Shown here one piece after another: positions 1-64,000 of a DNA stretch of 64,000 bases; the stretch's first letter is position 1; every line of letters begins with the position of its first letter. The position numbers were made by a program, and so were the translations under genes. Origin of the DNA: Sneathiellales bacterium (GTDB lineage: Bacteria; Pseudomonadota; Alphaproteobacteria; JANQFL01); assembly GCA_028277845.1 (NCBI GenBank), contig JANQFL010000009.1:62001-126000 (forward strand), written 5' to 3'. The notes under the pieces are model-generated. The model did no database searches and was not told where the DNA came from. It was given only the letters and a program-made list of their open reading frames with translations.

Positions 1-621
<621 letters not shown>

Positions 622-658
622 GCGCACGACACGAACCGAGTTCAAGGGAAGCAAGATC

Positions 659-2794
659 ATGATCGACTACACCGTCGACGGCGACGGCATTGCCACCATC
701 ACCTGGGACATGCCGGACCGCTCCATGAATGTGATGAACGTGGAGTCCATGACCGCGTTCGCCGACGCCATGACCAAGGCCATCGAGGACGACGCGGTCA
801 AGGGCGTCGTCATCGCCTCGGGCAAGAAGGACTTCATCGCCGGAGCCGATCTGGAGATGATGCTCAACACCATGCCCGACGATGCCGCCGGGGTGATGGA
901 GCGCATGGCCGACATGCAGGGCATGTTCCGTACGTTGGAAACCTCGGGCAAACCGTTCGCCGCCGCCATCAACGGCACGGCGCTGGGCGGCGGCTACGAG
1001 ATCTGCCTGGCCTGCCACTACAGGGTCGCGGCCGATAATCCCAAGGCCCTGATCGGCCTGCCGGAAGTGACCATCGGCCTGCTGCCGGGCGGTGGCGGCA
1101 CCCAGCGCCTGCCGCGCATGATCGGCATGCGCGAGGCCCTGCCGCTGCTGCTGGAAGGCCGCAAGGTCAATCCGCAGAAGGCGCTCTCGAACGGCATGAT
1201 CGACAAGGTGGTGCCGGCCGACGAACTGCTGGCCGAGGCCAAGCGCTGGCTGCTGGAGGACGGGCCCAAGAACGCCAAGAAACCGTGGGACAAGAGCGGT
1301 TTCCGCATGCCCGGCGGCGCCGTGCAAAGCCCCAACGGCATGCAGACCTTCGTGGCCGGCAACGCCATGCTGCGCGAGAAGACCAACGGCAACTATCCGG
1401 CGCCGCTGAATATCATGTCGGCGGTGTATGAAGGCTGCCAGCTCGACATCGACACCGGCCTCCGGGTCGAGGCGCGCTACTTCGTCAACCTGATCCTGGG
1501 CGACGTGGCCAAGAACATGATCCGCACCCTGTTCTTCTCCATGGGTGAGGCCAACAAGCTGGCGACCCGGCCCCAGGGCGTCGACAAGGCAAGCTATTCG
1601 AAAGTCGGTATTCTCGGCGCCGGCATGATGGGCGCGGGCATCGCCTACGCCACCGCCATGGCCGGCATCGACGTGGTGCTGCTCGACACGACGGTCGAGA
1701 GCGCCGAAAAGGGCAAAGCCTATTCCGACGGCCTGCTGGCCAAACGTGTGAGCCGCCGCCGCATGACGGCGGAGGACAAGGACGCGACGCTGGCCCGCAT
1801 CCACCCGACCATCGACTTCGCGGATCTCGCAGGCTGCGACATGGTCATCGAGGCGGTGTTCGAGGACCGTTCCATCAAGGCCGACGTTACCGCCAAGTCG
1901 GAAGCGGTGATCGCCGAGGACGCCATTTTCGCCTCCAACACCTCGACCCTGCCGATCACCGGCCTGGCCGAGGCCAGCGCCCGGCCGGCCAACTTCATCG
2001 GCCTGCACTTCTTCTCGCCGGTCGACAAGATGCCGCTGGTCGAAATCATCCGCGGCGAGAAGACGTCCGACGAATGCCTGGCCAAGGCGATGGACTACGT
2101 CAAGGCGATCCGCAAGACCCCGATCGTGGTCAACGACAGCCGCGGCTTCTACACCAGCCGGGTGTTCGCCACCTACGTCACCGAGGGCATCGCCATGCTG
2201 GGCGAGGGCGTGGCGCCGGCGCTGATCGAGAACGCCGGACGCATGGCCGGCATGCCGGTCGGCCCGCTGGCCCTGGCCGACGAGGTGTCCATCGACCTGA
2301 TGTACAAGATCCGCAAGCAGACGGCGGCGGATCTCGGTGACAAGTACCAGGCCTCGCCGGCCGATGCGGTCATCAACGCGATGGTGGAGAATTTGGCCCG
2401 AGTCGGCAAGAAGACCGGCAAGGGCTTCTACGACTACCCGGAAAACGGCAAGAAAAGCCTGTGGCCCGGCCTGGCCGATCAGTATCCCTTGGCCGCCGAG
2501 CAGCCGGACGTCGAGGAAGTCAAGAAACGCCTGATGTACATCCAGGGCGTCGAAACGGCGCGCTGCATGGAGGAAAACGTGGTCACCAGCCCCAAGGACG
2601 CCGATGTCGGCTCGATCCTCGGCTGGGGTTTCGCGCCGCATCAGGGCGGTGTCATCTCCATGGTGCACACGGTCGGTGTCGACAACTTCGTCGCCGATTG
2701 CGACAACCTGGCCCAGCGTTACGGCCCGCGCTTCACGCCGCCGCAGATGCTGCGCGAGATGGCGGAGAAGGGCGAGCGCTTCTACGCCGCCTGA
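659..2794 (+). CDS. fadJ: multifunctional enoyl-CoA hydratase / 3-hydroxyacyl-CoA dehydrogenase (FadJ/FadB type)
   Basis: A 711-residue two-enzyme protein of beta-oxidation: it hydrates trans-2-enoyl-CoA and oxidises the L-3-hydroxyacyl-CoA with NAD. Residues 1 to about 190 are a crotonase domain (GGGYEICLACH oxyanion segment and catalytic Glu in GLPEVTIGLLPGGGG). About 320 to 700 form the dehydrogenase with the Rossmann motif GAGMMGAGIAYA, the catalytic His in GLHFFSPVDKMP and tandem C-terminal 3HCDH domains. Start chosen at ATG 659, preceded by AAGGGAAG; an in-frame extension upstream overlaps the thiolase and is not protein-like. Length matches FadB/FadJ. It is probably cotranscribed with the thiolase and followed by a terminator. 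Confidence 0.93.
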   Translation: MIDYTVDGDGIATITWDMPDRSMNVMNVESMTAFADAMTKAIEDDAVKGVVIASGKKDFIAGADLEMMLNTMPDDAAGVMERMADMQGMFRTLETSGKPFAAAINGTALGGGYEICLACHYRVAADNPKALIGLPEVTIGLLPGGGGTQRLPRMIGMREALPLLLEGRKVNPQKALSNGMIDKVVPADELLAEAKRWLLEDGPKNAKKPWDKSGFRMPGGAVQSPNGMQTFVAGNAMLREKTNGNYPAPLNIMSAVYEGCQLDIDTGLRVEARYFVNLILGDVAKNMIRTLFFSMGEANKLATRPQGVDKASYSKVGILGAGMMGAGIAYATAMAGIDVVLLDTTVESAEKGKAYSDGLLAKRVSRRRMTAEDKDATLARIHPTIDFADLAGCDMVIEAVFEDRSIKADVTAKSEAVIAEDAIFASNTSTLPITGLAEASARPANFIGLHFFSPVDKMPLVEIIRGEKTSDECLAKAMDYVKAIRKTPIVVNDSRGFYTSRVFATYVTEGIAMLGEGVAPALIENAGRMAGMPVGPLALADEVSIDLMYKIRKQTAADLGDKYQASPADAVINAMVENLARVGKKTGKGFYDYPENGKKSLWPGLADQYPLAAEQPDVEEVKKRLMYIQGVETARCMEENVVTSPKDADVGSILGWGFAPHQGGVISMVHTVGVDNFVADCDNLAQRYGPRFTPPQMLREMAEKGERFYAA

Positions 2795-2822
2795 GCCGTT
2801 CCATACCGGTACTGAGTGAAAG

Positions 2823-2849
2823 CGCCCCGCCGAAACGCGGGGCGTTTTT
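2823..2849 (+). terminator. rho-independent terminator after the thiolase/fadJ unit
   Basis: Perfect 8-bp GC stem CGCCCCGC / GCGGGGCG (2823-2830 with 2837-2844), six-base loop, followed directly by TTTTT. It lies 28 bases after the fadJ stop and 14 bases before the stop of the convergent secreted-protein gene, so it may serve both strands. Confidence 0.9.
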
Positions 2850-2863
2850 CGTAGGTCCGTGGT

Positions 2864-3817
2864 TTACTTGCCGACGCCGCTGACCTCGACACTGCGTACC
2901 GCGAAGTCGCCTTCGAAGTTGACCATGGTGACGCCGCTGAACGGGTCGCGGAAACCGCGGTCGGTGATTTCCATCAGCACCTTGCCGTCGACGGTGATGG
3001 CCATGAAGCCGTTGCGGTCGCGGGTCCATTCGATGACATGGGGCTTGCCGTCCTCCAGGTTCAGGTCGCCCGGAATGCTGTCGATCAGCGCCGTGCCGCG
3101 CGCCGAAATGCGCTGCAGTTCCAGCGCCGGCCGCTTGCCGGGATTGTAGGCCAGGCTGTAACCGGCGCTTTGCTGGGTGCCCTGGTAGGGGCCGAAGGCA
3201 AAGCGGCCGCGTTTGTCGTAGGAATTCAGTTCGAGGCGGATGGCGAAGGCGTTGCTGACCTGCACCGCCGAATAAATCTGCGAATGGGTGATGCGTTGCG
3301 TAGGCGCCGCTTGTTGCTGCTGCTGTTGTTGGTCTTGCTGCTTGGGATCCTTCAGAACCTCGCGCAGCAACGCGCCGAGCAGGGCCTTGCCCGGATCGAC
3401 CTTCTGGGTTTGGCTTTGTTGCGTGCCGGTGCTTGGTTGTGACGTCGTCTGCGCCGCCGCCGTTTCGATGCGGCTGCGCAGGCCGTCGCGCCAGTCGATG
3501 TAATACTCGCCGGCCTTGACCGTCCACGCCGGGCTCTTGGTGAAATCGCCGTCGCGGAAATCGTCCCGCAACACCATCACCTGCCACGGCCAGTCGTACC
3601 GGTTGGCCAGGTCGCGCAGGTCGCGCAGGAAACGGGGGTCGGCGGCGCGGGCCCGTTCGGCCTCGTCGATCAGCTTGTTCAACGCGTCGATCAGTTCCTG
3701 CGACTTGTCGACCGTTTGCCGTTGCGGCGCATCGTACTGCTGATAGCGCGACGTCTGCGCCATGGCGGCACCGTGAAGCAGAACGAAGACGGCAAGGAAC
3801 GAAAACAGCGTGCGCAT
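2864..3817 (-). CDS. secreted Gln-rich protein with a lectin/glucanase-like C-terminal domain
   Basis: Predicted 317-residue exported protein of unknown function. The start at 3817 gives a clean signal peptide (MRTLFSFLAVFVLLHGAAMAQ) preceded by a GGGGAG ribosome site; an in-frame extension to 3895 would bury it. Residues about 165-180 hold a run of Gln that separates an N-terminal helical part from a C-terminal part. In the latter, alternating beta-like segments ending near EFS VNFEGDFAVRSVEVSG resemble concanavalin-like or DUF1080-type folds. That fold is an impression, not a match. The gene is convergent with fadJ and stands alone, next to the AT-rich island. Confidence 0.75.
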   Translation of the reverse strand: MRTLFSFLAVFVLLHGAAMAQTSRYQQYDAPQRQTVDKSQELIDALNKLIDEAERARAADPRFLRDLRDLANRYDWPWQVMVLRDDFRDGDFTKSPAWTVKAGEYYIDWRDGLRSRIETAAAQTTSQPSTGTQQSQTQKVDPGKALLGALLREVLKDPKQQDQQQQQQQAAPTQRITHSQIYSAVQVSNAFAIRLELNSYDKRGRFAFGPYQGTQQSAGYSLAYNPGKRPALELQRISARGTALIDSIPGDLNLEDGKPHVIEWTRDRNGFMAITVDGKVLMEITDRGFRDPFSGVTMVNFEGDFAVRSVEVSGVGK

Positions 3818-4182
3818 GACGGCTCCCCAGGTTTTGTTTTGCGGCCATTGTGCACGCTCCCCCGGCGATTTCCAGTGCGGAGAATTACGGATCAAGCTGT
3901 CGCACCTAAGGGACAGTAAATATCAATGTACAGCGGCATGGCTTCTTTCAAAGTTGTTGCCTACTGTTGTTTCGTGTCGTGCGCCGCAACCCCGATTCTG
4001 ATCTCGCCGACGACGGCACTACGAACAGAACCAATCTGTTCGTGGCGCAGGTACTTTCTTGAAAGTTTGATTGGAGTGCAGGTATCCAACGACTGACACT
4101 CCTCACAAGTTCCCAATCGAATGAGTGAGAGGAACACAAAATATGTACAAAATGATTTCCTATAGGCCGATAAATTTCGAAT
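3818..4182. other. intergenic, left edge of the AT-rich island
   Basis: 365 bases without a credible gene. Base composition falls here from the high GC of the chromosome to clearly AT-rich. I see no direct repeat, tRNA remnant or integrase that would mark an attachment site. Confidence 0.6.
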
Positions 4183-5901
4183 TCATTCTCTTCTGAGCAC
4201 TAGGGACTCGACGTCGACCGAATTCCTAACCGTGATTCCCGTCAATGCTCCTGTGCGGTCATATTGTAGGTAGGCCACATAGGTTTCTGGATCTGATTGT
4301 ACTTTTATCCATTCAGGACGTGAAGGAGGCGGCTCTGGACGAGCTACTAGTCCCAACAAGCCAATGCTTAAACGCTCCTTCAAAGTGAACTGCAAATGGG
4401 CGCATCCGTCTATCAGGCGCCCAGAAATTTCGTAACGGCGTTCTTTTGTTTGAAGTTTGCCAGAGATGTTCTGATTTGTGGTTTCAAACGTATATTCGTA
4501 ACTATTGCCGTCTATCCAACTTCCGCGAAGCGTTTCTGCTTTAGTTTTTCGAACTTCGTCATCTTTAATTGCAGAAATGTGGTCCTCAATGAATTTGTGG
4601 ACTATCTTTGAATCGGACAACAATCTGTCGATCTTCTTTGCTTCCGCTTTCTTAGCCTGTGTCCATGCTGACCAAGCAGAAACGACTCTCTGGTCTGGCG
4701 ACTCGGTTTCGTCCGCAGTCAAAAGCAACTCCTGGGCCCGGTCATACAAACCCGCATCTATGAGTTTGTGTGCCAAGTTTCCAATTGCCCTCTGGTTCCC
4801 ACTTTTTGATGCTCGCTCCCAGTGATCGATTGCAGCACCATTTACTTTAAGCTCATTATAGAACGCACCTAGATTATTGTCGGTTAGACCAGATTTATCT
4901 CCCTGCATATTGGATATGTCATAGTGGAATAGACTCAACAAATTCGGAAGGGACGACTCAGAATAACTGTATGCTAACGAGAACCTTAAGTCTGAATTTT
5001 CGGGAGTGAGAGAAAGGGCCTGTTCCTTTGCTCTAAGTGATCGCTCTGCATCTTCAAGCGTTTCATATATGTCAGAAATCATCATATACGCTTCAGCTTG
5101 TTCTTGAGGCGAATGGTCCGCCTCTGCAATCTCATACAATGGTTTAAGTGTTCTTCCTGGGAAACCCGTATCTTTGTTTATCGACGCAAGCAGTCTTAGA
5201 AAACGTAGTTTCTCCGATGACTCATTTGCACGACCTATTCCAACGTCAACATGAGCTCGCGCGGATTTGAAAGCTTGCAATTGAATATAGTATTCAGCCA
5301 ACTTCTCGGAAGGTTTGGTCCAAGATTCGTTTTCCGCTTCGAGATCTTCCAGAGCTTGCAGAGAATTATTGTCGTTCAGAATATTAAGTCGCAAATTGTG
5401 GTAAGCTGTTTCTACATTTTCGCGTGGGGAAATCTCATCACCCAGGTCTATTATTCGTTTGTATATTTCCTCCATTGCCAAGGGATCGGCCTCGAACGCT
5501 GCGTGCAACATCTTTCGGCGCCAATTGTTCGGATTTAGTTCATCCCGATTGTCATCAGGATACAATTGATCGCCCTCATCCTCATCTTTGACGCTAGGTT
5601 CTGGCGCAACTGTTGGAGAGGTTTTATCAATCGTCTGAGGTTCAAATACCTCAATCGTTTCGCTTGGTTCGTTAGTGGTAAGTGAGCCTCCGCCAGGGAG
5701 GCTAATGGATTTGATGGTCGTTCGCACACGATGACTAAATGCAAACAACAGAAGCACAACAATAAAAATTAGCCCGGTAATTAGAAGGGTAATCGGAAGC
5801 CAAGAATGATCAGCCTGTAGAAATATTTTGATCAAGTCGAGTACAGTTGTTTCGTCCGTAACCGCATTATTATTTGTCGGAGTTTTGGCGTTTCCCAACA
5901 T
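4183..5901 (-). CDS. membrane-anchored TPR-repeat protein, unknown function
   Basis: 572-residue protein that I do not recognise. Residues about 34-58 form one hydrophobic transmembrane helix (SWLPITLLITGLIFIVVLLL), followed by an acidic, Pro/Asp/Glu-rich linker to about residue 125. The bulk (about 130-430) is helical with TPR-like units, for example EAYMMISDIYETLEDAERSL. A C-terminal beta-rich domain follows (about 450-572). The topology suggests a single anchor with a large TPR domain on one face of the membrane. ATG 5901 is preceded by AAAGGAGAC. Codon use is AT-rich and unlike the chromosome on either side, which suggests horizontal acquisition. No neighbour gives a functional clue. Confidence 0.8.
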   Translation of the reverse strand: MLGNAKTPTNNNAVTDETTVLDLIKIFLQADHSWLPITLLITGLIFIVVLLLFAFSHRVRTTIKSISLPGGGSLTTNEPSETIEVFEPQTIDKTSPTVAPEPSVKDEDEGDQLYPDDNRDELNPNNWRRKMLHAAFEADPLAMEEIYKRIIDLGDEISPRENVETAYHNLRLNILNDNNSLQALEDLEAENESWTKPSEKLAEYYIQLQAFKSARAHVDVGIGRANESSEKLRFLRLLASINKDTGFPGRTLKPLYEIAEADHSPQEQAEAYMMISDIYETLEDAERSLRAKEQALSLTPENSDLRFSLAYSYSESSLPNLLSLFHYDISNMQGDKSGLTDNNLGAFYNELKVNGAAIDHWERASKSGNQRAIGNLAHKLIDAGLYDRAQELLLTADETESPDQRVVSAWSAWTQAKKAEAKKIDRLLSDSKIVHKFIEDHISAIKDDEVRKTKAETLRGSWIDGNSYEYTFETTNQNISGKLQTKERRYEISGRLIDGCAHLQFTLKERLSIGLLGLVARPEPPPSRPEWIKVQSDPETYVAYLQYDRTGALTGITVRNSVDVESLVLRRE

Positions 5902-6207
5902 TGTCTCCTTTCATCAACCCTGCATCAACTACAGGTGGTGAAATCGCCGTATTCTACAGTAAATTCTAAGGCAAGAGTCGACGCAAAGAATTATTACGTG
6001 TTCACTCCTGGATAGCTCTTCTCATCATTTGATTGTTATTGAAATTCGTATGTTTCTTTCTCACAGATGAGGAGATCCCATAATTGCGGGTATGCCTCAC
6101 ATTGTCCCAATCAACATTGGGCGATTTCATAAGTTTGGCCTCACATTCTCAACTCGTAATTCCCGCAATTCTGTTTCAGTCCTAGCTCGAAGATTAATGC
6201 GTCAGAC
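5902..6207. other. AT-rich intergenic region
   Basis: About 300 bases upstream of the TPR gene with no open frame or RNA gene I can support. It must hold the TPR gene promoter, but no clear -35/-10 pair stands out. Confidence 0.5.
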
Positions 6208-6420
6208 TTAGTTACTGTTCGGCCAGAGTTGCTTGATGCGCCTGCGTAGATCGTCGGTCAGCGGGTTCGCCTTGCGCTGCTGTGTATCTAACAGGGCGAA
6301 TCCGATTTCGATGGCTGTGGCGGCCATTCCGAAGCTGTCGCTGACTATTTTTTCATAGTCATGGATGGCGTCGTAGTCGGCGGCGAAGAAAAAGCTCGAG
6401 GAGTTCAGCGAACTGCCAGC
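6208..6420 (-). pseudogene. truncated, internally deleted copy of the double-hotdog thioesterase
   Basis: This segment reads as the C-terminus of the thioesterase encoded at 7723-8616 (AIEIGFALLDTQQRK here, AIEIVLALFDTQQRR there) joined directly to a piece of that protein's first hotdog domain (FAADYDAI here, FAADHDAI there). About 450 bases are missing between. Nucleotide identity with the full gene is obvious by eye in both parts (6208-6325 with 7723-7845, and 6331-6400 with about 8316-8382). The open frame continues to 6483 but the extra N-terminus has no resemblance to the family, so it is most likely a dead remnant. Confidence 0.75.
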
Positions 6421-6706
6421 AAAGACTCTATGAAGCGAAATTTGCCCGTGCAATCTGGCCAGTGACCGGATGCCACAAAGCAAAGGCTGGTTCCAAGTGG
6501 GAATTCACGGACGGATCAGTGTGATTGACACTGCGCTTTAGAACCAAAGCGAAATTCTTGTATTTCGGGAACGCGCGAGACATAGTATGGAAATCCAACC
6601 ATGAGGGGAATTTGGCAAATCTGCTCGATTGTTCCTATTTGTTCTTAGCCTTTTGGTCTTTCCCGAAATTTTGTTGCAATCGCATTTGAAAAGGACGGGC
6701 CATTCC

Positions 6707-7582
6707 ATGAAACATCCCTGGCTCAACATCGCTGAGATCTGGAAGATTTTGAGGTCTGTGAATTGGACAAATAGGAGTTTCGACATTCACAAACTCTACA
6801 TAATGAGCATTTTCTCCGAGCTGGTTTATCACGAGATTACAGAATTCGATTATCAACAATATCGTCGTGCATCCGTAGTACCTTGCTTTGCTTTTCAAGA
6901 ACTAATTGCAGAAAATCGAAGCGACATGGTTGAAATCGTGAGACAAATTGACGGGCAGATTATTGACGTTTTCGAAAGAAGAAATTTTGTTGCTGCGATC
7001 ATCAGGATAGAAAATATCAAAATTATCGCGATCCGGGGAACGTCCGCCCTTTACGACTGGACCATCAACCTAGATGCGCGAACAGTAAATTTTCAAGGTG
7101 GGCGATTGCACCACGGCTTTTTTAAAGAAATAGTCGAAACGCTTTCCGAACTAGTAAAGACGAACCATCTTGATGATGGGATTATTTATGTTACAGGTCA
7201 CTCTCTAGGTGGTGCGTTAGCCGCCCTCATGGGCCGAATTGTCGCACCTTCAATTTCAGCTAACGTTGTATCAGTTTATACTTTCGGAATGCCTCGTTAC
7301 GGAGACAACAAGTCCACTCACCCGTGGGTCGAACCATATTCCTGCATACGAAACGGCGACCCTGTTCCTAATGTCCCACCGCAGAGATTTGGATTTGAAG
7401 ACCCACACTTCCTTTGCAATCCCATTGGACACTCGGTAGATTTCGAGCGAGGTTTCTCAGCGATCAATTTTGTCGAGTTCAATATCAAGAATTTTCGAGC
7501 TGAGTTCTTCAACGACCATGCGATGGAACGTTATATTGGAGACACTCTTCGAGGTGTAAGAAGCGTGTCGAAATTGATTTGA
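6707..7582 (+). CDS. class 3 (fungal-type) lipase family protein
   Basis: About 291-residue alpha/beta hydrolase of the Lipase_3 family, acting on acyl esters. The nucleophile elbow GHSLGGALA is present, as are a following Asp in RNGDPVPNVPP and a His in NDHAMERYI near the end, giving a full Ser-Asp-His set. The ATRGT-like oxyanion segment appears as AIRGTSALYDW. I chose ATG 6707, which follows AAAGGACGGG. A TTG at 6629 in the same frame would add 26 mostly hydrophobic residues that could be a signal peptide. The gene is AT-rich like the TPR gene and lies between the broken thioesterase copy and the intact one. Confidence 0.82.
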   Translation: MKHPWLNIAEIWKILRSVNWTNRSFDIHKLYIMSIFSELVYHEITEFDYQQYRRASVVPCFAFQELIAENRSDMVEIVRQIDGQIIDVFERRNFVAAIIRIENIKIIAIRGTSALYDWTINLDARTVNFQGGRLHHGFFKEIVETLSELVKTNHLDDGIIYVTGHSLGGALAALMGRIVAPSISANVVSVYTFGMPRYGDNKSTHPWVEPYSCIRNGDPVPNVPPQRFGFEDPHFLCNPIGHSVDFERGFSAINFVEFNIKNFRAEFFNDHAMERYIGDTLRGVRSVSKLI

Positions 7583-7722
7583 ACAATAAACAAGTGCGGT
7601 GCTCCGTGAGTGTCGCCCGCAACCCTTAGCCGCAACGCCAAGCCTAATCCTCGAATGTCTAATCCCCAATATCGCACAAGAACGGGGTCAGGACTCGCAT
7701 TGTAACATCCGTCGGCGCGGGA

Positions 7723-8616
7723 TCAGGCGTCGGTGCTGTCCGGCCAGCGGTTCCGGATGCGCTGGCGCAGGTCGTCGGTCAGCGGGGTCGCCCGGCGCTG
7801 TTGCGTATCGAACAGGGCGAGCACGATTTCGATGGCGGTGGCGACCTCGTCTGTGGCGGCGTTGACCAGATGATGGCGCAGGCGGATCACCTTGTTGCCG
7901 GTCTCGATGACATTCGTGCGCACCGCCACCACGTCGCCGGCCCGCAGGGGCTGGAGGTATTCCAGCCGGTATTCCAGCGCCGCCATGCCCCAGTTCCTGG
8001 CCCGTAACGTCTCGCCGTCCAGGCCGAAGGCGGCGAAGACATGGCCGGCGGCGTCGCTGAAGCGGGCGATGTGGAAACGCGGCGTGACGAAGCCCTGGGA
8101 ATCGCACTCCCAGGTGTTGCACATGCCGCGGTGGCTTTCCAGCGCATGCTCGGGATGGGCGACGATGGCGTGGCTCAGGCTGCCGCCGTAGTCGGGCGCC
8201 GACGGGTCCAACTGCGCCTGCGCCGCGGCGATGACGTCGTCGTCAAACGGCACCGTCTCGCCGGTGACCGTGTTGCGGCAGCACAGGATGGTGTCGAAGG
8301 TGGCGGCGATCTCGCCGGAACTGTCGTTGACCATTTCGTTGTCAACGCGGATGGCGTCGTGATCGGCGGCGAAAATCTGGCTCGTGACGGTCAGGGGGTC
8401 GCCGGCGTGGGCTTCGCGCTTGAAGAAGATGTGGTCGTTCCGCGGCGTCAGGTCCTGGTTGCGCTGGCGCAGCCGGTCCGGCGCCAGGCCCAAGGCGTTG
8501 CCCACATTGGCCAGCGCCTCGGACGCTTTGTGGGTATAGAATTGCACGTTCATGTGCCCCATCTGGTCGCATTCCCAGGTGTTGACGAGGCCGCGAAAAC
8601 TCACCATCGGCTGCAT
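7723..8616 (-). CDS. acyl-CoA thioesterase with two tandem hotdog domains
   Basis: 297-residue protein of two 4-hydroxybenzoyl-CoA-thioesterase-like hotdog domains in tandem (about 5-145 and 150-290). Both begin with a similar motif: NTWECDQMGHMNVQFY in the first and NTWECDSQGFVTPRF in the second. The Asp/His of the first (DQMGHMN) match the catalytic region of this family while the second domain keeps Asp but not His-Met-Asn. It presumably hydrolyses a CoA ester from the upstream catabolic operon. ATG 8616 follows GGAGTAGAG; it starts 25 bases after the TetR stop, so it is likely the last gene of that operon. A broken copy lies at 6208-6420. Confidence 0.85.
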   Translation of the reverse strand: MQPMVSFRGLVNTWECDQMGHMNVQFYTHKASEALANVGNALGLAPDRLRQRNQDLTPRNDHIFFKREAHAGDPLTVTSQIFAADHDAIRVDNEMVNDSSGEIAATFDTILCCRNTVTGETVPFDDDVIAAAQAQLDPSAPDYGGSLSHAIVAHPEHALESHRGMCNTWECDSQGFVTPRFHIARFSDAAGHVFAAFGLDGETLRARNWGMAALEYRLEYLQPLRAGDVVAVRTNVIETGNKVIRLRHHLVNAATDEVATAIEIVLALFDTQQRRATPLTDDLRQRIRNRWPDSTDA

Positions 8617-8641
8617 ATGCCGCTCTACTCCGTGTTCGTTG

Positions 8642-9244
8642 TCAGGGTGCGGTCTGTAATCGTGTGTCCATATCGGCAATATACCGCGCCAGCATGTCAT
8701 GCGCGCTTTGGCCGGCCATGTCCAGCATGCCGCCCCGGGCCAATAGAATGAGACCGCCGATAAAGGCATAGACCTGCATGGTTTCCCGGTCCGCCACATC
8801 GCCGGTAACGCCGTGAAGGCGCAAGGCATCGGCCAACTGGCGCAACAGGACGATGGTCTGGCCGGTGAGCGCCTTGTGGCACGATGTGTCCGGCTTGTCG
8901 GCCGCCCCGGTGACGGCGAGGAACAGGTCGGCCAGGGCGTCGTCCGCCAGCAGGCCGTCCAACAGGCAGCCGGTCCAGTGGTCGATGTCCCGTGCCGTGC
9001 CCTGCAGGTCGGGCCTGGTCTTTTGGGACAGCGCCTTCAGCCGCTCCGCCAGCACATCGGCCAGCAAATCGTCCTTGCCGGGATAATAGGAATACAACGC
9101 GCCCGGGGTGTATCCCGCCGCCGCCGCGACGGCCCGCATGTTGAGGCCGGCGACGCCCTCACGCCGCAATACAACATGCGCCGCCTCGCGGATGCGGGCG
9201 CGGCGGTAATCGGCTTCGGCGTGTTTTCTGGCTGAATTCTGCAA
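8642..9244 (-). CDS. TetR family transcriptional regulator
   Basis: About 200-residue repressor: N-terminal helix-turn-helix (RRARIREAAHVVLRREGVAG, then MRAVAAAAGYTPGALYSYYPGKDDLL) and a helical ligand-binding domain with TetR_C-like features. The start is uncertain. An in-frame ATG at 9307 would add 21 residues from AT-rich, non-coding-looking sequence. TTG 9244 gives a normal TetR N-terminus and leaves the inverted repeat at 9248-9260 just upstream. No clear ribosome site supports either choice. In Pseudomonas the atu cluster is controlled by the TetR-type AtuR, so this protein may control the linked operon. Confidence 0.85.
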   Translation of the reverse strand: MQNSARKHAEADYRRARIREAAHVVLRREGVAGLNMRAVAAAAGYTPGALYSYYPGKDDLLADVLAERLKALSQKTRPDLQGTARDIDHWTGCLLDGLLADDALADLFLAVTGAADKPDTSCHKALTGQTIVLLRQLADALRLHGVTGDVADRETMQVYAFIGGLILLARGGMLDMAGQSAHDMLARYIADMDTRLQTAP

Positions 9245-9247
9245 AAC

Positions 9248-9260
9248 TAAACAATGTTTA
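9248..9260. promoter_or_regulatory. candidate TetR operator, inverted repeat
   Basis: TAAACA-A-TGTTTA, a perfect 6-bp inverted repeat around one base, in an AT-rich stretch immediately before the likely TTG start of the TetR gene. A second, wider pair AAACTA (9244-9249) and TAGTTT (9278-9283) brackets the same stretch. Size and position fit autoregulation; this is inference. Confidence 0.4.
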
Positions 9261-9341
9261 ATTATATGTACGACGTATAGTTTAACAAGGAATCTATGTT
9301 GGAACAAACCGTGTTTGTTATCGGTTTCAGGGAGAGAGGGC

Positions 9342-10478
9342 TTACAGACCGAGCTGGCGGCTGGCCAGGTCCTTCATGATTTCCTCCGAACCGCCGCCGA
9401 TGGCGTTGACCCGGACTTCGCGGTAGATGCGCTCCACCTTGGTGCCGCGCATGTAACCGGCGCCGCCGAAGATCTGCAGGGCCTCGCGGGCGCAGAACTC
9501 CATGGTCTGGGTCGCCTGATTCTTCAGCATGCAAATGTCGGCGATGGGGTGTTCGCCGTTGTCGATGGCCCAGGCCAGGCTTTCCAGATAGGCCTGGGCC
9601 GCCTGCACCCGCTGGGCCATGTCGACCAGCTTGTGGCGGATCACCTGGTGGCGGATCAGCGGCTTGCCGAAGGTCTCCCGTTCACGGGCATAGGCGATGG
9701 ACTCGTCCAGGCAGACCTTGGCGAACCCGTTGGCGCTGGCCGCCAGCATCAGGCGCTCGGCGTTGAAGTTGAGCATGATGGCGGGAAAACCCATGTTCTC
9801 GCCGCCGACAAGGTTGTCCACCGGTACCCGGCAGTCGTCGAAATAGAGCGCCGCCGTATCGGACGCCCACCAGCCCATCTTTTTCAGCGGCGTCTGGGTG
9901 AAGCCGGGCGTGTCCTTCTCGATCAGCAGCAGCGAGACGCCGCCCATGCCGTCGCCGCCGGTGCGCACCGCCACGGTGTAATAGTCGGCGCGGATACCGG
10001 ACGTGATGAACATCTTGGAGCCGTTGACGATGTAATGGTCGCCGTCGCGCTTCGCCGTGGTCTTGAGGTTGGCCACGTCCGAGCCGCCCGACGGTTCGGT
10101 GATGGCCAGGGCGCTGATCTTCTCGCCCGACAGGATCTGCGGCACCACCCGTTCCTTCAGCGCGTCGCTGCCCACGTTGACGATCGGTGGCGTGCCGATG
10201 GTGTGGCTCATCAGGCCGGCGCACACGCCGCCTGCGCCGCAGCGCGCCAGTTCCTGGGCGCCGATGATGGTGTAGAAGGAATCGGTGCTGATGCCGCCGT
10301 AGGCTTCGGGAAAGCCCATCTGAATCAGTCCGACCTCGGCGGCCTTGTTGTAAAGCGCGCGGGGGAAGGTTTCGGCTTCATCCCATGCGTCGGCGTGCGG
10401 TTCGATCTCCTTGCTCACGAAACGCCGCACGGTGTCGCGGAACGCCTCGTGCTCTTCGGTGTAATAGGGGCTTTTCAT
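9342..10478 (-). CDS. acyl-CoA dehydrogenase (short/branched-chain type)
   Basis: 378-residue FAD-dependent acyl-CoA dehydrogenase that introduces the alpha,beta double bond and passes electrons to ETF. N-terminal helical domain, middle beta domain with ITEPSGGSDVANLKTTA and FITSG signatures, and C-terminal domain with ALQIFGGAGYMRGTKVERIYREVR. The C-terminal FAD motif reads IGGGSEEIM, with Gly at the position that is Glu in medium-chain enzymes, as in isovaleryl-CoA-type enzymes. It starts 12 bases after the BKACE gene. It is distinct from, though similar in type to, the paralogue at 14167-15327. Confidence 0.9.
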   Translation of the reverse strand: MKSPYYTEEHEAFRDTVRRFVSKEIEPHADAWDEAETFPRALYNKAAEVGLIQMGFPEAYGGISTDSFYTIIGAQELARCGAGGVCAGLMSHTIGTPPIVNVGSDALKERVVPQILSGEKISALAITEPSGGSDVANLKTTAKRDGDHYIVNGSKMFITSGIRADYYTVAVRTGGDGMGGVSLLLIEKDTPGFTQTPLKKMGWWASDTAALYFDDCRVPVDNLVGGENMGFPAIMLNFNAERLMLAASANGFAKVCLDESIAYARERETFGKPLIRHQVIRHKLVDMAQRVQAAQAYLESLAWAIDNGEHPIADICMLKNQATQTMEFCAREALQIFGGAGYMRGTKVERIYREVRVNAIGGGSEEIMKDLASRQLGL

Positions 10479-10490
10479 TGCATCTTCTTT

Positions 10491-11360
10491 CTAAGCGGCC
10501 AAGCCCATGGCGGCGCGGGCCTCTTCCGGCGTGGCGACCGCCCGTCCGGCCCGTTCGGCGCAGGCGGCCAACGCCTCGACCAGCGGCCCGTTGCCCGAAG
10601 TCTTGGCACCGTCGGGCAAGTAGAACGTATCCTCGACGCCGGTGCGCAGGTTGCCACCGAGCTCCGCGGTCTTCTGCTGCAGCGGCCAAATCTCCTCGCG
10701 GCCGATGGCGGTCACCTGCCACGGACAATCGGGCCGTTTGTACTTGACCAGCAGTTCCAGCAGGTCCGTGTCGGTCGGCATGCCCGACGCCACGCCCATG
10801 ACGAAGTTGTAGTCGGGTTTATCGGCCATGCCGTTCTCCACATAGAGGCCGACCGAGCGCACGATGCCCACATCGAAACACTCGAACTCGGGTACGGTGC
10901 CGGTTTCCTTCATGGCGTCCAGCATGGCCTGGACCTTGCCGACCGGGTTGTCGAACACCATGGGCGGCCAGGCCCATGAGCCGTCCTTGCGGGTCTTGAG
11001 GTAATTGAGCGTGCCGGCGTTAAGCGCCGCCATTTCCGGTTTGACCCGTTGCAGGCAGGCGACAGGGCCGGACACGTCGTCGCCGATCACGCCGGTGGTC
11101 ATGTTGATGATGACGCCCGGACAGGCCGCGCGGATGGCGTCGATGATGGCGCCGGCCACGTCCGGCTCCCAGCTCGGCAAATGGCCCATGCCCGGTTCCT
11201 GGCGGCGGAAGTGCACGTGCATGATCGACGCGCCCGCGTTGAAGGCGTCGCGGGCGGACGCCGCCATCTCGTCGGCGGTGACGGGGACCGGATGCTGCTG
11301 CGGGTTGGTCAGGACGCCGGTCAGGGCGCAGGTGAGGATGGCTTTGTCGGTTGCGGCCAT
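10491..11360 (-). CDS. BKACE family beta-keto acid cleavage enzyme (DUF849)
   Basis: 289-residue TIM-barrel metalloenzyme of the 3-keto-5-aminohexanoate cleavage family, which transfers a beta-keto acid's acyl part to CoA from acetyl-CoA, releasing acetoacetate. The Zn-binding HVHFR motif, the N-terminal ILTCALTG segment and NMTTG after it are visible; the C-terminal ALGREE-like AIGREEIWPLQ and GGNLRTGVEDTFYL are characteristic. I chose ATG 11360, which has GGAG nine bases upstream, over GTG 11375. It lies 18 bases after the biotin carboxylase gene. Its substrate is unknown; position in a carboxylase-based CoA-ester pathway suggests cleavage of a dicarboxyl or branched beta-keto acid. Confidence 0.88.
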   Translation of the reverse strand: MAATDKAILTCALTGVLTNPQQHPVPVTADEMAASARDAFNAGASIMHVHFRRQEPGMGHLPSWEPDVAGAIIDAIRAACPGVIINMTTGVIGDDVSGPVACLQRVKPEMAALNAGTLNYLKTRKDGSWAWPPMVFDNPVGKVQAMLDAMKETGTVPEFECFDVGIVRSVGLYVENGMADKPDYNFVMGVASGMPTDTDLLELLVKYKRPDCPWQVTAIGREEIWPLQQKTAELGGNLRTGVEDTFYLPDGAKTSGNGPLVEALAACAERAGRAVATPEEARAAMGLAA

Positions 11361-11378
11361 GGCCGGGTACTCCACGTG

Positions 11379-13349
11379 TTATTCGGCGGGTGCCAAGGCG
11401 ATCAGCAACTGGCGCGGCGTGACCTGGTCGCCCTCGGCGACGCCCACCTGTTCCACCACGCCGGCGGTGTCGGCGGTGATTTCGTGTTCCATTTTCATGG
11501 CTTCGAGGATGGCCAGGCGCTGGCCTTTCTCCACCGCGTCACCGGGTTTGGCGTGAACGGCGAGAATACGCCCGCTCATGGGCGCCAGCAGCACGCCGTC
11601 GCCGGCGCCGGCATCGCTGTCCGCGCCGGCCAGCAGGGTTTCGGACAGGTGGATGACGTTGTGGCCGTCATCGAGGTACAGGCCGCCGTCGCGATCGAAC
11701 GCGAAACGGGCCGACTGTTGCAGGTTGCCGGCGGCATAGCGCACGTGCCGTTCCGACTTCTCCAGGACCTGCACGAACACCGTGTGGTCGTCGCGCAGAA
11801 CGTCGTAGCAGCCGTCGCCGATGACATTGACGGAGACATCCGCCTGTCCGCCGTCGCCCCAGTGCATCGACAGCGGCCAGGCCGCGGCACCGGTGCTGCG
11901 CCAGCCCGATATGCTGTCCGGCTCGGCATTGGCGTGCTCGAAATACAACACGGCCGCCAGCGCCAATAGCGTCGCGTCCGGGCCGGGTGCCCGCAGGCTG
12001 TCCGGCGGGCAATGTTCGTCGATGAAGGCCGTCGTCGCCTCGCCCGCCGCGAAGGCGTCATGCGCGAGCACGTCCATGAGAAAGGCTCTGTTGCTGGCGA
12101 CGCCGATCAACTCGGTGCCGGCCAGGGCGCGTATGAGACGGCGCCGGGCGACATCGCGGGTCGCGCCGTGAGCGACCACCTTGGCCACCATCGGGTCGTA
12201 GTGGGGCGATATCTCCTGGCCCTCGACCAGGCCGTGATCGACGCGCACACCGTCGCCGGTGGGCGGAGACCAGCGCAGCACGGTGCCGGTCTGCGGCAGG
12301 AAGCCGGCGGCCGGGTCCTCGGCGTACAGGCGCACTTCGATGGCATGGCCGTCCAGGGTGACGTCGTCCTGGTTGACCGTCAGATGCTCGCCGCCGGCGA
12401 TGCGAATCTGCCAGGCGACGAGATCGAGGCCGGTGATCATTTCGGTGACCGGGTGTTCGACCTGCAGCCGGGTATTCATTTCCAGGAAGTAATAGTGACC
12501 CTCATTGTCGAGCAGGAACTCGACCGTGCCGGCGCCCACATAGCCGATGGCCTGGGCGGCAGCCACGGCGTCGGTGCCCATGCGGGCGCGCAGTTCCGGC
12601 GACACGGCGGGCGAGGGCGCTTCCTCGACCACCTTCTGGTGGCGCCGCTGCACCGAACAATCCCGTTCGCCCAGGTGAATGACATGGCCGTGGCTGTCGG
12701 CCAGGACCTGGATTTCCACGTGCCGGGGCCGGATGACGGCCTTTTCCAGGATCAGTTCGTCCGATCCGAACGCGTTCTTGGCCTCGGACCGGGCCGAGGT
12801 CAACGAATCGAGGAACGCACTGCCGTCGTCGACCAGCCGCATGCCGCGGCCGCCGCCACCGGCGGCGGCCTTGACCATCACCGGCCAGCCGATGTCTTCG
12901 GCCTGTTTCTGCAGTGTGGCGTCATCCTGTTCCGCCCCTTGATAGCCCGGCACGCACGGCACCTCGGCCTCGATCATGCGGCGCTTGGCGGCGGCCTTGT
13001 TGCCCATCAGGTCGATGGCTTCGGCGGTCGGACCGATGAAGGTCAGCCCGGCATCGGCGCAGGCCTGGGCGAATGCGGCGTTTTCCGACAGGAAGCCGTA
13101 GCCCGGATGCACCGCGTCGGCGCCGGCGGTCTTGGCGGCGGCGATGATGGCGTCGATCTTCAGGTACGACTCACCGACGGGCGGCGGGCCGATGCGCACG
13201 GCCCGGTCGGCTTCACGCACATGCAGAGCGTCGCGGTCGGCGTCGCTGTAGACGGCGACGGTTTCATAGCCGAGGGATTTCGCCGAGCGGATGACGCGGA
13301 CCGCGATTTCGCCCCGGTTGGCGATCAGGATGGTGGTGAAGCCGCTCAT
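11379..13349 (-). CDS. atuF: biotin-dependent acyl-CoA carboxylase alpha subunit (geranyl-CoA/methylcrotonyl-CoA type)
   Basis: 656 residues: biotin carboxylase (about 1-450, with ANRGEIAVRVIRSAK at the start, ATP-grasp Gly loop AAAGGGGRGMR and catalytic EMNTRLQVEHPVTE), a BT-like linker, then biotin carboxyl carrier domain ending with the biotinylation motif EAMKMEH. It carboxylates its own biotin; the partner carboxyltransferase is encoded at 15340-16959. The gene order around it matches atuBCDEF of Pseudomonas, favouring geranyl-CoA carboxylase, but sequence alone does not exclude methylcrotonyl-CoA. ATG overlaps the preceding hydratase stop by four bases (translational coupling). Confidence 0.85.
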   Translation of the reverse strand: MSGFTTILIANRGEIAVRVIRSAKSLGYETVAVYSDADRDALHVREADRAVRIGPPPVGESYLKIDAIIAAAKTAGADAVHPGYGFLSENAAFAQACADAGLTFIGPTAEAIDLMGNKAAAKRRMIEAEVPCVPGYQGAEQDDATLQKQAEDIGWPVMVKAAAGGGGRGMRLVDDGSAFLDSLTSARSEAKNAFGSDELILEKAVIRPRHVEIQVLADSHGHVIHLGERDCSVQRRHQKVVEEAPSPAVSPELRARMGTDAVAAAQAIGYVGAGTVEFLLDNEGHYYFLEMNTRLQVEHPVTEMITGLDLVAWQIRIAGGEHLTVNQDDVTLDGHAIEVRLYAEDPAAGFLPQTGTVLRWSPPTGDGVRVDHGLVEGQEISPHYDPMVAKVVAHGATRDVARRRLIRALAGTELIGVASNRAFLMDVLAHDAFAAGEATTAFIDEHCPPDSLRAPGPDATLLALAAVLYFEHANAEPDSISGWRSTGAAAWPLSMHWGDGGQADVSVNVIGDGCYDVLRDDHTVFVQVLEKSERHVRYAAGNLQQSARFAFDRDGGLYLDDGHNVIHLSETLLAGADSDAGAGDGVLLAPMSGRILAVHAKPGDAVEKGQRLAILEAMKMEHEITADTAGVVEQVGVAEGDQVTPRQLLIALAPAE

Positions 13350-14170
13350 GACGGGGTCTCTCCCGATACCCAGGCCGGTTTGCGTTTCTGCAGGAAGGCG
13401 GCGACGCCCTCGGCTGCTTCCGGACCCCGCAGCGCGGCGGCGAACCCGGCGGCCGCGTCCGCTTGCAATTCTCCCAGCGGTCTGGTGCCGGCGGCGAGCA
13501 TGATGTGCTTGGATTCGGCGATGGCATCGGGGGCGCAGCGGGCGATGCCTTTCAGCGCCGCATCGACGGCATCGTCCAGGCCCTCGCCTTCACCGCAGAC
13601 CTGATGCACCAATCCCAAATTGAGGGCCTCCGCCGCCGATACCTTACCGCCGGTCACGACGAGGCGGCGGGTCTGGGTCAGGCCGATGCGCTGGATGACG
13701 AACAGGCAGACCTGCGAGGCCGGCAGGCCCAGCGTGCCTTCCGGCAGGGCAAACGTGGCCTTGGCGTCGGCGATGGCGATGTCGGCGATGCAGGTCAGGC
13801 CCATGCCGCCGCCCATGACCGGGCCGTCGATGGCAGCGACGACCGCCTGGGGCGCCCGGTTGAGTTGGTCGAGCAACCGGCCGTAGCGCAGGTTGGTGGC
13901 GATCAGCGGATCGGTCTGGCCTTCCGGCACCGCCTTCTGAGCCTCGCCGAAGCTTTTGATGTCGCCGCCGGCGCAGAACGTGCCGCCGGCGCCGCGCAGC
14001 ACCACCGCACGAATGTCACGGTCGTCGGCGATGGCGGCGAAGACGGCCGACAGTTCGTCGATCATGTCGTTGGACAGGGCGTTTCGGGTTTCGGGCCGGT
14101 TCAGGGTGACCCGCAGCCACGGGCCGTTCCGCTCCAGCAGCAGCGTCTCGCAATCGGGCAGGGCGGTCAC
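13346..14170 (-). CDS. atuE: enoyl-CoA hydratase (isohexenylglutaconyl/methylglutaconyl-CoA hydratase type)
   Basis: 274-residue crotonase. Oxyanion-hole segments AGGTFCAGGDIKSF and GPVMGGGMGLTCIADIAIA are clear, and the catalytic Glu sits in FALPEGTLGLPASQV. In the atu and liu pathways this enzyme hydrates the carboxylated enoyl-CoA made by the biotin carboxylase. GTG start at 14170 overlaps the upstream dehydrogenase stop (GTGA), and the stop overlaps the next gene by four bases, so the three genes are coupled. The symbol rests on synteny; a methylglutaconyl-CoA hydratase is the alternative. Confidence 0.8.
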   Translation of the reverse strand: MTALPDCETLLLERNGPWLRVTLNRPETRNALSNDMIDELSAVFAAIADDRDIRAVVLRGAGGTFCAGGDIKSFGEAQKAVPEGQTDPLIATNLRYGRLLDQLNRAPQAVVAAIDGPVMGGGMGLTCIADIAIADAKATFALPEGTLGLPASQVCLFVIQRIGLTQTRRLVVTGGKVSAAEALNLGLVHQVCGEGEGLDDAVDAALKGIARCAPDAIAESKHIMLAAGTRPLGELQADAAAGFAAALRGPEAAEGVAAFLQKRKPAWVSGETPS

Positions 14171-15327
14171 GAATTCCTCCGCGACGGCAGAATGCCCATG
14201 TACTTGCAGATGATCGCCAGCATGACCTCATCGGCGCCGCCGCCGATGGAGGCGAGGCGGCCGTCGCGCATGAACCGCGAAACCGGCGATTCCCACATAT
14301 AGCCCATGCCGCCCCAGTACTGGATGCAGGCGTCGGCCACTTCGCGCATCAGCCGGCCGGCCTTGAGCTTGGTCATCGACGCCAGCTTGGTGACGTCCTT
14401 GCCGCCGATGTACAGCTCGACCGCCTGGTACACCAGCGCACGCAGGGCTTCGACCTCGGTCTGCAGTTCAGCCATGCGGTAGTGCACGGTCTGGAAATCC
14501 AAGACCGATTGTTTGAAGATCTTGCGGTCGCGGGTGTATTCGATGGTCTTCTCGATGATCCGGTCCATGCCGATCAGGCTGTTTGCCGCCGCCCACAGGC
14601 GTTCCTCCTGGAACTGCAGCATCTGGTAGACGAAACCGGCGCCTTCCTGGCCGATCAAATAACGCTGGGGCACCCGCACGTCGTCGAGGAAGACCTGTGC
14701 CGTGTCGGATGAAAACATGCCCATCTTCTTCAGCTTGCGGGCGATGGAGACGCCCTTGGTATCCATCGGCACGCAGATCATCGACTTGTTCTGATGAATG
14801 CTGCCCTCGCCGGTGTTGGCCAGCAGACACATCCAGTCGGCCTGGGTGCCGTTGGTGGTCCACATCTTGCCGCCGTTGATGACGTAGTCGTCACCGTCCT
14901 TGACCGCCGTGGTCTTGATGGCGGCGACGTCCGATCCCGCGCCCGGCTCGCTGACACCGAGGCAGGCGACGTAGTCGCCGGAAATGCTGGGGGCGAGGAA
15001 TTCCTTCTTCACCTCGTCCGAGCCGAAGCGGGCGAGGGCCGGTGTCGCCATGTCGGTCTGCACGCCGATGGCCATGGGCACGCCGCCGCAATCGATGTTG
15101 CCCAACTCCTCGGCCATCACCATGGAATAGGAATAGTCGAGCCCCAGGCCGCCATATTCCTCGGGCTTGCTGATGCCGAGAAAGCCGGCATCGCCCATCT
15201 TCTTGAACAGTTCGTGGGCCGGGAAGATTTCCGCTTCCTCCCATTCGTCCACATAAGGGTTGATTTCCTGTTCGATGAACTTGCGCAGGCTGCGGCGCAG
15301 TTCCTCGTGTTCCGGGGTGAATAACAT
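14167..15327 (-). CDS. atuD: acyl-CoA dehydrogenase, citronellyl-CoA dehydrogenase-like
   Basis: 386-residue acyl-CoA dehydrogenase. Signatures include SEPGAGSDVAAIKTTA, WTTNGTQADWMCLLAN, and IQYWGGMGYMWESPVSRFMR with the terminal FAD motif IGGGADEVMLAIICK. Gly replaces the medium-chain catalytic Glu, typical of enzymes for beta- or gamma-branched acyl groups. The segment INPYVDEWEEAEIFPAHELFKK and overall length resemble citronellyl-CoA dehydrogenase AtuD as I know the family. Position between the carboxyltransferase and hydratase genes is the same as in atuCDE. The alternative is an isovaleryl-CoA-like enzyme. Confidence 0.82.
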   Translation of the reverse strand: MLFTPEHEELRRSLRKFIEQEINPYVDEWEEAEIFPAHELFKKMGDAGFLGISKPEEYGGLGLDYSYSMVMAEELGNIDCGGVPMAIGVQTDMATPALARFGSDEVKKEFLAPSISGDYVACLGVSEPGAGSDVAAIKTTAVKDGDDYVINGGKMWTTNGTQADWMCLLANTGEGSIHQNKSMICVPMDTKGVSIARKLKKMGMFSSDTAQVFLDDVRVPQRYLIGQEGAGFVYQMLQFQEERLWAAANSLIGMDRIIEKTIEYTRDRKIFKQSVLDFQTVHYRMAELQTEVEALRALVYQAVELYIGGKDVTKLASMTKLKAGRLMREVADACIQYWGGMGYMWESPVSRFMRDGRLASIGGGADEVMLAIICKYMGILPSRRNS

Positions 15328-15339
15328 GGGTACGCTCCC

Positions 15340-16959
15340 TTACATTCTGCCGACGCCGAACGTGTTGGGCCTGAGCTGCCGGGTATCCGCGTCGCGGCAG
15401 ACCGACAGGCAAAGCGCCAGCACCTTGCGTGTATCGCGTGGATCGATGATGCCGTCGTCCCACAGGCGGGCCGTGGCGTAGAGCGCCGTGGACTCGCCGT
15501 CCATGCGCTCGATGATCTTGTCTTCCATGATCTTCAGGGCATCGTCCTCGATGTCCTGGCCCATGCGGGCGAACTTGTCCTTGGTGACGATGGACATGAC
15601 CTTGGCCGCCTGCTCGCCGCCCATGACGGCGATGCGGTTGTTGGGCCAGGCGAAGATGAATCGCGGATCGTAGGACCGGCCGCACATGCCGTAATTGCCG
15701 GCGCCGAAGCTGGCGCCGATATGCAGGGTGATTTGCGGCACGGTGGCGTTGGCGACGGCCTGGATCATCTTCGAGCCGTGCTTGACGATGCCGCCTTCCT
15801 CGGCGTCCTTGCCGACCATGTAGCCCGTGGTGTTCTGCAGGTAGATGATCGGCGTGCCCGACTGGCAGCACAATTGAATGAACTGGGCCGCCTTGACCGC
15901 GCCTTCCGTGTCGATGGGTCCGTTGTTGCCGATCAGGCCGACGGCATGGCCCTCGATGGCGGCATGGCCGCACACCGTGTGCTCGCCGTAAAGCGGCTTG
16001 AAGTCGAGATAGTCGGAATCATCGACGATCCGGGCAATGACCTCGCGCACGTCGTAGGGCTTGCGGTAATCGGTGGGCACCAGGCCGACCAGGTCGTCGA
16101 TGGGATAGCGCGGTTCCTTGTAGGCGGGCGCCGCGCGCTCCGGCATCAGGTCGTTCCACGGCAGTTTGTCCATCACTTCGCGGGCCAGGCGGATGCCGTG
16201 GGCATCGTCCTCGGCCATGTACTCGGAAACGCCGGACACCATGTTGTGCATCTCCGCGCCGCCCAGCTCCTCGTCGGTCGCCACCTCGCCGGTGGCGGCC
16301 TTCAATAGCGGCGGCCCGGCGAGGAACACCTTGGCCCGGTTCTTGACCATGACGACGTAGTCCGACAGGCCCGGCAGGTAGGCGCCGCCGGCCGTCGACG
16401 AGCCGTGCACCACGGTGACCTGGGGGATGCCGGCGGCCGACAGGCGCGCCTGGTTGCAGAAGCCCTTGCCGCCTTCGACGAAGATCTCGGCCTGATACAG
16501 CAGATTGGCGCCGCCGCTCTCCACCAGGTGGATCATCGGCAGCTTGTTGAGCTTGGCCACCTCCTGGATGCGCAGGGATTTCTTCAGGCCCATGGGCGCG
16601 ATGGTGCCGCCCTTGATGGCGGCGTCGCTGGCGCTGATGACGCAGCGGATGCCGGCCACCTGGCCGATGCCGGTGATCAAACCGCCGCCCAGCACGTTCT
16701 TCTTGCCGTCGTCGTCATGCATCTTGAAGCCGGCGAGGGTGGAGAATTCGAGGAACGGCGCGCCGCGGTCGAGGATCATGGCGACCCGGTCGCGGGGCAG
16801 CAATTGACCGCGTTTCTCGAATTTCTCGCGCTTGGAATTGGAGGCATCGCGCACCCGCTGTTCCAGGTCGCGAAACTCGGCGATCATCTCCAGCATGGCG
16901 TCGCGGTTGGCGCGGAAGGCGTCTCCGCTGGTATCGATTCGGCTTTGAATGACGGGCAT
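15340..16959 (-). CDS. atuC: acyl-CoA carboxylase beta (carboxyltransferase) subunit
   Basis: 539-residue carboxyltransferase of the PCC-beta/MCC-beta family with N-terminal (about 30-270) and C-terminal (about 275-530) crotonase-like halves. Visible family segments are ESGGANLLYQAEIF, GSSTAGGAYLPGLSDY, NTTGYMVGKDAEEGGI and the oxyanion FGAGNYGMCGRSYDPRF. With the alpha subunit at 11379-13349 it makes a carboxylase for a 3-methyl-branched enoyl-CoA; gene order points to geranyl-CoA. It starts 9 bases downstream of the SDR stop and ends 12 bases before the dehydrogenase. Confidence 0.85.
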   Translation of the reverse strand: MPVIQSRIDTSGDAFRANRDAMLEMIAEFRDLEQRVRDASNSKREKFEKRGQLLPRDRVAMILDRGAPFLEFSTLAGFKMHDDDGKKNVLGGGLITGIGQVAGIRCVISASDAAIKGGTIAPMGLKKSLRIQEVAKLNKLPMIHLVESGGANLLYQAEIFVEGGKGFCNQARLSAAGIPQVTVVHGSSTAGGAYLPGLSDYVVMVKNRAKVFLAGPPLLKAATGEVATDEELGGAEMHNMVSGVSEYMAEDDAHGIRLAREVMDKLPWNDLMPERAAPAYKEPRYPIDDLVGLVPTDYRKPYDVREVIARIVDDSDYLDFKPLYGEHTVCGHAAIEGHAVGLIGNNGPIDTEGAVKAAQFIQLCCQSGTPIIYLQNTTGYMVGKDAEEGGIVKHGSKMIQAVANATVPQITLHIGASFGAGNYGMCGRSYDPRFIFAWPNNRIAVMGGEQAAKVMSIVTKDKFARMGQDIEDDALKIMEDKIIERMDGESTALYATARLWDDGIIDPRDTRKVLALCLSVCRDADTRQLRPNTFGVGRM

Positions 16960-16968
16960 AGGGATCCG

Positions 16969-17844
16969 TTACTTGCGCAGAACTTCGGGTAGGGAGGCCA
17001 GATGGAAGCCGTCGAACGGTTCGGACGTATCGTGTTTCGGCAAGGCCGTGTGGCGCCGCGCATTGGGTGCCGCGCCGTCGACCCGCAGGCATACGCCGCT
17101 GATGAAGCCGGCGGCTTCCGACATGAGGAACACGATGGCGGCGCTGACCTCGGATTCGGTGCCGAGCCGCTGCAGCGGCACATTTTCATGCAGCGTCTTG
17201 AAATGCTCGGCCATGTTGGGATCGTACTTGTCCAGGCCGCTGGAGGCGATCCAGCCCGGCGCCACGGCGTTGACCCGCACGCCCGAGACCGCCCACTCGT
17301 TGGCCGCCGTTTCGGTAAAGTTGACCATGCCGGCGCGGGCGGCGCCGGAATGCCCCATGCCCACCATGCCGTTCCACATGTCGGCGACGATATTGACGAT
17401 GGCGCCGCCGTGGGTGTTCATGTACTGGGTGTAGCATTCCCGGGCCATCAGGAAGCCGCCGGTCAGGTTGGTGCGGACCACGGTTTCCCAGCCCTTTTGA
17501 TTGATGGTCGCCAACGGCGCCGGAAACTGGCCGCCCGCGTTGTTGACCAGGCCGTCGATCCGGCCCCGGTCCGTCACTACGGCCGAAATGGTTTGGGCGA
17601 CGGTCTCTTCGTCGCGGATATCGCATTGATGGGCGGACGCACTGCCGCCGGCATCGGTAATTTCCTGCGCCACGGTTTCCAGCGGTTCAAGCTTGCGGCC
17701 GACCAGGGCCGCATGGGCGCCCAGGCTGGCCAGTTCATGGGCCGTACAGCGGCCGATGCCGCTGCCGCCGCCGGTGACAACGATGCTTTGCCCGGCGAAC
17801 AGCCCGGGCCGGAAAATGGATCGATAAGTGTCTTCAGCCGCCAT
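16969..17844 (-). CDS. atuB: short-chain dehydrogenase/reductase, AtuB-like
   Basis: About 291-residue SDR with the NAD(P) motif TGGGSGIGRC, NNAGGQ, and an active-site region where the usual Ser-Tyr-Lys reads DMWNGMVGMGHSGAARAG: Tyr is not at the normal YxxxK site. The same HSGAARAG pattern is known from trans-2-enoyl-CoA-reductase-like SDRs, so the enzyme may reduce or isomerise an enoyl-CoA rather than oxidise an alcohol. First gene of the operon. AGGAGG lies two bases before ATG 17853 and eleven before ATG 17844; I prefer 17844. The C-terminus carries an extra 30-residue tail ending FDGFHLASLPEVLRK. Confidence 0.8.
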   Translation of the reverse strand: MAAEDTYRSIFRPGLFAGQSIVVTGGGSGIGRCTAHELASLGAHAALVGRKLEPLETVAQEITDAGGSASAHQCDIRDEETVAQTISAVVTDRGRIDGLVNNAGGQFPAPLATINQKGWETVVRTNLTGGFLMARECYTQYMNTHGGAIVNIVADMWNGMVGMGHSGAARAGMVNFTETAANEWAVSGVRVNAVAPGWIASSGLDKYDPNMAEHFKTLHENVPLQRLGTESEVSAAIVFLMSEAAGFISGVCLRVDGAAPNARRHTALPKHDTSEPFDGFHLASLPEVLRK

Positions 17845-17982
17845 TCGGCCCATGTCCTCCTGATAACACCGCGCGGATACCGGAAAATCCCCAATTTCCG
17901 GTATTTTCTCCCGGTCTGCGGCGTGCCTGTTGTGCGATTGGTGCGGTCGTGTGCCCCGATATGTTGCGTTGACTCATCCTAG

Positions 17983-18006
17983 CTTGACGTTTACGTTAAC
18001 GTCAAG
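17983..18006. promoter_or_regulatory. palindromic operator in the divergent atu-like/SCP2 intergenic region
   Basis: CTTGACGTT and AACGTCAAG form a perfect 9-bp inverted repeat around TACGTT. Inside it is TTTACGT-TA-ACGTCAA, the same pattern as at 28564-28579. From memory such sites resemble those of MerR-type regulators of branched-acyl-CoA catabolism (LiuR), but I cannot verify this. The position, about 140 bases upstream of the SDR start and 80 upstream of the SCP2 gene, suits control of one or both units. Confidence 0.55.
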
Positions 18007-18085
18007 TATCTGGCCGTTGCGCATTGTACTGGGCGGGCCATACTCGGCACATTGGTTAGATCCAACATTCAAGGGACATTCGATC

Positions 18086-18382
18086 ATGAGTTTGGAAAGT
18101 TTGACGGCGGCTCTCAGCGAGCGTGTAGGGGAAAATTCCGGCCTGGACGCGACCGTGAAGTTCAGCTTCGGTGACGAAGGCGTCATCTACATCGACGGGG
18201 CATCGTCCCCCAATTCCGTCTCCAACGAGGACAAGGACGCGGAATGCACCATCGAAATGACGATGGAAGACTTCGAAGCCATCACCAAGGGCGAACTGGA
18301 TGCCACCACGGCGTTCATGATGGGCAAGCTCAAGGTCGAGGGCAATATGGGCATCGCCATGAAGCTATCCAGCGTGCTTTGA
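18086..18382 (+). CDS. SCP2 sterol-binding domain protein
   Basis: 98-residue stand-alone SCP-2 domain, a lipid- or acyl-CoA-binding carrier fold. Features are the VKFSFGDEGVIYIDG strand, DAECTIEMTMEDFEAITKGELD and a C-terminal helix FMMGKLKVEGNMGIAMKL, in the usual order and length. ATG 18086 is preceded by AAGGGAC; no start upstream gives family-like sequence. It is transcribed divergently from the atu-like operon, sharing the palindromic operator, and convergently with the acyl-CoA ligase, with a terminator between. Confidence 0.9.
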   Translation: MSLESLTAALSERVGENSGLDATVKFSFGDEGVIYIDGASSPNSVSNEDKDAECTIEMTMEDFEAITKGELDATTAFMMGKLKVEGNMGIAMKLSSVL

Positions 18383-18405
18383 GTATTGCGTAGCGCACGC
18401 GGATC

Positions 18406-18436
18406 AAAGGGCGGCCCCACGGGCCGCCCTTTCTTG
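18406..18436. terminator. bidirectional terminator between SCP2 and acyl-CoA ligase genes
   Basis: A perfect 12-bp stem AAAGGGCGGCCC / GGGCCGCCCTTT with loop CAC, T-rich on the plus side and flanked by A residues for the minus side. It sits between two convergent genes. Confidence 0.9.
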
Positions 18437-18450
18437 TTGGGGCCGACGGG

Positions 18451-20166
18451 TCAGGCGGCGGCGGACGTGCCGTCGGATTGCTCCCGTTTCGCGCGCTCTT
18501 CCTCGGCCAGGTCCTTGCGGCTGAGCTTGCCGACCAGGGTCTTGGGCAGTTCCGCGCGGAACTCAAGTTCCGCCGGCAATTCGTGCTTGCCCAGCTTGTC
18601 CTTCAGGAAGGCCAGCAATTCGTCCAGTGAAAATTCCGACGCGCCCTCGCGCAGTTTGACGAACGCCTTGGCCGCCTCGCCGCGGTAATCGTCCGGGATG
18701 CCGATGACGATCACCTCGGCCACGGCGTCGTGTTCGTAGATGGCGTCCTCGATGGTGCGCGGATAGACGTTGAAACCGCCCGACAGGATCATGTCCTTCT
18801 TGCGGTCGACGATGTGCACGAAACCGTCCCCGTCGATATAGCCGATGTCGCCCGTGTGCAGGCGGCCACCTTTCAGGGCGTTGGCGGTTTCCTCCGGCCG
18901 GTTCCAATAGCCCTTCATGATCTGCGGGCCGCTGATGCAGATCTCACCCACCTCGCCGCCGTCCAGCACCTTGGACGGGTCGTCGACGTCGACGATGGTG
19001 AACGTGGTGTTCTGCAAGGGCAGGCCGACCGAACCGATGCGGCTGCGGCCGTCCAACGGATTGGTGGCGCCGGTGGGAGACGATTCGGTCAGGCCGTAAC
19101 CTTCCACCAGCTTGCAGCCGGTCAGGTCCTGGAACGTTTTCTGCACTTCCGCCGGCAGCGGCGCGCCGCCGGAAATGCAGACCTTGAGGGACGAGAGGTC
19201 GAATTTTCCCAGGTCCGGGTGGTTGTTGATGGCCGTGTACATGGTCGGGACGCCCGGGAAGATGGTCGGCTTCTTCCTGTCCATGTCCTTCAACACCATG
19301 TCGATGTCGAAGCGCGGATGCAGAATGATTTCCGACCCGCCCGACAGGCCCACCAGCATGATGCCGGTCAGGGCGTAGACGTGGAACAGGGGCAACACGG
19401 CGAGAATGCTTTCGGTGCCTTTGTCCAGCAGGCTTTCGCTCCAGTTGCCGGCCTGCTCCGTCGCCGCCACCAGGTTGCCGTGCGTCAGCATGGCCGCCTT
19501 GGGCAGGCCGGTCGTGCCGCCGGTGTATTGCAGCACGGCCACTTGCTCCGCCGGGTCGGATATGGGCACCTCGGCCGGCGGCTCGTCGGGGGCCAGCAAG
19601 GCGCTGAATGGAACGTGCTTGTTGTCCTTGGGGATCTTGGCGATGTCCTTGCGCTTGGCCAGCGGGTAGAGAATGCTTTTCGGGAACGGCAGTGCCTCGG
19701 GCAGGTTGCCGATGATCAGCTTGCGCAGCCGGGTCTTGCTCAGCATCTCGGCGATGCGCGGATAGAGCGCCATCAGATCGAGGGTGACGATCATGTCGGT
19801 GCGCGAATCCGCGATCTTGTGCTCGAGTTCCCGTTCCGCGTCCAGGGGGCTGTAATTGACCACCGTGCCGCCCGCCTTGAGGATGGCGAAGAAGGCGATC
19901 AGGTAGTGCGGGCAATTGGGCAGGTAGAGGCCGACATGAACCCCTGGCCCGACGCCCAGGTCCTGGAATCCCTTGGTGGCCCGGTCGATGTAATCGGCCA
20001 GTTGCGCATAGGTTGCTTTCTTACCGAGAAAATCGTACGCGGGGCGATCGGGCCATTGGGCGACCGCTTCGTCGAACAGCATGGGAATGGTTTTGCCCAC
20101 ATGTTTGAACGTGGCGTCCCATTGCAGGCCGTCCGGATAGGACTTCGTCCATGGCAGTGAATTCAT
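18451..20166 (-). CDS. fadD: long-chain fatty acid--CoA ligase
   Basis: 571-residue AMP-forming acyl-CoA synthetase that activates fatty acids with ATP and CoA. The P-loop-like YTGGTTGLPKAAMLTHGN, GYGLTESSPTG (A5 motif), TGDIGYIDGDGFVHIVDRKKDM and C-terminal GKLSRKDL with the catalytic Lys region (LPKTLVGKLSRK) are all present. ATG 20166 follows GGGGGAGG. It stands alone on the minus strand. It could supply acyl-CoA for the neighbouring beta-oxidation and terpenoid modules. Confidence 0.92.
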   Translation of the reverse strand: MNSLPWTKSYPDGLQWDATFKHVGKTIPMLFDEAVAQWPDRPAYDFLGKKATYAQLADYIDRATKGFQDLGVGPGVHVGLYLPNCPHYLIAFFAILKAGGTVVNYSPLDAERELEHKIADSRTDMIVTLDLMALYPRIAEMLSKTRLRKLIIGNLPEALPFPKSILYPLAKRKDIAKIPKDNKHVPFSALLAPDEPPAEVPISDPAEQVAVLQYTGGTTGLPKAAMLTHGNLVAATEQAGNWSESLLDKGTESILAVLPLFHVYALTGIMLVGLSGGSEIILHPRFDIDMVLKDMDRKKPTIFPGVPTMYTAINNHPDLGKFDLSSLKVCISGGAPLPAEVQKTFQDLTGCKLVEGYGLTESSPTGATNPLDGRSRIGSVGLPLQNTTFTIVDVDDPSKVLDGGEVGEICISGPQIMKGYWNRPEETANALKGGRLHTGDIGYIDGDGFVHIVDRKKDMILSGGFNVYPRTIEDAIYEHDAVAEVIVIGIPDDYRGEAAKAFVKLREGASEFSLDELLAFLKDKLGKHELPAELEFRAELPKTLVGKLSRKDLAEEERAKREQSDGTSAAA

Positions 20167-20374
20167 GAGCCTCCCCCGAGGATTTTGGCCGATTCTTGCG
20201 CATTTGTTTCATCCGGCCGTCATATTCCTGGGCCAAAGTATGGGCGTCTTTGGTGCGGCGGGTCAATCCATCCGGTCGCTCCGGACGTGTGGTTTGATGT
20301 GGAACAGGAGCCGCTCGACTTGACTTCGGCGGCATAAATCTTATTTCTAGGTTCATTCCTGTACGGTTATTTGA

Positions 20375-20408
20375 ACGGTCGCCACCCGTTTCGGTGGTCG
20401 CCGTTTTT
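20375..20408 (+). terminator. terminator-like hairpin in the rhodanese leader
   Basis: ACGG...CCACC, loop CGTTTC, GGTGG...CCGT form a stem interrupted by one internal TCG/TCG bulge, followed by TTTTT. It lies about 30 bases before the rhodanese start, so it may act as an attenuator, or stop transcripts from upstream. Confidence 0.4.
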
Positions 20409-20435
20409 GTTTATGAAAAAAGGGAGAGTCATTGG

Positions 20436-20786
20436 ATGTTTCAGCAAAATACCGTGGTACCTGAAATCGATAGCGACGCCCTGCACAGCAAACTGGGCGA
20501 CGGCTCCGTCAACCTCGTGGACGTACGCGAGGCGGACGAATACGCCCGTGAACGCATCGTTGGCGCCAATTTGATGCCGCTATCGCAGTTTCAGGCGTCG
20601 GATTTGTCCGAAGACAAGGATCTGGTCATTTCGTGCCGCAGCGGCAAACGTTCCGCCCAGGCGGTGATGTTCCTGCGCCAGCAGGGTTTCAACCGCGTGT
20701 TCAATCACGCCGGCGGTATCTTGGCCTGGAAAAAGGCCGGTTATGCCACGGCGGTCGACGCCAGTGCGCCGATTCCGAAGCGTTAG
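20436..20786 (+). CDS. rhodanese-like sulfurtransferase
   Basis: 116-residue single rhodanese domain that carries persulfide sulfur on an active-site Cys. NLVDVREADEYARERIVGA is the typical entry and ISCRSGKRSAQA holds the catalytic Cys in the six-residue CRSGKR loop; GGILAWKKAGY closes the domain. ATG 20436 follows AAAGGGAGAG. The upstream leader carries a hairpin with a T tract. No sulfur-pathway partner lies next to it. Confidence 0.92.
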   Translation: MFQQNTVVPEIDSDALHSKLGDGSVNLVDVREADEYARERIVGANLMPLSQFQASDLSEDKDLVISCRSGKRSAQAVMFLRQQGFNRVFNHAGGILAWKKAGYATAVDASAPIPKR

Positions 20787-20817
20787 TTATTCAGAGTCGT
20801 GTAATCCGAGGACCCAG

Positions 20818-21756
20818 TCAGTCCATACCGTCGGTTCCGGTCCCGCATATTAACGCACAGACGTTGGTGCCGGCCGGCGGTCCGTAGGCGCCGTTTTGGA
20901 GCGCCGCCACCGCAGCCGCCGCGGATAATTCCACCGCCAGTCCCATCTCGAACCACAGCCAGCGCGCCGCGTCGGTCATGGCCTGATCGTCGACCAGAAC
21001 GATATCGTCCACATGGGCGCGGATCAGGTCCAGGTTGATCTGCTCGCTCTGCCGCGGCGCCAGCGTGCCGGCCCGGGTCTCGATCGCATCCAGCAGAACC
21101 GGCCGGTTTTCGTCCAGGCTGCGGCGCAGGGTCGGCGCGCCGACCGGTTCGACACCGATCACCGTGATGTCCGGCTTGGCGGCCTTGGCGGCCAGGGAAC
21201 AGCCCGAGATCAATCCGCCGCCGCCGATGGCGATGATCAGCACGTCGGTCCCGGGCGCCTGGTCGAGGATTTCCAGGGCCGTCGTGCCCTGTCCGGCGAT
21301 GACGGTCGGTGCGGCGAAGGGGTGCACGTAGGTCATGCCGTTCTTGTCCGCCTGTTCCAGCGCGGCGGCGTTGGCGTCGTCCCAGACGTCGCCGACATAA
21401 GTGACCTGCGCGCCCCATTCCTCAAGCTTGGCGGCTTTCGATTTCGGCGTGCTGCCCGGCAGGAAAATGGACACCGGCGCCCCGGCGCGCCAGCCGGCAT
21501 AGGCCACGCCCAACCCATGATTGCCGCCCGACGCCGTGATCAGGCCGCGCCGCAGTTCCTGCTCGCCGAGCTGCGCGACGGTGTTGCTGGCGCCACGGGC
21601 CTTGAACGAGCCCGATACCTGCAGGCATTCGAGCTTGAGCGTGAGACTGTCGCACGGCGCCTGTCGAACATTGCCGACCTGGATGGTCGGCGTATGGCGG
21701 ACCCAGGGGGCGATGCGCTCCCGTGCCGTCTGCACATCGGCCAGTGAAACGGTCAT
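20818..21756 (-). CDS. serine/threonine dehydratase (PLP fold type II)
   Basis: 312-residue PLP enzyme deaminating Thr or Ser to the 2-oxoacid. The PLP Lys sits in SGSFKARGA, the substrate loop in TASGGNHGLGVAY (Gly-Gly where many have Ala/Ser-Gly), and the phosphate-binding Gly loop in AIGGGGLISG. There is no regulatory ACT domain, so it is the short catabolic type. Start ATG 21756 overlaps the stop of the HD-domain gene by four bases. Ring-opening or racemase paralogues cannot be excluded. Confidence 0.85.
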   Translation of the reverse strand: MTVSLADVQTARERIAPWVRHTPTIQVGNVRQAPCDSLTLKLECLQVSGSFKARGASNTVAQLGEQELRRGLITASGGNHGLGVAYAGWRAGAPVSIFLPGSTPKSKAAKLEEWGAQVTYVGDVWDDANAAALEQADKNGMTYVHPFAAPTVIAGQGTTALEILDQAPGTDVLIIAIGGGGLISGCSLAAKAAKPDITVIGVEPVGAPTLRRSLDENRPVLLDAIETRAGTLAPRQSEQINLDLIRAHVDDIVLVDDQAMTDAARWLWFEMGLAVELSAAAAVAALQNGAYGPPAGTNVCALICGTGTDGMD

Positions 21757-22340
21757 GGCTTGATGTATCCCTTTTCCCGTGCGTCTTCGATCAGCCCCTT
21801 GGCGTGGCGCCACAGATAGGCCGAGCCGTCCTCGATGGGCCGGTTGCGCTCGATGACCTTCGCCGCCGTCACGCCCTTGCTGCGCCACGTGCCGCCCTTG
21901 TTGATGTAGTTCAACGTCAGAGGCTGTAAACGGTCGAGGGCGCGGGCGAAGCGGGCGTCGGCGGTGTCGTCTTCCTCGAATTCGTCCCACAGGGCGCGGA
22001 AATCCTTGGCCTGGTCGTCGGGCAACAGATTGAACAAGCGGTCGGCGGCCTTTTGCTCCCGCTCCTCCTGGTCCTTTCGGCCCTGGTCGTCGTAGGCGAA
22101 GGTGTCGCCCGCATCGATCTCGACGATGTCATGGATCAGCAGCATTTTGACCACGCGTCCGACATCGACCGGCTCGTCGGCGTGCTCCGCCAATATCATC
22201 GCCATCATGGCGAGATGCCAGGAATGTTCGGCGTCGTTTTCCTTGCGCGAACCGTCACACAGCGGCGACTGCCGCATGACGTGCTTCAGCTTGTCGATCT
22301 CGACGATGAAATCCAGTTGCCGTTCGAGGCGCGCGTCCAT
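21753..22340 (-). CDS. HD-domain phosphohydrolase (HDDC2/YfbR-like)
   Basis: 195-residue HD protein. The metal ligands are visible in order: His in DAEHSWHLAMM, the HD pair in LLIHDIVEIDAGDT, and a later Asp in FDALDRLQP-like ARALDRLQPL. This layout fits the HDDC2/YfbR group that acts on 5'-deoxynucleotides. ATG 22340 is five bases after the MaoC stop and the gene is translationally coupled to the dehydratase, so MaoC, HD and dehydratase form one operon with little obvious common theme. Confidence 0.85.
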   Translation of the reverse strand: MDARLERQLDFIVEIDKLKHVMRQSPLCDGSRKENDAEHSWHLAMMAMILAEHADEPVDVGRVVKMLLIHDIVEIDAGDTFAYDDQGRKDQEEREQKAADRLFNLLPDDQAKDFRALWDEFEEDDTADARFARALDRLQPLTLNYINKGGTWRSKGVTAAKVIERNRPIEDGSAYLWRHAKGLIEDAREKGYIKP

Positions 22341-22345
22341 GACGG

Positions 22346-23200
22346 TCAGGATGCCAGCGGCGCGAAGCCGTTGTTGAGCACCACCGCTTCCCGTTCGGGC
22401 ACGCTGGAGCGGAACGAGACGCCGCCGTCCTCTTCCCACATCTCCGTGCGGATGGTTTCTCCGGGGAAGACCGGCGCGGAGAAGCGGGCCTCGAAGCCGG
22501 TCATGCGGGCCGAATCGTACCCGCAGGCCTCTTCGACGATGGCATGGCAGGCGTGGCCGTAGGTGCACAGGCCGTGCAGGATGGGCCGGTCGAAGCCGGC
22601 CGCCGCCGCCACGTCCGGGTCGGCGTGCAACGGATTGCGGTCGCCGCACAGGCGGTAGAACAGGGCCTGGCTCGGCATGGTGGTCAGGTCGCAGACATGG
22701 TCGGGCGCGCGGTCCGGCAGCACGTGCGGCTTGGGGCCGCCCTCCGACGGGCCGCCGAAACCGCCGTCGCCGCGGGCGAACACGGTCGACAGATTGGTGC
22801 ACAGCAGATCGCCGGTTTCCTTTTCCCGGATGGTCTGTTCGACGTACAGCAGCGCGCCGCGGCCCTCGCCCTTGTCGATCACCTGCTTGACCCGGCCCTT
22901 GGACAGGATGGTCGCCCGGGCCGGCAGGGTCTTGTGCAGGGTCACCCGCTGTTCGCCGTGCACCACAAGCAGGTAGTTGACGCCGGTGGAGAGGACCAGG
23001 CTGTTGTCCCAGGCCAGCACGGTGGCCATGGTCGGCAGGGTCTTGAGGTTTTTCTCGTAGACGAAATCCAGTTCCTTGCGGTCCATGGGGTCGGCGCCCA
23101 TGCCGACAGACAGGCCGTAGAGCATGGTTTCCCGGTCGGTGTAACGGAATTCCTTTTCTTCCGTTTCCAGCGCCATCAGGTGGTCGTAATCCAAAGCCAT
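22346..23200 (-). CDS. MaoC family (R)-specific enoyl-CoA hydratase
   Basis: 284-residue hydratase-2 protein with two hotdog halves: an N-terminal MaoC_dehydrat_N-like part and a C-terminal catalytic half. The active-site motif is in LCGDRNPLHADPDVAAAAGFDRPILHG (Asp, Asn and His of the D-x-N-x-x-H site). It hydrates trans-2-enoyl-CoA to the (R)-3-hydroxyacyl-CoA, as peroxisomal-type hydratase 2. GTYG-like GLCTYG follows. Upstream is the AstE-like gene by 20 bases. Confidence 0.88.
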   Translation of the reverse strand: MALDYDHLMALETEEKEFRYTDRETMLYGLSVGMGADPMDRKELDFVYEKNLKTLPTMATVLAWDNSLVLSTGVNYLLVVHGEQRVTLHKTLPARATILSKGRVKQVIDKGEGRGALLYVEQTIREKETGDLLCTNLSTVFARGDGGFGGPSEGGPKPHVLPDRAPDHVCDLTTMPSQALFYRLCGDRNPLHADPDVAAAAGFDRPILHGLCTYGHACHAIVEEACGYDSARMTGFEARFSAPVFPGETIRTEMWEEDGGVSFRSSVPEREAVVLNNGFAPLAS

Positions 23201-23220
23201 CGCTGCGGTTCCTTGTACGT

Positions 23221-24360
23221 TCAGTCTTCGATCAGGTCGCCCGAGCGGTGGGCGAGGGGTTCGGTGCCGGCCACGTTGCCGACGCATTCGCCGGGGCGGA
23301 TGAGTTTGTCGCGGCAGCGGGAATAAAACCGGCCTGTCGCGCGGCTGGTCACCGGTGTGCGGGCCGTTGCGGGATCGCCGGCCAGTGGATCGACGATCTC
23401 GGCCACGACTTCGTCGGTTTCCACGTGGTCGCCGATTCGCTTGTGGTAGACCAGCAGGCCACCGGCCGGTGCTTTCAGGGAATCGGCGGCCTCCAACGGC
23501 GTGGCGTCGCATTTCGGGGCGGGAAGCGGACCGGGATCGCCGGCGATCACGCCGCGGCGCTGCAAGAACCTGTACAGATTTTCGGCATCGGACCTGGCGA
23601 CCCCATCGTCCACATCGGACATGCCGCGCAGTTCCAGGGTGGCGCTGAGGCAGGCCTGCGGGATGGGCTTGTCGGGGAAGCGGTCGGCCAGCATCGCCCA
23701 CGGGACGCTCAGGGCTTCGTCGAACGGTTCGCCGCCCGAAGACACCGCCAGCAGCACGGCCTCGGCGCCCAGGTCGGCGGCGAGGTCGGCGGCCGCCGGC
23801 CACAACTTGCCGCCGAGAAAGAAATAGTTGAGGGCCTCGTAATCGCAGTGCAGGTCCAGGGCGATATCGGCGCCCGAGGCGAGGCGCAGCAGGGTGTGCT
23901 GCAACTGGGCGAAGGCCGACGTCGGCATAATTTCCGCCAGGGCCTGGTCCAGTGCGGCACGGATCATGGCGGTGTTGGCTTGCACATCGTCGCACAGGTC
24001 GTTGCCGACCCGATCCGCGACCTTGTCCGTCAGGTCGGCGTAGCCGCGATTGAAGTTGATGCCCGACGGCAGATCATACCGGCCCAGATGGCGGCCGGCG
24101 ACATGCTGTGCCAGGCCGATGGGATTGGCGGAAGGAACCACCGTGATATCGCCCGCGATATCGCCACGGTCCTCCGCGGCGTCGAGCATGGCGCACAAAT
24201 GATGCAGCACCAGCATCCCGGGGATTTCATCGGCGTGCAGGGCGGCCTGCAGGTACACCTTGGGCCGGTTCTCCGGATTGCCGTAGCGGAATACGGTCAA
24301 AAACTGCTCGGTGCCGGGGGACTCGGCCATCAGTGCGATGCGCTCACTGCGGCGGGACAT
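23221..24360 (-). CDS. succinylglutamate desuccinylase/aspartoacylase family metallohydrolase
   Basis: 379-residue Zn carboxypeptidase-fold deacylase that splits N-acyl amino acids or similar amides. Zn ligands His and Glu are in AALHADEIPGM and the second His in ALDLHCDYEA; the catalytic Glu region would follow in ATLELRG. A C-terminal barrel-sandwich domain (APAGGLLVYHKRIGDHVETDE) is typical of this large subfamily. ATG 24360 follows AGGAG. The true acyl substrate is not evident. Confidence 0.85.
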   Translation of the reverse strand: MSRRSERIALMAESPGTEQFLTVFRYGNPENRPKVYLQAALHADEIPGMLVLHHLCAMLDAAEDRGDIAGDITVVPSANPIGLAQHVAGRHLGRYDLPSGINFNRGYADLTDKVADRVGNDLCDDVQANTAMIRAALDQALAEIMPTSAFAQLQHTLLRLASGADIALDLHCDYEALNYFFLGGKLWPAAADLAADLGAEAVLLAVSSGGEPFDEALSVPWAMLADRFPDKPIPQACLSATLELRGMSDVDDGVARSDAENLYRFLQRRGVIAGDPGPLPAPKCDATPLEAADSLKAPAGGLLVYHKRIGDHVETDEVVAEIVDPLAGDPATARTPVTSRATGRFYSRCRDKLIRPGECVGNVAGTEPLAHRSGDLIED

Positions 24361-24494
24361 GGGGACTCCTGTGTCTGAACGGGTCTTTGTGTATCAGGGG
24401 CGGCGGCAGGCGTACAAGCATTCGTGCACGGCAGGGCAAAATCTGTTAGTCAGGACGGCAATCCGTCACCGTGTTTCATCAGGGAGTATCCGTC

Positions 24495-25337
24495 ATGGCA
24501 GACCGTACCATCAGCCTCGAGGTCAAGGACCACATCGCGCATGTCGTGCTCGACCGGGGCGCGGCGTTGAACACCATGGTGCTCGCGTTCTGGCAGGACA
24601 TGGTCGACGTGTTCAAGGAACTGGACGATATTCCGGAAGCCCGTGTCGTCGTGCTGTCGTCGACCGGCAAGCATTTCACGGCGGGGCTGGATCTCAACGC
24701 CTTCGCCTCGTTCGCCGGCGACATGATGCAGGGCGATCCCGGCCGGGTCCGTGAACAGCTGCGCCGCACCGTGCTGGAGATGCAGGAGACCTTCAACGTC
24801 ATCGACAATTGCCGGCTGCCCGTGCTGGCCGCCATCCAGGGCGGGTGCATCGGCGGCGGGGTCGATCTGATCAGCGCCTGCGACATGCGGTATTGCACCG
24901 ACGACGCCTGGTTCTGCATCCAGGAAATCAACATCGGCATGACCGCCGACGTCGGCACGCTGCAGCGGCTGCCGCACATTATCCCGTCGGGCGTGATGCG
25001 CGAGCTGGCCTACACCGGGCGTCGCCTGCCGGCCGACCGGGCCAGGGAGGTCGGCCTGGTCAACGCGGTCTATGCCGATCAGGACGCGATGCTGGCCGAC
25101 GTCATGGCCATCGCGGCCGAAATCGCCTCCAAGTCCCCGCTGGCAGTCGTCGGCACCAAGGAGATGCTCAACTACACCCGCGACCATACGGTCCAGGAAG
25201 GGCTCGGCTATATCGCGGCCTGGCAGTCGGGCATGTTCCTGTCCGGCGACCTGATGGAGACCATGCAGGCCAAGGCGCAGAAGCGCGAACCCGAATTCGA
25301 GAACCTGTTGCCGGCGCGCAAGATCGTGCGCAAATAG
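24495..25337 (+). CDS. delta(3,5)-delta(2,4)-dienoyl-CoA isomerase-like crotonase
   Basis: 280-residue crotonase that closely follows the ECH1 pattern. After QGGCIGGGVDLISACDMRY comes CTDDAWFCIQEINIGMTADVG, which carries the three acidic residues (Asp of DDAWF, Glu of QEIN, Asp of ADVG) used by dienoyl-CoA isomerase. It would shift 3,5-dienoyl-CoA to 2,4-dienoyl-CoA during oxidation of odd-position unsaturated fatty acids. ATG 24495 is preceded by AGGGAG. It is convergent with a small thioesterase. Confidence 0.85.
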   Translation: MADRTISLEVKDHIAHVVLDRGAALNTMVLAFWQDMVDVFKELDDIPEARVVVLSSTGKHFTAGLDLNAFASFAGDMMQGDPGRVREQLRRTVLEMQETFNVIDNCRLPVLAAIQGGCIGGGVDLISACDMRYCTDDAWFCIQEINIGMTADVGTLQRLPHIIPSGVMRELAYTGRRLPADRAREVGLVNAVYADQDAMLADVMAIAAEIASKSPLAVVGTKEMLNYTRDHTVQEGLGYIAAWQSGMFLSGDLMETMQAKAQKREPEFENLLPARKIVRK

Positions 25338-25349
25338 CCGGCGCCGGCG

Positions 25350-25760
25350 TCAGCCGGCGTTGAGAATCTTCCACACGCCCTTGGCGGTGATCAGGGTGCG
25401 ATCGCCTGTTGTCAATTCGCCTTCGGCAAACACCAGGGTGCGCCCCCGACGGGTCACGCGGCCGGTCGATTCGATCCAGTCGCCCGGCCTGCCGGCGCTG
25501 ATGAACGAAACGTTGAGCGATACCGTGGCGCAGGGCTTGCGGTCGATCGCATGCCAGACATGTGCGCCCAGGGCGTGGTCGAGCAAGGTCGTCAGCATGC
25601 CGCCGTGGATAACGTCGTTGGGATTGGCGTGGCGTTTCTCCGCGCGGAAGGCGAAACGGACATCGTCGCCGTCCCGGCACCGGTAGATCGGCCCGATCAG
25701 CTCCTCGAAGCCGCCGGCGAGGCCGATTTGCTTGTATCCGGGCGGTATGGTTTCCGTCAT
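25350..25760 (-). CDS. PaaI-type hotdog thioesterase
   Basis: 136-residue single hotdog domain thioesterase that hydrolyses acyl- or aryl-CoA. The catalytic loop is HANPNDVIHGGMLTTLLDHALG, with the Asn-xx-xxx-HGG and the Asp of LLDHA in the positions expected for PaaI-like enzymes. It lies 13 bases upstream (in transcription, downstream) of the dehalogenase gene at 25774-26673, so the two are probably cotranscribed. Confidence 0.88.
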   Translation of the reverse strand: MTETIPPGYKQIGLAGGFEELIGPIYRCRDGDDVRFAFRAEKRHANPNDVIHGGMLTTLLDHALGAHVWHAIDRKPCATVSLNVSFISAGRPGDWIESTGRVTRRGRTLVFAEGELTTGDRTLITAKGVWKILNAG

Positions 25761-25773
25761 CGCGGGCGCCGGC

Positions 25774-26673
25774 TTAGCGCAAGCCGAATGCGTCCAGCGC
25801 CGCCTCGGCGACAGGCCCGCCCCATTCCTGGACGAAATGACCGGCGTCGGCCACTTGCAGCGGTTCGGGGCAGCCGCGGATGCGTTTCTGCATGTACATC
25901 ATGGCCTTGGGCGGAATGACCGGATCCTGCATGCCGATGGCCATGAACGACTGGCCGGTCCAGTCGCTGCCCCACCAGTCCCGCGCCCGGCGCGACAGGG
26001 CGGCGCCGTCGGCGTCGGGGTTGTCGGGCACCATGTTGGGGAATCGCCGTACGCCGCCCTTGTAGGTCATGTCGGGGTAGGGCGCGCCGTAGGCCGCCTG
26101 TTCGTCCTCGGACAAGTGAGGCGTCGTGCGGCCGATCAGGCGAGCCACGTCCATGTCGGGATTTTTGTTGTTCCATTCGCGCCAGGCCAGGAAACCGTCG
26201 CCCAGCGGCACGTCGCCGGCGGCGAAACCGGTGTTCATGACCAGCAGGCGGGTGAAGCGGCCGGGCATGTCCATGGGCATGGTCAGTCCCAGCAGGCCGC
26301 CCCAGTCCTGGCATACCAGGGTGATGTTTTTCAGATCGAGATGCTCGACCAGGCGCATCAGCGATTCACGGTGAAAGGTGAAGGTATAGGTGGCGTCCTC
26401 GGACGGTTTGTCGGAGCGGCCGAAGCCGAACATGTCCGGTGCCACCGAGCGGCAGCCGGCGGCGGTAAATACGGGGATCATGCGGCGGTACAGATAGCTC
26501 CAGGTGGGCTGGCCGTGCAGGCACAGAAACACGGTTTCGGCATCGGCCGGTCCGGCGTCGACATAGTGCATGCGCAGGCCGTCATAACCGGGCAGGTCGG
26601 AGACGTAATTGGGCGGGAAACCGTAACCGGGCAGATTGGAAAACCGCTCGTCGGGCGTGCGCAGGACTGTCAT
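25774..26673 (-). CDS. dhlA: haloalkane dehalogenase, DhlA-like (subfamily I)
   Basis: 299-residue alpha/beta hydrolase that hydrolyses C-halogen bonds to alcohol and halide. The nucleophile Asp and first halide-binding Trp are adjacent in CQDWGG (about residue 123). A second Trp lies in DGFLAWREW, the acid Asp in FMAIGMQDPVIPP and the base His in ADAGHFVQEWG. HGQPTWSYLYR forms the oxyanion hole. This residue set is that of DhlA of Xanthobacter and of DhmA, not of a plain epoxide hydrolase or esterase. The DhlA-specific cap insertion around 150-180 is partly replaced. Cotranscribed with the thioesterase. Confidence 0.87.
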   Translation of the reverse strand: MTVLRTPDERFSNLPGYGFPPNYVSDLPGYDGLRMHYVDAGPADAETVFLCLHGQPTWSYLYRRMIPVFTAAGCRSVAPDMFGFGRSDKPSEDATYTFTFHRESLMRLVEHLDLKNITLVCQDWGGLLGLTMPMDMPGRFTRLLVMNTGFAAGDVPLGDGFLAWREWNNKNPDMDVARLIGRTTPHLSEDEQAAYGAPYPDMTYKGGVRRFPNMVPDNPDADGAALSRRARDWWGSDWTGQSFMAIGMQDPVIPPKAMMYMQKRIRGCPEPLQVADAGHFVQEWGGPVAEAALDAFGLR

Positions 26674-26714
26674 GGCCGTGGGTCCGTGTTTGGGGGTGAC
26701 CGATCCGCCGACGG

Positions 26715-28250
26715 TCAGTCGACGGTTTCACCGTACACGCCGGCGCGGGTCGCCATCAATGCCGCTTTCGTCCGGTTCTCGACTTCCAGTCCGCGCAACA
26801 CGGCGCGCACATGCAGTTTGACGGTGGCTTCCGTCAGGCCGAGACGCTGGGCGATGGTGCGGTTGGAAGCACCCTCGGCGATCAGGCCCAGGACCTGCCG
26901 CTGCCGCTTGGTCAGCCGGGTGCGGATCTTCTGCCGTTCGACCTCGGAGAGGGGAGACGCCGCTTCCGGCCCCATGCCGTGGGCATGGGGTGCGACGCCG
27001 TACGTCTCGCGCCCCATCCAGACAACATATTCGACCGCGCCTACCGCATTGATCAGCGGCGTGGTCGACCATTCCACATTCAAGGTCGCGCCGTCCCGGG
27101 TGACCAGGTTGCGAACGAAACCGTCATTGCTTTCGCCGTGAATGGCGGACCGGTGATCGGAGCGGACATTGTCGCGGTCGTCGGCCGGCACCAACAGGTC
27201 CCAGAACCGCCGGCCGCGCACGTCCATGAACGTATAGCCGGTCGCCGTGCGGCAGGCTTCGTTGTAGCGCACCACCCGGCCTTCGGCGTCGACGACCAGG
27301 ATGAGGCGGTTGACCTTGTCGACCACGTCGGTCAGGAAATCGCGCACGCCGCGCAGATTGTCCTCGGCGCGTTTCCATGTGGAGATATCCTTGATGGTCA
27401 GCAGCGTGCCGCTCGGCTCACCATGATTGCCGTTGTCGCCGGTCAACGGCATGACGGTCATTTCGCAACACAGGTTCGAACCGTCGCGGTGGTTCACGGT
27501 CACTTCATCGGACCACTTGCCGGCCAGGACGAGGTTGTCGTGAATGGCTGTTCGGGCATCGTGGGCGCCGAGGGCGTCGTACGCCTTGTCCAGCGCGGCA
27601 CCCATGATTTCGTGCGCCGGAATTCCGGTCATGGCCTCGGCCGTGGCGTTCCACTCGGAAACCTGACCATTGAGGTCCGCGACGACGATGCCGACGTCGA
27701 CCTGGTTGATCGTCAGGTCGCGCAGGTCTTGTGCCGAATCGTGCTGCCGCGCCGCGGCGGCGAACGTCTCCTGGGCGACATGGGCGGGTATGAACGAGCC
27801 GCCGGACAACACGCACCTCAGCGCCGCCAGAAACAAATCGGTGCTGGCTGTCTTGGGCACGTACGCGCGGGCGCCCTGGGCCATGACGGCCCGCGCCTCG
27901 ATCGCGTTCTCGCTCTGCGACAATGCTATGACCGCCCCGTTCGGCAAACGGCTCGACAAGCACTCGATGGCGGAGCGGTCCTGGCCGTCGCCGTATCGGG
28001 ACATGCCGTAAAGCGCGATGTCGAAAGGTGGCCGCGACTGGTCTTCGAGCACGGAACGGGCTTCGGCAATCGATCCGGCGTGATAGGTCGAAACAGATTT
28101 CGCCAAGTCTTTCAATACGATGTCCATGGCCTCCCGAACCATGGCTTGCTCATCGACGATGAGAATATTGAGAGAATCTGGCCGGTCGCGAAGGTCGCCG
28201 GGCGGATGAGTTTGGTGCCCAGACATATCCGCTGTCGAATCCTTGCCCAT
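26715..28250 (-). CDS. LuxR-type regulator with degenerate receiver and two PAS domains
   Basis: 511 residues: a receiver-like domain (about 27-150), PAS domain 1 (about 165-290), PAS domain 2 (about 300-420) and a LuxR/NarL helix-turn-helix (about 438-505, LTKRQRQVLGLIAEGASNRT). In the receiver the acidic pair (VDEQ), Ser (ALSQSE) and Lys (VPKTAS) are present, but the phospho-acceptor position is Gly: PFDIALYGM replaces the usual D-x-x-L-L-D. It is therefore unlikely to be activated by phosphorylation and may sense through the PAS domains. No kinase gene adjoins. It runs towards the dehalogenase gene, 41 bases away, and may regulate it. Confidence 0.82.
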   Translation of the reverse strand: MGKDSTADMSGHQTHPPGDLRDRPDSLNILIVDEQAMVREAMDIVLKDLAKSVSTYHAGSIAEARSVLEDQSRPPFDIALYGMSRYGDGQDRSAIECLSSRLPNGAVIALSQSENAIEARAVMAQGARAYVPKTASTDLFLAALRCVLSGGSFIPAHVAQETFAAAARQHDSAQDLRDLTINQVDVGIVVADLNGQVSEWNATAEAMTGIPAHEIMGAALDKAYDALGAHDARTAIHDNLVLAGKWSDEVTVNHRDGSNLCCEMTVMPLTGDNGNHGEPSGTLLTIKDISTWKRAEDNLRGVRDFLTDVVDKVNRLILVVDAEGRVVRYNEACRTATGYTFMDVRGRRFWDLLVPADDRDNVRSDHRSAIHGESNDGFVRNLVTRDGATLNVEWSTTPLINAVGAVEYVVWMGRETYGVAPHAHGMGPEAASPLSEVERQKIRTRLTKRQRQVLGLIAEGASNRTIAQRLGLTEATVKLHVRAVLRGLEVENRTKAALMATRAGVYGETVD

Positions 28251-28708
28251 AGATGTCCGTGGTCCCCCTAAAATAGACCGAAACGTGTACTGGTGATGCC
28301 GTTGCGGCGTTGTTGTTGATTGTTTTTGCGCGAGGCATTTCTTCTAGTGGTCGCAAGTATGCACAGCACCAAATTAAAATCAAGATATTGTATTCACGAT
28401 GATTAACTAGAAAAATCGGAAATGCACGGTCGTAAAAGTCATTGAATAAAACGGTGACAATTGAAAAGGAATAGATAAATTGTTGTTCAAATAATTTGAA
28501 ATCTACAGACCGGTGGTATGGGTCAATCAAATTAAATTAGGCGAATGGGAAAGTACTTTCAGGTTTACGTCCACGTTAATGACTTCGTTTCGAGTATCGA
28601 AACATCAGGCTATTCGTCGGCGTATTAAATGCGTCAAATGTCTTTTGGTATCTCAACTGAGGCGATGGTTAGTACTCGTCACTCCAATTCTTCACAGCCC
28701 GAAGTTTT
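28251..28708. other. AT-rich intergenic region between divergent regulator and yjbQ
   Basis: 458 bases, AT-rich, no protein-like frame. It holds a near-palindrome at 28564-28579 described separately. The rest shows nothing I can name. Confidence 0.6.
28564..28579. promoter_or_regulatory. inverted repeat TTTACGT-CC-ACGTTAA
   Basis: Seven-base arms with one mismatch around two bases. It matches the core of the palindrome at 17983-18006 in the form TTTACGT-N2-ACGTYAA. It is about 130 bases before the yjbQ start, so it could be an operator for the same regulator. Confidence 0.4.
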
Positions 28709-29128
28709 ATGAAACAAGCGAAACACGAATTGGTTTTTTCTACTGCTGGGCAAGGGTTGTACGACATCGGTAAGCCCATCGGCGACTGGCAGCGCGGCAC
28801 GGGAGTCGCCGAAGGCATTTTGACGGTCTTCGTCCGGCACACGTCCGCATCGTTGCTCATCCAGGAAAACGCCGATCCGGATGTGCTGCGCGACCTGGAC
28901 GATTTTTTCTCCGATCTGGTCAAGGCCGACCCGGCTTTGTACCGCCACACGTCGGAGGGCAGCGACGACATGCCGGCGCATATCCGGTCCGCCTTGACGC
29001 AAACCCACCTGAGCATTCCCGTCTCCGGCGGCCGTATGTGTCTCGGCACCTGGCAGGGGATCTATCTGTTCGAGCACCGGCGCCGGCCTCACGAACGGGC
29101 GGTCATATTGCATCTGATCGGCGAATGA
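28709..29128 (+). CDS. yjbQ: YjbQ family protein (UPF0047)
   Basis: 139-residue member of the YjbQ family, which is compact, trimeric and has reported thiamine-phosphate-synthase activity in E. coli. Conserved blocks FVRHTSASLLIQENADP, SDDMPAHIRSAL and a C-terminal LGTWQGIYLFEHR are all visible, and length is normal. It precedes a 2OG-Fe(II) oxygenase gene by 91 bases. An in vivo role in this organism is unknown. Confidence 0.92.
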   Translation: MKQAKHELVFSTAGQGLYDIGKPIGDWQRGTGVAEGILTVFVRHTSASLLIQENADPDVLRDLDDFFSDLVKADPALYRHTSEGSDDMPAHIRSALTQTHLSIPVSGGRMCLGTWQGIYLFEHRRRPHERAVILHLIGE

Positions 29129-29219
29129 ACGGCGGCGGCGGAATTCGATCGCATGCTTCGGATGTCGCGGATGGCCGCGCGGCGTCACACTCGGAGACGT
29201 TGCAAGACAGGAGTTGCCG

Positions 29220-29903
29220 ATGTTCGACTGGCAGACGATCAACGCCCAACTGCAGTCCGACGATGCCGCCCGGGTGAGCGGCGTTTTGACGTCCGAAGAA
29301 TGTAACCGGTTGATTGCGTTGTATGACGACGACACCGTGTTCCGCACGCGCATCGACATGGCGCGCTACAGTTTTGGTGTCGGCGATTACGCGTATTTCG
29401 CCCACCCCCTGCCGGCCGCTGTCGCGGCACTGCGCCGTGCGCTGTATGACGGATTGCTGCAATCCGCCAATCTTCTGGCGGAAGACATCGGCAGCGGAAT
29501 CCGGTACCCCGCCAGTTACGATGAGTTTCTGGCAAGGTGCCACGATGCCGGGCAAACCCGTCCGACGCCGCTGATGCTGCGCTATACCGCGGGCGGCCAC
29601 AATCGCCTGCACCGCGACCTGTACGGCGATACGGCGTTCCCCTTTCAGGCCGCGATCGTTTTGAATGCGCCCGGCCACGATTTCGAGGGCGGCGAATTCA
29701 TGCTGGTGGAAAACATTCCCCGTCAGCAGGCCCGCGGGCGCGTGGTGGCCCCGGCCCGGGGGGAGATGATCGTCTTTCCCGTCGATGCATGGCGCACCCG
29801 CGGCAAACGCGGATGGATCCGCACGTCGATGCGGCACGGCGTCAGTCAAATCACGCGCGGCGAGCGTTGGGTGCTCGGCATCATTTTGCATGACGCAACG
29901 TAA
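29220..29903 (+). CDS. 2OG-Fe(II) oxygenase (PKHD-type)
   Basis: 227-residue double-stranded beta-helix dioxygenase using Fe(II) and 2-oxoglutarate. The metal triad is visible: His-x-Asp in LHRDLYGD (about residue 130) and the distal His in TSMRHGVSQI (about 204), with Arg close by for 2OG. ATG 29220 has GACAGGAG six bases upstream; TTG 29214 in frame is less likely. The family includes protein and small-molecule hydroxylases (COG3826), so substrate is open. Confidence 0.88.
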   Translation: MFDWQTINAQLQSDDAARVSGVLTSEECNRLIALYDDDTVFRTRIDMARYSFGVGDYAYFAHPLPAAVAALRRALYDGLLQSANLLAEDIGSGIRYPASYDEFLARCHDAGQTRPTPLMLRYTAGGHNRLHRDLYGDTAFPFQAAIVLNAPGHDFEGGEFMLVENIPRQQARGRVVAPARGEMIVFPVDAWRTRGKRGWIRTSMRHGVSQITRGERWVLGIILHDAT

Positions 29904-30015
29904 TCAAGGCGTTGCAGGTTTTCGGCGGTTTTCCGGCCATGGCGTGCTTGTCATCGGGCGGGGCTGGGCCTAAGTTTCAAGCTTCCGCACCGCTCCCGCA
30001 TCGACAGAGGCTGTC

Positions 30016-31215
30016 ATGGATCTCGCCTTCACCGCCGAAGAACGCGCCTTTCAGGAAGACGTCCGGAGTTTCATCCGCGACAACCTGCCCGACGACATCC
30101 GGCACAAGGTCGAAACCGGCAAAACCGTCGAAAAGGACGATTACGTCCGGTGGCAGCGTATCCTCAACGGCAGGGGCTGGCTGGTGCCCAACTGGCCGAC
30201 CGAATATGGCGGGCCGGGCTGGACCGCGGCGCAAAAATACATCTTCGCCACCGAGCTGGGCGCGTCGCCGTCACCGCGTCTGATCCCGTTCGGCACCAGC
30301 ATGGTCGGCCCCGTGATCTACACCTTCGGCAACGCGGAACAGAAGGCCCATTACCTGCCGCGCATTCTGTCGAGCGAGGACTGGTGGTGCCAGGGCTATT
30401 CGGAACCGGGCGCCGGTTCGGACCTGGCGTCGCTGAAGACCCGCGCGGTGCGCGACGGCGACCATTATGTCGTCAACGGCTCCAAGACCTGGACGACGCT
30501 GGCCCAGTACGCCGACATGATGTTCTGCCTGGTACGCACGGACAGCGAGGTCAAGCCGCAGCAGGGCATCTCGTTCATCCTGATCGACATGAACAGCCCG
30601 GGCATCGATGTGCGGCCCATCGTCACCATCGACGGCGGACGCGAGATCAACACCGTGTTCCTGGACGACGTGCGGGTGCCGGCCGAAAACCTGATCGGCG
30701 AGGAAGGCAAGGGCTGGACCTATGCCAAGTTTCTGCTGGGCCACGAGCGCATGAACATCGCCGGCGTGCCGACCAGCAAACGCAAGATCGCCGACATCAA
30801 GGACATCGCCCGGGCGGAGGCCGACGGCGCCGGCGGCGCGCTGATGGACGACATGACCTTCCGGCGCAAGCTGGCGGAAACGGAGATCAAGCTGCAGGCG
30901 CTCGAATACGCCGAACTGCGCATGCTGGCGGCGGAAAGCGCCGGCAAGGCGCCCGGTGCGGAGGCGTCGTTGCTGAAGATCCGCGGCACCGAGGTGCAGC
31001 AGGCCATCACCGAACTGACCATGGAAGCCGTCGGCTACTACGCCAATCCGTATGTCGCCGAGTCCTTCCAGGCCGGCTGGAACGAGGATCCCATCGGTCC
31101 CGCCTACGCCGGCCCGGCGGCACCGGTCTATTTCAACTGGCGCAAATCGTCGATCTACGGCGGCTCGAACGAAATCCAGCGCAATATCATCGCCAAGATG
31201 GTGCTCGGGCTGTAG
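30016..31215 (+). CDS. acyl-CoA dehydrogenase (pimeloyl-CoA dehydrogenase large-subunit-like)
   Basis: 399-residue acyl-CoA dehydrogenase opening a block of three in tandem. Signatures: CQGYSEPGAGSDLASLKTRA, GSKTWTTLAQYADMMFCLVRT, terminal SSIYGGSNEIQRNIIAKMVLG. The C-terminal FAD motif has Gly where medium-chain enzymes have catalytic Glu. The long N-terminal and WNEDPIGPAYAGPAAP insert are typical of the larger FadE/PimC-type proteins. ATG 30016 lies 112 bases after the oxygenase gene. Closest in type to its downstream neighbour (about half identical by eye). Confidence 0.85.
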   Translation: MDLAFTAEERAFQEDVRSFIRDNLPDDIRHKVETGKTVEKDDYVRWQRILNGRGWLVPNWPTEYGGPGWTAAQKYIFATELGASPSPRLIPFGTSMVGPVIYTFGNAEQKAHYLPRILSSEDWWCQGYSEPGAGSDLASLKTRAVRDGDHYVVNGSKTWTTLAQYADMMFCLVRTDSEVKPQQGISFILIDMNSPGIDVRPIVTIDGGREINTVFLDDVRVPAENLIGEEGKGWTYAKFLLGHERMNIAGVPTSKRKIADIKDIARAEADGAGGALMDDMTFRRKLAETEIKLQALEYAELRMLAAESAGKAPGAEASLLKIRGTEVQQAITELTMEAVGYYANPYVAESFQAGWNEDPIGPAYAGPAAPVYFNWRKSSIYGGSNEIQRNIIAKMVLGL

Positions 31216-31239
31216 GCCCGGCTTGGACTGGGGGCGGAC

Positions 31240-32436
31240 ATGGATCTCACTTTCACCGAAGACGAACAGGCCTTCCGCGAAACCGTGCGCCGGTTCCTGG
31301 CCGACGAACTGCCGCAGGACCTGGCCCGCAAGACCGAGGGCGGCTGGCACCTGGAAAAAGAAGACGTGGCGCGCTGGAACAGGATCCTGCACGCCAAGGG
31401 CTGGTCGGCGCCGGCCTGGCCCGAGGAATACGGCGGCACCGGCTGGTCGCCGGTGCAGCGCTACATCTTCAACGAAGAATGCGCCGACGCCTGGGCGCCG
31501 ATCCTCAGCCCGTTCGGCCTCAGCATGGTCGGGCCGGTGATCTACACCTTCGGCAGTGACGAACAGAAGGCCAAGTATCTGCCGCCGATCCTGTCGGGCG
31601 AGACATTCTGGTGCCAGGGCTATTCCGAACCGGGATCGGGATCGGACCTGGCATCGCTCAAGACCCGCGCCGTGCGCGACGGCGGCGACTATGTGGTCAA
31701 CGGCCATAAGATCTGGACCACCCAGGCCCATTGGGCCGACATGATGTTCTGCCTGGTGCGCACCGATACCGAGGGCAAGCCGCAGCAGGGCATCTCGTTC
31801 CTGCTGATCGACATGACCTCGCCGGGCATCCAGGTCAAACCGATCATCACCATCGACGGCAGCCACAGCGTCAACGAAGTGTTCTTCGACGACGTGCGCG
31901 TGCCGGTGGAAAACCTGATCGGCCAGGAGGGCATGGGCTGGACCTACGCCAAGTTCCTGCTGGGCCACGAACGCACCCTGATTGCCGGCGTGTCGGTCTC
32001 GAAAAAGCGTATCGCGCAACTCAAGAGGATCGCCGGCGCGGAACGGCAGAACGGTGCGTCGTTGCTGGAGGACACGTCGTTCCGCAACCGTGTGGCCGAG
32101 GCGGAGATCAGCCTGCAGGCGCTGGAGATGACCAGCCTGCGCAGCCTGGCGTCGGAAAATGCCGGCAAGGGGCCGGGACCGGAATCGTCGATCCTGAAGA
32201 TCCGCGGCTCGGAACTGCAACAGACCATTTCGGGCCTGCTGGTCGAAGCCGTCGGGTACTACGCCGGGCCGTATGAGCTGGAGCGGTTCGAGGACGGCTG
32301 GAACGAAGAACCCATCGGGCCGGACTACGCCCAGGGCTCCATGGCCATGCACCTCTACGGCCGGGCGTCGACCATCTACGGCGGCTCGAACGAAATTCAG
32401 CGCAACGTCATCGCCAAGATGATCTTGGGCTTGTAG
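31240..32436 (+). CDS. acyl-CoA dehydrogenase (pimeloyl-CoA dehydrogenase large-subunit-like)
   Basis: 398-residue paralogue of the preceding gene, sharing its layout: CQGYSEPGSGSDLASLKTRA, GHKIWTTQAHWADMMF and STIYGGSNEIQRNVIAKMILG. The two are clearly tandem duplicates diverged in the N-terminal and insert regions. It starts 24 bases downstream, so they are cotranscribed with the third, smaller dehydrogenase. In Rhodopseudomonas such large and small pairs (PimC/PimD) oxidise dicarboxylyl-CoA, but substrates here are unknown. Confidence 0.85.
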   Translation: MDLTFTEDEQAFRETVRRFLADELPQDLARKTEGGWHLEKEDVARWNRILHAKGWSAPAWPEEYGGTGWSPVQRYIFNEECADAWAPILSPFGLSMVGPVIYTFGSDEQKAKYLPPILSGETFWCQGYSEPGSGSDLASLKTRAVRDGGDYVVNGHKIWTTQAHWADMMFCLVRTDTEGKPQQGISFLLIDMTSPGIQVKPIITIDGSHSVNEVFFDDVRVPVENLIGQEGMGWTYAKFLLGHERTLIAGVSVSKKRIAQLKRIAGAERQNGASLLEDTSFRNRVAEAEISLQALEMTSLRSLASENAGKGPGPESSILKIRGSELQQTISGLLVEAVGYYAGPYELERFEDGWNEEPIGPDYAQGSMAMHLYGRASTIYGGSNEIQRNVIAKMILGL

Positions 32437-32462
32437 GACAGATATCAGGGAAATTTGGCGTC

Positions 32463-33590
32463 ATGGACTTCAACTTCACGAGCGAACAGCAACTGCTTCA
32501 GGAAAGCGTCGAGCGGTTCATTCAGGACGAATACGACTTCGACACGCGGCGCAAGCTGGCCGGCAGTGACGACGGCTTCAGCCGCGACAACTGGGCCAAG
32601 TTCGCCGAACTGGGATGGCTCGGCGTCAGTTTCTCCGAGGACGACGGCGGGTTCGGCGGCGGACCGGTGGACACCATGATCGTCATGGAAGCCTTCGGCA
32701 AGGGCCTGGTCACGGAACCGTACCTGCCGACGGTGGTGCTGGCCGGCGGGCTGGTGTCGCGCCACGGCTCCGATGCCCAGAAGGCCGACATCATTCCCAG
32801 GATCGTCGAGGGCGAGTTGATGATGGCGTTCGCCTTCGCCGAACCGCACGGCCGTTTCAACCTGGCCGATCTGCATACGACGGCAACGGCCGACGGCGGC
32901 GGCTATGTCATATCCGGCCACAAGGCGGTGGTCTACGGCGCGGCCTGCGCGGGCAAGATCATCGTCTCGGCCCGCACCGGCGGCGATGTGCGCGATTCGG
33001 ACGGCGTGTCGCTGTTCATCGTCGATGGCGATGCCGATGGCCTCAGCCGGCGCGACTACCGCACCGTCGACGGGCTGCGGGCGTCCGAAGTGACGCTGGA
33101 CAATGTCCGTGTCGGCGCCGATGCCGTGCTCGGCCCCGTCGGCGGCGCCCTGCCGTTGATCGAGGAAGCCATCGATTACGGCACCGTCGCGGTCTGTGCC
33201 GAAGCGGTCGGCGCCATGAAGGTGCTGCACGACGCGACGCACGAATATCTCAAGACCCGCCAGCAGTTCGGCCAGCCCATCGGCAAGTTCCAGGTGCTGC
33301 AGCACCGCATGGTCGACATGTTCATCAACTACGAGGAAGCCAAGTCCATGGCGTTGATGGCGACCTTGCGGGTGGATGACGAACCGGCCGTGCGGGCGCA
33401 GGCGGTGTCGGCGGCCAAGGTGCAGATCGGCAAGTCGGGCCGCTTCGTCGGACAGGAATCCGTGCAACTGCACGGCGGCATGGGTATGACCGACGAGCTC
33501 AATGTCGGCAGCTATTTCAAGCGCCTGACCATGATCGAAGTCCTGTTCGGCAACACCGACTATCACTTGAATAAATACGCCGCCGCCTAA
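32463..33590 (+). CDS. acyl-CoA dehydrogenase (small-subunit-like, PimD type)
   Basis: 375-residue, divergent acyl-CoA dehydrogenase. The FAD/substrate loop AFAEPHGRFNLADLHTTA differs from the GAGSD form, and the final motif reads VLFGNTDYHLNKYA, again with no Glu at the medium-chain position. Its features fit the small, probably non-classical, partner of a heteromeric dehydrogenase; this is inference. It begins 27 bases after the second gene and has QLHGGMGMTDELNVGSYFKRL. Together the three genes look like one operon for an unusual acyl-CoA oxidation. Confidence 0.82.
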   Translation: MDFNFTSEQQLLQESVERFIQDEYDFDTRRKLAGSDDGFSRDNWAKFAELGWLGVSFSEDDGGFGGGPVDTMIVMEAFGKGLVTEPYLPTVVLAGGLVSRHGSDAQKADIIPRIVEGELMMAFAFAEPHGRFNLADLHTTATADGGGYVISGHKAVVYGAACAGKIIVSARTGGDVRDSDGVSLFIVDGDADGLSRRDYRTVDGLRASEVTLDNVRVGADAVLGPVGGALPLIEEAIDYGTVAVCAEAVGAMKVLHDATHEYLKTRQQFGQPIGKFQVLQHRMVDMFINYEEAKSMALMATLRVDDEPAVRAQAVSAAKVQIGKSGRFVGQESVQLHGGMGMTDELNVGSYFKRLTMIEVLFGNTDYHLNKYAAA

Positions 33591-33644
33591 ATCACTTTCA
33601 GACCCATTTGATGTGCTTCACGGAACCGGGCTATCGGGCCGTTT

Positions 33645-33680
33645 CATGGAATATTGTTTGTATACGAACAATATTCCATG
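33645..33680. promoter_or_regulatory. long perfect inverted repeat (operator or hairpin)
   Basis: Arms CATGGAATATTGTT and AACAATATTCCATG, 14 bp, perfect, around TGTATACG. Its core ATTGTT-TG-TATA-CG-AACAAT is nearly the same as in the second repeat at 33806. It lies 55 bases after the dehydrogenase stop, about 280 before korA, so it could also fold as a hairpin at the end of that transcript. Confidence 0.6.
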
Positions 33681-33805
33681 TATTGTTATGGCGTATTTCG
33701 TTGTGCCGCCCGATCTCAGGTCTTATATGAACAGCACAATGATGGAAAATTAAATTAATTCCATAATTATTGTGTAGTTTCATGCCGGGAAAGGGCCGAA
33801 AATAA

Positions 33806-33826
33806 ATTGTTGGTATATCCAACAAT
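33806..33826. promoter_or_regulatory. second inverted repeat upstream of korA
   Basis: ATTGTTGG-TATAT-CCAACAAT, perfect 8-bp arms. It shares the pattern ATTGTT-N2-TATA-N2-AACAAT with the first repeat, one base longer in the centre. It is 135 bases before the korA start. Confidence 0.55.
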
Positions 33827-33961
33827 AATTGGCACATAATGTCTGGCGTAAAGGCGGTTTGTGGTTTAGCAAGCCTGCCACACAGGCGATGGCCCAACGC
33901 TTCTCAGACAAGCCGGGTCGTCACGGCGTTCGGATGAACCAACGGAGGTAAAGCGAGCCCG

Positions 33962-35821
33962 ATGTTGGAGCGAGTGATTCAGGAGCAGCCTCGGCACGAG
34001 GTGGAGTCGGTGGTCGTGCGGTTCGCCGGCGATTCCGGTGACGGTGTACAGATCACCGGCAGTCAGTTTTCCGATACGACGGCGTTCGCCGGCAACGATT
34101 TGGCGACGTTCCCCGATTTTCCGGCCGAAATCCGCGCGCCCACGGGCACGACCTATGGTGTCTCCGCCTACCAGATCAATTTCGGCGCGCGCAAGATCCT
34201 GACCTCGGGCGACGCGCCCGATGTTCTGGTCGCGCTCAATCCGGCTGCCCTCAAGGTCAATGTCGCCGAGTTGCAGACCGGTGGCCTGATCATCGTCGAC
34301 GAGGCCACCTTCGGCGCCCGTGATCTGAAGAAGGCCGGCTACGAGACCAACCCGCTCGAAGACGGCACCCTGGATGCCTACCGCCTCCTGCCCATCGACA
34401 TCTCCGTCCGCACCCTCGAGGCCGTCAAGGAGTTCGGCCTGACGAAGAAGGAAGCGTTGCGCAGCAAGAACATGTGGACGCTGGGCCTGGTCTACTGGCT
34501 CTACGACCGGGACCGCCGATCCAGCATTGACTGGCTGCGCCAGAAGTTCGGCAAGCGGCCGGAAATCGCCGATGCCAACATCGCCGCCCTCAATGCCGGC
34601 CATGCCTTCGGCGAGACCAACGAGCTGTCGGAGGTCGGTCCCGGATACAAGGTGCCGCCGGCGGCCATCGCGCCCGGCCTGTACCGCAGCGTGACTGGCG
34701 CACAGGCGCTGGCCTGGGGCCTGGTGGCCGGCGCCCGGCTGTCGGACCTGGAACTGTTCTTCGGCTCCTACCCCATCACCCCGGCGTCTTCCATTCTGCA
34801 CACCCTGGCGGGCCTGAAGGCGTTCGGCGTCGTCACGTTCCAGGCCGAGGATGAAATCGCCGCGGTCTGCTCGGCCATCGGCGCATCCTACGGCGGCGCC
34901 CTCGGCGTGACGTCAAGCTCCGGCCCCGGCATCGCCCTGAAGGGCGAGGCGCTGGGCCTGGCGGTGGCGGTGGAACTGCCGCTGATCGTGGTCAATTCCC
35001 AGCGCGCCGGCCCGTCGACCGGCCTGCCGACCAAGACCGAACAGTCCGACCTCTATCAGGCGGTGTATGGCCGCAACGGCGACAGTCCCATGGCGGTCCT
35101 GGCTGCCCGGTCACCGTCCGATTGCTTCGAAACGGCGATCGAGGCGGCGCGGCTGGCCACCAAGTACATGACGCCGGTCATGCTGTTGACCGACGGCTAT
35201 GTGGCCAATGCCTCCGAACCGTGGCTGATCCCCGACTTCAACGACTACGAGCCGTTCCCGGTCAGCTTCTATACCGACGCGGAGGATTTCCATCCGTTCC
35301 AGCGCGACCCGGAAACCCTGGCCCGGGTCTGGGCCACACCGGGAACGCCTGGCCTGGCGCACCGCATCGGCGGCCTGGAACGGGATTACGACAGCGGCAA
35401 TGTCTCCTACGACGCCGACAACCACCAGCGCATGACCGATGTGCGGGCCGACAAGATCGCCGGCATCGCCGACGACATCCCCCAACAGACCGTCGAACTC
35501 GGCAACGACTCGGGCCGCATCGTCGTGGTCGGCTGGGGCTCGACCTACGGGCCGATCGAACGGGCCGTGACCAACATGCGGGCCGACGGATTGGACGTGT
35601 CGCACGTGCATCTGCGCCACATCTGGCCGCTGCCGCGTAACCTCGGCGACCTGCTGCGCCGTTTCGACAGGGTGCTGGTGCCGGAAATGAACACCGGACA
35701 GTTGCTGACCGTGTTGCGCAGCGAATACCTGATCGACGCCGAAGGCCTCAACAAGGTGACCGGCAAGCCCTTCAAGATCGCCGAAATCGAAGCGGCCGTG
35801 CGTACCCGGCTGGAGGATTGA
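33962..35821 (+). CDS. korA: 2-oxoacid:ferredoxin oxidoreductase, fused gamma-alpha subunit (KorA-like)
   Basis: 619-residue subunit of a 2-oxoglutarate:ferredoxin-type oxidoreductase, which decarboxylates a 2-oxoacid to acyl-CoA and reduces ferredoxin. The gamma domain is N-terminal (about 10-200, RFAGDSGDGVQITGS). The alpha/TPP pyrimidine domain follows (about 230-480, GSYPITPASSILHTLAGLK) and then domain III/transketolase C. ATG 33962 is preceded by GGAGG at longer than usual spacing. It is next to the beta subunit by one base. The typical aerobic-proteobacterial form is heterodimeric like this one. Confidence 0.92.
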   Translation: MLERVIQEQPRHEVESVVVRFAGDSGDGVQITGSQFSDTTAFAGNDLATFPDFPAEIRAPTGTTYGVSAYQINFGARKILTSGDAPDVLVALNPAALKVNVAELQTGGLIIVDEATFGARDLKKAGYETNPLEDGTLDAYRLLPIDISVRTLEAVKEFGLTKKEALRSKNMWTLGLVYWLYDRDRRSSIDWLRQKFGKRPEIADANIAALNAGHAFGETNELSEVGPGYKVPPAAIAPGLYRSVTGAQALAWGLVAGARLSDLELFFGSYPITPASSILHTLAGLKAFGVVTFQAEDEIAAVCSAIGASYGGALGVTSSSGPGIALKGEALGLAVAVELPLIVVNSQRAGPSTGLPTKTEQSDLYQAVYGRNGDSPMAVLAARSPSDCFETAIEAARLATKYMTPVMLLTDGYVANASEPWLIPDFNDYEPFPVSFYTDAEDFHPFQRDPETLARVWATPGTPGLAHRIGGLERDYDSGNVSYDADNHQRMTDVRADKIAGIADDIPQQTVELGNDSGRIVVVGWGSTYGPIERAVTNMRADGLDVSHVHLRHIWPLPRNLGDLLRRFDRVLVPEMNTGQLLTVLRSEYLIDAEGLNKVTGKPFKIAEIEAAVRTRLED

Positions 35822-35822
35822 G

Positions 35823-36854
35823 ATGAACGAAGCAGCCCTTCTCGCCAAGAAGGTCACGGCCAAGGATTACGCCTCCGACCAGGAGGTGCGCTGGTGCCCC
35901 GGTTGCGGCGACTATGCCATCGTGCGGGCGGTGCAGCGCACCCTGGCCGAACTCGATGCGCCGATGGACGAAACCGTGTTCGTCTCGGGCATCGGCTGCG
36001 CCTCGCGCTTTCCCTATTACATGGCGACCTACGGTTTCCACACCATTCACGGCCGCGCGCCGGCCATCGCCTCGGGCCTGAAACTGGCCAAGCCCGACCT
36101 GGACGTCTGGGTCATCTCGGGCGACGGCGACGCGCTCAGCATCGGCGGCAACCATCTGATGCATCTGCTGCGCCGCAACGTGGACTTGCAGTTCCTGCTG
36201 TTCAACAACGAGATCTACGGCCTGACCAAGGGACAGGCATCACCGACATCCCGCGTCGGCACCCGGTCGCCGTCGACGCCCTTGGGTTCCGTGGACCGGC
36301 CGATCTCGGCCACCCAGTTCGCCCTGGGCGCCGGCGCCCGCTTCGTCGCCCGCGGCGTCGACACCGATCAAAAACGTCTGCCCGACATCCTCAAGCGAGC
36401 CCATGCCCACAAGGGCACGTCGTTCGTCGAGATCTATCAGAATTGCATCGTCTACAACGACGGCGTGTTCGGCACCTTCACCGACAAGCCGGTGGCCGAC
36501 GACAGCCAGCTGCGCCTCGCCCACGGCGAGCCGATGATCTTCGGCAAGGAGCGGGACAAGGGCATCCGGCTCGATACCGACACCCTGAGCCTCGAGGTCG
36601 TGACCATCGGCGAGAACGGCGTGACCGAGGACGACATCCTGGTGCACGACGAAACCAACCGCACGGTGGCCACGCTGCTGGCGGCCATGGAACCGCCGAC
36701 ACTGCCGGTGGCGCTCGGCGTGCTCTACTGCGACCCCGCGCTGTCGTACGAAGCGGCGGTGCGGGACCAGATGACGGCCGCCAGGCAAAGCGGCAAGGCC
36801 GCCGATCTCAACGCCCTGCTGCGCTCGGGCCATACCTGGACGGTCGAGGGGTAG
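35823..36854 (+). CDS. korB: 2-oxoacid:ferredoxin oxidoreductase, beta subunit (KorB-like)
   Basis: 343-residue TPP-binding beta subunit. Cys pairs that bind the single [4Fe-4S] cluster are in VRWCPGCGDYA and GIGCASRFPYY; a third Cys lies in IYQNCIVYND. The TPP/Mg motif is ISGDGDALSIGGNHLMH followed by LFNNEIYGLTKGQ. ATG 35823 overlaps korA by spacing of one base, so they are coupled. The complex would use ferredoxin, bypassing or replacing the 2-oxoglutarate dehydrogenase step. Confidence 0.93.
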   Translation: MNEAALLAKKVTAKDYASDQEVRWCPGCGDYAIVRAVQRTLAELDAPMDETVFVSGIGCASRFPYYMATYGFHTIHGRAPAIASGLKLAKPDLDVWVISGDGDALSIGGNHLMHLLRRNVDLQFLLFNNEIYGLTKGQASPTSRVGTRSPSTPLGSVDRPISATQFALGAGARFVARGVDTDQKRLPDILKRAHAHKGTSFVEIYQNCIVYNDGVFGTFTDKPVADDSQLRLAHGEPMIFGKERDKGIRLDTDTLSLEVVTIGENGVTEDDILVHDETNRTVATLLAAMEPPTLPVALGVLYCDPALSYEAAVRDQMTAARQSGKAADLNALLRSGHTWTVEG

Positions 36855-36871
36855 AGCGGACCTGCGCCGGC

Positions 36872-36911
36872 GGCCCGCCTTCGGGCACCAGTGTGGCGGG
36901 TCGTCGTTTTT
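36872..36911 (+). terminator. terminator after korAB
   Basis: GGCCCGCC (36872-36879) pairs with GGCGGGTC (36895-36902), 8 bp with one G-T pair, followed by TTTTT at 36907-36911. It lies 17 bases after the korB stop. Confidence 0.6.
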
Positions 36912-37000
36912 CGGATTGCCGGCACCCTGGCCCGGTGTTGACAGAAAACCGGAAGCACACTTTGCTGTCAGTACAGGGAGCGTCGCTCGTAAAGAAAGCG

Positions 37001-37600
37001 ATGCCTGATTTGGAGAACGCGGCGCCGATATCCTCGGATTGGAAACCGGGCCAGCCGTTGCGGCTGGAGACCGAGAACTATGTCCTGCGGTCGTTGACGA
37101 TGGACGATCTGGGCGAACGGTACCAAAGCTGGGCGGACGATGCCGAACTGATGCGCCATTTCGGCAGCGGCGACATGTCGGTGCGCCGCATGCGCAAGCG
37201 GCTGCCCGCCTATAACAACCGGGACGCCTTCCATCTCGGCATATTCTGCAAACGCACCGGCCGGTTCATCGGCTACTATTTTGTCTACGTCACCTTGACC
37301 TGGGGTTTGGCCCGCACGTCCGTCCTGATCGGCGACCGGGACTATTGGGGCACGGGCGCCGTTCTCGAAACCCGTGCCGCGTTGCTCGATTTCCTCTTCG
37401 ATACCGTTGACCTCGAGCGGGTCTGGGGCAGGGTCAACGCGCAAAACACGCCCGCCGTCTTCAACTACAAGGCACACGGTTTCCAGGTCGAGGGCGTGCT
37501 GCGCGATGCCTATATGTTGGCGGACGGCACCAGGACCGACCAGGTCGTCTTCGGCCTCATGCGCGAGGAGTGGCACGAACAAAGGGCGCGCGGCGCATGA
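37001..37600 (+). CDS. GNAT family N-acetyltransferase
   Basis: 199-residue acetyltransferase of the RimJ/RimL-like group. N-terminal LRSLTMDDLGERYQSWADD, then VLIGDRDYWGTGAVLETRAALL (acetyl-CoA loop is of the GxGAxxE type) and WGRVNAQNTPAVFNYKAHGFQVEG, which is the RimL hallmark region. ATG 37001 is chosen; upstream in-frame sequence overlaps korB in another reading and is not family-like. Its 3' end overlaps the convergent gene at 37557 by 44 bases. Substrate (amine of a sugar, peptide or small molecule) is unknown. Confidence 0.85.
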   Translation: MPDLENAAPISSDWKPGQPLRLETENYVLRSLTMDDLGERYQSWADDAELMRHFGSGDMSVRRMRKRLPAYNNRDAFHLGIFCKRTGRFIGYYFVYVTLTWGLARTSVLIGDRDYWGTGAVLETRAALLDFLFDTVDLERVWGRVNAQNTPAVFNYKAHGFQVEGVLRDAYMLADGTRTDQVVFGLMREEWHEQRARGA

Positions 37601-38759
37601 TGGCGTCGGTTTGACGCGCGATCGTTTTTGTCTTCGTTTTCAGCCCCTGTTCGATCAACCGATGAAAGCGTTTGTCGCGGAACCAGTGCGCGTGCTGCAC
37701 CGCCATCGGCAGGAAGCCGCGGCTGATTTTATGGGGCCCGCCCGAGCCCCCGTGAATATGCGCGATACCATGTCGGATGGCGTAGTCGATGGCCTGATAG
37801 TAGACCGCTTCGAAGTGGAGAAATTTGATTTCCTCGGAACATCCCCAATACCGGGCGTACAACGTGTCGCCGTCCCGGACAAGCAGGGTGCCGCCGACAT
37901 GATCCGCGCCGCGCCGGGCGAGGATAAGGTGCAGCCGGTCGGCCAAACGGGCGCGCAGGTCGTGGAAGAATTCCGGGCGTAGCAGCAGCTTGGCGCCGTA
38001 TCTCCGATTGGTGGACCGGTAGAAGGGATAGAACCGGTCCATGTGTCCTGCCTCCAGGGACCCGCCCGTGACATGATCGAATGCGATCCCCTGCCCGGTG
38101 ATCTCCGCCCGTTCGCGGAGAATGGTGTTGCGCCGTTTGGCGCGCAGGGTTCGCACGAAGGCGTCGAACGAGTCGTATCCGTCGTTGCTCCAAAGCAACT
38201 GGATGTCCGGATCGGCGATCGCGCCCAATTGTTCAAGCGCCTCCACTTCGGCCTTTGACGCGTAGTTGACATGCACCGACGACAGGGTGTTGCGCTCCGC
38301 AAATCCCGAAGCCGCGGCAAACAGGATTTTCAGTAGGGTCGCCTTGTCCGTATCCGGACCTGTGAGAAGCCTGGGACCGCCGATGGGAGTCAGCGGCACC
38401 TCGAACTGGAGTTTCGGATAGTAGGCCCCCGGGAAATCCGCGTGGTGTCTGTCCCAGCCCTTGTCGGTGCCGTACTCCCCTTCCGAATGCTCCTTCACGT
38501 AGGCGGGGGCGACCGCCGCCACGGTGCCGTCGGGCTCTTCAATGACGAAGTGACACGGCGCGTAACCCGTTTCCGGACCGACCGAACGGCTGTCTTCGAG
38601 CGCGGACAGATAGGCATGGGTGACGAATACGTTGCCGTGCGCGGCGCAGCGGTCCCACTCTTGTGGACCGACGTCCGCCATGCGCCTGGCGACACGGACC
38701 CGGTAATGGGGTTTCCGCGATGAATCGGCGGGTCGCGTGCCGGCCGGGCGCTTGCCCAT
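37557..38759 (-). CDS. COG3146/DUF482-type acyltransferase (GNAT-like, FemAB-related)
   Basis: About 400-residue protein that resembles the COG3146 family: a first half with HGNVFVTHAYLSALEDS and a second GNAT-like half with GGTLLVRDGDTLYARYWGC and HGIAHIHGGSGGPHKISRGF. Family members are thought to aminoacylate or acylate peptide-like substrates; none is firmly assigned. I take ATG 38759; a TTG at 38789 in frame would add 10 residues. It is divergent from the CphA-like gene (212-base gap) and its 3' end overlaps the GNAT gene. Confidence 0.8.
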   Translation of the reverse strand: MGKRPAGTRPADSSRKPHYRVRVARRMADVGPQEWDRCAAHGNVFVTHAYLSALEDSRSVGPETGYAPCHFVIEEPDGTVAAVAPAYVKEHSEGEYGTDKGWDRHHADFPGAYYPKLQFEVPLTPIGGPRLLTGPDTDKATLLKILFAAASGFAERNTLSSVHVNYASKAEVEALEQLGAIADPDIQLLWSNDGYDSFDAFVRTLRAKRRNTILRERAEITGQGIAFDHVTGGSLEAGHMDRFYPFYRSTNRRYGAKLLLRPEFFHDLRARLADRLHLILARRGADHVGGTLLVRDGDTLYARYWGCSEEIKFLHFEAVYYQAIDYAIRHGIAHIHGGSGGPHKISRGFLPMAVQHAHWFRDKRFHRLIEQGLKTKTKTIARQTDAIMRRAPFVRATPRA

Positions 38760-38971
38760 CACCGCGCCGTCCGCATCCAGGTGTTGCAAAAACGCTTATC
38801 CATGCCCTTGATAACCTGCTTTACTGCATGTGCCATGGAACCACGCGATAAATCCAGACCGAGTGGCCCGGAGATGTCAATCACTTGCCCGCCGGCAACG
38901 GAAATTAAAGGTCCCGGCCGCCGTTCTCGGTCTCCCGCCATCCGTGTTCTTTTGAGCCGCCGACCGTCCTC
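38760..38971. promoter_or_regulatory. divergent promoter region between COG3146-type and CphA-like genes
   Basis: 212 bases shared by two divergent genes; it must hold both promoters. No obvious operator or -35/-10 pair stands out. Confidence 0.35.
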
Positions 38972-41401
38972 ATGAAGATCGTTGCGACAAGAAGCATGCA
39001 GGGGGCCAGCGTCCTGGCGCCGTGCCCCATCGTCTACCTGCGTGTCGACGTGTCGGAGACGGGGGGGCGAACGACCGCCGAATTGGGCGGCGACTTCATT
39101 GAACGCCTTGTTCGCCTGCTGCCCGGCCTGACCCGGGGGACGAACAGTTTCCGGGAACAACAGACGTTCGCACACATGCTGATGTCGGAAAGCGGCGCGC
39201 CGTTGGGGTTGCTGGCCGCGCGCATTGCCGTCGAGCTCCAGCAACTGGCCGGTTCGCAGGTCCGCCTCGGCAGCATGATGAGCCAGGAAGGCGCCGGCAG
39301 CCAGGAACTCTATTTCGAATTCGAGGATGAAAGGATCGGCAGGGCGGCCGGTGAATTTGCCGTCCGCGTCATAAATTCGCTCCGGCCCGAACCGGCGGAC
39401 GGCGGTGATCCGGCCGATACCGTGGACGATCTTTCCGCCGAACTCGCCACCTTCCGGGACTGGGCACGGCAACACACCATGCTGCCCGGCACCGTGCTCC
39501 TGGTACGGGAGGCGCGCCGGCGCAACATCCCCTGGATCCGGCTTGACCATCAAACCGACAACATCATGCTGGGGCAAGGCCGCTGGCGCCGGCTGGTCGC
39601 CGGAAACCTGCCGGATACGAATTCGTCCGTCGGCGTGCAACTCGCCTTGGGCGAACTCGGGCCGGGACGGTATCTCAGGGACGTCAATCTTCCGGCGTCG
39701 CGGCGCGTGCCGGTCACCGATGTGGACGAGGCCATCCGGATTGCCGGAGACTGGGACTACCCGGTTGCCTTGCTGGCGGGCCGCCGCGGCGGTGTCAGCC
39801 AATTCGGCGAAGCCTTGGACACGGCGGATGACATCCGCGCTGCCTGGCAAACCGGCGGCCCGCAATCGAAACACCGGATTCTGTGCCAGTGGGCCGCCGG
39901 GCGGCGTCATGCCGTCCTGGTCGTCGGCAATGAAGTGGTGGCCGCGTCCGGACGGGAAGCCGCCGGGGAGGCGTCATGGCATCCCGACAATCTATCGGCG
40001 TGCGTGCGGGCGGCCGCGGTTCTCGGCTTGCCGGTCGCGGAGGTGGGGTTTGTCACGGCCGATCCCGCCATGTCGTGGCAACACCGGCCGGCATTGATCA
40101 GCGATGTCAATCCGTCGCCCGATCTCGCCTGGTTCCAGTCCCGCGACGCATCGGTCAACATTGCCGGCGCCGTGCTGGACACCATGTTTGCCGGCAATCC
40201 GACCGGCCGTGTCCCGGTCGCCGCCGTGACCGGGACAAACGGCAAATCGACGACCACGCGCATGCTCGCGCATATCCTGTCGGTTGACGGCCGCGTGGCC
40301 GGATATGCGACGACCAACGGGGCCTACATCGGCGAACAACGCATCGTTCCGCTGGATGTCGCCGGCCGGTCCGGTGCCTGGGCGGTGCTGCGCGATCCAC
40401 GGACCGAAGTGGCGGTGCTGGAGACGGCCCGCGGCGGCCTCGCCAGGCACGGCGCCGGCATCGATCTTTGCGACGTGAGTGCCGTCACCAATGTGACCGA
40501 CGATCATCTTGGCGCCGACGGCATCGAAACCATCGAGGGACTCGCCCGGGTCAAACGGATCGTGCCGGACCTGACGCGCGGCACGGCCGTTCTCAATGCC
40601 GACGACGCCCGGTGCCTGGCCATGGCCGAGGCGACGCCGGCAAAACGGGTTTGCCTGGTTTCGCTCGACCCGGACAACACGGCGGTGCGCGCGCATCTGG
40701 ACGAAAGGGGCTGTGTGGTCGTGCTCGAACCGGACCCGCAGGGCGGGGTGATCGTCCTTTATGAAAACGGCCGACGGCAAGAGCTCATGCCGGCGCGGAA
40801 CATTCCCGCCACCATGAACGGCAAGGCGGTGCACAATGTGCAGAACGCGATGTTCGCCGCCGGCATGGCGCGCGGACTGGGCGTGCCGGCCGACGTCATT
40901 CGCGGGGCCTTGTCCACATTCGCCAATACCCGGGAGATGTCGCCCGGGCGGCTCAATATTGTCCAAACACCGGGCGGCGTGACCGTCGTCATCGACTATG
41001 CGCACAACCCGGAAAGCATGGCCGTGACCTGTGACGCGGTCGACTCGATCGACGCCCGGGGCCATCGGATTTGCGTGGCCACCACCGTCGGGAACCGCCA
41101 CGCCGGACACATCGGCCGTGCCGCGCGCATACTGGCCGGTCGCTTCGACCGGTATGTTTGCGGCCGCGACGATACGTTCGGAGACCACTTCGACACATCA
41201 CGCGGGTTTCCCGCCGAACAGCTTCCCGCGCGCGTGGCCGAGGCCCTGGTGGAGCACGGTGTCGCCGAATCGGCCATCGAAATCTCCGAGGGATTTCACG
41301 ATGCCGTCGACCGCGGGCTGGGTTTGGCGCAGTCAGGCGATCTTGTGCTGATATTGACGGACGATTACGAGTGGTGTTGGGACCGGGTGCAGGAAAGCTG
41401 A
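38972..41401 (+). CDS. cyanophycin-synthetase-like protein with decayed ATP-grasp domain and intact Mur ligase domain
   Basis: 809 residues, shorter than usual CphA (about 870-900). N-terminal CphA domain (1 to about 135, ending LQQLAGSQVRLG and EDERIGRAAGEFAVR) is well kept. The ATP-grasp domain (about 150-400) is damaged: the Lys-Pro of the ATP site reads PVALLAGRRGG, the VERFV-like segment reads LCQWAAG, the metal Glu/Asn region reads ISDVNPSPD, and some 80 residues are absent. The Mur ligase half (415-805) is intact: P-loop GTNGKSTTTRML, ETARGGLARH, VTNVTDDHLGA and IDYAHNPES. So it probably still couples ATP to one amide ligation but cannot do both CphA steps. Substrate unknown. Confidence 0.85.
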   Translation: MKIVATRSMQGASVLAPCPIVYLRVDVSETGGRTTAELGGDFIERLVRLLPGLTRGTNSFREQQTFAHMLMSESGAPLGLLAARIAVELQQLAGSQVRLGSMMSQEGAGSQELYFEFEDERIGRAAGEFAVRVINSLRPEPADGGDPADTVDDLSAELATFRDWARQHTMLPGTVLLVREARRRNIPWIRLDHQTDNIMLGQGRWRRLVAGNLPDTNSSVGVQLALGELGPGRYLRDVNLPASRRVPVTDVDEAIRIAGDWDYPVALLAGRRGGVSQFGEALDTADDIRAAWQTGGPQSKHRILCQWAAGRRHAVLVVGNEVVAASGREAAGEASWHPDNLSACVRAAAVLGLPVAEVGFVTADPAMSWQHRPALISDVNPSPDLAWFQSRDASVNIAGAVLDTMFAGNPTGRVPVAAVTGTNGKSTTTRMLAHILSVDGRVAGYATTNGAYIGEQRIVPLDVAGRSGAWAVLRDPRTEVAVLETARGGLARHGAGIDLCDVSAVTNVTDDHLGADGIETIEGLARVKRIVPDLTRGTAVLNADDARCLAMAEATPAKRVCLVSLDPDNTAVRAHLDERGCVVVLEPDPQGGVIVLYENGRRQELMPARNIPATMNGKAVHNVQNAMFAAGMARGLGVPADVIRGALSTFANTREMSPGRLNIVQTPGGVTVVIDYAHNPESMAVTCDAVDSIDARGHRICVATTVGNRHAGHIGRAARILAGRFDRYVCGRDDTFGDHFDTSRGFPAEQLPARVAEALVEHGVAESAIEISEGFHDAVDRGLGLAQSGDLVLILTDDYEWCWDRVQES

Positions 41402-41534
41402 TCCAGCTTGCAACGCACTAACGAAATACTAAATCTTGTGCTGTATATATTTGAACTCGCAAATTGACGGCCACTTACGATAGACTCGCAAGCAGGTCGT
41501 CGGGACCCATAACAAACAAGCAAGCAGGCAAGAC

Positions 41535-42014
41535 GTGTTTTTCAGCGCCAAGACCGTGGAGCAGGTGGCTGCTCTCCCGTTCGTGCCCGCCGGCGACGGC
41601 TTCGAGCTGTTGCTGGTGACGTCGCGCCGGCGCGGCCGCTGGATCGTCCCGAAGGGGTGGCCCGTCAAGGACAAGCCGCTGCACGAATCGGCGAAGCTGG
41701 AAGCGAAGGAAGAAGCCGGCGTGATCGGCACGGCACTCGATGAGCCGTTGGGCCAGTACACCTACCAAAAGCGCATGTCCAAGGGTTACGAGGTCCGTTG
41801 CCGGGTTTATGTCTATCCCATTCTTGTGACGCAGCACCGGGTCAGATGGCGCGAACGGACACAGCGTACACTGCGCTGGTGCCCGCTGCACGAGGCGGCC
41901 GAAATGGTCGACGACAACGAACTGGCCAAAGTCATCCGGGAGCTGATCGCGTCCGATTGCGCATTTCTCAGGGAGCGTTTCCCGTCGGAGTTGCGGGACC
42001 ACCAGGCCGCCTGA
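41535..42014 (+). CDS. NUDIX hydrolase
   Basis: 159-residue NUDIX protein resembling diphosphoinositol/Ap(n)A-type hydrolases. The NUDIX box is recognised from G of PKGWPVKDK through EEAGVIG; in the REUxEExGU core the Arg is replaced by Leu (KLEAKEEAG), the acidic residues are kept. A beta-strand layout around RGRWIVPKG is normal. It lies 134 bases after the CphA-like gene on the same strand and could be in one transcript with it. Confidence 0.85.
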   Translation: MFFSAKTVEQVAALPFVPAGDGFELLLVTSRRRGRWIVPKGWPVKDKPLHESAKLEAKEEAGVIGTALDEPLGQYTYQKRMSKGYEVRCRVYVYPILVTQHRVRWRERTQRTLRWCPLHEAAEMVDDNELAKVIRELIASDCAFLRERFPSELRDHQAA

Positions 42015-42141
42015 ATTAGAACCGTGCCAACGTTCGGCGAATGTAATATGAATGTAATATAAAGCCGGGGCTTGAATCAGTTCGGATGCGTAATTGCCCG
42101 CGCCAGTATGACGCGTCCTTGTTAAGGTAGCGTGACAAACC

Positions 42142-43626
42142 GTGTCCCTGACGAAGCGATCCCTCGACAAAGATCTCGAAAAAATCGTCCATGTGGAAGC
42201 CGCCGCGCGGCAGACGGCCAGCGGTGTCGTCTCCCACGGGCTGGCGTTCCTCTTTCTCGGCCTGTCCGCCCTGATTGCCGGAACCTTTTCCGGCATAACC
42301 GACTCGACCGCCCTGGTCATTTTCGCGGCCATCCTCGGCGGCTATATGGCCCTGAATATCGGCGCCAACGACGTGGCCAACAATGTCGGCCCGGCCGTCG
42401 GTTCGCGCGCCCTGACCATGATCGGCGCGTTGATCATCGCCGCCATTTTCGAAAGCGCCGGCGCCCTGATCGCCGGCGGCGACGTGGTCAAGACCATCTC
42501 GAAGGGCATCATAGATCCCTCGCTGGTGACCGACACGGATACCTTCGTCTGGGCCATGATGGCGGCGCTGATCTCGTCCGCCGTGTGGGTCAATCTGGCC
42601 ACGGTGATCGGCGCGCCGGTGTCGACCACCCATGCGGTCGTCGGCGGCGTGCTGGGCGCGGGTGTGGCGGCCGTCGGATTCCAGCTTGTGAACTGGGGCA
42701 CCATGGGCGCCATAGCCGCAAGCTGGGTCATTTCGCCGTTGCTGGGCGGCGCCATCGCCGCCTTGTTCCTGGCCTTCATCAAGATCAACCTGATCTATCA
42801 GGACGACAAGATCGCCGCCGCCCGGCGCTGGGTGCCGCTGCTCGTCGCCGTCATGGCGGCCGCCTTCGCCTGTTACCTGTCGATCAAGGGCTTCAAACGG
42901 GTGTGGAAGCCCGACGGTTTGACTGTCGCCATGATTGGCGCCGCCGCCTTCGTCTTCACCTGGCTCGTTCTGCGGCCGCTGATCCGGCGCCAGTCGGAAG
43001 GCATGGAGAACCGCAACCAGTCCCTGCGGATCCTGTTCCGCATTCCGTTGATTTGTTCGGCGGCGCTGCTGTCGTTCGCGCACGGTTCGAACGATGTCGC
43101 CAATGCCATCGGGCCGCTGGCGGCGATTTTGCACGCCGCGGAATCGGGCGACATCGCCGGCAAGGTCGCGGTACCGGTGTGGATCATGACCATCGGCGCC
43201 TTCGGCATCAGTCTCGGGCTATTCCTGTACGGTCCCAAGCTGATCCGCATGGTCGGCGTGCGCATCACCAAGATGAATCCCATGCGGGCCTATTGCGTGG
43301 CGCTTTCGTCCGCGATCACCGTGATCCTGGCGTCGTGGCTCGGCCTGCCGGTGTCGTCGACGCACATTGCCGTCGGCGCCGTGTTCGGGGTCGGCTTTTT
43401 CCGCGAATACTACACATCCCGCAGCAAGCGCCGCCGTGAAATGGTGCGCAAGCGCCGGCCGGAAAACGTCGACGGCGAGGTTGTCATCGGTCCGGAAGAA
43501 CTGCAAAGCCGCAAGCTGGTCCGGCGCGCCCACTTCATGACCATCGTCGCCGCCTGGTTGATCACCGTCCCGGCGACGGCCATTCTGTCGGCGGCGATCT
43601 ATTTAGGCCTGACCCTCATCCGCTAA
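42142..43626 (+). CDS. low-affinity inorganic phosphate transporter, PiT family
   Basis: 494-residue polytopic inner-membrane permease, phosphate:H+ symporter family. The two inverted PiT signatures GANDVANNVGPAVGSRALT and AHGSNDVANAIGPLAAI are clear, with about 10-11 hydrophobic helices and a cytosolic loop at about 420-460. GTG at 42142 starts it, with weak AAGG upstream; no ATG closer in. A NUDIX gene precedes it by 127 bases. No phoU-like gene adjoins. Confidence 0.92.
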   Translation: MSLTKRSLDKDLEKIVHVEAAARQTASGVVSHGLAFLFLGLSALIAGTFSGITDSTALVIFAAILGGYMALNIGANDVANNVGPAVGSRALTMIGALIIAAIFESAGALIAGGDVVKTISKGIIDPSLVTDTDTFVWAMMAALISSAVWVNLATVIGAPVSTTHAVVGGVLGAGVAAVGFQLVNWGTMGAIAASWVISPLLGGAIAALFLAFIKINLIYQDDKIAAARRWVPLLVAVMAAAFACYLSIKGFKRVWKPDGLTVAMIGAAAFVFTWLVLRPLIRRQSEGMENRNQSLRILFRIPLICSAALLSFAHGSNDVANAIGPLAAILHAAESGDIAGKVAVPVWIMTIGAFGISLGLFLYGPKLIRMVGVRITKMNPMRAYCVALSSAITVILASWLGLPVSSTHIAVGAVFGVGFFREYYTSRSKRRREMVRKRRPENVDGEVVIGPEELQSRKLVRRAHFMTIVAAWLITVPATAILSAAIYLGLTLIR

Positions 43627-43666
43627 TGCGGCTCGATGCAGGGCATCCGGGCGGCTCATCTTTACG

Positions 43667-43696
43667 TAGACATTTTCTCAAAAGAAATACTATGAT
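43667..43696 (+). promoter_or_regulatory. sigma70-like promoter upstream of the two membrane-protein genes
   Basis: TAGACA (43667-43672), 18-base spacer, TATGAT (43691-43696); five of six matches to each consensus. The leader then has an inverted repeat GAACCCCG/CGGGGTTC (43708-43737) before the start at 43756. Confidence 0.5.
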
Positions 43697-43755
43697 CGGT
43701 TGCGTTCGAACCCCGCGCGCGCCTTAGCCCGGGGTTCTGTCCGTAAGGGGGGAGA

Positions 43756-44616
43756 ATGGTCACGCCGGAACACAGCATGGGCGCGCCCACGGCCGAGTTT
43801 ACGATCGGCGGCGTACTGGGAAAATCGATAAGCCTCTATCTGCGCAATTTCATTCCGATGGCCATCATCGTCGTCGTGTCCACGGTCGTGACCTACGGAA
43901 TCGGTATCGCTTTATCCTATGCCATTTGGGTGTGGACGACCGGCAGCACGGACTTTCGAATTTCTACGGATGCGGTCAGTATTGAGAACTTTTACTGGTT
44001 GACGATGACCTCGGCGGCCGTGATCATGATCCTGGCCTCCATCCTTTCCTACGTCTACATGACCGCCGCGATGGTCAGCGGCGCGGTAGACGACCTGCGC
44101 GGCAACAAGGTGGCCCTCGGCCGCTGTCTGGCGAACGGGCTGAAGGTGCTGTTGCCGGCGACGGGGGTGAGCGTGGTCGTATGGCTGGCCGCCATCATCC
44201 CCTTGCTGATCGCCGCGGCGTCGATGTTCCTTTTCGTCGGCATTGTCGCGGTGCCTTTGACCGTGGCCGCCATGGCTGCCGTATTGTGGGTGGCGGTGCC
44301 GGTCGTGACCGTCGAACGCCGGGGCGTCTTCGGCAGTCTGTCCAGAGCCGGCGATTTGAGCCGGGGCTTGCGCTGGAAGATCTACGGCACCGTGCTCGTG
44401 GTTCTGGCGCTCGTTTTTGTGGTCTCCATAGTGTTCGGCGGCGTGTTCTCCGCGCTGACTTATGTAACGGGCAGCGTGGTGTTCGAATTTCTCAGTGTCT
44501 TCGTCAGCCTGTTGTTGATTGGATGGGCGGCGGCGACGTCGGCGGTGGGGTATTACGATCTGCGCATGGCCAAGGAAGGCGCCGACCTCGACGAAATCAT
44601 CACCGTATTCGACTAG
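43756..44616 (+). CDS. integral membrane protein, paralogue of the next gene
   Basis: 286-residue polytopic membrane protein with an N-terminal cytosolic start, TIGGVLGKSISLYLRNF amphipathic stretch, then about six hydrophobic helices. It ends SVGYYDLRMAKEGADLDEI, the same ending style as its downstream neighbour (VGYYQLRVAKEGADINQI), which shows tandem duplication. This resembles the DUF-type membrane domains near RDD/SpoIIM genes (glycerophosphodiester-phosphodiesterase membrane domain-like). Function unknown. ATG 43756 follows AAGGGGGGAGA. Confidence 0.8.
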   Translation: MVTPEHSMGAPTAEFTIGGVLGKSISLYLRNFIPMAIIVVVSTVVTYGIGIALSYAIWVWTTGSTDFRISTDAVSIENFYWLTMTSAAVIMILASILSYVYMTAAMVSGAVDDLRGNKVALGRCLANGLKVLLPATGVSVVVWLAAIIPLLIAAASMFLFVGIVAVPLTVAAMAAVLWVAVPVVTVERRGVFGSLSRAGDLSRGLRWKIYGTVLVVLALVFVVSIVFGGVFSALTYVTGSVVFEFLSVFVSLLLIGWAAATSAVGYYDLRMAKEGADLDEIITVFD

Positions 44617-44673
44617 ACGGCAATCCAGGAATGCACGCCTCGAAGGAGGCCATTTGTAAATGTGGGGGGGCAC

Positions 44674-45486
44674 ATGACGGAACTGCACGAACAGAATTTG
44701 GAGAGCGCCGGTAAAGGCTTCACCGTCGGCGGCATGTTGCGCCAGACCTTCCAGGTCGTGTTTGCCAACATCGTGCCGTTCGGCGTGATCGCGCTCGCGC
44801 TGACCATTCTGGAAGGACTGCTGTATTGGTTCTTGCTGGATATGCCCGCGTTCGGCATCGACGGTCTCGGCGGCCGCAGCCAGGCTGAAATGATGGAAGA
44901 TTTCGGCGCCGGCGTTGGTTTGACGATAGCCGGAAATACGATCTTGAGCACGATTATCTATGCGCTGCTGACGGCGCTCTTGATTTACGGCACCGTGATG
45001 TACCTGCGGGGGCAGCCGGCGCCGTTGAGCGCCTATATTTCAAACGGCGCCCAGGTCATTTTTCCGGTCTTTATCGTGTCTCTCATCGTCAGTCTTTCCA
45101 TGACTCTCGGCATGATTTTGCTGATCGTTCCGGGCGTGATCATCTACTTGATGTGGTGGGTCGCGGTGCCGGCGGTGGTCGTCGAACGTGCCGGTATTGG
45201 CGACAGTTTGAAACGCAGTGCGGCGCTCACCAAAGGCAACCGGTGGCGCATTCTCGGCGTTTTCCTCGTCTTGGTCATCATTGGTATTGCGTTGACCTAT
45301 CCGCTGCAGTTTTTCGGCCTCGCAATCAAAGACATTGTCGGTCTCATTCCGTTGCTCGTTCTGTCACTTGTTGTGGTGACCTTTTCGAAAGTGATCTATG
45401 CGGTCGCGGTGGGCGTCGGCTACTACCAGCTTCGCGTCGCCAAGGAAGGCGCGGACATCAACCAGATTGCGGCGGTGTTCGATTAG
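44674..45486 (+). CDS. integral membrane protein, tandem paralogue
   Basis: About 270-residue membrane protein with the same layout as the preceding gene: FTVGGMLRQTFQVVFANIV, then helices including VSLIVSLSMTLGMILLIVPGVIIYLMW, and LRVAKEGADINQIAAVFD at the end. I use ATG 44674, though it has a G-run close by; GTG 44662 with AAGGAGG at 44643 is a fair alternative. It is convergent with the RDD gene and both membrane proteins may work with that operon's products. Confidence 0.78.
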   Translation: MTELHEQNLESAGKGFTVGGMLRQTFQVVFANIVPFGVIALALTILEGLLYWFLLDMPAFGIDGLGGRSQAEMMEDFGAGVGLTIAGNTILSTIIYALLTALLIYGTVMYLRGQPAPLSAYISNGAQVIFPVFIVSLIVSLSMTLGMILLIVPGVIIYLMWWVAVPAVVVERAGIGDSLKRSAALTKGNRWRILGVFLVLVIIGIALTYPLQFFGLAIKDIVGLIPLLVLSLVVVTFSKVIYAVAVGVGYYQLRVAKEGADINQIAAVFD

Positions 45487-45507
45487 GCGCGCGAGCGGAA
45501 TCGCGCT

Positions 45508-46482
45508 CTATTTCTTGCCCGGGGCGTCGTGCTTGCTGGCGCGGCGGTCGCCGAACAGCATGCGGGATTCGAGGTGCGCCCTGAGCGCCGCGTAATAATC
45601 CTCGAGGAATGCCCGGGTGTCCGCCGGCGGCCCGCCGGGCCAGCCGATCTTCTTGCAGATGCGCTCGCACACCGCGGCCATGGCCTGGGCCGAATCGGGC
45701 CGGTTCTTGCGCAGCAGTTCTTCCAGCATCTGCAATTCGTATATGCCGTAAACATCCAACTGCGCGTGGCTGAACCGGGTGCGGCCTTCCGGCGGCGTGG
45801 CACCCGTCGAAGCCGCCTCAGGCTGTCCCGCCGTCAAGGGCCGCGCCGGGCCGCCGCCGGCCGCCGATGCGGTGAGGTCGGCTTCCAGCACATGCTTGGG
45901 CGTGGTGACCACCCAGGTGCCGGCGATGAAGTCGCCGGCGCGCATGCGGTCGCGGTTGAACAACGGCAGGCAGACGAAGATGCCGGTCCAGACCAAGGCC
46001 AACAGGGCCATCCACCCGTCGATTCCGAGCCGTGAAATCTGGAATATCAGGGAAATCGGCATGAACAGCTCGATTTCGCGCATCAGGTTGCGGGCGAACA
46101 GGGCCTCCGGGCGCAGCGGCCCGCCATGCCGGTCGACCACGCGCAGGCCCAACACTTTCTTGCCGGGCGTCTGGCCCTGCCAGCGCAATTCGAACACCAG
46201 GAAGTAAAAACTGCGCAGCAGAAACCCCGCGACCATCGTCAGCGCCACCGACAGGCTGCCCCAATAGCTCGAAAACTCCTGGCGGGCGATCAGCGTAATA
46301 AGACCGAACAGGACGAGCACCAGGGCGACGAAAGCGCCGGTGATGATGAGCAGGTCGATCAGCACCGCGGCCAGGCGTTCGCCGCGGTCGGCCAACGCCA
46401 CCGGCAGCCGCACGCCCTCCGGCGTGACGATGGCGCGCCGGTTCTTTTTCGCCGGCGTTTTAGGAGGCGCGGCGACGGCCAT
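45508..46482 (-). CDS. RDD family membrane protein
   Basis: 324-residue protein with an RDD domain (about 40-190): LADRGERLAAVLIDLLII contains the Arg and the Asp pair, RMRAGDFIAG the second conserved Asp; three to four hydrophobic helices. A C-terminal cytosolic stretch of about 100 residues is less conserved. ATG 46482 follows GGGAGGG and the start overlaps the SpoIIM stop by 23 bases. It is the last gene of the DUF4129-to-RDD operon. Confidence 0.85.
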   Translation of the reverse strand: MAVAAPPKTPAKKNRRAIVTPEGVRLPVALADRGERLAAVLIDLLIITGAFVALVLVLFGLITLIARQEFSSYWGSLSVALTMVAGFLLRSFYFLVFELRWQGQTPGKKVLGLRVVDRHGGPLRPEALFARNLMREIELFMPISLIFQISRLGIDGWMALLALVWTGIFVCLPLFNRDRMRAGDFIAGTWVVTTPKHVLEADLTASAAGGGPARPLTAGQPEAASTGATPPEGRTRFSHAQLDVYGIYELQMLEELLRKNRPDSAQAMAAVCERICKKIGWPGGPPADTRAFLEDYYAALRAHLESRMLFGDRRASKHDAPGKK

Positions 46483-47491
46483 GGCGGTTCCCTCCCGATA
46501 AGGCGAAATAGCCGAGCCAGAACACCAGCATGGCGCCCGCAATGAGATAGCGGACCCAGGTGGTGTTGATTTCCTGGCGGCCGAACCCTTCCAGCAGGCC
46601 GGCGACGAAAAACATACCGACGCAGCCGATGACGATGACCGCCGCCTGGCGGCCCGCGCGGGCCAGGTTTTCCAGCCGCGTGTGACGCCCGGGAAAGGCC
46701 AGGGCGCCGCCCAGCATCAGTCCGGCGCCGCCGCACAGGACCACGGCCAGCAACTCCGTCGTGCCGTGAATCAACAGCCAGCCCCACAGTTCGACCGACA
46801 GGCCCCGGTCGGCGTAAAGCGCCGCGAAGGCGCCCAGCATGGCGCCGTTGGTCATCAGAATCAGCACCGTCGGGATACCGAAGAATATGCCGACGGCAAA
46901 ACACAGCATGCCGACACCGGCGTTGTTGGAAAACAAATGGGCGGCGAAAATGTCGAGAAGCTGTTTTTCGTCTTCGTCGCTGAACAGTCCGGCGCGCAGG
47001 TCTTCGGTGCTGGTGTCGGGTGTCCGTCCCTGCGCGGAACTTTCCGACATGAACGCGTGGTACCAGTCTTCGTTGGCCATCGTGAAGCCGAAGCCGACGG
47101 CGGCGGCGAAGGTGAAGATCAGCAGCGACAGGAGCATCGGTATGACGGCGCCCCGCACCGCCGCCGGCAAGCGGTTGACGAAGAAATCCGCGATCAGGGA
47201 TGAGGTCTTGGCGCGCGCGCCATAGACGCTGAAATATCCCCGCGTCGCCAGGTTCTCCAGATAGCGGACAAGACTGCGGTCGAGCGAGATCCCGCGCGCC
47301 ACCGACAGGGACGACAGGGTCGAGCGGTAGAGGTTGGGCAGGCGGATCAACTCGTCCTGATCGAGCGTATGCAACCCGCGGCGTTCGATCTTGCCCAGCA
47401 GACTTTCAAACTGCCGCCAGGCCGCCTCGCGCTCGCGCCGGAAGACGAAACTCTTCAGGCCACCGTTGTTATTGTCCGCCGGCGTGCTCAT
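46460..47491 (-). CDS. SpoIIM/stage II sporulation M family membrane protein
   Basis: 343-residue polytopic protein of the SpoIIM (DUF95) family. The N-terminal soluble part holds REREAAWRQFESLLGKIE and a later VRGAVIPMLLSLLIF helix; about six hydrophobic segments follow, with HGTTELLAVVLCGGAGLMLG characteristic. In non-sporulating bacteria it is found with MoxR/DUF58/RDD genes, as here, and its role is unknown. It lies 4 bases after the DUF58 gene. Confidence 0.85.
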   Translation of the reverse strand: MSTPADNNNGGLKSFVFRREREAAWRQFESLLGKIERRGLHTLDQDELIRLPNLYRSTLSSLSVARGISLDRSLVRYLENLATRGYFSVYGARAKTSSLIADFFVNRLPAAVRGAVIPMLLSLLIFTFAAAVGFGFTMANEDWYHAFMSESSAQGRTPDTSTEDLRAGLFSDEDEKQLLDIFAAHLFSNNAGVGMLCFAVGIFFGIPTVLILMTNGAMLGAFAALYADRGLSVELWGWLLIHGTTELLAVVLCGGAGLMLGGALAFPGRHTRLENLARAGRQAAVIVIGCVGMFFVAGLLEGFGRQEINTTWVRYLIAGAMLVFWLGYFALSGGNRHGRRRAS

Positions 47492-47495
47492 GACG

Positions 47496-48805
47496 TCAGA
47501 TCAGATCCTGTTGCTTGATGGCCAGGTAGCGGTTGATCAGCGCCGTGCCGACCTGGTCGTAGGGCGCCTCGATGCAATGCACGCCCAGCCGGTGCAGCCG
47601 CTCGAGCACGACATGGCGCTCACGCAGAATGCCCTGGGCGACGACGGCGCGCGCCGTCTGGCGCACCGACGCCGGCGCGCTTTGGGCGACGTGATCCAGA
47701 TCGGCGTCGCGCAAGGTAACGAAGACGACCAGATGCCGCCCCGCCAGGCGGCCGAGATTCTCGACCATCAATTCGGCCGTCGTGGTGTCGACGAAGTCGG
47801 TGTGCAGGATGATCAGCGAGCGCCGCTGCAAGCGCCCTGACAGGTTCATCAGGCCGAGGGTGTAGTTGGTCTCCTCCTGCTCGTAGTTCAGATCGGCCGC
47901 CGCCCGTTGCAGCCAGGCGAAATGGCCCAGGCCCCCGGACGGCCGGTGAAACGACCGCACCTGTGAATCGAACGCGAACATGCCGACCCGGTCGCCGTTG
48001 CGCAGGCCGGTGTAGGACAGTGTCAGCCCGGCGTTGACGGCGTGGTCGAGCTTGGGGATGTCGCCGAGCGGTTCGCGCATCAAGTAACCGGTGTCGTAGG
48101 CCAGAATGATCTGGTGGTTCTTCTCGGCCCGGAACTCCTTGCACACCAGCTTGTGATGCCGGGCGGAATGTTTCCAGTCGATGGTGCGCCGGTCCAGGCC
48201 GGGCACATAGTCCCGCAAGGCGTCGAATTCCGACCCGTCGCCCTGCTGGTCCTGGGGTTTCAGGCCCGCACCCAGGCCCAGCAGGGAAAACCGCACCGCC
48301 GCTTCGCGGACGGCCGCGATGTTGGGCACGACGGAGACATCGTGCCTGAGCTCTTCGATGCGCCGGACCGTCACCAGGCCCAGCGGGCCGCGCCACCGCA
48401 GCCACAGGCGGTGCAGGGTCAGGATGCCGCGCCGGCGCGGGCGCAGGGGGAAGTCGATCCGCGTCTCCCGGTTCGCCGACAGGGCAACGCTCGCTGTATT
48501 CTGCGGTCCCAGCAGGTCGCTGCCTTCGAGAACGATTTCCGCCCGTGCCGTGGGACGGCCGCTTTCGGTGCGCAAGGTCACGGCCAGGGCGGCCGGCCCG
48601 CCGATGCCCGCCACGGCCGGCGTATCGGTGTCGATCACGACGGCGCGTCCGGGTAGCGCCAGGACCGCGTCGATGGCCGTGGCCACGCCCGCGGCCGCCA
48701 GCAGATAAAGCCCCGTCGCCCACAGGCCCTCGTCCCACAAGACCAGGACGACCGTCAGCGGCACGACGGCGGCAAACAGGACTGCCGTGCGGGGGGCGGG
48801 ATGGA

Positions 48806-48809
<4 letters not shown>
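47496..48809 (-). CDS. DUF58 domain protein
   Basis: 437-residue protein with an N-terminal membrane segment (about 8-50), an Ig/beta-like part and the DUF58 hallmark [24 protein letters not shown]. Then a VWA-like region begins [15 protein letters not shown], where the usual D-x-S-x-S is D-T-G-Y-L, a weaker MIDAS. DUF58 proteins partner with MoxR ATPases; MoxR overlaps it by four bases (48806-48809). Confidence 0.88.
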
Positions 48810-49739
<930 letters not shown>

Positions 49740-49762
<23 letters not shown>

Positions 49763-50972
49763 CAATCAACTCCTGTCTCCATCGGTAAAACCGGTTGGCC
49801 ACGACCATCACCGCGTGCCGGCCGGCGTGACTGCGTTCGTTGAGCCGATCCAAATCGGCCATCAATGTCTTCAACTGTTCCGTCGTCCGGCGCGCCTTGC
49901 CGATGCGGTCGAGAAAGGCAATCCGGCGCTCCGCCACGGCGTCGGCGGGCGCGTGCAGCCGCCGGGCGGCATCCGTCACCAAACCCATGGCGTAGCGCCG
50001 GGCGATGCTGGCGTGGAAGCCGCCGTAATCCAGCAGATGCGCCGTGTTTTCGATCAGCCCTTCCTTGCCGGCGCCCAGTTCGCCTGCACGCCTGGCCGGC
50101 GGGCCGAAGCGGAAGGCCGCGGACCAGAGGAAGAAGGCGATGGCCGCCATGGCGGCGAAGGTCGCCGCCGACAGGGGCGGTTTGAACAACTGGCGCACGA
50201 AGCTCGGGTCGAGCGTGAAGCCGTGCACGGTTTCGTCGATGACGATGGGGCCGCCGCGATAGGCGTGTTCGACCATGCGCACGGCCAGCACGCCATTGTC
50301 GCCCCGGCCCAGTCCGTGATTGGCGATCAGGTCGGGATCGCTCAGGAACCAGATCGTTCTCGAGCCCGTGTTCTTGAAGCCGAAGACGACACCGTCCTTG
50401 GTCGAAATGACGGGCGTCAAATTGACCGCATTCAGGGTTTGCAGATTGTCGACGTCGAGGGTGAGGTGCGGCCAAGGGCTGCGGACGGCGCGCTGCGGGC
50501 TTGAACTGCGGTGCACGACCGAAGGCATGCCCAGCCGGTCGAGCAGGTTTTGAATGCGGCGCTCCGAATACAATCCGTTGCCCGTGACCCGGTCGCCGTC
50601 CCGTTCGCCAAACGGCACCCACCGTTTGGGCAGAACGACGAGGGCAACGCGCACCTGCCCGGTCATCGTCGCGGCCATCACGCCGCCTTGGGTCGAAGGA
50701 GAGGGCTCGGCGATGATCAGCAGGCCGTTGTCGCCGACGCGCCGGCCCGACTGCCGGCGTCCGATGCTGGCCGGCAGGCCCAGTCTCTGCAGGGTTTGCA
50801 GAAATGCATGATGGCCGATGGCGGACTGTGAAAAGGTATGGTGGCCGGCGCTGCGGCCGGGGCCCAGCAGATCGCCGAAGATATAGAGCGCCAGATAGCC
50901 CAGGAAGGCCAGGCCGGCCGTCGCGGCCAGGATCATCGCCGTGCGCTGGGAAAACGGTCCGGTGGCGTTCAT
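49740..50972 (-). CDS. DUF4350 domain protein
   Basis: 410-residue protein with a signal-anchor helix near the start (about 12-34) and another near 290. Between them is the DUF4350 region ([30 protein letters not shown]), a Rossmann-like exported domain. The start at 50972 is preferred over an extension to 51038 overlapping the DUF4129 gene. Function is unknown beyond constant association with MoxR. Confidence 0.8.
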
Positions 50973-51724
50973 GCGACCGGCTCCGTTGCCCCGGGACCGG
51001 CCACGCCGCCGGAAAAAATCAGGAACTGGCTGCGGCACAGGTCGTAGGTGTCGAAGTTGATCGGATAGCCGCCGAAATAGCTTTGTTCCTCCGTCGCCAG
51101 GATGCTCAGCACGGCGTCCTTGCCCGGCCCGGTCAGATCGGCCCGGCGCAGGATCTCCCGGCTGGTCAGCGCGGGCGGGATATCGTCGCCGGCCCGGGCG
51201 GCGAGAAAGTCGAACACCGACAGCAGCAGCACGCGCACCGCGCCGGTGTGATCGCCCGCCGCCGCCAACGCGTCGGCCTGGTCCAATCCGGTCGGCCCGT
51301 ATGACGCGCTGTCCAGCGGCTCGCCGTTGCCGTCGAGCCTGACAACGCCGTCGCGGGTGTCGCGGCGCCAGCGGCGCGCCAGAAACGGGACTTCATTGGC
51401 GAGGTAAACGACGATCAATATCGCGGCGATGGCGACGGCCACGTAGAACACTTCGGGCGGTATGCTGAGACCGCCTTCCTCGCGCGGTTCGGGAATGTGG
51501 GGCAAGGGCTCTGGGGGCCGGGTGTCCGGCAGATCCTGCTGATAGCCGCCGTCCGACAGGATATCGGCCAGGACCGAGCGGATCTCGCGTTCCACAAGAG
51601 GGGCCGTTTCCTGCGCCGTCACGGCGGCCGGGATGAGCAACGTCAGCATGGCCGCCACGACGATCGCAACGGCCCGCGTCATCGCCGGAGTTCGTGCCTG
51701 CCGGCGCTGTGCCAACGCACCCAT
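50969..51724 (-). CDS. DUF4129 domain protein
   Basis: 251-residue protein. Signal peptide-like segment about 16-40 (TRAVAIVVAAMLTLLIPAA), a single membrane helix about 95-115, and a C-terminal DUF4129 stretch DYLAARAGDDIPPALTSREILRR-like with VLLLSVFDFLAARAG. Such proteins start the DUF4129/DUF4350/MoxR/DUF58 operon. The start may be ATG 51724 or ATG 51682; the latter gives a cleaner signal peptide. Its stop overlaps the next start by four bases. Confidence 0.78.
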   Translation of the reverse strand: MGALAQRRQARTPAMTRAVAIVVAAMLTLLIPAAVTAQETAPLVEREIRSVLADILSDGGYQQDLPDTRPPEPLPHIPEPREEGGLSIPPEVFYVAVAIAAILIVVYLANEVPFLARRWRRDTRDGVVRLDGNGEPLDSASYGPTGLDQADALAAAGDHTGAVRVLLLSVFDFLAARAGDDIPPALTSREILRRADLTGPGKDAVLSILATEEQSYFGGYPINFDTYDLCRSQFLIFSGGVAGPGATEPVA

Positions 51725-52159
51725 CAAACCAACCCTGCAACCAAGTTCGTACCGGTAAGATAGTCGATTTTCGGTTGCGCGAAAGGGCTTATCTTCGCCC
51801 CTGGCGTTGGTGTCCCGAAAGTGGCGCGGAAGAGACGGCGCGATCGGTCAGCGGCGGTTCCGGAAAGCGATTCGGTCAACGACTCGTGCAGCGTTGCGGC
51901 TTTCCGGGCGCCGAGAATGTTCGCTATGTCGTCGTCGAGGGTATTGTCGTCGGCGCGTTGTTTTTCGGGCTGGCGAACCGAATCCGCGCCAAACCACTTG
52001 ATCTACAGTGCCTGCTTGGGCATATCATTGATCCACACCTCATTTTGAGCCGGGAAGTCTGTTTCCCGGCTTTCTCATGCGATCCAGGTCCGATACCGTT
52101 TCACACGCCGTGCGCACCGGCGCTGCGCCCGGGTTGATCCGAACAGAAGGAATTCGAAC
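51725..52159. other. intergenic region upstream of the aldehyde dehydrogenase, unexplained transcript end
   Basis: 435 bases with no convincing gene. A small open frame at 51821-52048 ends exactly at the terminator below, but its residues look random. A stable RNA or degenerate gene is possible; I cannot assign it. Confidence 0.4.
52048..52074 (+). terminator. terminator-like hairpin with no assigned gene upstream
   Basis: AGCCGGGAA (52048-52056) and TTCCCGGCT (52063-52071) form a perfect 9-bp stem around GTCTGT, followed by TTTC. It points to a plus-strand transcript of unknown nature before it, about 90 bases upstream of the aldehyde dehydrogenase start. Confidence 0.65.
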
Positions 52160-53659
52160 ATGCTCATGGGTAAGCATCTGATTGCCGGCGAATGGGTCGG
52201 CGGTGACGAGACGTTCGCCAACACGCCCACCGAAGGCGACGCCGACACGTTTGCCGTGGGCAGTGTCGAGCATGTCGACCGGGCGGCCCGGGCGGCCGAA
52301 GACGCCTTCTGGTCGTACGGCTATTCCGGCCAGACCGAGCGCGCGGCGCTGCTGCGCCGGATCGCCGACGAGATCGACGCGCGCGGCGATGCCATCACGG
52401 ATATCGGAACCCGCGAGACGGGCCTGCCGGCGGCGCGCCTGGAAGGCGAGCGCGGCCGCACCGTCGGCCAGTTGCGTCTGTTCGCCGATCATATCGAGGC
52501 CGGCGACTATCTGGACCGCCGTCACGACGAGGCGCTGCCGGACCGCCAGCCGTTGCCGCGGCCGGACTTGAAAATGGTGCAGCGCCCCATCGGCCCGGTG
52601 GCCGTGTTCGGCGCCTCGAACTTCCCGCTGGCGTTTTCCACGGCGGGCGGTGACACGGCGGCGGCGCTGGCGGCCGGCTGTCCGGTGGTGGTCAAGGGGC
52701 ATTCCGCCCATCCCGGCACATCCGACATCGTGGCCCAGGCGATCGACGCCGCCATCAAGGCCTGCGGCGTGCATCCCGGCGTGTTTTCACAGATCCAGGG
52801 CGGCAACCGGGCCGTCGGTCAGGCGGTCGTGCAGCATCCGCTGATCAAGGCGGTCGGCTTCACCGGTTCCCTGGCGGGTGGCCGTGCGCTGTTCGATCTG
52901 TGCGCCGCCCGGCCGGAGCCCATCCCGTTTTTCGGCGAGCTCGGCTCGGTCAATCCGATGTTCCTGCTGCCGGCCGCCCTGGCGGCGCGCGGCCAGGCCA
53001 TCGCCGAAGGCTGGGCCGGGTCGCTGACCATGGGCGCGGGCCAGTTCTGCACCAATCCGGGCATTGCGGTTCTGCTCGCCGGCAAGGATGCCGATGCCTT
53101 CGTCACGGCGGCGTCGGCGGCGCTGACGGAAGTGCCGGCGCAGACCATGCTCACGGACGGCATCGCCCATGCCTTCCATCAGGGCCGCGACCGCCTGCAG
53201 GCCACGGACGGCGTGCGCGAGGTGTTGACGACGAGCTGCGATTTGCGCAACGCGACGCCCTATCTGTTCGCCACCACCGCCGCGGAGTGGCTGAACAACG
53301 AGGAACTGGGCGAGGAGGTTTTCGGCCCCTTGGGTATGGTCGTGGTCGCCGACGATCTGGACCAGATGCGCGCGGTGGCGCTGCAACTGCAGGGCCAGCT
53401 CACCTGCACCGTCCACATGGACGCGGACGATACCGAGACGGCGGCCGCATTGGTTCCGGTCCTGGAGCGCAAGGCCGGCCGGCTGCTGGCCAACGGGTTC
53501 CCGACGGGCGTCGAGGTCTGCGATTCCATGGTGCACGGCGGGCCGTATCCGGCCTCGACCAATTTCGGCGCGACATCCGTCGGCACGCTGTCGATCCGCC
53601 GGTTCCTGCGCCCCGTCTGCTACCAGAACATGCCGTCCGAGGTGATGCCGCAGGCCTGA
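52160..53659 (+). CDS. aldehyde dehydrogenase, 2-oxoglutarate-semialdehyde dehydrogenase type
   Basis: 499-residue NAD(P)-dependent aldehyde dehydrogenase, most like the 2,5-dioxopentanoate (alpha-ketoglutaric semialdehyde) dehydrogenases of sugar-acid breakdown. The general base Glu sits in FFGELGSVNPMF and the nucleophile Cys in AGQFCTNPGIAV; FGASNFPLAFSTAGGDTAAAL is typical for the group. ATG 52160 follows AAGGAATT; ATG 52166 is possible. It stands alone between the hairpin and the convergent peptidase gene. Confidence 0.88.
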   Translation: MLMGKHLIAGEWVGGDETFANTPTEGDADTFAVGSVEHVDRAARAAEDAFWSYGYSGQTERAALLRRIADEIDARGDAITDIGTRETGLPAARLEGERGRTVGQLRLFADHIEAGDYLDRRHDEALPDRQPLPRPDLKMVQRPIGPVAVFGASNFPLAFSTAGGDTAAALAAGCPVVVKGHSAHPGTSDIVAQAIDAAIKACGVHPGVFSQIQGGNRAVGQAVVQHPLIKAVGFTGSLAGGRALFDLCAARPEPIPFFGELGSVNPMFLLPAALAARGQAIAEGWAGSLTMGAGQFCTNPGIAVLLAGKDADAFVTAASAALTEVPAQTMLTDGIAHAFHQGRDRLQATDGVREVLTTSCDLRNATPYLFATTAAEWLNNEELGEEVFGPLGMVVVADDLDQMRAVALQLQGQLTCTVHMDADDTETAAALVPVLERKAGRLLANGFPTGVEVCDSMVHGGPYPASTNFGATSVGTLSIRRFLRPVCYQNMPSEVMPQA

Positions 53660-53668
53660 CGCCGCCGG

Positions 53669-56557
53669 TCAGTTGCGCACGCCCGGCTTGATGGCCAGGG
53701 TCGTGCGCGCGCCCTTCCGGATGACGGTGATATCGACGGTTTCGCCGGGCTTCAGGCCGTTCAGGGCGCGCACATAGTCGTAGATGTTGTCCAGTTCCTG
53801 ACCGGCCAGGCCGACCACCAGGTCGCCGCCCTTCAGGCCCGCCTGTTCGGCCGGGCCGCCCTTGACGACGCCCGACAGCGGCACGCCTTTCTGGCCTTCC
53901 TTGGCATAGTCGGGAATGGTGCCGAGAAACACGTTGCCCATGCGCCGGCCGCCGCGGCCTTCCGGCCGTTTGACGGCGATGTAGGCCGGTTCCTCGGCGG
54001 CGCGGACGCGGGAGCGGGCGACCAGGGCGACGAACCGGGCGATGTCGCGCAGGCCCTGGTAGTTGAGCTTGTCCGCCGTGTCGCCGGGTTTGTGGTAGTC
54101 CTCGTGGGCGCCGGTGAACAATGAGAGAAACGGCACGCCCTTGAGGTAGAACGCCGTCGAGTCCGTCGGCAGATAGGTGTCGTTCAGGGTGGTGATGGGC
54201 AGGCCGACCACGGCGTTGCGGCGTTCGATTTCCCGCGCCCAGATGTCCGACGAGCCCAGGCCCGACGCCACGACCTTGCCGTCGAGCCGCCCGACCATGT
54301 CCATGTTGATGTAGGCCGACACCAGGTCGGCGAGGTCGTCGGCGTTGGCCTGCCTGGCCAGCGCGTCGACGAAGTGGGAGGCGCCGAGCAGCCCCAACTC
54401 CTCGCCCGACCAGGCGGCGAAGATCACGTCGCGCTTGGCCTTGAGCTTGCCGGCGGCATGGTCGGCCGCCAGTTTCTGCGCCACCTCGATCATGGCGGCG
54501 ACGCCCGAGGCGTTGTCGTCGGCGCCGCGGTGGATCTTGCCGCGCTCGTCGCCGCCGGCCAGGGAGCCCGATGTCTCGCCACGGCCGAGATGATCGACAT
54601 GGGCGCCGATGATCAGCGGCGGCAGGCCGCCCTCCGGTTGACCGTCCAGGTCCAGCCGGCCCAGCACGTTGCGGCCCGAGCGCTTCTCGAAGTCCAGGGC
54701 GATGGTGGCGGTGATGGCGACGCCGATCAGGTCGCGCCCGGCGCTCTCGCCGGCTTCGATGGTGGCGGTCATGGGCGCCAGGTCCTTGCCCAGGATGGAC
54801 AGCATGCGGGCCGATGCCGCGCGGTTCACGGCGAGCACCGGCATGCCGGCCACGCCCGACGTCGCCTCGTAGGCCAGCCGGGGCAGGCCGTCGTCGAACG
54901 CCTCCCGCGCCGGCGGGGCGAAGATGACGCCGGCGGCGCCGCGCGACTTGGCGACCGAGGCCTTGTAGCGCAGGTCGGCGAAACGGGTCAGCGAGGTGCG
55001 GCGCTCGGCCGGCAGGTCGCCCGGCATGCCGCGCCAGATCAGCACCCACTTGCCGGTGGCGTCCAGGTCACCGTAGCTGTCGATGGCCGGCGACCCGTTC
55101 TCGGCGGGGGCGACCAGGCCGTAACCGGCGAACAAGACGCTGGCTTTCTCGGCCGCGCCGGTGCGGGAGAAGGCGAGGGGCCGCCATGCCGTGCCCAGGG
55201 CGAGGTCTTCCGCCTCGCCGTCCACCGAGACGCTCAAGGCGTTGCCGTCGCCCAGGTCGACGCCGGCGGTGAAATCGAACGGCTGGAACATGGTGCCATT
55301 GTCGCCGGCCGGTGTGAGCCCGAGGGCGGCGAAGACATCGGCGACATATGCCGTGGCGCGCTTTTCTCCTTCGGTTCCGGTCAGCCGGCCGGCCATCTCG
55401 TCCGACGTCAGGGTTGTCACGACCCGCAGGAGGTCGTCGGCCGCGATGTCGTCGGATGTCCCGTCATAGACCGAGGCCGCGTGTTTCCTCAGGGGCGCCG
55501 AAGCCAGCAGCTTCAGGGCGGCGGTATGGTCCCATTTGCCCAGGAAGATCTGGCTTTTGCGGTTGGCGGTGGCATTGGACGTCCAGCTGATCGTCTTGCC
55601 GTCGGGCGTAAACGTGGCCAGGCCGTCGAAGCCGTCCCGCTCGGTCACCCGCACCGGCTCGCGCCGGCCCTCGGCGTCGACCAGATAGAGTTCGAAATTG
55701 CCGAAGCCCTGCAGGTTGGTGGCGAAGACGATGTAGGCGCCGGAGGGGTGAAAGTAGGGTGCCCACGACAATACGCCCAGGTCGGTCAGGCGCTTCTCGC
55801 CGCTGCCGTCGGCGTTCATGGTGTAAATCTCCGCCGTGGCGCCGTCCTCGCCGAAGCGGCGCCAGGTGATCTTGCTGCCGTCGGCGCTCCAGAACGGGCC
55901 GCCGTCATAGCCCAACGCGTCGGTCAGGCGCCGGACGTTGGCGCCGTCGGCGTCCATGACGTAGATGTCCATGAAGTAGGCGGGATCGCGTTCGAGACGG
56001 GCCTTGCCGGCGTCGGTCAGATCGGCGGCATAGGCGTGGCGGTTGGACGCGAAGACGATCTGGCTGCCGTCGGGCGAATAGGCGCCCTCGGCGTCGTAAC
56101 CCAACGCTTCGGTCAGGCGGGTGTAATCGCCGCTGGCCAGGTCGACGCCGATGATGTCGTAGGCCGGATCGTAATCCCACGAATAACGCCGCTTCTGGCC
56201 CGAGGCACGGAAGTCGAGTTCGGCCTGCATCTTGTTGCGGGCCTCCGGGTCCATCTGGGTCGAGGCATAGAGCGCCCGGGTGCCGTCGGGGTGGAGCCAG
56301 CCGCAGGTGGTCTTGCCGTGACCCGGCGACAGCCGCTCGACGTCGCCGGTCTCCAGGTCCATCAGATATATCTGGTAGAACGGATTGTCCTTGGCCCGCT
56401 CGCTCTGGAAGATCATGCGCTTGCCGTCGGCCGAGAAATACCCCTCGCCCGCCCGCGCGCCTTCGAAAGTGAGCTGCCGGGCGCCGGAAAGGGGGGATGC
56501 CGCCGCCGCGGCGGGGAAGGCGGCAACGAGTGCGAGTACGAGAATCAGAGTGCGCAT
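53669..56557 (-). CDS. secreted M28 family peptidase with N-terminal propeller and C-terminal PDZ domain
   Basis: 962 residues. Signal peptide 1 to about 20 (MRTLILVLALVAAFPAAAAA). About 25-345 carry TolB/PD40-type beta-propeller repeats (YSPDGSQIVFASNRHAY, SADGSKITWRRF, FTPDGKTISWTSN). Then the M28 peptidase (about 370-850) has Zn ligands in IIGAHVDHLG, GADDNASG, FAAWSGEELGLLG, INMDMVG and HEDYHKPGDT. A PA-like insert lies in between. A PDZ domain closes it (GGPAEQAGLKGGDLVVGLAG). It is a periplasmic aminopeptidase with a propeller presumably guiding substrate. All metal ligands are present. Confidence 0.9.
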   Translation of the reverse strand: MRTLILVLALVAAFPAAAAASPLSGARQLTFEGARAGEGYFSADGKRMIFQSERAKDNPFYQIYLMDLETGDVERLSPGHGKTTCGWLHPDGTRALYASTQMDPEARNKMQAELDFRASGQKRRYSWDYDPAYDIIGVDLASGDYTRLTEALGYDAEGAYSPDGSQIVFASNRHAYAADLTDAGKARLERDPAYFMDIYVMDADGANVRRLTDALGYDGGPFWSADGSKITWRRFGEDGATAEIYTMNADGSGEKRLTDLGVLSWAPYFHPSGAYIVFATNLQGFGNFELYLVDAEGRREPVRVTERDGFDGLATFTPDGKTISWTSNATANRKSQIFLGKWDHTAALKLLASAPLRKHAASVYDGTSDDIAADDLLRVVTTLTSDEMAGRLTGTEGEKRATAYVADVFAALGLTPAGDNGTMFQPFDFTAGVDLGDGNALSVSVDGEAEDLALGTAWRPLAFSRTGAAEKASVLFAGYGLVAPAENGSPAIDSYGDLDATGKWVLIWRGMPGDLPAERRTSLTRFADLRYKASVAKSRGAAGVIFAPPAREAFDDGLPRLAYEATSGVAGMPVLAVNRAASARMLSILGKDLAPMTATIEAGESAGRDLIGVAITATIALDFEKRSGRNVLGRLDLDGQPEGGLPPLIIGAHVDHLGRGETSGSLAGGDERGKIHRGADDNASGVAAMIEVAQKLAADHAAGKLKAKRDVIFAAWSGEELGLLGASHFVDALARQANADDLADLVSAYINMDMVGRLDGKVVASGLGSSDIWAREIERRNAVVGLPITTLNDTYLPTDSTAFYLKGVPFLSLFTGAHEDYHKPGDTADKLNYQGLRDIARFVALVARSRVRAAEEPAYIAVKRPEGRGGRRMGNVFLGTIPDYAKEGQKGVPLSGVVKGGPAEQAGLKGGDLVVGLAGQELDNIYDYVRALNGLKPGETVDITVIRKGARTTLAIKPGVRN

Positions 56558-56901
56558 GTAACGTCCATTCGGCGGAATAAGGCGGCGTGCTCGAACGCCG
56601 GTACGGTCATATCAGTATCTGGTGTCCGGCGGCGTTTCGCCAAGTCCGATTTGGGCCCGGCCCACGGCCGGGCATGCGTATGGCAACGGGACGGCGGCCA
56701 GGCGGTGCAGCAGGCCCAGACGGCGTTTCGGGCTGTCGGGCAGCTTTGTTGGTATTATAAAAAAACGTTTTTTTTATTGACTATCGTTATTTTAGAATAC
56801 TACCGTGTCATTGGGTGCGGCGTGACCAACGCGTGCCGTCCTGGTCATTGGTTTTCCCGCAGCAAGCCCTGGTCTTGCAGAATACCAAGCGAAAGTTCCC
56901 C
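56558..56901. other. intergenic between divergent peptidase and GST genes
   Basis: 344 bases. A7-CG-T8 at 56759-56775 makes a self-complementary AT hairpin, followed by TTGACT at 56777, a possible -35 for the plus-strand GST gene, but I see no convincing -10. Otherwise nothing. Confidence 0.4.
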
Positions 56902-57693
56902 ATGTTGACGCTTTACACCCATCCCATGTCTCCGTGCGCGCAGAAGGTCCGGTTCGTGCTGGCCGAGAAGGGATTGGCGTTTGAGTCCCGCCACATCGAT
57001 CTGCCGGCGAAGGAGAACCTGGAGCCCTGGTATCTGAAGCTCAATCCCACGGGTGTGGTGCCCACGCTGGTGCACGGCGACCAGGTGATCATCGAATCCT
57101 CCCTGATCTGCGAGTATCTGGAGGAGGCCTTTCCCGATACCGCGCGCCTGCGTCCCGACGCGGCGCATTTGCGGGCCCGGATGCGGCTGTGGATGAAGCA
57201 TGTGGACAACAAGCTGCATCCCTCCTGCGGCGCGCTGCAGTGGCCGCTGGCCATGCGGCCCGGGCTGTTGCGGATGGAGCGCGCGGACGCCCTGGCGCTG
57301 CTGGACCAGGTGGTCGAGGGTCCCCGGCGGGAGCGCCAGAAGCGGCTGTTCGAGAAGGGCCTGGAGGCGCCGGACGTACACGGGGCCGTCCGGGTCTACT
57401 GCGAGACCATCGAGAAAATGGAGGCCGCGCTGGCCGGGCAGGACTGGGTTCTGTCGGACCAATTCAGCCTCGCCGATATCGTCATCGCCCCCTATTTCCA
57501 GACCCTGCTGCAGTATGGCTGGGCCGGCCTTTACGAACGCGGCCATCCGCGCGTGGCGGACTGGGTCAGCCGGATTTGCGGCCGTGACGGCTGGCGGGCC
57601 GCCGTCGCCAAGGATTTCAGTCCGGAGAAACTGGACGAACTCCGGATCCAGGGCCGGGACGCCTGGCCCGCCATCGAGCGCCATGCGGCATAA
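56902..57693 (+). CDS. glutathione S-transferase family protein
   Basis: 263-residue GST with an N-terminal thioredoxin fold (1-80: LYTHPMSPCAQKVRFVLAEKGL, NPTGVVPTLVHGDQVIIESSLICEYL, where the Ser of SPC and the cis-Pro lie at normal sites) and a helical C-terminal domain with the N-capping LADIVIAPYFQTLL. It would conjugate or reduce electrophiles with glutathione. ATG 56902 is used. The GntR regulator follows by 62 bases and may control it; a role beside the dehalogenase or aromatic pathways is inference. Confidence 0.9.
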   Translation: MLTLYTHPMSPCAQKVRFVLAEKGLAFESRHIDLPAKENLEPWYLKLNPTGVVPTLVHGDQVIIESSLICEYLEEAFPDTARLRPDAAHLRARMRLWMKHVDNKLHPSCGALQWPLAMRPGLLRMERADALALLDQVVEGPRRERQKRLFEKGLEAPDVHGAVRVYCETIEKMEAALAGQDWVLSDQFSLADIVIAPYFQTLLQYGWAGLYERGHPRVADWVSRICGRDGWRAAVAKDFSPEKLDELRIQGRDAWPAIERHAA

Positions 57694-57755
57694 TCGCCCA
57701 AGCGGTGTTCTGCGGACTCAACTGGCGTTATGATTTGCAGTAAGAGTAGCAACCT

Positions 57756-58478
57756 ATGAACCTTGATACCTCAACACGTAATGGAACGGACGCGGGCGCG
57801 GCGGACAACAACGCCAAGACGCGGATCGAGGCCGTCCTGCAGCAACTGCGTGAAGGTATCCTGAACGGCAGTTACGAACCCGGCACCCGGCTGCGGGCCG
57901 AACTGCTGCGCCAGGAGTTCGGCGTCAGCGCCAGCACGGTGCGCGAGGCGCTGTCCCGGCTGATGGCGGAGTCCCTGGTCACGACGGAAGGGCAGCGGGG
58001 CTTCCGGGTCGCCGAGATCTCACTGGCCGACTTCCGGGAAATCGCCGACATGCGCAAGACCCTCGAAGTCCTGGCCGCCGTCGAATCCATCGGCAAGGGC
58101 GACGACGAATGGGAAGCGCAACTGGTCGCCGCCTATCACCGGCTCTCGAAGGTCGAGGAAAAGCTGGGCGAGGACGACCCCGGCATCGGGCGTGAATGGT
58201 CGGTGCGCAACGAGGCCTTCCACGATGCGCTGATCGGCGCCTGCGGCAACCGCTGGCTGCTGCGCTTCCGCGCCATCCTGCACGGCCAGTCCAACCGCTA
58301 TATCCGCTTCGCCCTGGAAGGCCAGGGCATGGCCCGCGACGTGCACCAGGAACACGAGGCGATCTTCGAGGCCGCCTTGGCGCGGGACCGCGCGGAACTG
58401 GCGGAACTGCTCGAGACCCATATCGAGCGCACGGTCACGGCCGTCGAAAAAATTCTCGAAGCCAGCGATCTGAAATAG
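57756..58478 (+). CDS. GntR family regulator (FCD/FadR C-terminal type)
   Basis: 240-residue regulator with an N-terminal wHTH (about 22-90: GTRLRAELLRQEFGVSASTVREALSRLMAESLV) and an FCD domain with metal/ligand residues in RNEAFHDALIGAC, HGQSNRYIRF and EHEAIFEAALARD. Such proteins respond to small carboxylic acids. It stands between the GST and the sigma54 activator genes and is convergent with the latter. Confidence 0.9.
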   Translation: MNLDTSTRNGTDAGAADNNAKTRIEAVLQQLREGILNGSYEPGTRLRAELLRQEFGVSASTVREALSRLMAESLVTTEGQRGFRVAEISLADFREIADMRKTLEVLAAVESIGKGDDEWEAQLVAAYHRLSKVEEKLGEDDPGIGREWSVRNEAFHDALIGACGNRWLLRFRAILHGQSNRYIRFALEGQGMARDVHQEHEAIFEAALARDRAELAELLETHIERTVTAVEKILEASDLK

Positions 58479-58479
58479 T

Positions 58480-60264
58480 TCAGCGGCGGTCCCGGTTCAG
58501 TTTCTCGTAGCGGTAGGCGACCTGGGTCCGGGTCATGTTCAGCTCGCGCGCGGCGCGCGACAGATTGCCGTCGGCCCGGTCCACCGCCCGCAGGATCATC
58601 TGGTCGCGCACCGTGTCCAGGTCCAGGCCGGCATCGATGAAGGTATCGACCAGGGCGTCCAATGGCGCCGCCTCGCTCTGCAGGCGCGCGGTGTCGGTCA
58701 GCGTGCCCTGTTGCGACAGACCCATGATGGCGCTTTCGTACTGTTCGCCCTGGGTAAACAGGTGGGGGATGTCGAGGGCCGAATCGTCGGGAGCCAGGAT
58801 CACCGCCCGCTCGACCATGTTCTCCAGTTCGCGGATATTGCCGGGATAGGCGTATTCCAGCATGGCGCTGATGGCGCGGCCGGTGAAACCGGTGACACGC
58901 CGGCCGTGGCGCTGGGAATATTTCAGCAGGAAGTGGTTCATCAGCAGCGGGATGTCGTCGCGCCGTTCCCGCAGGGGCGGAATGCGGATCGGGAAGACGT
59001 TGAGGCGGAACCACAGATCGTCGCGGAACAGGCCGTCGGCCACGTTGGCTTCCAGGTTGACGTTGGTCGCGGCGATGACGCGCACATTGACCGTCCGGGT
59101 CTGGCTGTCGCCGACGCGCTCCAGTTCGCCTTCCTGCAGGACGCGCAGCAGCTTGCCCTGCGCCGTCAGGTTCAGGGTGCCGATTTCGTCGAGGAACAGG
59201 GTGCCGTCCTGGGCCCGCTCGAAGCGGCCGGGCCGGGACGCCGTCGCCCCGGTGTAGGCGCCGCGCACCACGCCGAACAGTTCCGATTCCACCAGGGTGT
59301 CCGGTATGGCGGCGCAGTTGACGGCGACGAAGGCCTCGTTGGAGCGGCGGCTGATGGCGTGCAGGGTCTGCGCGAAACGTTCCTTGCCGACGCCGGTTTC
59401 GCCCAGGAACAGCACTGTGGCGTCGGTGGAGGCGACCTTTTCCAGCAGATGGCACACGGTGACGAAGCCCGACGACGCACCGACCAGCTCGCCGAGGGTG
59501 TGCTGGGTGGGTGGCGTGTCGGGCGACGACGACGAGGGCGCATCGGCCGCGCCCGTTTGAGCCGGCGCCACGACCGCCACCTGGGTGGGCTGCGGGTCGG
59601 CGCGCAGGAAGCCGATCTCCGGTTCCGGGTCGGCCCAGTCCTCGACCGGCTTGCCGATGATGCGGCAATGGCGGTGCCCCATGCCGCGGCATTCGACCTC
59701 CTTGTAGAGGATCTGCTTGCCCATGAACTGGCTGGTATAGCCGCAGGCATAGCCGATCTGGTTCCAGCACACCGGGTCGGTGCCCGGTTCGTAGTAGGTC
59801 AGGTGGGCGTCCACCTCGGCCGAGTCGCGCCAGAAAAATTCGCCGTAGTAATGGCCGATGCCGACATCGATATCCAGCTTGATGGGCTCCACCGACACCA
59901 TGCCCTCCAGGGCATGCAGCGCCGGACCGGCGGTCAGCAGGTCGAAGGCGTCGCCGTCGGGGCGTACCCGGGCGGCGAAATCGGCGTCGCGCACGCCCGC
60001 GGCGTAACCCGACCGGGTGAGAAAACCGCGCGCGGTTTCGACGCCGACGGTTTCCATCAGTTCGCGCCGCAGGGCCGCCATGGCGCTGACGTGGGTCAGC
60101 ACCATGCGCTGATTGTCGAGCCAGATGCGGCCGCCTTCGGGCGAGAAGTGCAGCCGGCCGCTGAGATCCGCGAATTCCGGCAGCCCCATGCCCCCTTCGG
60201 TTTCCTCGTGGAAGGGCTGCAGGCGGCGGTCGCCGGGCCGGGTGTGCTGTGGGTCCTGTGCCAT
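58480..60264 (-). CDS. dmpR: sigma54-dependent regulator of the XylR/DmpR type
   Basis: 594 residues: XylR_N effector domain (about 25-130), V4R domain (about 140-205, GYACGYTSQFMGKQILYKE and ECRGMGHRHCRIIGKPVEDW), a linker, an AAA+ sigma54-interaction domain (about 265-500) and a Fis-type HTH (about 550-592). Walker A is GETGVGKERF; the sigma54 loop is GAYTGA, a Phe-to-Tyr variant of GAFTGA. Walker B is LFLDEIG. It is divergent from the phenol hydroxylase genes, whose -24/-12 promoter it should activate when bound to phenol or a related aromatic. The symbol is by analogy. Confidence 0.88.
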   Translation of the reverse strand: MAQDPQHTRPGDRRLQPFHEETEGGMGLPEFADLSGRLHFSPEGGRIWLDNQRMVLTHVSAMAALRRELMETVGVETARGFLTRSGYAAGVRDADFAARVRPDGDAFDLLTAGPALHALEGMVSVEPIKLDIDVGIGHYYGEFFWRDSAEVDAHLTYYEPGTDPVCWNQIGYACGYTSQFMGKQILYKEVECRGMGHRHCRIIGKPVEDWADPEPEIGFLRADPQPTQVAVVAPAQTGAADAPSSSSPDTPPTQHTLGELVGASSGFVTVCHLLEKVASTDATVLFLGETGVGKERFAQTLHAISRRSNEAFVAVNCAAIPDTLVESELFGVVRGAYTGATASRPGRFERAQDGTLFLDEIGTLNLTAQGKLLRVLQEGELERVGDSQTRTVNVRVIAATNVNLEANVADGLFRDDLWFRLNVFPIRIPPLRERRDDIPLLMNHFLLKYSQRHGRRVTGFTGRAISAMLEYAYPGNIRELENMVERAVILAPDDSALDIPHLFTQGEQYESAIMGLSQQGTLTDTARLQSEAAPLDALVDTFIDAGLDLDTVRDQMILRAVDRADGNLSRAARELNMTRTQVAYRYEKLNRDRR

Positions 60265-60368
60265 CGCGGATCTGGGGTTTATAAAAATATGAAAACATCC
60301 TGGCCGACAGACCGGGAATATTGCTGAAAAATACTAAATTTGACTCCGCGGTGAGTCCACAAATTTCC

Positions 60369-60385
60369 TATTGTGCAGTGCAATA
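60369..60385. promoter_or_regulatory. candidate activator-binding palindrome
   Basis: TATTG-TGCAGTG-CAATA, 5-bp arms plus a TGCA centre. It lies about 125 bases upstream of the -24 element, suitable for an enhancer site of the DmpR-type regulator. Confidence 0.4.
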
Positions 60386-60493
60386 ATCGATAATATGGAA
60401 AAAAACGATATTTTTTTAAAGTGTTGAATTTTCGTTAACTTTCCCCGCTATCACCCCTGATTCCGCCCGCCGGAGCGCCCCGGCCGATGCGTC

Positions 60494-60509
60494 TGGCACG
60501 GCACTTGCT
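60494..60509 (+). promoter_or_regulatory. sigma54 (-24/-12) promoter
   Basis: TGGCAC-GGCAC-TTGCT is a full match to the sigma54 consensus with GG at 60495-60496 and GC at 60507-60508. Transcription should begin near 60520 and read into the dmpKLMN-like genes. Confidence 0.9.
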
Positions 60510-60737
60510 CTCTATATGAACCGTGGACCGCACGCATCCGGACGGGCGGTCGAGACAAGAGCCGGCGCGAGAGTATCCGCGCCGGTGTGGGTGGAAACAA
60601 CGATACGGCGCTTGTCCGTCCCACGGTTCGGGACGGGACATCCGCGAAGCCGAAAAACAACGACAACAATCGCTCAGGCTTTGCACATGGAAACCCGTTC
60701 CCGGGGCAGGCGCGGTGACGACGGCGCAGGAGGCACG

Positions 60738-61007
60738 ATGGAAACCACGACCATCACACCGCAAATCGGCAAGGCCTATGTCCGGGTCCTCGGCAGGCAG
60801 CTCGACCGCTTCATCGAGTTCGAGTTCTTCCTGAACGACCAGGACCTGTGTGTCGAACTGGTCATGCCCGAAAGCGCCTTCAAGGAATTCTGCAGCTACT
60901 ACGGCGCCGAAATTCTGCCATCCAAAAATGATTCCGGCGACCCGGCGGCGCCGGCCGACCGCACGCCGGGGCTCTACCAGGCCCATCCGGAGCCGGGCGC
61001 CGGCTGA
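60738..61007 (+). CDS. dmpK: phenol hydroxylase assembly protein (DmpK-like)
   Basis: 89-residue small protein of the phenol hydroxylase subunit family: GKAYVRVLGRQLDRFIEFEFFLNDQDLCVELVMPESAFKEFC is typical. DmpK helps assemble the diiron oxygenase rather than catalyse. ATG 60738 follows AGGAGG by four bases. First gene downstream of the sigma54 promoter; the next gene starts 70 bases later. Confidence 0.88.
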   Translation: METTTITPQIGKAYVRVLGRQLDRFIEFEFFLNDQDLCVELVMPESAFKEFCSYYGAEILPSKNDSGDPAAPADRTPGLYQAHPEPGAG

Positions 61008-61077
61008 ACCATCGGTCCGCAAGGACGCAAGGAGGAACGGCTCCGCCGTGCGGAGTCACCACGAAAGGGAGAACAGC

Positions 61078-62076
61078 GTGAGCATTGATCTCAAAACACT
61101 CAACGTCAAACCGCGACGCCAGACCTTCGGACACATCGCCCGCCGGTTCGGCGAGGACCGCCCGGCCACCCGCTACGAGGAGGGCATGCTGGACGTCCAG
61201 GCGACCGATCACTTCCATTACCGGCCGTTGTGGGCGCCGGAATACGAGCTTTACGACAAGCGCCGCACGGCGATCGAACTGGAGGACTGGTATGTACTCC
61301 GCGACCCGCGCCAGTTCTATTATGCCACCTACAACATCTCCCGCACCGGCATGCGGCAGGCCGCCGACCACAATTTCGACTTCGTCGAGAAGCGCGGCAT
61401 GCTCGACAATCTGACGCCGGAATGGCGCGCGAAGGTCGAGAACTATCTGCTGCCCCTGCGCCACGTCGCCTGGGGCGCCAACATGAACGCCTCGCAGATC
61501 TGCGACCAGGGCTACGGCACGGCGGTGACCGCGCCGGCCATCTTCACGGCCGGCGATCAGCTCGGTATCGCCCAGTTGATCAGCCAGATCGGCATGATGC
61601 TGGAAGGCGGTACCGGCGAGGCGCTGGACCGCGCCAAGGACCAGTGGATGACCGCCGACTACTGGCAGGGCGTGCGCCAAGTGGTCGAGGACACGTTCGT
61701 GGTCGAAGACTGGTTCGAGCTTTTCGTGGCCCAGAACCTGGTCATCGACGGCCTGGTCTATCCGCTGGTCTACGAGAGCTTCGATGCCGAGGGCCAGAAG
61801 CACGGCGGCGCAGCCATATCCATGCTCAGCGAATTCATGAGCGAATGGTTCGCCGATCACAGCCGCTGGGCCGACGCGGTGATCAAGACCGCCGCCAAGG
61901 AATCGGACGCCAACAAGGACAGGCTGAGCGCGTGGTTCGCCGCCTGGCGCGACAAGGCGGCGGCCAGCCTGCGTCCGCTGTCGGCCTATGTGCTGGAAGA
62001 CGGCGGCGACGCCGCGGTGGATGCCGCCCTCGAAACCCTCAACGCCCGGGCCGCCAAGCTCGGACTGTCCGTCTAA
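61078..62076 (+). CDS. dmpL: phenol hydroxylase oxygenase beta subunit (DmpL-like)
   Basis: 332-residue beta subunit of a multicomponent phenol hydroxylase, structural partner of the diiron alpha subunit. It shares the ferritin-like helical layout (DWYVLRDPRQFYYATYNISR, RHVAWGANMNASQICDQGYG) but lacks the metal ligands, as usual. GTG 61078 is preceded by GGGAG. Length agrees with DmpL. It is cotranscribed with dmpM 24 bases downstream. Confidence 0.92.
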   Translation: MSIDLKTLNVKPRRQTFGHIARRFGEDRPATRYEEGMLDVQATDHFHYRPLWAPEYELYDKRRTAIELEDWYVLRDPRQFYYATYNISRTGMRQAADHNFDFVEKRGMLDNLTPEWRAKVENYLLPLRHVAWGANMNASQICDQGYGTAVTAPAIFTAGDQLGIAQLISQIGMMLEGGTGEALDRAKDQWMTADYWQGVRQVVEDTFVVEDWFELFVAQNLVIDGLVYPLVYESFDAEGQKHGGAAISMLSEFMSEWFADHSRWADAVIKTAAKESDANKDRLSAWFAAWRDKAAASLRPLSAYVLEDGGDAAVDAALETLNARAAKLGLSV

Positions 62077-62100
62077 GCGCGGGTCAAGGAGAACAGAGAC

Positions 62101-62373
62101 ATGACACAACTGGTTTCGCTCACCCTGCAGGACACCGGCGAAGGACGTCAGATCGTCGAGGCGATCAAGCAGGACAATCCCGGCGTCGATTCACTGGAAA
62201 TGCCCGGCGCCATCAAACTGGACCGGCCCGACAGCCTGATCGTCAAGCGCGAGACGGTTTCGGAAAAACTCGGCCGCGACTGGGACCCCCAGGAAATCCA
62301 CCTGACCATGGTCTCGATGGCCGGCAATCTGGACGAGGACGACGACTATTTCGCCCTCTCCTGGAACCGCTGA
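62101..62373 (+). CDS. dmpM: phenol hydroxylase coupling protein (DmpM-like)
   Basis: 90-residue effector (coupling) protein of the MmoB/DmpM family, which binds the oxygenase and tunes turnover. SLTLQDTGEGRQIVEAIKQDNP and MPGAIKLDRPDSLIVKRE are characteristic; no cofactor. ATG 62101 follows AAGGAG. Confidence 0.92.
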   Translation: MTQLVSLTLQDTGEGRQIVEAIKQDNPGVDSLEMPGAIKLDRPDSLIVKRETVSEKLGRDWDPQEIHLTMVSMAGNLDEDDDYFALSWNR

Positions 62374-62398
62374 CGCGCCGAATAGGGAGAAAAGCAAA

Positions 62399-63928
62399 AT
62401 GGCAGCGAAGAAAAAACTGGGCCTCAAGCAGCGTTACAACCTGATGACGCGCGGCCTCGACTGGGAAACCTCCTATCAGCCGATGGACAAGGTGTTCCCC
62501 GAAGCGACCTTCGAAGGGATCAAGATCAAGGACTGGGACAAGTGGCAGGACCCGTTCCGCCTGACCATGGATTCCTACTGGAAATTCCAGGCGGAGAAGG
62601 AGCGCAAGCTCTATGCCGTGCTCGACAGCTTCGCCCAGAACAACGGGCAGCTCGGCCTGTCGGACCCGCGTTACGTCAACACGGTCAAGCTGTTCCTGAC
62701 CGGCGTGTCGCCGCTGGAATACCAGGCGCACCGCGGCTTCGCCCACGCCGGCCGGCAGATGCCGGGCGTCGGCCCGCGCATCGCGGCGCAGATGCAGTCG
62801 CTTGACGAACTGCGCCATGCGCAGACCCAGATCCACACCATTTCGCACTACAACAAGTACTTCGACGGCCTGCACGAGTTCCGTCACATGCACGACCGGG
62901 TGTGGTACCTGTCGGTGCCCAAATCGTTCTTCGACGACGCCCGGACGTCGGGCCCGTTCGAATACATGATCGCCATCGGCTTCGCCTTCGAATACGTGCT
63001 GACCAACCTGCTGTTCGTGCCGTTCATGTCGGGTGCCGCCTACAACGGCGACCTGGCGACGGTGACCTTCGGCTTCTCGGCGCAGTCCGACGAATCGCGG
63101 CACATGACGCTGGGCATCGAGGTCATCAAGTTCCTGCTGGAACAGGATCCGGACAATCTGCCGATCGTGCAGAAGTGGGTCGATAAGTGGTTCTGGCGCG
63201 GCTACAAGGTGCTGACCCTGGTCGCCATGATGATGGACTACATGCTGCCCAAGCGCATCATGTCGTGGAAGGAGGCGTGGGAGATCTACTTCACCCAGGC
63301 CGGCGGTGCCCTGTTCGAGGACCTGGCCCGCTACGGCATCCGGCCGCCGAAATACGCCGACGTGGCGACGGCGGAATGCGACCACGTCGCGCACCAGAAC
63401 TGGAGCATCTTCTACCAGTACACCCACGCCGCGGCCTTCCACACCTGGCTGCCGAACAGCGAGGAAATGGACTGGCTGAGCGAGAAGTATCCGGAAAGCT
63501 TCGACAAGCACTACCGGCCGCGCTACGAGCAGTGGGCCAGGATGGAGGCCGACGGCAACCGCTTCTACAACAACGCGCTGCCGCAGCTCTGCACCACCTG
63601 CCAGATCCCGATGGGCTACACCGAACCGGGTGATCCGACGACCATTGCGTTCCGCACTTCCGAGCACAAGGGAGACATCTACCACTTCTGCTCGGACGGC
63701 TGTAAGGACATCTTCGACGGCGAGCCGGAGAAATACTCCCAGTCGTGGCTGCCGGTGCACCAGATCTTCCAGGGCAATTGCGGCGGCGCCGACGTCGAGG
63801 ACGTGCTCAAGTGGTACAACATGAACCTCGGCGCGGACAATCTGGACCAGAACGTGTCGCCCGATCAGGAACTCTGGGACGAGTGGCAGCGCCAGCGTGC
63901 GGCCGTCTCCTCGGTCGCCGCGGAGTAG
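62399..63928 (+). CDS. dmpN: phenol hydroxylase oxygenase alpha subunit (DmpN-like)
   Basis: 509-residue catalytic diiron subunit that hydroxylates phenol (or a related aromatic) to catechol with O2. The first iron ligands are Glu in LEYQAHRGFAH and the ExxH in LDELRHAQTQ; the second set is Glu in FAFEYVLTNLLF and DESRHMT. A C-terminal Cys-rich YHS-like stretch (CTTCQIPM, HFCSDGCKDIF) is present as in DmpN. Length normal. Subunits dmpO (third structural) and dmpP (FAD/2Fe-2S reductase) would follow beyond the window. Confidence 0.93.
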   Translation: MAAKKKLGLKQRYNLMTRGLDWETSYQPMDKVFPEATFEGIKIKDWDKWQDPFRLTMDSYWKFQAEKERKLYAVLDSFAQNNGQLGLSDPRYVNTVKLFLTGVSPLEYQAHRGFAHAGRQMPGVGPRIAAQMQSLDELRHAQTQIHTISHYNKYFDGLHEFRHMHDRVWYLSVPKSFFDDARTSGPFEYMIAIGFAFEYVLTNLLFVPFMSGAAYNGDLATVTFGFSAQSDESRHMTLGIEVIKFLLEQDPDNLPIVQKWVDKWFWRGYKVLTLVAMMMDYMLPKRIMSWKEAWEIYFTQAGGALFEDLARYGIRPPKYADVATAECDHVAHQNWSIFYQYTHAAAFHTWLPNSEEMDWLSEKYPESFDKHYRPRYEQWARMEADGNRFYNNALPQLCTTCQIPMGYTEPGDPTTIAFRTSEHKGDIYHFCSDGCKDIFDGEPEKYSQSWLPVHQIFQGNCGGADVEDVLKWYNMNLGADNLDQNVSPDQELWDEWQRQRAAVSSVAAE

Positions 63929-63954
63929 CGGTTCCGGTCATCCGACAGCATAGC

Positions 63955-63995
63955 GAAGCGGGCCCCGTGACGGGGCATCCGGCGGGGTCCGCTTC
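63955..63995 (+). other. long hairpin downstream of dmpN
   Basis: GAAGCGGGCCCC (63955-63966) pairs with GGGGTCCGCTTC (63984-63995), 12 bp with one G-T pair. A smaller stem GCCCC/GGGGC lies inside. There is no T tract in the window, so this could be an mRNA processing or stability element between dmpN and the next gene. Confidence 0.55.
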
Positions 63996-64000
63996 TCTCA

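Follow-up and report, generated by a model that had tools for sequence, protein, structure and literature searches.

The window, a stretch of 64,000 nucleotides from a Sneathiellales bacterium (assembly GCA_028277845.1, contig JANQFL010000009.1), contains on its forward strand an unbroken open reading frame (38972–41401) for a CphA-family protein of 809 residues, termed P0001, which is composed of an N domain, a degenerate ATP-grasp (G) half devoid of the G-omega module and an intact Mur-ligase (M) half. The surrounding genes code for FemAB-like, NUDIX and PHO4 proteins, and no other CphA gene adjoins. The FemAB-like N-acyltransferase gene (37557–38789, reverse strand; PF04339, E 3e-115) is the divergent neighbour of the P0001 gene; at 33962–36854 (forward strand) a large subunit with POR domains is followed by the apparent small subunit of a 2-oxoacid:ferredoxin oxidoreductase.

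In a Pfam scan P0001 matched the CphA N domain (E 8e-16) along with Mur_ligase_M (2e-19) and Mur_ligase_C (3e-15); even with the threshold relaxed to E≤1, none of the ATP-grasp families was hit. The score against the cyanophycin synthetase model of NCBIfam (TIGR02068) is 525.4 bits and thus lies under the cut-off of 850 bits. A PDB search matched CphA1 structures in two stretches covering N plus G (residues 1–329) and M (335–806), between which about 80 residues of the CphA1 targets stayed unmatched, and the M half is 42–44% identical to proteobacterial CphA1. P0001 shares the catalytic core of Mur ligases with MurE but carries the N and G domains of CphA instead of the MurE substrate domain; the best MurE-model score, confined to the M region, is 93 bits against a cut-off of 373 bits, and the TM-score to MurE is 0.40 when normalised by the query. 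Both the Pfam N and M domains and a predicted structure (see below) indicate the N-G-M architecture and fold of CphA1. Functional residues were read from an alignment of P0001 to SuCphA1 and 75 CphA proteins. Among the columns whose invariance across the CphA1 panel reaches 95% or more, P0001 keeps 29 of 76 in Gcore, 3 of 15 in Glid and 0 of 25 in G-omega, compared with 70 of 83 in Mcore and 20 of 28 in Mlid.

The N domain spans approximately residues 1–167 (38972–39472), with the PF18921 match at residues 24–137. The sequence-only reading had considered this domain intact, which holds for the fold but not for the metallopeptidase site that makes primers: the motif C-x19-HxxEH, present in most although not all CphA1, is absent and its positions are occupied by N, L, A and R. 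The closest relatives of P0001 likewise do without it.

In TeCphA1 the G half is divided into Gcore (162–234, 306–324 and 400–487), Glid (235–305) and G-omega (325–399); Gcore serves as dimer and oligomer interface, G-omega as the binding site of the incoming aspartate (PMC9427784). In P0001 the remnant of Gcore1, Glid and Gcore2 was aligned to approximately residues 168–330 (39473–39961) and is modelled confidently except for residues 271–277. Within this remnant, the phosphate-binding loop at residues 264–276 (39761–39799) is lost, PVALLAGRRGGVS replacing PVVIKPLDGNHGR, and the second ATP segment at residues 304–310 (39881–39901) has degenerated from VERYYEG to LCQWAAG, as seen in both the PDB search and the alignment. 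The deletion junction follows at approximately residues 330–337 (39959–39982), where G-omega is missing (TeCphA1 325–399, boundaries from PMC9427784), and a remnant of the last Gcore segment extends over approximately residues 337–413 (39980–40210) with the Mg ligand E450 changed to D and R458 to A. Further exchanges are K220 to E, K261 to a residue other than lysine (PVALLAG), R309 to A and D431 to G; P0001 has lost N394 and S396 but retains R323, and the position of H267 is taken by G or R, the alignment being unsure there. The G site of P0001 has neither the ATP lysines nor the Mg ligands nor the polymer-binding arginine. In TeCphA1, alanine changes at E215, H267, R309, N394, R323 or R458 impair or lower the activity (PMC9427784). 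Of G-omega, about 70 residues long, only 5–7 of 75 columns are left, while Gcore and Glid are near full length. The three losses claimed from the sequence, those of the ATP lysine, of the second ATP segment and of about 80 residues, are thereby borne out by the CphA alignment, the last one corresponding to the G-omega module. The end branch of P0001 in a tree of Gcore and Glid amounts to 3.76 changes per column, compared with 0.88 and 0.85 for two CphA paralogs of the same genome, C8 and C123 (see below); in the M tree it is 0.78 versus 0.93 for C8, indicating that constraint was lost in G alone. Judged by its sequence, the G half of P0001 is a pseudo-ATP-grasp domain.

The M half, in contrast, retains every catalytic residue, in line with its earlier description as intact. 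Mcore extends over approximately residues 414–654 (40211–40933; Pfam and alignment) and includes the P-loop TGTNGKST at residues 420–427 (40229–40252), while the lid comprises approximately residues 655–809 (40934–41398) and keeps the equivalents of R731 and H748. The letters of the site, N497, K499, S500, T522, E558, D585, H586, H692, R731 and H748, are all functional ones, the exchange of T500 for S being conservative. On these grounds, the M domain is presumably active. With G destroyed and only M intact, P0001 alone would be unable to run the two-step cycle of CphA1, as had been concluded before.

The lid deviates from that of CphA1 by VGNRH in place of PGDRR, F in place of E835 and an insertion of about seven residues (DDTFGDHFDTSRGF, 41174–41194) in the loop that corresponds to the one with the DNPR motif in MurE. 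In MurE this motif recognises the side chain of the amino acid to be added. It is a key motif of that enzyme (PMC3681970), and the altered pocket loop makes it possible, as far as the alignment goes, that P0001 uses an amino acid other than arginine. A pocket that differs from that of CphA1 would also suit a stand-alone ligase: independently of other CphAs, M would then couple an amino acid to an acceptor of another kind, be it a small molecule, another peptide or a protein. We consider this rather unlikely, inasmuch as 70 of the 83 Mcore invariants are kept and the insertion occurs at the same position in both members of a CphA pair from another genome (L038), which are bifunctional with an intact G; the altered loop thus does not follow the loss of G.

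AlphaFold2, given an alignment of 59 CphA sequences, modelled P0001 with a mean pLDDT of 87.5 and a pTM of 0.86; the only segments below a pLDDT of 50 are residues 271–277 in the G phosphate loop and 330–332 at the deletion scar. Foldseek placed CphA1 structures first, with a TM-score of 0.86 to substrate-bound TeCphA1 (7wae) over N, G and M. The model is compatible with P0001 keeping the CphA1 fold without G-omega, and this is a matter of compatibility rather than independent proof because the input alignment consisted entirely of CphA. Compared with the CphA1 structures (PDB 7lgn, 7wae and 7lgj), P0001 is alike in N-G-M order, fold (TM 0.77–0.86) and M letters but differs in its destroyed ATP-grasp site, the absent G-omega, the absent metallopeptidase site of N and the enlarged M-lid loop. 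Two trivial explanations for the gap were ruled out. Alignment and model contain no ATP-grasp site that is intact with shifted residues, and a frameshift or sequencing error is contradicted by the absence of any G-omega-like sequence in all frames of the window and by an even GC3 of 0.78–0.80 across the N, G and M segments of the gene; the loss in G is real.

Most G invariants being lost and two other paralogs being present in the genome, P0001 might be regarded as a cphA duplicate that recently became redundant and is decaying into a functionless pseudogene. We deem this improbable in view of the open frame with normal GC3 throughout, the confident model, an M domain evolving no faster than that of C8, and a deletion that coincides precisely with a single structural module and has independent counterparts elsewhere. 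Since Gcore is the oligomer interface of CphA1 (PMC9427784) and its fold is preserved in the model, P0001 could also act as a regulatory subunit with little catalysis of its own, whose N and M domains bind growing chains and set the length, the initiation or the assembly of the C8 enzyme. This role appears highly improbable, as binding alone would not need the full set of M catalytic residues that P0001 has kept.

The genome harbours two further CphA homologues, and its three paralogs lie on three contigs with no operon in common. C8 (878 residues) is full-length, and its G and M letters are intact apart from three positions, H267 (K), E215 (S) and N497 (D); both domains are apparently intact by this criterion, and C8 could perform both steps alone. 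C123 (L118:5205-7565, G000:C123), whose gene adjoins that of a PPK2 polyphosphate kinase, is competent in G and defective in M: the G letters (MKKKRRNADER) are intact except for K267, M215 and A396, whereas the M domain is dead, with the P-loop CGGGATTQA, H586 lost and the lid absent. CphA2 (PDB 7ta5 and 8fxh) resembles P0001 as a CphA relative left with one ligase site, but the site left to it is G, with both the M P-loop and Mlid being absent (PMC9427784), the reverse of P0001. By its residues C123 has this CphA2 arrangement, of which P0001 is the mirror image. The sequence-only reading, correct about the pseudo-G and the intact M, had treated the protein alone, although the genome also holds C8 and C123.

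Neither cyanophycinase (TIGR02069) nor IaaA (PF01112) was found in the genome by a search with these two models, and a normal cyanophycin cycle is consequently doubtful. The lack of detected degradation genes would fit the stand-alone ligase, as would the location of the P0001 gene, apart from the other CphAs and divergent from that of the FemAB-like N-acyltransferase. No functional partner common to C8, C123, the L038 pair, G078:C108 and G181 emerged from their gene neighbourhoods.

Close relatives of the genome were absent from the genome set. In the M tree P0001 groups with the L038 pair (bootstrap/SH-aLRT 97/87), and all three fall into an alphaproteobacterial clade with C8 and proteins of G078 and G181 (99/96). 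The L038 proteins are encoded by two full-length CphA genes in tandem (L038:5234-10697) in a Rhodospirillales MAG; beyond their intact G they have K at H267 and no metallopeptidase motif in the N domain. Across this clade the G domains carry K, F or S at H267, E215 is lost in most members and the M-lid loops are altered. An orthologue with the deletion of P0001 was found neither in a draw of 385 from the class nor in a draw of 398 from the phylum nor among named GTDB contigs. The search for the same deletion in other proteins, which had been proposed earlier, thus yielded convergent G-omega losses but no orthologue. Two candidates per genome were scored in the large draws, which hid third copies and implies that M-only forms are under-counted; the pair of G078 described next came to light only through complete scoring of individual genomes.

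In the alphaproteobacterium G078 (L219:3939-8208, G078:C8) an M-only gene is followed on the same strand by a G-only CphA gene. The M-only protein (648 residues, M letters NKSTEDHHRH) has lost nearly all of G, and the G-only gene starts 7 bp past its stop. This tandem pair shows the same split of ligase sites as P0001 and C123 and belongs to the same alphaproteobacterial CphA clade, but its genes are adjacent and its M-only member is of different ancestry: a single clade of P0001 and the G078 M-only protein was rejected (AU p 1.4e-6), from which we conclude that loss or splitting off of G arose at least twice in the alphaproteobacterial clade. An arginase-family gene is located near the pair (L219:946-1950). 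The loss of M recurs as well, in C123, G080, G207, G183 and a betaproteobacterium-like tandem (L199). For the G-only CphAs of G080, G183, G207 and G366 no M-only partner was found, so that pairing of the two forms is not obligatory.

M-only CphAs were also detected in Deinococcus. Those of D. taeanensis and Deinococcus sp. KNUC1210 have lost G-omega and that of D. deserti most of G (WP_225523393, WP_239051849 and WP_012695043); they form one clade beside Deinococcus CphA and occur beside canonical CphA. Like P0001 they combine an intact M with the loss of G-omega, but they are of independent origin and one of them belongs to a cyanophycin operon: on a plasmid of KNUC1210 (L218:5310-7809) cphA, an isoaspartyl peptidase gene, a cyanophycinase gene and a gene for a Mur ligase without G-omega are arranged in this order. 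The last of these is annotated as overlapping frames of 693 and 144 residues, which may stem from a frameshift or mean that the lid is truly split. On a plasmid of Legionella adelaidensis (L140:6001-9645) the gene of a 622-residue N-M CphA without G precedes those of cyanophycinase and isoaspartyl peptidase. In every genome where both forms could be assessed, namely that of the window, G078, D. taeanensis, D. deserti, KNUC1210 and, with its tandem partner, Ruegeria, the M-only form is accompanied by a CphA with a competent G. Elsewhere, M-only forms adjoin or accompany CphA or cyanophycin genes, which speaks against the stand-alone ligase. The open-access literature that was searched contained no description of M-only CphAs.

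A further group is formed by Mur-ligase proteins of about 580 residues encoded with cphA1 in 71 of 81 loci (L039-L117, e.g. L039:9560-11287; also L215:6817-8550), a frequency biased by the choice of the loci with CphA-derived patterns. Their predicted structure is closer to CphA1 (TM 0.81–0.83) than to MurE (0.56), which suggests that the gene after cphA1, widespread under the name "Mur ligase family protein", codes for a CphA minus its ATP-grasp half. These partners (e.g. WP_117873666, L215) resemble P0001 in their kept M letters and absent G site but differ in having lost almost all of G and in adjoining cphA1; 13 of them constitute a separate clade of the M tree (SH-aLRT 100) with P0001 outside. 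Two short overlapping Mur-ligase-like frames on a plasmid of Paracoccus sp. MC1862 (L217:4007-4764) possibly represent a decayed cphA1 partner.

Taken from the sequence comparisons, P0001 has a destroyed G and an intact M, a reciprocal paralog exists in the same genome, the split occurs in tandem elsewhere and such forms have independent origins; the retained fold is a prediction of the model. We somewhat favour a scenario in which P0001 is the G-inactive, M-active subunit for side-chain addition within a divided cyanophycin-like synthetase; the activity of M, the cooperation with C8 or C123 and the nature of substrate and product are inferred. Points against it are the scattering of the three genes over three contigs, a C8 that may suffice for both steps, the G-only CphAs lacking a detected M-only partner and the doubtful cyanophycin cycle. 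Using ATP, the M domain of P0001 would link the side-chain carboxylate of the aspartate at the chain end to an amino acid, while its G domain, with G-omega deleted, would bind neither ATP nor substrate and serve solely as a structural scaffold. The backbone step would be contributed by C8 with both domains and/or by the CphA2-like C123 with ATP-grasp activity only. P0001 and these partners might assemble into a mixed oligomer or act successively on one chain; alternatively, β-aspartyl dipeptides might be made and then polymerised by C123. The presence of C8 and the reciprocal C123, the G078 tandem pair and the loss of G-omega beside CphA in Deinococcus render a divided synthetase working on the usual aspartate side chain at least as likely as the different acceptor suggested before. 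As a precedent, an engineered SuCphA1 heterodimer, G−M+N+/G+M−N− according to the legend of Fig. 4c, makes cyanophycin at a rate similar to that of a one-sided control (PMC9262961), the main text of that paper naming the Fig. 4c heterodimers by their N-domain sites and the legend by the G/M split. Tentatively, we also envisage that the product of the alphaproteobacterial CphA clade is not cyanophycin but another polymer made by division of labour, P0001 building β-aspartyl units, or decorating them, with a non-arginine amino acid and a CphA2-like G-only enzyme polymerising them; the altered G loops (H267, E215), the altered M-lid loops and the lack of detected cyanophycinase and IaaA in the genome point in this direction.

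CphA2 exemplifies a CphA that survived with its ATP-grasp site only, and P0001 is the counterpart with the Mur-ligase site only. The findings suggest that an enzyme normally housing both activities has been divided among specialised partners. Such repeated opposite losses constitute a natural test of whether the CphA1 cycle can run between separate proteins, as it can in the engineered SuCphA1 heterodimers, and of whether cyanophycin is replaced by other isopeptide polymers in some lineages.
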